Part shown: one piece after another, positions 1 through 24,284 of the stretch
Numbering within the stretch: the first letter of the stretch is position 1
Layout of the letters: the number at the start of each line of letters is the position of its first letter
Virus record (IMG/VR): IMGVR_UViG_3300028388_003056
Span: 1-24,284 of that record
Origin: a virus
DNA: 24,284 bases
Reading direction: 5' to 3' (one strand)
Notes under the pieces: model-generated
What the model was told of the DNA's origin: nothing
Databases searched by the model: none
The model's input: only the letters and a program-made list of their open reading frames with translations
Translations under genes and position numbers: made by a program

Positions 1-1
1 C

Positions 2-70
2 TCCCGAGGGTTTCAGGCTGCGGGGTCCCAACCCCGTAAGGGTCCAACGATCATCTCCGAGGGGTCGTGA
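2..70 (+). CDS. Possible 3' end of an upstream gene (partial)
   Basis: A frame open from the window edge ends in TGA at 68-70, which overlaps the ATG of the small terminase gene as TGATG. That junction is the same tight coupling used throughout this operon. Only about 22 codons are visible and no domain can be recognised. In related phages an HNH nuclease gene often precedes the small terminase, but nothing here proves that. A short hairpin (CGGGGT, loop CCCA, ACCCCG at 21-36) lies inside the stretch and has no T-tract. Another frame is also open over most of this interval, so the call is weak. Confidence 0.25.
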   Translation, partial: SRGFQAAGSQPRKGPTIISEGS

Positions 71-579
71 TGGGTGAACGCGGTCCAGCGAGAAAGCCTA
101 CGTCTCTGATCAAGTTGTCCGGGAACGCCGGCCACCACATCAAGGCAGAGCTCGACAACGAGCCGACTCCGGAGGTTGTGATACCAGAGTGTCCGCACGG
201 GCTTCTCGGAGCTGCGAAGAAGGAATGGTTTCGGATCACGAAGGAGCTCTACGACCAGGGCCTGGTGACGGAGCTCGATGTTCAGCTACTCAAGGACTAC
301 TGCATATCAGTCCAGATCAGAGACGATATGTGGGAGTACATCCGCAAGTGCAAGAAGTACCTGGACGGAGGCATCAAACTCGAGGGTCCAGCAGCCTACT
401 TTTACGGACGCAACAGTCAGACAACGCCAGAATACAACGCGATGAAGTCTGCCCAGGACCGTATCATCGCGATCGCCAAGCAGTTCGGCATGTCTCCGAG
501 CTCACGATCGAGACTCAAGACATTCAAGACCGTAGAAGTCCAAGACGCCGGAATCGAAGGGTTCCTGAATGGGAATTGA
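70..579 (+). CDS. terS: Terminase small subunit, P27 family
   Basis: This is the DNA-recognition subunit of the packaging motor; it binds phage DNA near the packaging start and hands it to the large terminase. The N-terminus (MGERGPARKPTSLIKLSGN) has the basic 'RG-P-KPT-L--L-GN' signature of P27-type small terminases. It is followed by the usual 'KKEWFRI..L...G.LT..D...L..YC' helical segment. Length (169 aa) fits the family. A GTG at 67 is also in frame, but ATG 70 is preferred because GAGGGG at 59-64 sits 5 nt upstream and the ATG overlaps an upstream TGA. The last 11 nt overlap the large terminase gene. Family assignment is by motif recognition only. Confidence 0.88.
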   Translation: MGERGPARKPTSLIKLSGNAGHHIKAELDNEPTPEVVIPECPHGLLGAAKKEWFRITKELYDQGLVTELDVQLLKDYCISVQIRDDMWEYIRKCKKYLDGGIKLEGPAAYFYGRNSQTTPEYNAMKSAQDRIIAIAKQFGMSPSSRSRLKTFKTVEVQDAGIEGFLNGN

Positions 580-1711
580 ATACAGGGCCCAGGAGTACAT
601 TGACGGCGTTCTGAGCGGCGAGATAGTCGCGTGCAAGTGGGTGAAGGCCGCCGTCAGCAGGCACGTGAAGGACCTCGAGCGCGAACGAACTGATGAGTTC
701 CCATATTATTTTGATGAATCGGCGGCGAAGCGTGTCATCGACTTCGTGACTCTTTTCTGCATGCACGTGAAAGGAGACTTCGCCAATCGGCGAGAGTCGC
801 TCGTTCTCGAGCCATGGCAGCAGTTCATAGTCTGGGTCCTGTTCGGGTGGCTCAAGGTATCTGACGGTAAACGAAAGTACACCATTGCATTCATCGAGGT
901 CGCAAAGAAGCAGGGAAAGTCCACGTTTGCCGCGGCGATCGCACTATTCATGTTCGTCGCTGACGGTGAGCAGGGAGCCGAGGTCTACTCTGCGGCTACT
1001 ACTCGAGACCAGGCGAAGATTGTTTTCAACGAGTACGCTCGCGCCATGGTTACGAAGTCTGAGGAGCTGAAGAAGGTCATCGAAGTCTATCGCCATGCGC
1101 TCACCTGCGAGCGATCAATGAGTTCGTTCACCGCGGTATCGAGCGACGTGGATCCGCTCGATGGAAAGAACGCGCACATGGCGATCATAGACGAGTATCA
1201 CGCCCACAAGACCGATGGAGTCTACAACATCATGCGGTACGGAATGGCGGCGAGGAGTCAGCCTCTCTTGTTCGTCATCACAACCGCCGGCTTTGATCCG
1301 AACGTGCCGTGTGTCGACGAGGAAGCGTACGCCATGCGTGTGCTCGATGGGCTTGCAAATGCCGAGGAGTACTTTGCGATCATCTACACACTCGATGAGG
1401 GTGATGAGTGGACGGATGAATCGATGTGGATCAAGGCGAATCCGAATCTCGGGATATCGTCTCCGATCGAGCGAATGCAGGAAGACTTCCGGAAAGCTCT
1501 ACAGAAGCCGGATGAGATCAACAAGTTCAAGAACAAGCGGCTCAACATCTGGACAAAGGCACAGGCTGTCTGGATACGGACCGAGGATTGGGTCGCGATA
1601 TCGAAGCCGTTCGACGTTCCAGACAAGGCGCCATTCTGGGGCGGGATAGACCTGTCGAAGACGAGTGTTCTCGATCAAGGTATCCATCTACCTGCCCGAG
1701 TTCGACATTGA
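569..1711 (+). CDS. terL: Terminase large subunit, N-terminal ATPase part (frameshifted)
   Basis: This is the packaging ATPase of an HK97/Terminase_1-type large terminase. Walker A is visible as AKKQGKST (Lys about 117) and Walker B as MAIIDEYH (Asp 208, Glu 209). The ORF runs into the first nuclease motif, GGIDLS (Asp 361), then loses family-like sequence: its last roughly 17 residues read as out-of-frame and end at TGA 1709-1711. The expected continuation is in the +1 frame (next entry). Start ATG 569 has GAAGGG 7 nt upstream and overlaps terS. Together the two pieces would make about 549 aa, normal for the family. A one-base gain, for example in the TT at 1668-1669, would explain the break, as would a two-base loss. 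Whether it is an assembly error or a true mutation cannot be told here. Confidence 0.9.
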   Translation: MGIEYRAQEYIDGVLSGEIVACKWVKAAVSRHVKDLERERTDEFPYYFDESAAKRVIDFVTLFCMHVKGDFANRRESLVLEPWQQFIVWVLFGWLKVSDGKRKYTIAFIEVAKKQGKSTFAAAIALFMFVADGEQGAEVYSAATTRDQAKIVFNEYARAMVTKSEELKKVIEVYRHALTCERSMSSFTAVSSDVDPLDGKNAHMAIIDEYHAHKTDGVYNIMRYGMAARSQPLLFVITTAGFDPNVPCVDEEAYAMRVLDGLANAEEYFAIIYTLDEGDEWTDESMWIKANPNLGISSPIERMQEDFRKALQKPDEINKFKNKRLNIWTKAQAVWIRTEDWVAISKPFDVPDKAPFWGGIDLSKTSVLDQGIHLPARVRH

Positions 1712-2216
1712 CGAACGTGAGAAACGAGAGCGGGTTCCTTGGCGGATGTGGGTCGAAGATGGACATGTGTATCTCACTCCCGGCCGGACGGTCGACTACG
1801 ACTTCATTCAGGCCGAGGTCACGAAAGACGCCGCGCAATACGAGCTCCGCGAGCTCGCGTACGATCCGTTCAACAGTTCGCAGTTCATCGCGAATCTCGA
1901 GAAAGACGGTCTCGGCGAGCGTCTGGTCGAATACCCTCAGAACTGGAAATACGTCTCGCCGGCGGCGAAAGACTTCCAGTCAAAGATTCTGAATCAGCGG
2001 ATGAGAGTATTCCCGAACCCGTGTCTTGACTGGATGGTCTCGTGTACAGAGGTCCGTTCGGACGTGAACGGGAATATCCGTCCGGTAAAGCCGGACATTG
2101 CGAAGACGACAAAGCACATAGACGGAGTGATCGCAGCAATGATGGCACTCGATCGGGCTGTTCGGCACCAGGACGAGGCAAGCATCTACGAAAAGCGCGG
2201 AGTGATATCAGTTTGA
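1665..2216 (+). CDS. terL: Terminase large subunit, C-terminal nuclease part (frameshifted)
   Basis: This is the remainder of the large terminase, in the +1 frame relative to the ATPase part. It carries the RNase H-like nuclease domain that cuts concatemeric DNA. Visible family features are the conserved 'ELAYDPFNSSQF' segment, which supplies a metal-binding Asp, and the C-terminal 'HIDGVIAAMMALDRAV', typical of the end of HK97-type large terminases. The first nuclease Asp lies in the other frame, upstream of the break, so this piece alone would lack a complete active site. The GTG at 1665 has no convincing ribosome binding site, so independent translation is unlikely. It ends at TGA 2214-2216, overlapping the next gene's probable TTG start. 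Confidence 0.85.
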   Translation: MFSIKVSIYLPEFDIDEREKRERVPWRMWVEDGHVYLTPGRTVDYDFIQAEVTKDAAQYELRELAYDPFNSSQFIANLEKDGLGERLVEYPQNWKYVSPAAKDFQSKILNQRMRVFPNPCLDWMVSCTEVRSDVNGNIRPVKPDIAKTTKHIDGVIAAMMALDRAVRHQDEASIYEKRGVISV

Positions 2217-2713
2217 CAAAGACCAAGGTTCGTACGTGCAGCGTATGTAAGGCAGAGAAGCCGCTGGCCGAGTTCCCGCGCAACCGATCGAAGCCGAACG
2301 GGCGCGGGTATGAGTGCCTGTCTTGCCATCGACAGAAGGGCAGGGAGCAGCGCAGGAAGGACAAACTCCCTCACAGCGGTCAGAAGCACGACTGCCGGCC
2401 AATGATGAGCGATGAGCTTTTCGCCGTCTACTACCGCAACCGCGAGCTCAGAGGCAAACTGCTCGAAGAGGCGAGGATCCTCGCACGCGGGGTTGCCGAG
2501 CGGGATGAGTACGCTCGTGATCTCGTGCAGATCGCGTGGATGCACATATCAATGTGCGTTCCACATGAGACCGTTCAGTACTACGCCAGTGTCGGGTATC
2601 GCGCGATGTGGCGAGATAGATGGAAGCGCCGGTACCGCCGCGAGCTCAATCTCGATTCGATAGAGTGTATGACCAGGGCCGAGTACGACATGTGGCGCAC
2701 TGGGTCATACTGA
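2213..2713 (+). CDS. Zinc-knuckle protein with sigma-70 region 2-like segment
   Basis: Function is not established. The probable start is TTG 2213, overlapping the terminase stop, with GGAG about 10 nt upstream; longer starts in this frame would lie inside the terminase gene. The 166-aa product has CSVC (Cys 9, 12) and CLSC (Cys 35, 38), a four-cysteine zinc knuckle of the 'C..C...KPL.EF......GR...C..C' type also seen in HNH-like and recruitment proteins. A basic linker follows, then a helical region of about 80 residues including ARDLVQIAWMHIS and YRAMWRDRWKRRYRR. That layout resembles sigma-70 region 2 (compare the 'AEDLVQEVFLRLW' type motif and its arginine-rich end). There is no room for region 4, and no HNH catalytic His/Asn cluster is evident. 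It could be a phage transcription regulator, a DNA-binding packaging accessory or a decayed nuclease. Confidence 0.7.
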   Translation: MTKTKVRTCSVCKAEKPLAEFPRNRSKPNGRGYECLSCHRQKGREQRRKDKLPHSGQKHDCRPMMSDELFAVYYRNRELRGKLLEEARILARGVAERDEYARDLVQIAWMHISMCVPHETVQYYASVGYRAMWRDRWKRRYRRELNLDSIECMTRAEYDMWRTGSY

Positions 2714-2783
2714 AAGCGATCCCTTCCTCACATTTTCCACATGCCACACTCCTAGTCATATAGATAGAACCAGAACTGCGAAT

Positions 2784-4127
2784 GTGCTTTTCGGGAGTAT
2801 TTTGGCCAATACGGACGCGAACCGGCAGAAATCCGGAGTGATCAGGAGCATGCGTGCGGCGTGGAAGCTCATCCGCGCTGGTTGGCGGGCTCCAAGTATC
2901 TCCGAACTGGACGAGTGGATAGAGCTCGGCGCCGGTAACCGATCGACGAGCGGAATGCTCGTAAGTCAGGAAACGGCCAACAACTTCACCGCGTATTTCT
3001 CCGGGGTGTTCCAGATTGCGCAGACGATCGGGTCGTGCCCACTGCACATCTACCAGATGCAGGACGGGAAAAAGATTGAGTGGACTGGGAACGCACTGAA
3101 CACTGCGCTTTCGGTGCAGGCGAATCCACATATGGACGCATACCGCTGGAAAGAGGTCATGCAGCATCACGCGCTGTCGTGGGGCAACGGGTACAGCAGG
3201 ATCGTTCGAACGCCCGGAAACCGGACGGTAATGCACTTGTGGCCGATGCGGCCAGATCTGACTCGCGTCGAAGTGAAAGAGAACGGCGAGCCAGAGTATG
3301 TGTTCGACCATCCGAAGCGTGGCGAGATCCGGCTCCAGTACGACGATGTATTTCATCTCGCCGGGTTTGGGTTTGACGGATATCAAGGCTACTCGCTGTT
3401 GAGCTTGCACCGTGATGCGATCGGGCTTGGGCTCGCGCAGCAGGAGTTTCAGCATCGGTTTCTCGCAAACGGAGCTCATATACCGGGGTTTTTCGAGCAC
3501 CCGAAGGAATTGAGCGATGCGGCTGCGAAGCGTCTGCGCGAGAATCTGTCACAGGCATACGCCGGCCTGATGAATACCGGGAAATCTCCGGTGCTCGAAG
3601 AGGGCATGACGTACAAGTCCATCAACATGCCGCTCAAGGATGCAGAGTTTCTCGCGTCCAGGACGTTCCAGATCCAAGAGATTGCGCGGATTCTGAACAT
3701 TCCGACGCCGAAGCTGAAAGACTACTCGAAGCTGACGTATAGCAACGCCGAGCAGCTCGCCATCGAGTACCGGACTGACACGATCAGGCCATGGGCCGAG
3801 CGGTGGGAGTCTGCGATCAATTCGCAGCTGCTCACGACCGCCGGACGGCAGAAGCTCGGGGCATATGCCGAGTTCTCACTCAATGCGATATCGCGCGGCG
3901 ACATGAAAACTGAGTACGAGTCATTCCGCGAGGGCCGATATGGCGGATGGCTGAACGCTGACGAGGTCAGGCAGATGCTCGGCATGAATCCGCTTGACGA
4001 CGAGGAAGTCGGACGCCGGTACTGGCAGCCGGTCAACATGGTCGATGCGGCAGACCCTGAGCCGAAGTCTGGTGATTCTACAGGAGATCAGGATGAACAA
4101 GTGGTTCAAGATCCAAGCGAAGACTGA
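2784..4127 (+). CDS. Portal protein, HK97 family
   Basis: The portal forms the dodecameric ring at the capsid vertex through which DNA enters and to which the tail attaches. Recognisable family stretches are 'GNGYSRIVRTPGNRTVMHLWPMRPD' read in parts around residues 135-155, 'DDVFHLAGFGFDGYQGYSLL' around 190-210, and 'EIARILNIPTPKL' followed by 'YSNAEQLAIEY' near 300-325. The C-terminus 'ADEVRQMLGMNPLDD' is also characteristic. The longest start is GTG 2784, but its upstream signal is poor. GTG 2838 or ATG 2850 (GGAG 2835-2838 and AGGAG 2844-2848 nearby) are equally plausible and would shorten the protein by 18-22 aa. The 3' end overlaps the protease gene by 35 nt. The 70-nt gap upstream is the largest in the head-gene block. 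Confidence 0.92.
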   Translation: MLFGSILANTDANRQKSGVIRSMRAAWKLIRAGWRAPSISELDEWIELGAGNRSTSGMLVSQETANNFTAYFSGVFQIAQTIGSCPLHIYQMQDGKKIEWTGNALNTALSVQANPHMDAYRWKEVMQHHALSWGNGYSRIVRTPGNRTVMHLWPMRPDLTRVEVKENGEPEYVFDHPKRGEIRLQYDDVFHLAGFGFDGYQGYSLLSLHRDAIGLGLAQQEFQHRFLANGAHIPGFFEHPKELSDAAAKRLRENLSQAYAGLMNTGKSPVLEEGMTYKSINMPLKDAEFLASRTFQIQEIARILNIPTPKLKDYSKLTYSNAEQLAIEYRTDTIRPWAERWESAINSQLLTTAGRQKLGAYAEFSLNAISRGDMKTEYESFREGRYGGWLNADEVRQMLGMNPLDDEEVGRRYWQPVNMVDAADPEPKSGDSTGDQDEQVVQDPSED

Positions 4128-4920
4128 CGACATCGCCGAGATCTCGATATTTGGCGACATCGGCGAATCGTTTTGGTACGAGTCGGTATCGCTGAGCGAT
4201 TTCAAGGCCGAGTTCGACAAGGTCAAAGACAAGAAAGAGATTCGGGTGCTGGTAAACAGCCCGGGCGGGTCAGTGTTTGATGGGATGGCCGTGTACAACT
4301 TGCTCTCGTCTGTACGAAACAAAGTCGTCGTCGAGGTACTCGGCATGGCCGCGTCGATTGCATCGGTGATCGCACTCGCCGGCCGAGAGCTCGTGATGGG
4401 CGAGGGATCGTATTACATGATCCACAATCCGTGGAGCTTCGCATACGGCGAGGCTAATGAGCTCAGGCGGACCGCGGACCTGCTCGACAAGATACGCGAC
4501 CAGATGGTCGATCTGTACGGCGCACACAGCGCCCTGGACACCGAGGCCATCGTTGATGCAATGGAGTCAGAGACCTGGTACACAGCGAGCGAGGCGGTCG
4601 AGGCCGGATTCGCCGACAAGACCGAAGAGTACGAAGACGTTGAGATAGCCGCTTCGTACGACATTTCGAAATACAAATACGCTCACGTCCCGGGCGAGAT
4701 GCTCAAGGCGAGAGATAGTGACGACCGACCGGCGAGTGTCCGCGAGTTCGAAGCGCGTGTGAGAGACATGGGCTTTTCGAAGCGCGAGGCAACGGCGATT
4801 GCGTCACATGGTTTCGCTCATCGGGACGATGAGCCAGAGGGTTTGCAGGATGATTCTGAGACAACGGACAGTCTGCGAACATCGTTCCTATTTCTGCTTG
4901 AAGTAAAGGAATCAGCATGA
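4093..4920 (+). CDS. ClpP-like prohead maturation protease
   Basis: This serine protease is expected to cleave the scaffold-like N-terminal part of the capsid protein during head maturation. The ClpP/crotonase fold is visible: 'VLVNSPGGSVFDGMAVYN' (oxyanion glycine loop about residues 53-69), the nucleophile in GMAASIAS (Ser 88) and the histidine in MIHNPW (His 111). A 'TWYTASEAVEAGFADK' segment closes the domain. The C-terminal roughly 85 residues include 'FEARVRDMGFSKREATAIASHGF', a common tail of phage head proteases. ATG 4093 is chosen because AGGAG lies 6 nt upstream. It overlaps the portal end, and its stop overlaps the capsid start (ATGA 4917-4920). Confidence 0.92.
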   Translation: MNKWFKIQAKTDDIAEISIFGDIGESFWYESVSLSDFKAEFDKVKDKKEIRVLVNSPGGSVFDGMAVYNLLSSVRNKVVVEVLGMAASIASVIALAGRELVMGEGSYYMIHNPWSFAYGEANELRRTADLLDKIRDQMVDLYGAHSALDTEAIVDAMESETWYTASEAVEAGFADKTEEYEDVEIAASYDISKYKYAHVPGEMLKARDSDDRPASVREFEARVRDMGFSKREATAIASHGFAHRDDEPEGLQDDSETTDSLRTSFLFLLEVKESA

Positions 4921-6203
4921 ATATCAAGCAAATGAAAGAGCGGGTTGAAGACATCTCGCTCGAACTCATCGACCTCAAGGCAAAGGCCGAGGCTGATGAG
5001 GCAACCGCCGAAGATCTCAAGAACGGCAAAGCGCTCATACAGGAGCGCGACGATCTCAACGAGCAGATCGAAGCGCGCGAGGCACTCGATGCCCTCACGT
5101 CTGGAAGTTCCGCATCGGACATCCACGTGACCGGGCCTGTGGCCGAGCAAGCCCCGTACACCGTCGGGACGTACATGCAGGATATCACCGCATGCGCAAA
5201 GACTCAGCGCTGGACGCCTCGGGTAGAAGCGTATCAGCAGAAGGTTATCCACGATTTTCGCGCCGCGACAGGAAGCTCAGAGGCTGTCCCGTCCGACGGG
5301 GGGTTCCTCGTCGGGAAAGAGCTGTCGGACGGCATCATCAAGCGGATGTACAACAACACGCAGCTCATCAGTCGTGCGCGACAGCGGACCATCACCGGCA
5401 ACAACAATGGCGTGAAGATCAACGGCATTGACGAGACCTCCCGCGCGGACGGGTCCAGACACGGCGGAGTCCGTGGATACTGGGTCGCGGAGGGCGATGA
5501 TCTCACCGGTTCGAAGCCGAAGTTTCGCCAGATGGAGTTCGACCTCAAGAAGCTCGCTGCGTTGTACTACGCGACCGACGAGGTCGTGCAGGACGCCGCA
5601 CTGCTCGAGCAAGAGGTCACTGAGGCTGTGTCTGACGAGCTGAGTTTCAAGGTCCAGGACGCCATCGTCAACGGCGACGGCGCCGGCAAGCCGCTCGGCA
5701 TTCTCGAGTCTGACTGCCTCGTGAGCATCAGCAAAGAGACTGGTCAAGCCGCCGACACCATCGTGTACGAGAACGTGGTCAAGATGTACGCCCGGTTCTG
5801 GGGCGAAAATGGAATCTGGATCGCGAACCGTGACATCTTCCCGCAGCTCGCGCAGATGTACCAGGCCGTCGGTACCGGCGGAGTTCCCGTGTGGCAGCCG
5901 GCCAACATGGCCGCCGGGCAACCGTTCCAGACGCTGCTCGGCATGCCGATTGTGTACGTCGAACAGGCTGCGACCCTGGGCGACAAGGGCGATCTGATCC
6001 TCTCCGACATGTCTCAGTACATGCTGATCGACAAGGGCGGGATTCAGTCGGCAATGTCGATTCACGTTGAGTTCGTGGCGGACGAAATCGTGTACCGCTG
6101 GATCACCCGAGTTGACGGAATGCCGATCTGGAGTAGCGCGCTCACTCCGTACAAGGGCAGTGACACTCGCTCGCCGTTCGTCGCCATCAACGCGAGATCG
6201 TAG
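4917..6203 (+). CDS. Major capsid protein, HK97 fold
   Basis: This is the main shell protein. The first about 75 residues are charged and helical (coiled-coil-like), as in the delta/scaffold domain removed by the head protease encoded just upstream. The mature domain shows 'SDGGFLVGKELSDGIIKRM' (about residue 122 onward), 'DLKKLAALYYATDEVVQDA' and 'INGDG-like' NGDGAGKPLGIL, all classic HK97 family positions. It ends in the P-domain-like stretch leading to 'WITRVDGMPIWSSALTPYKG'. The length of 428 aa is usual for a precursor with a fused scaffold domain. The start overlaps the protease stop, and AAGGAA lies a few nt before it. The nearby decoration-type genes probably decorate this shell. Confidence 0.94.
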   Translation: MNIKQMKERVEDISLELIDLKAKAEADEATAEDLKNGKALIQERDDLNEQIEAREALDALTSGSSASDIHVTGPVAEQAPYTVGTYMQDITACAKTQRWTPRVEAYQQKVIHDFRAATGSSEAVPSDGGFLVGKELSDGIIKRMYNNTQLISRARQRTITGNNNGVKINGIDETSRADGSRHGGVRGYWVAEGDDLTGSKPKFRQMEFDLKKLAALYYATDEVVQDAALLEQEVTEAVSDELSFKVQDAIVNGDGAGKPLGILESDCLVSISKETGQAADTIVYENVVKMYARFWGENGIWIANRDIFPQLAQMYQAVGTGGVPVWQPANMAAGQPFQTLLGMPIVYVEQAATLGDKGDLILSDMSQYMLIDKGGIQSAMSIHVEFVADEIVYRWITRVDGMPIWSSALTPYKGSDTRSPFVAINARS

Positions 6204-6214
6204 AGGAGAGACAG

Positions 6215-6691
6215 ATGAATAACTTTGACGAGCAATATCACATTGTCGGGCTCTCGTCTCCGGCTGATTCTGCCGGCGTCGCAGTGAGCTCTGACATCGT
6301 GAATGTCGGCAAGTATCACTCGGCCGATTTTGTCGTGTACATCGGAACGCTGACCGGTGACACGGCGACGATCACGGTCGAGGAATGCGACGACGTAACG
6401 CCGACGAACAACACCGCGATTGCGTTCAACTATCGTGAGAGCGGAGCGACCGGGACCAGCGATGCGTATGGTTCCAAGACTGCAGCGACTACCTCCGGGG
6501 TGACCGTTGCGGCAACCGACGACGATCACATCTTCCTGGTATCAATCGATGGCGCAGAACTCTCGGACGGATATCCGTACGCGCGCGTGGTGGTAACACC
6601 GGGCGGATCTGCGTCGGCTTCGGAAGTGGCAATCCTTGCAATTCTCAGGCCGCGATACGCGCAGAACGCGCAGTCGACTGCCATCACGTAG
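6215..6691 (+). CDS. Small virion protein after capsid gene (decoration-type)
   Basis: A 158-aa protein rich in Thr, Ser, Ala, Val and acidic residues with alternating beta-like pattern, no membrane segment and no enzymatic motif. The layout ('YHSADFVVYIGTLTGDTATITVEEC' early, 'RPRY' near the C-terminus) resembles proteins often coded right after major capsid genes and usually annotated as hypothetical or head-decoration proteins. It starts 11 nt after the capsid stop with a strong GAGGAGAG ribosome site and is followed by an intrinsic terminator. It therefore probably belongs to the highest-expressed part of the head operon. Function is inferred from position only. Confidence 0.72.
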   Translation: MNNFDEQYHIVGLSSPADSAGVAVSSDIVNVGKYHSADFVVYIGTLTGDTATITVEECDDVTPTNNTAIAFNYRESGATGTSDAYGSKTAATTSGVTVAATDDDHIFLVSIDGAELSDGYPYARVVVTPGGSASASEVAILAILRPRYAQNAQSTAIT

Positions 6692-6716
6692 GGTAACAAT
6701 AGCATCTGATTTCACA

Positions 6717-6748
6717 CGGGCCGCCTGATTGCCGGGCGGCCCGTTTTT
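6717..6748 (+). terminator. Intrinsic terminator inside the structural operon
   Basis: A perfect 9-bp GC stem (CGGGCCGCC at 6717-6725 and GGCGGCCCG at 6735-6743) with a 9-nt loop is followed at once by TTTTT (6744-6748). It lies between the first post-capsid gene and the first jelly-roll gene. No promoter is obvious before the next gene, so some read-through or antitermination is needed to express the tail genes. It may set a step-down in expression after the capsid proteins. Confidence 0.88.
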
Positions 6749-6764
6749 CTACAAGGAGACTGGA

Positions 6765-7496
6765 ATGGTCAAGGCAAACTACAAAGACTTTTTTGGCGGC
6801 TCGCTCGGGTTCTATGACGAGTCGACGTTCGAGACGCTCGACATCATGAAGCCGATCAGGTGGGTCGAGGATTTTCTCGGTGTGGCCGGTGGCGGTCCGT
6901 TCGACGGGACCACTGTTTGGGACGTGGTTGACGTTGGCGGAGCAACGCAGGCGATCACCGCTGATTCTCCGAACGGTGTATTCAAGCTACACCTCGCTGC
7001 AACGAGTGAGGCCGAGGATGCTGTGCTCTACCACGGCGACAACAAGACATTCGATGTTGGCTCAGGACTCATCGCAGAGTTCCGAGTGAACGTCGCGGTC
7101 AACATTGGCACCGGGGTTACCGCTGTGTTCGGAATGGCGGGAGACCACAATCTCGCGAAAGACTCGGTTACCGAACATGCCTGGTTTCGGCTCCAGGCGT
7201 CGAACGCGGTCCTTGTCGAGACTGATGACACGACCAACGACCTCGACGATAAAGCCACCGGACACACCGCTGTTGCCGGGACATACGACATCTATCGCAT
7301 CGATTTCACCGATCTCGACGACGTGAAGTTCTATATCAACGGCGCCAGGGTGGCTGGGTCGACCACGTTCGACATGTCGAATCTCACGGCGGCCGAGCAG
7401 CAGATGCAGCCGTACTTCTCGCTCGACAAAGCGAGCGGCACGGGGCTCGGGGATCTCGACATCGATTACGTGAAGATCTGGCAGGACAGGAGCTAA
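6765..7496 (+). CDS. Jelly-roll (concanavalin/LamG-like) virion protein, copy 1
   Basis: A 243-aa protein with the pattern of a concanavalin A/LamG-like jelly roll. It has an N-terminal 'RWVEDFLGV' segment, then alternating beta strands with 'GLIAEFRVNVAV', 'WFRLQASNAVLVE', 'YDIYRIDFTDLDDVKFYINGARV' and a final strand 'GDLDIDYVKIWQDR'. The 'F-INGARVAG' element is the usual LamG 'v-vnG--v' hairpin. It is probably a head or virion-surface protein. ATG 6765 is preferred over earlier in-frame starts because AAGGAG (6753-6758) sits 6 nt upstream and the preceding codons overlap the terminator. The next gene codes a protein of the same length and fold type, suggesting an old tandem duplication. No signal peptide or enzyme motif is seen. 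Confidence 0.75.
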   Translation: MVKANYKDFFGGSLGFYDESTFETLDIMKPIRWVEDFLGVAGGGPFDGTTVWDVVDVGGATQAITADSPNGVFKLHLAATSEAEDAVLYHGDNKTFDVGSGLIAEFRVNVAVNIGTGVTAVFGMAGDHNLAKDSVTEHAWFRLQASNAVLVETDDTTNDLDDKATGHTAVAGTYDIYRIDFTDLDDVKFYINGARVAGSTTFDMSNLTAAEQQMQPYFSLDKASGTGLGDLDIDYVKIWQDRS

Positions 7497-7498
7497 CC

Positions 7499-8230
7499 AT
7501 GCAGACGAAGACGGTAAACAAGGCGCTGGTCTACTACGATGAGCGCTACACCCATCGATGGGTCGATGCGTTCGGTCCTGATGTCGTGAAGTATCTCGGT
7601 GCGCTCGAGCAAGGCACCGACGACACGACAGGAGACCCGACTGCGTTCGCAATCACGGTCACCGAAGCCGGCGGCGGGGGCGATTCGACCATCGTGAAGT
7701 CGACCTCTGCCGGGCAGCTGTTCCTGCTCACGAGCGACAACGCTGACTACGACGGCATCAATGCGCAGCTGAAGGGTGAGGCGTTCAAGATCGAGGCGGG
7801 GAAGCCGCTGTACTTCGGCGTCAAGTTCCAGATCAACGACGCAGACCAGACCGACTTGCTGGTCGGGCTCTGCGAGACCGATACCACGTTGCTCGCCACC
7901 GCGACCGCACACGCTGTCGCTGTGTCAGGTGATGGCGCGTTCTTTTCGACGCTCGACGGCAGCACCACCGTTGCATTCAAGACCTACGATGGAGGATCTG
8001 AAACGAACACGGCGAACGCCGCCGCGGCACTCGCAGACGCGACGGACATGGTGCTCGAGTTCTACTGGGACGGCACAACGCTGTACGGGTACCAGAACGA
8101 CGTCCTCGTCGGTTCGTTCTCGGCTGACCTGCCTGACGCGGATCTGACAGTGTCAATCAATTTCCGCACCGGAGAGACCACGGCGAACACGTGTGCCATC
8201 TCGTGGCTGCGCGCGATTCAGTGCAGATAG
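7499..8230 (+). CDS. Jelly-roll (concanavalin/LamG-like) virion protein, copy 2
   Basis: A 243-aa protein starting 2 nt after the previous stop, with AGGAG about 9 nt upstream. The architecture parallels its neighbour: 'HRWVDAFGP' near the N-terminus, central strands ('LYFGVKFQIND', 'GLCETDTTLL'), a 'DMVLEFYWDGTTLYGYQNDVLVGSF' hairpin equivalent to the neighbour's 'FYINGARV' element, and a last strand 'CAISWLRAIQCR' equivalent to 'DIDYVKIWQDR'. Direct residue identity is low by eye, so the paralogy rests on length, order of elements and position. A role as capsid decoration or surface adhesin is inferred. Alternatively one copy could be a head fibre protein. Confidence 0.72.
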   Translation: MQTKTVNKALVYYDERYTHRWVDAFGPDVVKYLGALEQGTDDTTGDPTAFAITVTEAGGGGDSTIVKSTSAGQLFLLTSDNADYDGINAQLKGEAFKIEAGKPLYFGVKFQINDADQTDLLVGLCETDTTLLATATAHAVAVSGDGAFFSTLDGSTTVAFKTYDGGSETNTANAAAALADATDMVLEFYWDGTTLYGYQNDVLVGSFSADLPDADLTVSINFRTGETTANTCAISWLRAIQCR

Positions 8231-8254
8231 CATCTCGGCAGATTGGAGGCAACG

Positions 8255-8563
8255 ATGTTTCATGAGTTCCAGAAAGGCAATGGAGACATGCACTATGAGC
8301 TCTATCCCGGTAAGGCGTTTGAGCTTCATGAAATCCGCCTCCATCTTGCCGCGGCCGGCGGAGCCAACAATTTCACTGTGACGCTCCAGTCGTCTGAGGG
8401 ACCTGAGTACGACGTAGTACTGAACACGCAGGACATGAGCGCGGTGACAGACGAAGTGTACCAGCCGACGAGGCCGCAGGCATTTCGTGATGGCGACACG
8501 CTCCTGTTCGAATGGACCAATGGATCAAGTGTCGCATGGGGCCTCGAGGTCGTGTGGGCATGA
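8255..8563 (+). CDS. Small beta-rich virion-type protein
   Basis: A 102-aa protein with no family I can name. The start ATG 8255 follows TTGGAGG by a few nt; a TTG at 8243 in the same frame is less likely because it overlaps that ribosome site. The sequence reads as a compact beta fold ('FELHEIRLHLAAAGG', 'FTVTLQSSEG', 'DTLLFEWTNGSSVAWGLEVVW'). This pattern is common in small phage structural proteins measuring surface or fibre interactions. Its stop overlaps the next start as ATGA, so the two are probably translationally coupled. Function unknown. Confidence 0.7.
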   Translation: MFHEFQKGNGDMHYELYPGKAFELHEIRLHLAAAGGANNFTVTLQSSEGPEYDVVLNTQDMSAVTDEVYQPTRPQAFRDGDTLLFEWTNGSSVAWGLEVVWA

Positions 8564-9075
8564 CGGTCATCAACGGGATCGATCAAGCGGCTGTCCGGCA
8601 ACTCGTCGGAGAGTTCGGCGACTACACGCCGATCCCGTATGACTCGAGCGTTTCGACGTTGCTGGCCATTTCGAACATGAGCTACCAGCACGTGCATCAA
8701 CCGGCGAAAGTCTATCCGACGCTACAAGACCCGATCGCTTTGGCTGCGGCAGCGGGCGCGTGGGCCGCGTTCCCAACACCGACGGAGATCATTCCGGCAA
8801 ATACGATCACCAATGCGTTCGATGTGCACTGGGTCCTCTGCTCTGACCTCTCAGAGGTCGACTACTACGAGCTCAAGCTCTACACCGGAGGAGCCGGTAG
8901 CGAAGTCGAGATCGGACACATCGCGTTCCATCGGACGAGCGTGTTCAACCAGGAGGGCAATCTTCCGATACAGGTCACGCGTATCGCGGCAAACTCGAGA
9001 ATCAGCGCTGCGATATCGTGCGGTACCGCGTCAGCAACATGCGGCGTGAAGCTCTACTACCATGAGTACGGCTGA
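8560..9075 (+). CDS. Conserved phage structural protein of unknown role
   Basis: A 171-aa protein whose start ATG 8560 overlaps the previous stop. The middle reads 'HVHQPAKVYPTLQDPIALAAA-GAW', then 'EIIPANTITNAFDVHWVLCSDLSEVDYYELKLYTG' in successive parts, then 'EIGHIAFHRT'. I recognise this arrangement as a type common between capsid and connector genes in siphoviruses, usually left as hypothetical or called a virion structural protein. It is beta-rich, with no membrane helix and no catalytic motif. The neighbouring small genes suggest a group of capsid-surface or head-fibre components. The stop overlaps the connector start by one base. Confidence 0.72.
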   Translation: MTVINGIDQAAVRQLVGEFGDYTPIPYDSSVSTLLAISNMSYQHVHQPAKVYPTLQDPIALAAAAGAWAAFPTPTEIIPANTITNAFDVHWVLCSDLSEVDYYELKLYTGGAGSEVEIGHIAFHRTSVFNQEGNLPIQVTRIAANSRISAAISCGTASATCGVKLYYHEYG

Positions 9076-9653
9076 TGGCTGATCTTTCATCTGATGCTCT
9101 GGTATCAGTAGCGACGCTCGAGTCGTATCTGGGAGTCTCTGGGGAGACCTGGGACTCTGACGAGCAGGACTTCGGGATCAACCTGATCAACGCCGCCAGC
9201 GCACGGGCCAATGTTATCACAGGCAGGCAGCTCGCAAGCCGAACGCACACCGACATCATCCTCGACGGATCTGGCCGCGACATTGTCGTATTGCCAGAGT
9301 ACCCGGTCACCGATGTCGCAGAGCTCAGAGTCGATACCGCGAGATCGTTCGGCGCGACTTCAGTCATCGACACAGATGACTACGAGTACTACGACGACGG
9401 GAGGCTGTGCTATTGGAGCGGGTTCCCGCTCGCGCGCCGGTGCGTGAAGGTCACCTACACCGCAGGCTACGCAACGGTACCGTACGACCTTCAGCAAGCG
9501 GTCGTTGAGTCATGCGCCTATACGTGGAAGCGATATCGCTCGAGGTCGATTGGGACGAGAAGCATCACCGCTGACGGCGTGACGACTCAATACGAGATCG
9601 ACATACCAATTCCGGCGATGCGCGTGTTCGAGTCGTACAGGAAAGTCAGATGA
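9075..9653 (+). CDS. Head-tail connector protein (gp6-like adaptor)
   Basis: The adaptor ring docks on the portal and begins the head-tail interface. The 192-aa protein shows 'LVSVATLESYLGVS' at the N-terminus, then 'INLINAASARANVITGRQL' helices. The usual 'LPEYPVTDVAELRVD' beta strand follows, then 'VKVTYTAGYATVPYDLQQAVVESCAYTWKR' in parts. This order (helix pair, 'P-Y-V--V--L', 'Y-aGy--vP-dL--A') is that of HK97 gp6-like connectors. ATG 9075 overlaps the preceding TGA, and the gene ends in an ATGA overlap with the neck protein gene. Assignment is by motif pattern and by its place between capsid and tail genes. Confidence 0.82.
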   Translation: MADLSSDALVSVATLESYLGVSGETWDSDEQDFGINLINAASARANVITGRQLASRTHTDIILDGSGRDIVVLPEYPVTDVAELRVDTARSFGATSVIDTDDYEYYDDGRLCYWSGFPLARRCVKVTYTAGYATVPYDLQQAVVESCAYTWKRYRSRSIGTRSITADGVTTQYEIDIPIPAMRVFESYRKVR

Positions 9654-10132
9654 TATCGATAGATCTCGACATTGACGATTACGTGTCGGACAGGCTTGAG
9701 CTGTTCGGTCGGCGGGCTCCGACGATCATGCGACGCATTGCCCGAACGACCGGCCAGGAGTTCCGCAAGTTCATGAAGAAAAACTATCTTCGCGGACAGG
9801 TCATAGGGAAGAGAACGGGGCGCCTGTATAAAGACGTGAAGATCGTCAATGACAAGCGCGAGAAGACGGCCGTGGTCGTTCGACCGTCCGCACGGTTGGC
9901 GAACATATACCATCACATCGGCGGCATCGATATCCGGCCCAAAAGTGCGAAGGTTCTAAAGTTCGACATAGACGGCGTCCCTCAGTTTGCTAGGCACGTG
10001 CATCTCGAGGAGCGGCCGTGGGTGCCAAGGGCAAGGAGAGAGTTTCCGTGGCGCGTATGGATTGTTAGATCTGCCGACAAGGTACTCGAGAGGGAGCTGG
10101 AGAAACTGGAGCTGAAAAATGGGACCAGTTAG
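9650..10132 (+). CDS. Neck / head-tail joining protein (HK97 gp10-like)
   Basis: A 160-aa basic protein with the features of the HK97 gp10-like or minor-tail neck family. An N-terminal helical segment ('MRRIARTTGQEFRKFMKKNYL') is followed by 'GKRTGRLYKDVKI', the typical 'tG-L--sv' strand. A C-terminal section ends 'PRARREFPWRVWIVRSADKVLERELEKL', matching the usual 'P-l--a-----e-i---l-k-l' end. It would help close the connector and join the tail. The gene overlaps the connector gene upstream and the tail terminator gene downstream, as expected for a neck operon. No separate head-closure (stopper) gene is evident nearby. Confidence 0.75.
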   Translation: MISIDLDIDDYVSDRLELFGRRAPTIMRRIARTTGQEFRKFMKKNYLRGQVIGKRTGRLYKDVKIVNDKREKTAVVVRPSARLANIYHHIGGIDIRPKSAKVLKFDIDGVPQFARHVHLEERPWVPRARREFPWRVWIVRSADKVLERELEKLELKNGTS

Positions 10133-10562
10133 AACGCTGGTCGCAACCGCGTGGGCCGACATACAGTCTCGGTTCGGTGCGATTGCGACAGCGCATTCGG
10201 TAACCGAGCCGGCGTACATCTTCGGCGAGAGCTCGTGGTTCAGCCGCATGAAGTACCCGGCGATGTTCTTGACTGTCGATTCGGTCAGGCAGGAAACCTC
10301 GAGCCAATTGGCCGAGGAGCTTTCCGTTCAGCTCGACCTGGTGATAGTACACACGTCATCGAGACCTGACACGCTCGAGACGAACATGCTCGATTACACC
10401 GACTGCATGCTTCAGCTACTTCGGGACGACCACACGATGAATGAGGCATGTGAGATCGGCGAGTTCGTCGCGTCGGAGCTGTATGCCGGTTCGGAGAACG
10501 ATAGAGACATCGCAGTTGCGATTGTCACACTGCTGTTGCGAAAAGAGATCCTCATTATTTAG
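10119..10562 (+). CDS. Tail terminator / tail completion protein
   Basis: A 147-aa protein placed directly between the neck and the tail tube genes, where siphoviruses code the tail terminator that caps the tube. The alpha/beta pattern ('TLVATAWADIQSRF', 'YPAMFLTVDSV', 'SVQLDLVIVHTS', 'DIAVAIVTLLLRKE') agrees with that fold, and length is right. The start ATG 10119 lies inside the end of the neck gene with GGAG roughly 10 nt upstream. No specific signature residue could be identified, so the name depends mostly on gene order. Confidence 0.65.
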   Translation: MGPVRTLVATAWADIQSRFGAIATAHSVTEPAYIFGESSWFSRMKYPAMFLTVDSVRQETSSQLAEELSVQLDLVIVHTSSRPDTLETNMLDYTDCMLQLLRDDHTMNEACEIGEFVASELYAGSENDRDIAVAIVTLLLRKEILII

Positions 10563-10570
10563 GAGATGAG

Positions 10571-11866
10571 ATGAACACGAGGAACATACTGTACACGATC
10601 GGTGGACCGGAGACGACTTCCGGGATCGCGGTCGCACGAACCGCAGCAATCCCAATCAGGGACAAGCCCGGATTTCGTGAGGTCGCAGAGAAGCTCGACG
10701 ATCCGGCCATCGTCGGGCGGAACATGATCTCGGGCGAGTACCTCGCAGCGCGCGATCTGTCCGGCGCGATCCCTCTCTCTCCGCGCCCGTGCGCCGGCCT
10801 TGGTATGCTGTTCAACAGCCTGCTCGGGCAGGAAAGCACGCCGACGCAGATCGGCGCCATCGTCCGAGTCAGGTATACCGGATCTGATGCTTCGGCAAAA
10901 ATCTCCGCTAGCGCGTCAGGTGACACCATCGATTCAGACACCGGAGTACTCGGCAGCGAATCGGGCGATTCGAACTGGGGTACTGCAGGGTCGATCGATC
11001 TGACCGACACGGCGACTGATACCGTGACGGAGCTGGTGTCAGTTATCGACGGATACACTGACTACGACTGCGAGCTCGTGATGGGTTCAGGGTCGGTGTC
11101 TACCGCCGACATCCTCGATATCACCTCCGCACAGGCAAAAAACCGATGGGTGTACGTGTTCTTTTCGTCGGCCACGACAAGTCTGTACCTGCACCAGTGG
11201 CCGGTGGTCCTGACGAACACCGAGCGCGACACGTACTCGATTCAGGTTGACAACATTCACGACAACTTCCTGGCAGCTGGATGTGTCGTGGACAGCATGT
11301 CAATTTCTGGCGCACTCAAGGCCATGATTGAGGCTGAGGCGCAGATTCTCGGGATGACCTACACCGGAGGGCAGTCGGCCTCGAGTGTCGAGCTCGAAAA
11401 CGTGGATCCGTTTCTCTTTTATGACGGGTCCTTCTCCGTCGGCGGAGTTGATCAGCCGTACATCCGAAACATCTCGTTCGACGTGTCAAACAGCCACAAC
11501 GCTGATGGTTACGGACAGGGGTCAGCATCTCGCCAGTACCATCAGAAAGGCATGTTCGAAGTGACCGCGAGCCTGCAATGCAAGTACGACGCGAACATCT
11601 TCGCGCTTCGCGCTGACATCTTCGACAACGACCAGTCAGGACTCGACGTGTACTTCACGACTCCGGGGTACATCGGAACTGCGTCTGACCTCATCAAAGG
11701 GTTCCTGCTCATTGAGGCTCCTCACTGCAACATCTCCGACTATGACCCCGTCGACAATGGAGGCGTGCTCGACACAATGATCAATTTGAGAGTAACGAAC
11801 CCGATCGGCGACTACGGTTCTCCGTTCCGCGTATCGATGATCACTGACGACTCGGCGGCGTATTGA
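10571..11866 (+). CDS. Major tail tube protein
   Basis: This subunit stacks in rings to form the tail tube. It has 431 aa, longer than the minimal tube protein. The N-terminal core 'EYLAARDLSGAIPLSPRPCAGLG' and later 'SISGALKAMIEAEAQILGMTY' are typical of siphovirus tube proteins, where 'i-g------------G--l'. A middle section of about 100 residues is Ser/Thr/Asp-rich (residues about 95-165: 'SAKISASASGD', 'TATDTVTELVSVIDGYTD') and probably forms an inserted surface domain. AGGAGATGAG stands just before ATG 10571. The stop TGA 11864-11866 overlaps the next start by one base. The following frameshifted pair and tape measure confirm the tail context. Confidence 0.82.
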   Translation: MNTRNILYTIGGPETTSGIAVARTAAIPIRDKPGFREVAEKLDDPAIVGRNMISGEYLAARDLSGAIPLSPRPCAGLGMLFNSLLGQESTPTQIGAIVRVRYTGSDASAKISASASGDTIDSDTGVLGSESGDSNWGTAGSIDLTDTATDTVTELVSVIDGYTDYDCELVMGSGSVSTADILDITSAQAKNRWVYVFFSSATTSLYLHQWPVVLTNTERDTYSIQVDNIHDNFLAAGCVVDSMSISGALKAMIEAEAQILGMTYTGGQSASSVELENVDPFLFYDGSFSVGGVDQPYIRNISFDVSNSHNADGYGQGSASRQYHQKGMFEVTASLQCKYDANIFALRADIFDNDQSGLDVYFTTPGYIGTASDLIKGFLLIEAPHCNISDYDPVDNGGVLDTMINLRVTNPIGDYGSPFRVSMITDDSAAY

Positions 11867-12351
11867 TGGGCAACTACGACGCGTTCCGCAAGGCAGTCGA
11901 GCTCACTGTAATCGGCGAGCCGGTTGAGCTCGAGAGCGTGACTGCGCCAGACGGCCGCGTATTCCATGTCACGCCGCGCAAGTATTCCAAGGCGCATGCC
12001 GCGAAGATCAGGCGGTATTTGGTGGGCGCGGCACGGGCGGTTCCTTCGTCTCTGCATGCGAAGTTTCGTGCGATCAAAAAGCAGTACGGCGATGAGCTGA
12101 CCGAGGAGATCATAGAGAAAGAGCTCACCCCCGAGGAGCAGGCAACACTGATCGAAAGCTCGACAAACGACGACGGATCGTACGACATGGAGCGATCGAT
12201 GATTCTGTACGGCATTCATGAACACGACTTCGGCGACGAGCCTGCGCCAATGACCGAAGAGATAGCCGACATGATCATGGACTCGCCTGATGTGGCGCAG
12301 GAAGTGCTCAAGGCGGTGGTCGAGCTAAACCCTCCTTCGGCCCAGAAATAG
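11866..12351 (+). CDS. Tail assembly chaperone G-like (zero-frame product)
   Basis: A 161-aa protein between tail tube and tape measure, where tail assembly chaperones sit in siphoviruses. These proteins bind and keep the tape measure soluble during tail assembly and are absent from the virion. It begins at ATG 11866, overlapping the tube stop; the TTG at 11863 is in frame but less likely. The C-terminal half is highly acidic ('EEIIEKELTPEEQATLIE', 'PAPMTEEIADMIMD'), as is usual for the G part. A slippery heptamer near the 3' end at 12327-12333 allows a fraction of ribosomes to make a longer G-T fusion (separate entry). Confidence 0.78.
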   Translation: MGNYDAFRKAVELTVIGEPVELESVTAPDGRVFHVTPRKYSKAHAAKIRRYLVGAARAVPSSLHAKFRAIKKQYGDELTEEIIEKELTPEEQATLIESSTNDDGSYDMERSMILYGIHEHDFGDEPAPMTEEIADMIMDSPDVAQEVLKAVVELNPPSAQK

Positions 12352-12644
12352 TAAGCGTCATCCGTGACGTAACAGACTGGGCATCAGATGGAGCGCAGTT
12401 TGAACCTGGAGAAGTCTACCCTGACGGTACGTCTCCGTACGAAGCGATGGAGATGTTTGCTCCGTGGGTCGAGCTCACAACGCAGCTCATGGACGGCGAC
12501 GGGGCCTGGGTGATGATGCTCTGGCCTGGGTCATACATGGAGCAGCCGGAAACGGATCTCACGATCATATCGATCATCAGGAAACGACTCATCGAACTGA
12601 GAGCATTGGAGTTGAAACGTGGCCAAGCAAGACGTAAACGTTAG
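11866..12644 (+). CDS. Tail assembly chaperone G-T fusion made by -1 frameshift
   Basis: Frameshift product: ribosomes read 11866-12333, slip back one base at A_AAC_CCT (12327-12333), and continue from 12333 to the TGA at 12642-12644. The product is about 259 aa. In the -1 frame there is no stop from at least 12303 to 12642, and the reading 'VSVIRDVTDWASD' then 'FAPWVELTTQLM' is protein-like. This frame fills the otherwise empty 270 bp between G and the tape measure and overlaps the tape measure start. That is the lambda G/GT arrangement, in which T recruits the tube protein. A small hairpin (CGTCA, loop TCCG, TGACG at 12356-12369) lies downstream. A start at ATG 12447 would give only a 65-residue orphan. 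Confidence 0.82.
12327..12333 (+). promoter_or_regulatory. Slippery heptamer A_AAC_CCT for -1 frameshifting
   Basis: The zero-frame codons are CTA AAC CCT, so A-AAC-CCT has the X-XXY-YYZ form (A, A, A, C, C, C, T) and allows both tRNAs to re-pair after slipping back one base. It occurs six codons before the zero-frame stop (TAG 12349-12351), in the gene position where tail chaperones are known to use such shifts. A GGCGGTGG run about 8-15 nt upstream might act as an internal Shine-Dalgarno-like stimulator; this is a suggestion only. Confidence 0.82.
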
Positions 12645-14904
12645 AATCAGCTCAAAGTTCGACAAGTCTGGTGTCGATCAAGCCCGGCGTGGACTTTCTG
12701 GCTTGGGCGGTACTGGCAAATCCGTCGGAAGCAGCCTGTCCGCTGGGATGCTCAAGGCCAGCGCCGCTGTGACTGCGGTCGTGATTGCTGCACGCCAGGC
12801 AGCAAAAGTCATCGGAGATCTATCATCAGCATACGGCGAGCAGGAGCGAGCGGAGAACCGGCTTACCCAGGCTGTAAAGAATAATCCCATGCTCGATGGC
12901 GGGGCGGCTCAAGGGCTGATGGAATACGCGTCAGCTCTGCAGCGGGTCTCCATCTATGGCGATGAGCAAATACTGCAGCAAGCGCAATTCCTGGCATCCT
13001 TGGAGCTAAGTGAGGACCAGATCGAAAGCGTGCTCGATGCTGCTGTCGACTTTGCATCGACAGGCAAGGTTTCGCTCGAAAGCGCGGTACAGAATATCGC
13101 AAAGACGTTCGGAGGGCTCACCGGTGAGCTCGGAGAGCTCATACCAGAGCTTAAAGATCTCACAAAAGAAGAGCTCGAGCAGGGGAAAGCCGTCGACATC
13201 CTGTCAGCGAAATATGACGGAATGGCCGAAGTCCTTGCCGGCGACACACTTGGAACTATGACGCAGTTCCAGAATGCCTTTGGTGATCTGAAGGAGGTGC
13301 TCGGCAGCTTTGTCGCTGAGTTTCTCACTCCGCTTGTCCGGGGAGTCACCGGGTTCGTAACAGCGCTGACTGATGCGATCAACAAGATCCGCGAAGCGCG
13401 CGGTCTGGAAGGGGGCGGCGGAGGTCCGCCTGAGGATGACCTGCTTGCCGGTCGAATAGAGGATTTACAGAACAGACAATCAGCGCTCAAAGCGGTCATC
13501 GAGAAAGAGACGGCAAAGCTGGCAGACATGCCACCCTTGATAGCCGAGTCAACATCGACTTTCATAGATGGATTGCGAACCGAGCTTGAGCAGGTAAATG
13601 CGCAGCTCTCTGAGCTCGGCGTAAGTCAGACTCCGGACCAGGGAACAGGCGCTGCTGTTGATTGGTCTGGTATCGTCAATGACACCATCACAGAGCTCAG
13701 TGTCGCGTTCGCAGAGCTCGACGAAGAAGCGGAGACGTTCAAGCAGATATTCGGCGTTGCAATGGACAACTCGGAGCAGAAGGCCGAATTACTTCAAGCG
13801 GCACTGCTGGACATGGCGAAAGCCGGATTCAATCCAGAGTACGCGACAAGCTACGAGTCTGGGATCAACAGAGTAATACGCACTTTCGAAGAGTATTATT
13901 CACTTCTGCGTGACGACGTCATTCCTACCGAAACTCAGCGGTTGCGGATAGCGCAGGAAATCGCGGATGAGTACGAGCAGGCGGCACTTTCGGCATACAA
14001 CGTCGCCGATGTCGGGGTCGAGCATGGCGGTAGCGCCGAAGAGGAAGGCGAGGAGTCAGCGCAGGAACCCAACTACGGCTCGTCATTCGGCGAGCTCGGG
14101 GCCATTCTCAGCGGCGGAGACCCGATCATGCTTTTCGTCTCTGCAGTTGCGGGTGCCGCCATGCAAGTCGAGGCTGTGCAGCAGATTCTCAACGGATTGA
14201 CGACATCGTTCGTCGCGATGTTCGAAGTACTCGATGGACCACTCACAGCTGCCCTGACTCCTGTCATCGACTATCTTGTGATGCTTGCGGACGCATACGG
14301 GAAGATACTCGCGCCAATCATTGGCGCCCTCGCGCCGATCATTGGTGCAGTAATCTCAATTCTTGAGACCGCTGCGGTTCCGATGCTGCAGCTACTATCG
14401 CTTGTGCTCAGCCCTGTTGCAATGGTCTTAGAAATGCTTCAGCCGATTCTTCTTGTCTTTGCAGCGACCATAGAAGTCCTGACATCCCCTCTTCGGTGGG
14501 TCGGCGATCTGCTTGAGTGGCTCGGCGTGAAGCTGATCGCGTTCGGCGAATGGGCCGGACTCATCATCCAAGGGAAGTGGCGGCAGGCACAGAACGTTGA
14601 ATGGGGTGGAGAGTTTTCGTCGGATGCGTTCTCTGGTCTGCAAGGACGTATCGACGCGATTTTCGGAATGGACACTGCGCCTGGAGACTATGGATCAATC
14701 GGAGACGTGACGCCATCGACGAGCGTATACGGAGGCTCGACCACGGTCGCGCGACAGCCGGATGTCAACCTGTACCTGACTGTCGAGGGCAATGTTATCG
14801 GCGCCGGAGGGCTTGCGGAAGTCGGAGAGCTCGTTTCGAACGCGCTGATTGAATACACGAGCATTGGCGGAAATATCAACGTCGCAATTGTGGAGCCTGC
14901 GTAG
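12619..14904 (+). CDS. Tape measure protein
   Basis: This protein sets tail length and is ejected ahead of the DNA. The 761-aa product starts at GTG 12619 with GGAG 8 nt upstream, inside the end of the chaperone T frame. The N-terminus ('VNVRISSKFDKSGVDQARRGLSGLG') and an Ala-rich first hydrophobic patch (about residues 45-65) are typical. Residues about 500-650 form a long hydrophobic, helix-rich section ('APIIGALAPIIGAVISIL', 'MLQLLSLVLSPVAMVLEML') likely to insert into or cross the host membrane. No lytic transglycosylase or peptidase motif was seen inside it. Length predicts a fairly short siphovirus tail (roughly 1.5 angstrom per residue is the known rule, about 110 nm). It ends at TAG overlapping the tail-tip start. 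Confidence 0.9.
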   Translation: MAKQDVNVRISSKFDKSGVDQARRGLSGLGGTGKSVGSSLSAGMLKASAAVTAVVIAARQAAKVIGDLSSAYGEQERAENRLTQAVKNNPMLDGGAAQGLMEYASALQRVSIYGDEQILQQAQFLASLELSEDQIESVLDAAVDFASTGKVSLESAVQNIAKTFGGLTGELGELIPELKDLTKEELEQGKAVDILSAKYDGMAEVLAGDTLGTMTQFQNAFGDLKEVLGSFVAEFLTPLVRGVTGFVTALTDAINKIREARGLEGGGGGPPEDDLLAGRIEDLQNRQSALKAVIEKETAKLADMPPLIAESTSTFIDGLRTELEQVNAQLSELGVSQTPDQGTGAAVDWSGIVNDTITELSVAFAELDEEAETFKQIFGVAMDNSEQKAELLQAALLDMAKAGFNPEYATSYESGINRVIRTFEEYYSLLRDDVIPTETQRLRIAQEIADEYEQAALSAYNVADVGVEHGGSAEEEGEESAQEPNYGSSFGELGAILSGGDPIMLFVSAVAGAAMQVEAVQQILNGLTTSFVAMFEVLDGPLTAALTPVIDYLVMLADAYGKILAPIIGALAPIIGAVISILETAAVPMLQLLSLVLSPVAMVLEMLQPILLVFAATIEVLTSPLRWVGDLLEWLGVKLIAFGEWAGLIIQGKWRQAQNVEWGGEFSSDAFSGLQGRIDAIFGMDTAPGDYGSIGDVTPSTSVYGGSTTVARQPDVNLYLTVEGNVIGAGGLAEVGELVSNALIEYTSIGGNINVAIVEPA

Positions 14905-16934
14905 TGTCGTACTTCATTCCTGTCGGTGGGACCTGGAATACAACGATCAAGGACCGCACGAATCCTCGATACTGGAAGGTCCTCATCGACACTGACGGCG
15001 ATGATTCTGTCGATGATGTAACGAGCCAGATTTACAATAACGAGATATCAGGCGGGCAGCGTAAAGGCTCGACCGCGGCGCAGTGGACCGTTACGCTCCG
15101 CAACTCGCAGCAGACCTACCAAGAAGGCGATCTCGCCGGTCGAAAAGCGGAGATTCAGGCGAAGGTCGCGAGCGAGTCGTATATCACGGTGTTCACCGGG
15201 TACGTATCGGATGCAGGCTGTCAGCGAAGCAAGACATCCCTCACCGAAGACAAAGTGACGCTGACGCTGTTTGACCTCGTAAAGACAAAGGCCACGCGCA
15301 GAAAGACCGACGCAGCCATCTACTCAGGATTCGACATCTCAGACACTGCCAGCACATCAACGTCACTTATCCACACGCTTGCTGGCATGATGGGGCTTTC
15401 TGCCTCTGACATGGACATCACAGACATCAACCACGCGGTGACGCTTGTCAGCCTCGACGCGAAAGCTACTGCGTGGAAGGAGCTCCAGCGGATCGCCGAG
15501 CAATACCTCGCCGACATGTATGTGCGGTATGACGGCAAGCTCAGGTTCCGCTCCCGATTCGAGACCGGCTGGAGCGCGCCGAGCTCTGAGTGGGATTTCT
15601 ACACGTCCGGCGAAAACGCGAACGTTCACTCGCCATGGTCAGGATCTATGCGCCCGAAGTCGTGTACCAGGTGCGAGACATCATATGACGACTACGAGGA
15701 TGTTGGATCGCAGCAGGTATACAAGAATACCGACGAATGGGTCTCGGCTACGGAGCAGAATGCCATCGTTGTCGGGGCCGGAGAATACTGGCCTGGTCCA
15801 GGTTCAGGCGACGTAGCCAGGCTGAAGTACAAAGATCCAAAAAGTGGTGAGGAGTTTCCGTTTGTAAGAGACGTCAGTACCCCGTCAATTGGGGCTACTG
15901 GCAGCGGGTCAAACATAGAGTGTTCTGGCGGACTGCTCACGCTTGTGTCGTTCAATGGGTCAACATCAGCCACACAGCAGAACGCCGACTCATCAGAGAT
16001 CATTCTCCAGAACGCAACAGGGTCTCCCGTTACAATCACAAAGTTCGAGCTCTGGGCAGATCATCCGTACCGTGTCAGCGCGAACAACACTGTTAAACAC
16101 ATCGATAGCGCGGTCTCCAATGAGGAAGACCACGTCGATAAGAGTCTCGACGGCAAGTACGCATCAGACGACGACCAGGCTCACGAGTCGTGCGAATACA
16201 CAGTGGAGTTCGGGAAGGACGACCGGGAGGAATATGAGCTTACGGTAGACTGGCTTCCGCAGGTCCAGAAGCGAGCGCTCGTCACGTTCAACATCGTCGA
16301 GGAGTCCAGGTCGGTTACCTGTTATGTGGAGTCGTTTACCCATGTTGCCTCTGGACCAATGGCTCGGTGGAAAACGCGGCTCAGTCTCATCAAGTATGAA
16401 TCGTATACCTATTCTGGGTCTAATCGAATAGTCAGAGCTCTCAGTATCGGAGATATCCGACCGACGATCGATGGAATAAACAGCGGAATCACGGATGCAC
16501 AGGATTCTGCCGACTCTGCGCAGACCGACGCAACACAGGCACTTGCTGATGCGGCGACAGCGATTACAGACGCGGCGACCGCCCAAACAGCTGCAGAGCT
16601 CGCGCAATACCTCGTCACCGTCTTCTTCGATGCAATGACGATTCATCCAAGCTCTACAAGCTCACGGTTCGGGCGCGGAAAACGGCTGGATCGGGATTAT
16701 TCTATGCCGGGGTCGAAGGGATTGCCGCCGATGGAGCTACGCTTGTCAATACGTCTGGGCTTGATGCGCACTCAGCTCAGCACTATGTATCAGCGAGTGA
16801 TGTGTCGCTGGGCACATCTTGGACCGAGTACGTTGGCTATTTCTCGGGACACGGCACGTATATACCAAACGCGAGCAACCCGGCGAACCCGTCCGGGCTG
16901 CATTCGGATGCCCGGTACTTCCGTCCGGTTTTGA
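14904..16934 (+). CDS. Tail-tip/fibre protein, N-terminal part (frameshifted)
   Basis: This is the first part of a very large tail-tip protein directly after the tape measure, the place of the distal tail/tip hub genes. GTG 14904 has GGAG 8 nt upstream and overlaps the tape measure stop. Residues 1 to about 530 are a mixed-fold baseplate-hub-like section ('WKVLIDTDGDDSVDDVTSQI', 'WKELQRIAEQYLADMYVRYDGKLRFRSR' in parts). An Ala-rich coiled linker ('DSADSAQTDATQALADAATA') follows near 540-565. Beyond codon about 577 the reading becomes basic and fibre-unlike up to the stop at 16934, while the -1 frame becomes meaningful. One lost base in the A-run at 16634-16635 would explain the break (reading FDA-N-DDSSKLYKL). 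So this is probably not a separate gene. Confidence 0.83.
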   Translation: MSYFIPVGGTWNTTIKDRTNPRYWKVLIDTDGDDSVDDVTSQIYNNEISGGQRKGSTAAQWTVTLRNSQQTYQEGDLAGRKAEIQAKVASESYITVFTGYVSDAGCQRSKTSLTEDKVTLTLFDLVKTKATRRKTDAAIYSGFDISDTASTSTSLIHTLAGMMGLSASDMDITDINHAVTLVSLDAKATAWKELQRIAEQYLADMYVRYDGKLRFRSRFETGWSAPSSEWDFYTSGENANVHSPWSGSMRPKSCTRCETSYDDYEDVGSQQVYKNTDEWVSATEQNAIVVGAGEYWPGPGSGDVARLKYKDPKSGEEFPFVRDVSTPSIGATGSGSNIECSGGLLTLVSFNGSTSATQQNADSSEIILQNATGSPVTITKFELWADHPYRVSANNTVKHIDSAVSNEEDHVDKSLDGKYASDDDQAHESCEYTVEFGKDDREEYELTVDWLPQVQKRALVTFNIVEESRSVTCYVESFTHVASGPMARWKTRLSLIKYESYTYSGSNRIVRALSIGDIRPTIDGINSGITDAQDSADSAQTDATQALADAATAITDAATAQTAAELAQYLVTVFFDAMTIHPSSTSSRFGRGKRLDRDYSMPGSKGLPPMELRLSIRLGLMRTQLSTMYQRVMCRWAHLGPSTLAISRDTARIYQTRATRRTRPGCIRMPGTSVRF

Positions 16935-19900
16935 TCTGTAATTACAGTGCTGCTGCCGGGATCACGGAGGTCGATTTATTCAAGATCGAGGACGTGACTG
17001 ACATATACGCGGCGCAGGCGACAGCCGACGGGAAGGTGACGACGTTCTACCAGGCGACCGCTCCGACCCAGGCGACCGCTCCGACTGCGGAGGGGGCAGG
17101 CGACCTCTGGATCGACACCGACGACGACCGGCTGTATCGGTGGAACGGCTCGACGTGGGCTGAGATACAGGACGCAGACATTGCGACGGCGATAGCTGAT
17201 GCGGCGACAGCGCAGACTACGGCTGACGGGAAGATTGTTACGTTCTACGCGGCAGCGGCACCGACCGCCGAGGGGACCGGTGATCTGTGGGTGGACACCG
17301 ACGACGGCAACCGGCTGTACCGGTGGAACGGCTCGACGTGGGATGATGTGCAAGACGGTGCGATTGCTACAGCGCAAGCCACAGCAGATAACAACCAGGA
17401 GCTCTCACCACCCGAAGAAGATCTCGTCTGCTATTGGTCGATGGACGACGGGGCCCCAGGGGCGAGTGCTTCTAATGGGGATACGATTGAGGATCAGTCA
17501 GAGAACGAGATCCAACTCGCTGTGGCTGGGACTCCGTCATATGTGATAGGCAAAAGCGGATCTGCTCTCGACAACCCGGGGAACGGAACCTGCTATCTCC
17601 AATCGACCGGCTTTACTGCACTATCGTTTCCGAACGGCTTCTCCATGTCATTCTGGCTGAATCTTGACGTAGTCAACACTGATTACGACCGCTATGCACT
17701 GAACTGCTCCGGGAGCTTCCAACTTCACACGATGAGGTCATGGACGACTGCGCCGTGGGTGTACATCTACACCGCCGGTGGGTATGACTACGTCAGCAGT
17801 GCAGCACTAGGTGCCAACACTTGGTATCACTTTGTCGTGAGCTACGACAACACGATAATCCGGGTCTATCGAGATGGCGTTCAGGTAGGCACCAAAACTC
17901 ATGCGTACGGTGGCGCCATCGTTGACCCCGCTTTCGAACTCCTTGTCACAAACAACCGATTCGACGGATCTATTGACGAGGTGTGCATATTCGACTCTGC
18001 ACTGACCATCGAACACGTCCGCTGGCTCTACCGCCACCCCGGATGGATCTCGCGGACGATGGTCACTAGCCGTCACGTCCGCAAAGCTTCGCTCGCAGGC
18101 GACCGCATACAACTCTCATCAATAGACCACACGCGCGTTGACACAACGCAGTGGATGACAGACCCCGGATTCGAGAATCTTGTGTTCCACATGCCATTTG
18201 AAGACAAGCCTGTTGGCGAAAGCGCAGCGGCCGGTGATGAGATCAACGACGTGTTCGGCGGCCATGTTGGAACAGCAACTGGGACGCCAGACTTCGTGGC
18301 TGGCAAGGCTGGAGGCGCGCTGGATTTCAACGGTTCTGAGTACGTCACTTCGGGATTCGTCGATCTATCAAGTGCGTCCGAAGCGTCGTGGTCTTTTTGG
18401 TTCGAGTATTCCTCGTATTCCGGGACCAACAACCCCATCAAGCATGGCGTGTTTAACAACGACGGGGTTGATTTTCAGTTAAACCTGAACGGGTTGCGTG
18501 CCGTCTACAACAATTCAGGAGCCGCTCAAGCGACCGCGTACAAGGCTGTTTCCTCTGGAGTATGGACCCACGTTTGCGTGGCGTTCGACGGTACCGACTG
18601 TCTGATGTACGTCGATGGGGTCCTGCATGACACCACTACCTTCGCTATGGTGTTACCCAATCGTGCGGTAGTCTGCGGTCAGATAACCGGATCGGTCGAC
18701 GAGGTTCGCGTATACGCGAAAGCTCTGTCAGCAGCCGAAGTCCGCTATCTCTATCTCAACCCGGGCGGCTCACCACGCAACGGCGTCAACCGCAACAGCG
18801 TGGGAGTGGCGGAGCTTTCATCGAGACATTTGCGCTTTGGTGGACTCGACGTGCTCACGGAAAAGGGTGCTGCGGCGCTGACAACCGATGAGATATTTCC
18901 ACTGGACTTCTCTGCACGATCCAACCAGGGTAGGGGGCCCGTAAAGAAATCGTTTCAGTGGGTGCCAGAAAAGTATTTTGATCACGACGAGTCAGAGTAC
19001 GACAATCCTCGAGCAAAGGGATGGGACAGCGATTCTTGGCGCACTCCGGTCATAGGGTTTTGGCCGGCGGGAACGAATCTGGTCGCTGATCCAGAAGACC
19101 TCACAACAGCAAGCTGGTCAAAGAACGAATGTACTGCCGCACTCACCGATGAATACTTCGATGGCAAGCGATGGACAAAGGTCACCGTGTCCGGTGGGGC
19201 CACTAATGCCTACGTGATACAGAACGTCGCGTGGTCAGGCTCGGATAACTGCCTGCGGATACTTGTCCGCAACAACAGCACGCCAACCGCAGGACGAGAC
19301 ACGAGAGTTCAATTCTACGACTCGACAGGTGGGGTTATCGGATACGTTGACATCGAGTGGGATCTGGAGGCTGCAACTGCAGGCGATGGGGCTACTCTAT
19401 ACGATGAGCATTGGTTCGATTCGGATACGGTCGAAATTGCGTTTTCTCAAGGCACTGGGACACAATCTGGTACTGCGGGTATCCTGATCAACCCGGACAT
19501 CACTCATACCGCCGGGACCGAAGTATGGATCACTGCTGTGCAGATTGAAAACAACGCATGGCCCACGCCGTACATGCCATCAGCAAGGCCAATCTCCGGG
19601 CTATACTACCGCTACTCGTGGGGGGCAACCGGATACCTGGACCTGTGGTGCAGGCCACGATTCGATTTTGATTGCGCAAACGGGCAGCACATTATCTCCG
19701 ACTACGATTCCGATGCCGCCAGTGGAAATGCGGTCAATTTCGATCTCTACTACGATCCCTCGAGTGACCAGTTCAAAGTCGCATTGACACGTGCCGGTAC
19801 CAACCTAAGCTGTGCCGCAGGACACAACGGGACGGCCTGGGGATCATCCAATGCGTTTGCGGCGAATACATACCTCCACGACTGGATACACATCCAAGTG

Positions 19901-20764
19901 TATTGGGAAACCGGAGGGTCAACCGATGTGCTCACCCTCTGGATCAACGGCACACAGATTGACACTGATACGGATACGGCTTCGGCTGTGGTGTTCAATA
20001 ACAACCTCTCCGTCGGTTCCATCCCGCTGTACTCGACGCCAGCCAATGGTGTCTTCTCAGGCGAGCTTGCTGATCTGCGGATAGGTGCCACGTCAGGATC
20101 TGCACACGCATCGGCAGATATTCCATACGTCGACCCGAACTCTGTCCCGAACTACACCAACTCCCTGATACTTGATCGCTACGGCATCAAGATCAGCCGC
20201 GGCGATATCTCGATGGTTGATCGGTACGGACGATTCATTGATGTCGGGAGTCAGGGGCTGCTTGTGCGGGATCGGAACGGGCAGGTTGTACATGACATCC
20301 CGGACGCACCGGCAGTGGTCGGTGGGTATAGTATGGGGCATCTTTTCTGGTTCAAAGATGACTCTTCATATGTGATTCTGTCGGGTTCAACAAGTGGAGC
20401 TCCGTTGAGTGGCAGTATCACACTTTCCAGCTGGTACACAGGAGTACAGTGCCTGACAGAGGGCATTGAAAATGCAAAAGGCGGATTGTTCTCGATCCTC
20501 ACCTACTACGACAGTTCTCCAGGTGGTAGGTCAACGGCAGGAGTCCAAGTGTATATGCGGCCTAACGGTTCGGGCTGGACTTTTGCTACTGATCCGGCGC
20601 TCCCGGGAACAGGACTCTTTGTAGAAACGTCCGGGAACTACTTGTACCAGGCCCGTAGTGTAGGATCGATAGCGTGCCCGTTTGGCGATTCAGACCAAGT
20701 AGACATATACCTCAGCGGCGCGGCGAGCTACATAAGGATAATCCAGTTGGGGGTGTTCGTGTGA
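16802..20764 (+). CDS. Tail-tip/fibre protein, C-terminal LamG-rich part (frameshifted)
   Basis: The longest open stretch (1,320 codons from GTG 16802). The same frame is open and clearly protein-like upstream to about 16634 ('SSKLYKLTVRARKTAGSG', then 'YAGVEGIAADGATLVN'), so the true protein continues from the previous entry, about 1,950 aa in all. It contains two repeats with the motif RLYRWNGSTW (nt 17024-17383). Two clear LamG-like domains follow (about 17400-18050 and 18172-18775, each with 'W-h--v-yd---i-vyrDG' and a final 'GSIDEVCIFDSALT' or 'GSVDEVRVYAKALS' strand). A third, looser one lies around 19600-20110. The end, after 'RYGIKISRGDISMVDRYGRF', is a fibre-tip-like beta section. 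It is likely to be the host-binding part. No independent start signal at 16802 is convincing. Confidence 0.85.
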   Translation: MSLGTSWTEYVGYFSGHGTYIPNASNPANPSGLHSDARYFRPVLICNYSAAAGITEVDLFKIEDVTDIYAAQATADGKVTTFYQATAPTQATAPTAEGAGDLWIDTDDDRLYRWNGSTWAEIQDADIATAIADAATAQTTADGKIVTFYAAAAPTAEGTGDLWVDTDDGNRLYRWNGSTWDDVQDGAIATAQATADNNQELSPPEEDLVCYWSMDDGAPGASASNGDTIEDQSENEIQLAVAGTPSYVIGKSGSALDNPGNGTCYLQSTGFTALSFPNGFSMSFWLNLDVVNTDYDRYALNCSGSFQLHTMRSWTTAPWVYIYTAGGYDYVSSAALGANTWYHFVVSYDNTIIRVYRDGVQVGTKTHAYGGAIVDPAFELLVTNNRFDGSIDEVCIFDSALTIEHVRWLYRHPGWISRTMVTSRHVRKASLAGDRIQLSSIDHTRVDTTQWMTDPGFENLVFHMPFEDKPVGESAAAGDEINDVFGGHVGTATGTPDFVAGKAGGALDFNGSEYVTSGFVDLSSASEASWSFWFEYSSYSGTNNPIKHGVFNNDGVDFQLNLNGLRAVYNNSGAAQATAYKAVSSGVWTHVCVAFDGTDCLMYVDGVLHDTTTFAMVLPNRAVVCGQITGSVDEVRVYAKALSAAEVRYLYLNPGGSPRNGVNRNSVGVAELSSRHLRFGGLDVLTEKGAAALTTDEIFPLDFSARSNQGRGPVKKSFQWVPEKYFDHDESEYDNPRAKGWDSDSWRTPVIGFWPAGTNLVADPEDLTTASWSKNECTAALTDEYFDGKRWTKVTVSGGATNAYVIQNVAWSGSDNCLRILVRNNSTPTAGRDTRVQFYDSTGGVIGYVDIEWDLEAATAGDGATLYDEHWFDSDTVEIAFSQGTGTQSGTAGILINPDITHTAGTEVWITAVQIENNAWPTPYMPSARPISGLYYRYSWGATGYLDLWCRPRFDFDCANGQHIISDYDSDAASGNAVNFDLYYDPSSDQFKVALTRAGTNLSCAAGHNGTAWGSSNAFAANTYLHDWIHIQVYWETGGSTDVLTLWINGTQIDTDTDTASAVVFNNNLSVGSIPLYSTPANGVFSGELADLRIGATSGSAHASADIPYVDPNSVPNYTNSLILDRYGIKISRGDISMVDRYGRFIDVGSQGLLVRDRNGQVVHDIPDAPAVVGGYSMGHLFWFKDDSSYVILSGSTSGAPLSGSITLSSWYTGVQCLTEGIENAKGGLFSILTYYDSSPGGRSTAGVQVYMRPNGSGWTFATDPALPGTGLFVETSGNYLYQARSVGSIACPFGDSDQVDIYLSGAASYIRIIQLGVFV
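17024..17383 (+). repeat. Two tandem repeat units in the tail fibre gene
   Basis: Unit 1 (17024-17221, 198 nt) and unit 2 (17222-17383, 162 nt) both code ADGK..TFY, an APTAEG.GDLW.DTDD segment, RLYRWNGSTW and a Q-rich/Ala-rich linker. Unit 1 also holds an exact-looking 18-bp tandem copy (17051-17068 and 17069-17086, last base differing) that adds QATAPT. Such units are common as spacers in phage tail fibres and could vary in number. Confidence 0.8.
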
Positions 20765-21141
20765 TATTCCAGCTCCAGACAATGGACATAGACGGGAAGC
20801 TATACGTCACAGGGCATCGGTTATTTTCAGAGCGCGGCACGCCAGATCCTGAGCTCTACCAGGTACCAAAGCCACCAGACATAAGGTACAGCGTGCAGGG
20901 GCGGCCGCAGTACACCGTTGCGGTTAATGATGGGGGTGTTGAGTATGCGCTTGATCCAGTGCTGGCGACTCAGGCAGCCGAAGATGCAGAAAGAGAGGCT
21001 GCGAGAGTGACCGAGATTACTGCTCCAGAGACCGTGGCTCTCGCAATTGAGGCGCTCGTCGCGCTGGCGGAAGGCGACAGGACCAAGATTGACGAACTGA
21101 GAATGAAAATACCGGCACCAATTGACCGGAGGGAACTGTGA
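20761..21141 (+). CDS. Small protein after tail fibre, unknown function
   Basis: A 126-aa protein beginning at GTG 20761, which overlaps the fibre stop and follows a GGGGGTG run; ATG 20782 is a shorter alternative. The first half is beta-like ('FQLQTMDIDGKLYVTGHRLF', 'RPQYTVAVNDGGVEYAL'). The second is an acidic/basic helix ('ATQAAEDAEREAARVTEI' and 'ETVALAIEALVALAEGDRTKI'), suggesting a small domain with a coiled tail. Position directly after a fibre gene is where fibre chaperones or tip-attachment proteins are often coded, but no family signature is recognised. The stop overlaps the next start. Confidence 0.68.
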   Translation: MIFQLQTMDIDGKLYVTGHRLFSERGTPDPELYQVPKPPDIRYSVQGRPQYTVAVNDGGVEYALDPVLATQAAEDAEREAARVTEITAPETVALAIEALVALAEGDRTKIDELRMKIPAPIDRREL

Positions 21142-21623
21142 TTCTGCTATGGAAATACCATCGAAGCCCGAAGTTCTGGGACGACTTGTTCATGCGCGCT
21201 ATCTGCTACTTCACGCGAAGCGAGTATGTCCACGCAGAGGTGTTCGTGAACGGATGCACCTACGGGATGCACGACACGATCAAACGCTGGCCGCATCAGC
21301 GACCAAGCGATGAGGTGTGGGCAATGGACCTCACGCCTGAGCAGGAGACCGCCATCTATGAATACTGCGAGCGGGCGTACCAGGACCAGATCCGGTACAA
21401 CATCCCGAAAGTCGTCGCGCTCGCGGTTGTGTACCCGACCAGATGGATCTGGCGCAAACTCGGATGGGTGCCGTTCGATGCCTACGTCCATGGCGCGGTG
21501 TGCAGCGAGCTCGTCGACGAGGCGTACAAAGCGGCTGGAATCGACCTGTTGCCGAACGACCACGAGGGCTACACGGCCCCAGTGGACTTCACACGATCAC
21601 CATTGCTTCAGAGGCTCACGTGA
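21138..21623 (+). CDS. Permuted NlpC/P60 (YiiX-like) papain-fold protein
   Basis: A 161-aa protein starting at GTG 21138 with GGAGGG upstream. The order of likely catalytic residues is reversed relative to normal NlpC/P60: His 32 comes first in 'YVHAEVFV', and Cys 122 later in 'AVCSELVDEAYKAAGIDL'. Members of the permuted papain-fold group, known as amidases or peptidases, show this His-then-Cys order. The C-terminal 'TAPVDFTRSP' is also usual for that group. It sits at the start of the lysis gene cluster, so a cell-wall or peptide-cleaving role is possible, but tail-tip processing or another role cannot be excluded. No signal peptide is evident; one moderately hydrophobic stretch (residues about 90-110) looks like part of the fold. 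Confidence 0.72.
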   Translation: MILLWKYHRSPKFWDDLFMRAICYFTRSEYVHAEVFVNGCTYGMHDTIKRWPHQRPSDEVWAMDLTPEQETAIYEYCERAYQDQIRYNIPKVVALAVVYPTRWIWRKLGWVPFDAYVHGAVCSELVDEAYKAAGIDLLPNDHEGYTAPVDFTRSPLLQRLT

Positions 21624-21919
21624 GCGAACCATGCACGCAAGCCGACCAGATACGAAACATAGCAGAAGACCTGCGCGAGCTCAAAGCGAGCAACGTCCAG
21701 ATCCGCGAGAAGCTGTTCAATGGCATCTCGGATGCGATCAAGCAGATACCGGACATCCGTGCTGATGTCACTGAAATCAAGTCGCGTCAATCAGCTCCCG
21801 ACTCAAAGGGCGTGGTGGCTCGTCGTGCGGTCGATGCGTCGGTGATGGGAATCATCCTCGCTGCTATAACTCAGTGGGATAGCATCGTGGCGTTTCTGCA
21901 GCGGCTGTTTGGAGGCTGA
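21620..21919 (+). CDS. Small coiled-coil plus one-TM protein (holin-accessory-like)
   Basis: A 99-aa protein starting at GTG 21620 and overlapping the previous stop. The N-terminal two thirds are helical and charged ('IRNIAEDLRELKASNVQIRE' then 'IKQIPDIRADVTEIKSRQ'), a probable coiled coil. The C-terminus holds one membrane segment ('ASVMGIILAAITQWDSIV') and ends 'AFLQRLF'. That layout resembles XhlA-type holin-associated proteins, and the neighbours are lysis genes. No specific residue proves this. The ribosome site (AGAGG) is weak, so translation probably depends on the upstream gene. Confidence 0.65.
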   Translation: MSEPCTQADQIRNIAEDLRELKASNVQIREKLFNGISDAIKQIPDIRADVTEIKSRQSAPDSKGVVARRAVDASVMGIILAAITQWDSIVAFLQRLFGG

Positions 21920-21920
21920 C

Positions 21921-21971
21921 ATGAAATACGTTCTCATTGATGAGGAACGCTATCTGGGGTCCGTCCGATGA
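21921..21971 (+). CDS. 16-codon ORF coupled to the C39-like peptidase
   Basis: A 16-residue ORF (MKYVLIDEERYLGSVR) with a very good ribosome site (GGAGG, 5 nt before ATG 21921). Its TGA overlaps the next gene's ATG as ATGA at 21968-21971. The following peptidase has no clear ribosome site of its own, so translating this small ORF may be what loads ribosomes onto it. It could be a genuine small peptide or just a coupling leader. Too short for other evidence. Confidence 0.5.
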   Translation: MKYVLIDEERYLGSVR

Positions 21972-22579
21972 TCAGTAACTTCTCGAGCGGGATCCCCTAC
22001 CACACGCAGCGCAACAACCAGGTCGTTCCATACGCAAGCTGCAACACTACTTCGATGATTATGGCGCTCAAACAGGCGGGAAGGGATCTGCCTCCGTGCT
22101 ACGACAAACAGCCAGAGGATGAGCTCTCGAGGTTTTTGAGAACACAAGAAGCCTTCCAAAAGCAGAAGGAGCTGGCGGGGTGGTCGGTCGGGGCTTATGC
22201 TCCGCAGGAAGTGCACGCTGTACTCGAGTGGGGCGTGAATCAATGGATGGGCGCCGAGGTGGATTCATTCATGACGAGCGCGCGGACCGCTGATTTGCTG
22301 GTCGAGCTTGACAGCGGCGGAGGGGCTGTGCTTTCCGGACGGTTCCCCATGCCGTCGGGTGATCTCGGGCACATCGTTTCACTCGCCGGATGGATCTCAA
22401 ATGAACACGGCGAAATCGAACAGTGGATCATCGACGATCCGTATGGGAACTGGCATACAGGATATACCGACTACCGAGGGAATGATGTTCTGCTTTCGAC
22501 CAATGAGTTCAAGCGGATATTCGATCGATCAGGCGACGGAGAGTATTGGGCTCACTTGATCCGGGCGCATGAGGGGTAA
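21968..22579 (+). CDS. C39-like cysteine peptidase, probable endolysin
   Basis: A 203-aa protein with the Peptidase_C39_2 layout: the Cys motif 'VPYASCNTTSMIMALK' (Cys 25), 'MPSGDLGHIVSLAGW' (His 135) and 'QWIIDDPYGNW' (Asp 156/157). Related phage proteins act as peptidoglycan-cleaving endolysins, and the gene lies directly before a holin gene, supporting lysis. No signal peptide or cell-wall-binding repeat is visible, so export would rely on the holin. It starts at ATG 21968, overlapping the 16-codon ORF. The exact bond cut is unknown. Confidence 0.78.
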   Translation: MISNFSSGIPYHTQRNNQVVPYASCNTTSMIMALKQAGRDLPPCYDKQPEDELSRFLRTQEAFQKQKELAGWSVGAYAPQEVHAVLEWGVNQWMGAEVDSFMTSARTADLLVELDSGGGAVLSGRFPMPSGDLGHIVSLAGWISNEHGEIEQWIIDDPYGNWHTGYTDYRGNDVLLSTNEFKRIFDRSGDGEYWAHLIRAHEG

Positions 22580-22583
22580 TCAC

Positions 22584-23078
22584 ATGGCTGGATTTGCAGA
22601 GAAGATCGGAGAGCTGATTGGTTCTGGCGTCGGGTCTCTCGTGAAAGACGTCGGAGAGACCGTGGATACCTTTGTTCACACCGGTGATGAGAAAGCGGAG
22701 TGGGAGCTGAAGAAGAAGGAGCTCGAGCTTTCGGCAAAAAGGATGGCGATTGAGGTTCAGGAGCTCTACTTGTCCGATCGCCAGTCGGCCCGCCAAATGT
22801 ATATGAAGGACTCAGGGCTGCAGAAAGCGTTCGCGATCATATTCCTGGCCGGTTACCTTGCGATAACCGGTCTCATGATCTGGCTGGTCGTCGGATGGCT
22901 CGGTGGCGGAGGGCTCGATCTGCCGACGTGGGCGGTGTCCCTCGTTTCCATGGTGTTCACGGCGATGTCAACGAAGGTCAATACGATTGTTGATTTCCTT
23001 TTCGGCGGAAGCCAGGGAGAGCGGGACAACGCCGGAGCGATATCGCGATCGTTCCAAGACGGCGCCGGCGGCTCGTAG
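22584..23078 (+). CDS. Holin of the 3TM superfamily (gene-transfer-agent type)
   Basis: A 164-aa inner-membrane protein that is expected to open the membrane and time lysis. Residues 1-35 are a Gly/Ile/Val amphipathic stretch, then a charged helix ('DEKAEWELKKKELELSAKRM'). The family marker 'LSDRQSARQMYMKD' follows, then two strong membrane segments ('AFAIIFLAGYLAITGLMIWL' and 'WAVSLVSMVFTAMSTKVNTI') and the ending 'FLFGGSQGERD'. This matches the 3TM holin type known from gene transfer agents and many prophages. ATG 22584 is chosen because GAGGGG (22571-22576) sits 7 nt upstream. It is the last gene of the late block; the attP region follows. Confidence 0.8.
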   Translation: MAGFAEKIGELIGSGVGSLVKDVGETVDTFVHTGDEKAEWELKKKELELSAKRMAIEVQELYLSDRQSARQMYMKDSGLQKAFAIIFLAGYLAITGLMIWLVVGWLGGGGLDLPTWAVSLVSMVFTAMSTKVNTIVDFLFGGSQGERDNAGAISRSFQDGAGGS

Positions 23079-23093
23079 AACCTCATGTGTGAC

Positions 23094-23112
23094 TGTGCCA
23101 CAATTGTGCCAC
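23094..23112 (+). repeat. Left pair of arm-type direct repeats
   Basis: Two copies of TGTGCCAC at 23094-23101 and 23105-23112, about one helical turn apart. With the right-hand group (23331-23359) they flank the tRNA-like core, as integrase arm sites do. Further inverted partial copies (GTGGCA) occur at 23139-23144 and 23200-23205. Integrase binding is inferred from the arrangement. Confidence 0.62.
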
Positions 23113-23156
23113 GTTTTCTGAAAAGGTACGAACTGGTAGTGGCAAAAAACACGACA

Positions 23157-23162
23157 TATAAT
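23157..23162 (+). promoter_or_regulatory. Candidate -10 element in attP
   Basis: TATAAT at 23157-23162 is an exact sigma-70 -10 hexamer. No good -35 is present at 16-18 bp, though an A-run (about 23145-23149) stands upstream. If active, transcription would start near 23169 and cross the tRNA-like core to the terminator at 23297-23320, giving a short RNA of about 150 nt. A lone hexamer can occur by chance. Confidence 0.35.
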
Positions 23163-23218
23163 AGAAGGACTGGTCCACAATGGGCGCTACATGTAGTCAG
23201 TGGCATGGGTGCATGATG

Positions 23219-23260
23219 CTTTTAAGCTGTGGGTCGCAGGTTCGATCCCTGCGCGGCTCA
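23219..23260 (+). other. attP core: 3' half of a tRNA-Lys(UUU) gene
   Basis: The core begins with the anticodon loop CTTTTAA (23219-23225, anticodon TTT at 23221-23223). The 3' stem strand GCTGT, variable GGGTC, T arm GCAGG/TTCGATC/CCTGC (23236-23252), acceptor strand GCGGCTC (23253-23259) and discriminator A follow. The 5' side is not tRNA: TGATG before the loop cannot pair with GCTGT, and the matching acceptor strand GAGCCGC is missing. A 3' half-tRNA beside an integrase is how attP sites that use tRNA genes look: on integration, the phage copy restores the host tRNA. It is less likely to be a working tRNA. Confidence 0.78.
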
Positions 23261-23296
23261 AACACAAATCATTATAGGTAAACAAGTTACAAATTG

Positions 23297-23320
23297 GGCA
23301 TCCTCCGGGGTGCCTTTTTT
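23297..23320 (+). terminator. Intrinsic terminator between late genes and integrase
   Basis: A 7-bp stem (GGCATCC 23297-23303 with GGGTGCC 23308-23314, one T-G wobble) has a 4-nt loop and is followed by six T (23315-23320). It would end late-operon transcription after the holin gene and any transcript from inside attP, and it keeps late transcription out of the integrase gene. Confidence 0.78.
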
Positions 23321-23330
23321 GGTTGCATTC

Positions 23331-23359
23331 TGTGCCCAAGTGTGCCAAAATTGTGCCAC
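23331..23359 (+). repeat. Right group of arm-type direct repeats
   Basis: Three direct copies, TGTGCCCA (23331-23338), TGTGCCAA (23341-23348) and TGTGCCAC (23352-23359), spaced 10 and 11 bp. They match the left pair and lie between the tRNA-like core and the integrase gene. Because they precede the integrase start, bound integrase could also repress its own gene; that is inference. Confidence 0.65.
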
Positions 23360-23432
23360 AAATGAATTGCGGTTCGTCGGCTCCGGGGTGCTGAACGCCT
23401 CTTGAGGCCCGTCGAACACGCATCGAGGCGTA

Positions 23433-24284
23433 ATGAAACGGCCATATCTGCTCAAGAAACGCGGGAAATACTGGTACTACCGCCTGCCAAGTCAGAAGAC
23501 ATTCCATTCCACCGGACAGACCGCCGAAGGTCGAGCTCACGACTACGTGATGAAAGAGGTCCTATCGCGTCCGGCGGCGGCCGGGTCCGCAACGCTCGGT
23601 GAGCTGCTTGCGCCGGCGTACGTCTGGAACATCTGTCCTCATGTCAGGCGGCTACGTGATGAGGGAAAGATCATCTCCGAGCAGCATGCAGCGAACCAGA
23701 GGTCTATCATCGAGCGACTGGTACTCCCGGATCAGATCTGCAGGCGGGTTGCGCAGGAACTCACCCGGGGCGACATGATCGCGCTCCGTGAGAGGATCCG
23801 GTCCGAGACGACCGTTGGGCAGACGAACAAGGCCATGATGGCGTTGCGGACTATGCTGAACGAATACGTCTTTCGTCAGGAGCTCGAGCGCAATCCCATG
23901 GATGGCGTCGGGAAGCTGAAAGAGGAACGAGGAGAGCGCGGCGTCCTGTCTGCCGATGAGATCAGGGCGGTGTTCGACGAGTGCCCGGGCGTGTGGGGGC
24001 ATCTCCAGGCGTATACGGTGTTCCTGCTCGCGGCGGCGACCGGCATGAGGAAAGGCGAGATCCTTGCTTTGACATGGGATCAGATCGACTTCGACAACCA
24101 GGCCATTCATGTCCGGCGCGCGTTCAAAGGCAACGGGGAACCGGGTAGGCCGAAATGGGAGAAGATCCGGACGACGTTCCTCCCGTTGAAGGTGAAAGAC
24201 TCTCTGCTCGAGGTCAGGAACCGATCACTCCACGTGCTTCCGAACTCTCTTGTGTTCTGTGACGCCGACGGGAGACGCCGCGGC
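23433..24284 (+). CDS. int: Tyrosine-recombinase integrase (partial, runs off the end)
   Basis: This enzyme inserts the phage at the tRNA-Lys gene through attP. The visible 284 codons start at ATG 23433 (GAGG 4 nt upstream) and stay open to the window end. An N-terminal arm-binding/AP2-like segment ('LLKKRGKYWYYRLP') is followed by a core-binding helical domain (about residues 55-160). The catalytic domain then starts 'LSADEIRAVFDECPG', and the first catalytic Arg lies in 'ATGMRKGEILALTWDQID' (Arg 206). A beta-hairpin with a basic patch ('FKGNGEPGRPKWEKIRTTFLPL') probably carries the active Lys. The H-x-x-R motif and Tyr lie beyond the window. Other phage genes, such as repressor and replication, would be expected downstream. 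Confidence 0.92.
   Translation, partial: MKRPYLLKKRGKYWYYRLPSQKTFHSTGQTAEGRAHDYVMKEVLSRPAAAGSATLGELLAPAYVWNICPHVRRLRDEGKIISEQHAANQRSIIERLVLPDQICRRVAQELTRGDMIALRERIRSETTVGQTNKAMMALRTMLNEYVFRQELERNPMDGVGKLKEERGERGVLSADEIRAVFDECPGVWGHLQAYTVFLLAAATGMRKGEILALTWDQIDFDNQAIHVRRAFKGNGEPGRPKWEKIRTTFLPLKVKDSLLEVRNRSLHVLPNSLVFCDADGRRRG

Follow-up and report, generated by a model that had tools for sequence, protein, structure and literature searches.

The 42 bases at positions 23219 to 23260 of the window, as we call the whole stretch of DNA that was analysed (a virus record, linear and 24,284 bases long), were found to repeat the 3' half of a bacterial tRNA-Lys(UUU) gene. We are highly confident that they belong to the attP site used by a tyrosine integrase of the lambda type, with the anticodon loop of the host tRNA-Lys(UUU) gene as its target, and that the contig represents an unintegrated form of the phage, whether circular, replicating or in the virion. 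An attP core made of this tRNA half had been proposed in the first-pass annotation, and the proposal is borne out by the late genes on its left, the integrase gene on its right, the arm repeats around it and a related phage, IMGVR_UViG_3300037264_002859 (here G192). The core and its presumed overlap region are located as follows.

23219 to 23260, plus strand: common core of the attP, corresponding to the tRNA-Lys(UUU) 3' half from the anticodon loop to the discriminator base (exact 42-mer within the tRNA-Lys(TTT) of three genomes; 5' half missing)
23219 to 23225, plus strand: CTTTTAA of the anticodon loop, presumably the 7-bp overlap in which strands are exchanged, placed on the sequence by analogy with the anticodon-loop class

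Without gaps, the core runs from the CTTTTAA loop (anticodon TTT) through GCTGT, the 3' side of the anticodon stem, and GGGTC, the variable loop, into the T arm (GCAGG, TTCGATC and CCTGC), and it closes with GCGGCTC, the acceptor strand on the 3' side, followed by the discriminator base A. As in other attP sites of the anticodon-loop class, it is the 3' end of a tRNA that starts at the anticodon loop. The copy ends at the discriminator, with AAAC next in the window as compared to CCA in the matching host genes. The 5' half of the host tRNA differed at 21 of 31 bases from the position where it would be expected, and its best match anywhere in the window had 12 mismatches, while the second-best match to the core in the window had 19. 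ARAGORN detected no complete tRNA gene within the window, and no tRNA match at E ≤ 10 was obtained with cmscan in 22900 to 23600. A whole phage tRNA was rejected because of the missing 5' half. The earlier reading, that identity to the tRNA starts at the anticodon loop, stops at the discriminator base and leaves out the 5' half, is therefore confirmed at 42 of 42 positions.

The exact 42-mer was present in three genome stretches, and ARAGORN called a tRNA-Lys(ttt) at each of them. It had been predicted that a bacterial tRNA-Lys(UUU) would contain this core with ACAGC before the loop and GAGCCGC as the 5' acceptor strand, and GAGCCGC...ACAGC indeed stands immediately 5' of the core in all three genes. 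Among 5426 E. coli genomes, 5375 had a match to the core when the limit was set loosely, and the five matches listed were all tRNA-Lys (81%). A match of the core to a tRNA by chance is excluded.

Phage genes were found on both sides of the core, which makes it an attP; attL and attR were rejected on the same ground. The genes nearest to it are the following.

21968 to 22579, plus strand: C39-like peptidase, a probable lysis or late gene common to G192 (36% to G192; PF13529 E 0.003, below the cut-off)
22569 to 23078, plus strand: last late gene before the attP, a small membrane-like protein that we take to be holin-like (phrog_1544, unknown function)
23433 to 24284, plus strand: tyrosine integrase gene, 284 codons, ended by the contig edge before the HxxR and Tyr catalytic residues (PF00589 E 2e-9; phrog_1 E 5e-33)

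Further upstream of the late genes lie the tail, head and terminase genes, and the core is in this way enclosed by phage DNA, as is typical of an attP. The integrase gene starts 173 bases downstream of the core on the same strand, and a tyrosine integrase thus stands beside the tRNA fragment, its C-terminal catalytic part lying beyond the contig here and being seen in G192.

Some additional observations were made on the late region. The contig begins just upstream of the small terminase (window positions 1 to 66, with terS at 67), and so do the contigs of several relatives, the large-terminase match lying approximately 490 to 610 bases from the contig start in several loci; the left end of the window may be a real virion end (cos) and not a random assembly break. 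The large terminase (569 to 2216) is apparently split, as the frames 569 to 1711 and 1665 to 2216 match one longer frame of G192, which suggests a frameshift or a sequencing error near 1690. A 1320-residue protein of the tail region (16802 to 20764) has three laminin-G/concanavalin-like stretches, and 78 bases are duplicated within it, at 17119 and 17302.

The core is flanked by paired repeats, and a hairpin lies between it and the right pair.

23094 to 23112, plus strand: left (P) pair of putative arm-type Int-binding repeats, TGTGCCACAATTGTGCCAC, from repeat analysis
23296 to 23320, plus strand: terminator-like hairpin with a T run (z -4.3; 1 found against 0.6 in shuffles), putatively a terminator
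23341 to 23359, plus strand: right (P') pair of putative arm-type Int-binding repeats, TGTGCCAAAATTGTGCCAC, from repeat analysis

Both pairs are 19 bases long, in direct orientation and of the pattern TGTGCCA-N4-TGTGCCA, and an extra degenerate unit, TGTGCCC, is located at 23331 by the right pair. Exact TGTGCCA occurs five times in the window, four of them within the two pairs, where the units start at -128, -117, +119 and +130 from the centre of the anticodon loop with a phasing of 11 bases. When placements were drawn at random within the window, a 19-mer direct repeat that was equally good across a core-sized gap turned up in 17 of 3000, and for the longest exact repeat the random-placement test gave 25 of 2000; the search pattern was built from the sites themselves, and these tests are only moderately strong. 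Judged on the sequence, the repeats alone would be fair evidence for an attP, to which their symmetry about the anticodon loop adds. The TGTGCCA pairs resemble lambda-like arm-type Int sites and are putative sites of that type, so that, at the level of sequence, arm-type repeats are found on either side of the core as in the class. On reading the left side of the attP, no good inverted repeat with the GCTGT side was seen. The terminator-like hairpin lies 36 bases behind the tRNA half. A sub-threshold Rfam match to TarB (E 3.1) that overlaps this element was discarded as chance.

When viral contigs were scanned with a degenerate form of the core, a single record was recovered, G192, which has 37,240 bases. 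Its tRNA-Lys 3' half is identical to the window core at 40 of 42 positions, and it likewise has neither the 5' half nor CCA (GATAG stands instead). The G192 integrase starts about 95 bases downstream of its 3' half on the same strand, contains the full tyrosine-recombinase domain and is 35% identical to the window integrase (query residues 9 to 284, E 1.6e-50). The late genes of the two phages are syntenic, with a preserved order of the shared genes for terminase subunits, head protease, tail proteins and the C39-like peptidase. Left of the G192 core there are open frames without a family match, and its late genes are at the opposite end of the contig; with the record taken as circular, the order of late genes, core and integrase would be the same as in the window. 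From the integrase start (2422) to the small terminase (17703) G192 spans approximately 15.3 kb, and an early region of comparable length is therefore probably missing from the window. The arm repeats of G192 differ and are weaker, the longest exact repeat shared by left and right being 9 bases and no TGTGCCA pairs being present at its core. The GC content of G192 is 0.618, in comparison to 0.567 for the window. Shortly before its attP, G192 also encodes a 311-residue protein of repeated HALSANGLAAGAPVLAHP-like units (locus L105, 826 to 1761), for which no family match was found. The paired arm-type repeats of the window, together with the matching 3' half that G192 has next to its own, related integrase, strengthen the attP reading.

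From analogy with the anticodon-loop class we infer how integration would proceed. Int would bind to arm sites, the TGTGCCA pairs left and right of the core, as well as to core sites around the anticodon loop, and strands would be exchanged within CTTTTAA between attP and the host tRNA gene. The host 5' half would thereby be joined to the 42-base 3' half of the phage, giving a rebuilt tRNA gene next to int that would remain functional and is followed by the putative phage terminator, and the former 3' half of the host would be shifted to the far end of the prophage.

The same arrangement could be left by tandem lysogens, in which two prophages occupy the same tRNA-Lys gene, the late end of the first meeting the integrase end of the second, and the core is an internal att site. 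Such arrays are known, with 125 cases of two or more listed in Islander (PMC4383910), and their junction would look identical to the window. The earlier claim of an unintegrated form accordingly stands as far as phage DNA flanks the core, which is neither attL nor attR, and falls short where a junction between tandem prophages would have the same appearance. We consider tandem lysogens improbable, as GC content is even across the window (0.54 to 0.62) and G192 independently has DNA that is not host-like left of its core and an integrase on the right, which is most simply explained as the native order of an attP. Still less probable is a degenerate tRNA remnant, or a phage-borne tRNA fragment, that has no role in attachment. 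The phage is incomplete, and an integrated copy of it or of G192 (attL or attR, with a rebuilt tRNA and a displaced fragment) was not found in one genome_contigs scan and the small genome sets, which would fit such a remnant; however, the core is identical at 42 of 42 positions to a live tRNA gene, ends exactly at the discriminator base, is flanked by arm repeats and adjoined by an integrase, and is kept in G192, with which the window phage shares only 35% identity in the integrase. Finally, tRNA-dependent lysogeny as in mycobacteriophage Fionnbharth, in which the host tRNA-Lys is disrupted upon integration and its place is taken by a tRNA-Lys of the phage, has the same isotype (tRNA-Lys-TTT) and subsite (PMC10865867), but was rejected as hardly credible because the shared core there is about 10 bp and does not rebuild the tRNA, compared to 42 bp here, reaching to the discriminator base, and because it needs a phage tRNA, of which none was found in the window (part of the genome being missing) or in 37.2 kb of G192.

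The preferred reading, a lambda-type attP, was also examined through searches with the integrases. The window integrase alone returned one distant viral contig, and the G192 integrase returned only G192 itself. On viral contigs, a profile of the two integrases gave only distant matches (best E 1e-14, among the best 80 of 419 matches); of 60 loci from these best 80 that were scanned for tRNA genes, three had any tRNA and none a tRNA-Lys. In genomes, the profile matched 7 of 80 at E ≤ 1e-10, giving ten loci, five with a tRNA gene and one, L222, with tRNA-Lys(TTT). In L222 (bacterial genome, G150:C120, 2050 to 2400) the integrase adjoins an intact tRNA-Lys(TTT) whose 3' end faces it, and the gap between them holds TGTGCCAGAAATGTGCCA, a TGTGCCA-N4-TGTGCCA pair lying roughly 87 and 98 bases away from the centre of the loop. 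The exact pair was found in L222 only, across five sets of loci (80 at viral integrases, 10 at genome integrases with L222 among them, 6 at Dependentiae integrases, 77 at terminase/portal genes and 30 at tRNAs), with a looser form also in L218; it was absent from the distant viral integrase loci (best 80 of 419 matches). L222 differs from the window in that its integrase runs in the opposite direction and its tRNA sequence is different, and it is a post hoc analogue, not a copy. The TGTGCCA-N4-TGTGCCA motif may mark a lineage of integrases that target tRNA-Lys.

No integrase was found in a search of 13 genomes and records, and the late gene at 22569 to 23078, used as bait, recovered no relatives. 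The closest integrases in phage records were below 30% identity, and the terminase and portal relatives, spread over many hosts, were below 60%, so that they do not name a host. The core was found in no plasmid and, in exact form, in no viral contig; against phages it gave one 34-base match, annotated as tRNA-Arg, in Erwinia phage Hallingskeid.

The exact core was scanned for in a collection of 84,980 species genomes, from which close relatives of the window record may have been omitted, and an unseen host is therefore quite possible. It was confined to three Dependentiae-like MAGs, namely two TM6/Dependentiae and locus L004 (genome G002, among the 101 of the phylum). Within three mismatches the core was present in 14 of the 101 Dependentiae genomes (exact in 3), the same 14 among 181 'relatives' and none of the 80 genomes outside the Dependentiae list; other small genome sets gave 0 of 9, 0 of 3 and 0 of 57. 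A looser pattern matched in 42 of the 80 non-Dependentiae genomes, which indicates that tRNA-Lys genes of this general type are widespread, and on reading an alignment 17 of 30 loci, with a similar acceptor end, had a tRNA-Lys without CCA. All ten Dependentiae loci that were read (of the 14) encode CCA after the discriminator, whereas both phage copies lack it, and the GC content of the Dependentiae tRNA loci is 0.38 to 0.47 in comparison to 0.567 for the window. The window terminase had a match in one of the 101 Dependentiae genomes (34%), the window integrase had weak matches in six, and no matching prophage was found in these genomes. The encoded CCA, the GC content and the absence of a closely related integrase or terminase disfavour a Dependentiae host, and we consider it unlikely that the phage is temperate in members of this candidate phylum (TM6, bacteria with small genomes) and integrates at their tRNA-Lys(UUU). 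The expectation that the core would give a link to the host genus was thus not fulfilled, as it leads only to the three Dependentiae-like MAGs, and the search for prophages starting at a matching tRNA-Lys yielded none of the window phage.

The attP reading gives an exact predicted insertion point, the anticodon loop of tRNA-Lys(UUU), for two related uncultivated phages. The rebuilt gene is predicted to read GAGCCGC...ACAGC-CTTTTAA-...-GCGGCTCA, probably without an encoded CCA, and would serve as a searchable tag for the host. Beyond this tag, the site adds one more case to a large and well-studied class. The window attP is an ordinary case of a common and well-understood arrangement, which the first-pass annotation had correctly spotted.

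In phage lambda the attP core is flanked on both sides by arm-type Int repeats, and the window core is similarly placed between putative repeats of this type; the lambda core is 15 bp, and lambda attB is not a tRNA gene. In PMC10865867 lambda is named as the prototype, and the common core of such phages is typically 30 to 45 bp with the tRNA 3' half included. PMC8371274 likens the anticodon stem and its 7-base loop to the core sites and overlap of lambda attB. The use of such a core at tRNA-Lys-TTT is represented by mycobacteriophage Boilgate attP and M. smegmatis attB-4 (PMC10865867); Boilgate shares the target with the window and is a different phage, likened to it by description and not by attP or integrase sequence. 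Of the islands in Islander, 3760 carry a 3' fragment, and anticodon-centred attP sites are reported for 2083 (PMC4383910). The window resembles its anticodon-centred (A), 3'-fragment islands and prophages, as described there, in having a 3' tDNA fragment from the anticodon loop with a tyrosine integrase alongside (PMC4383910), and differs in presenting the attP itself, in a phage contig.
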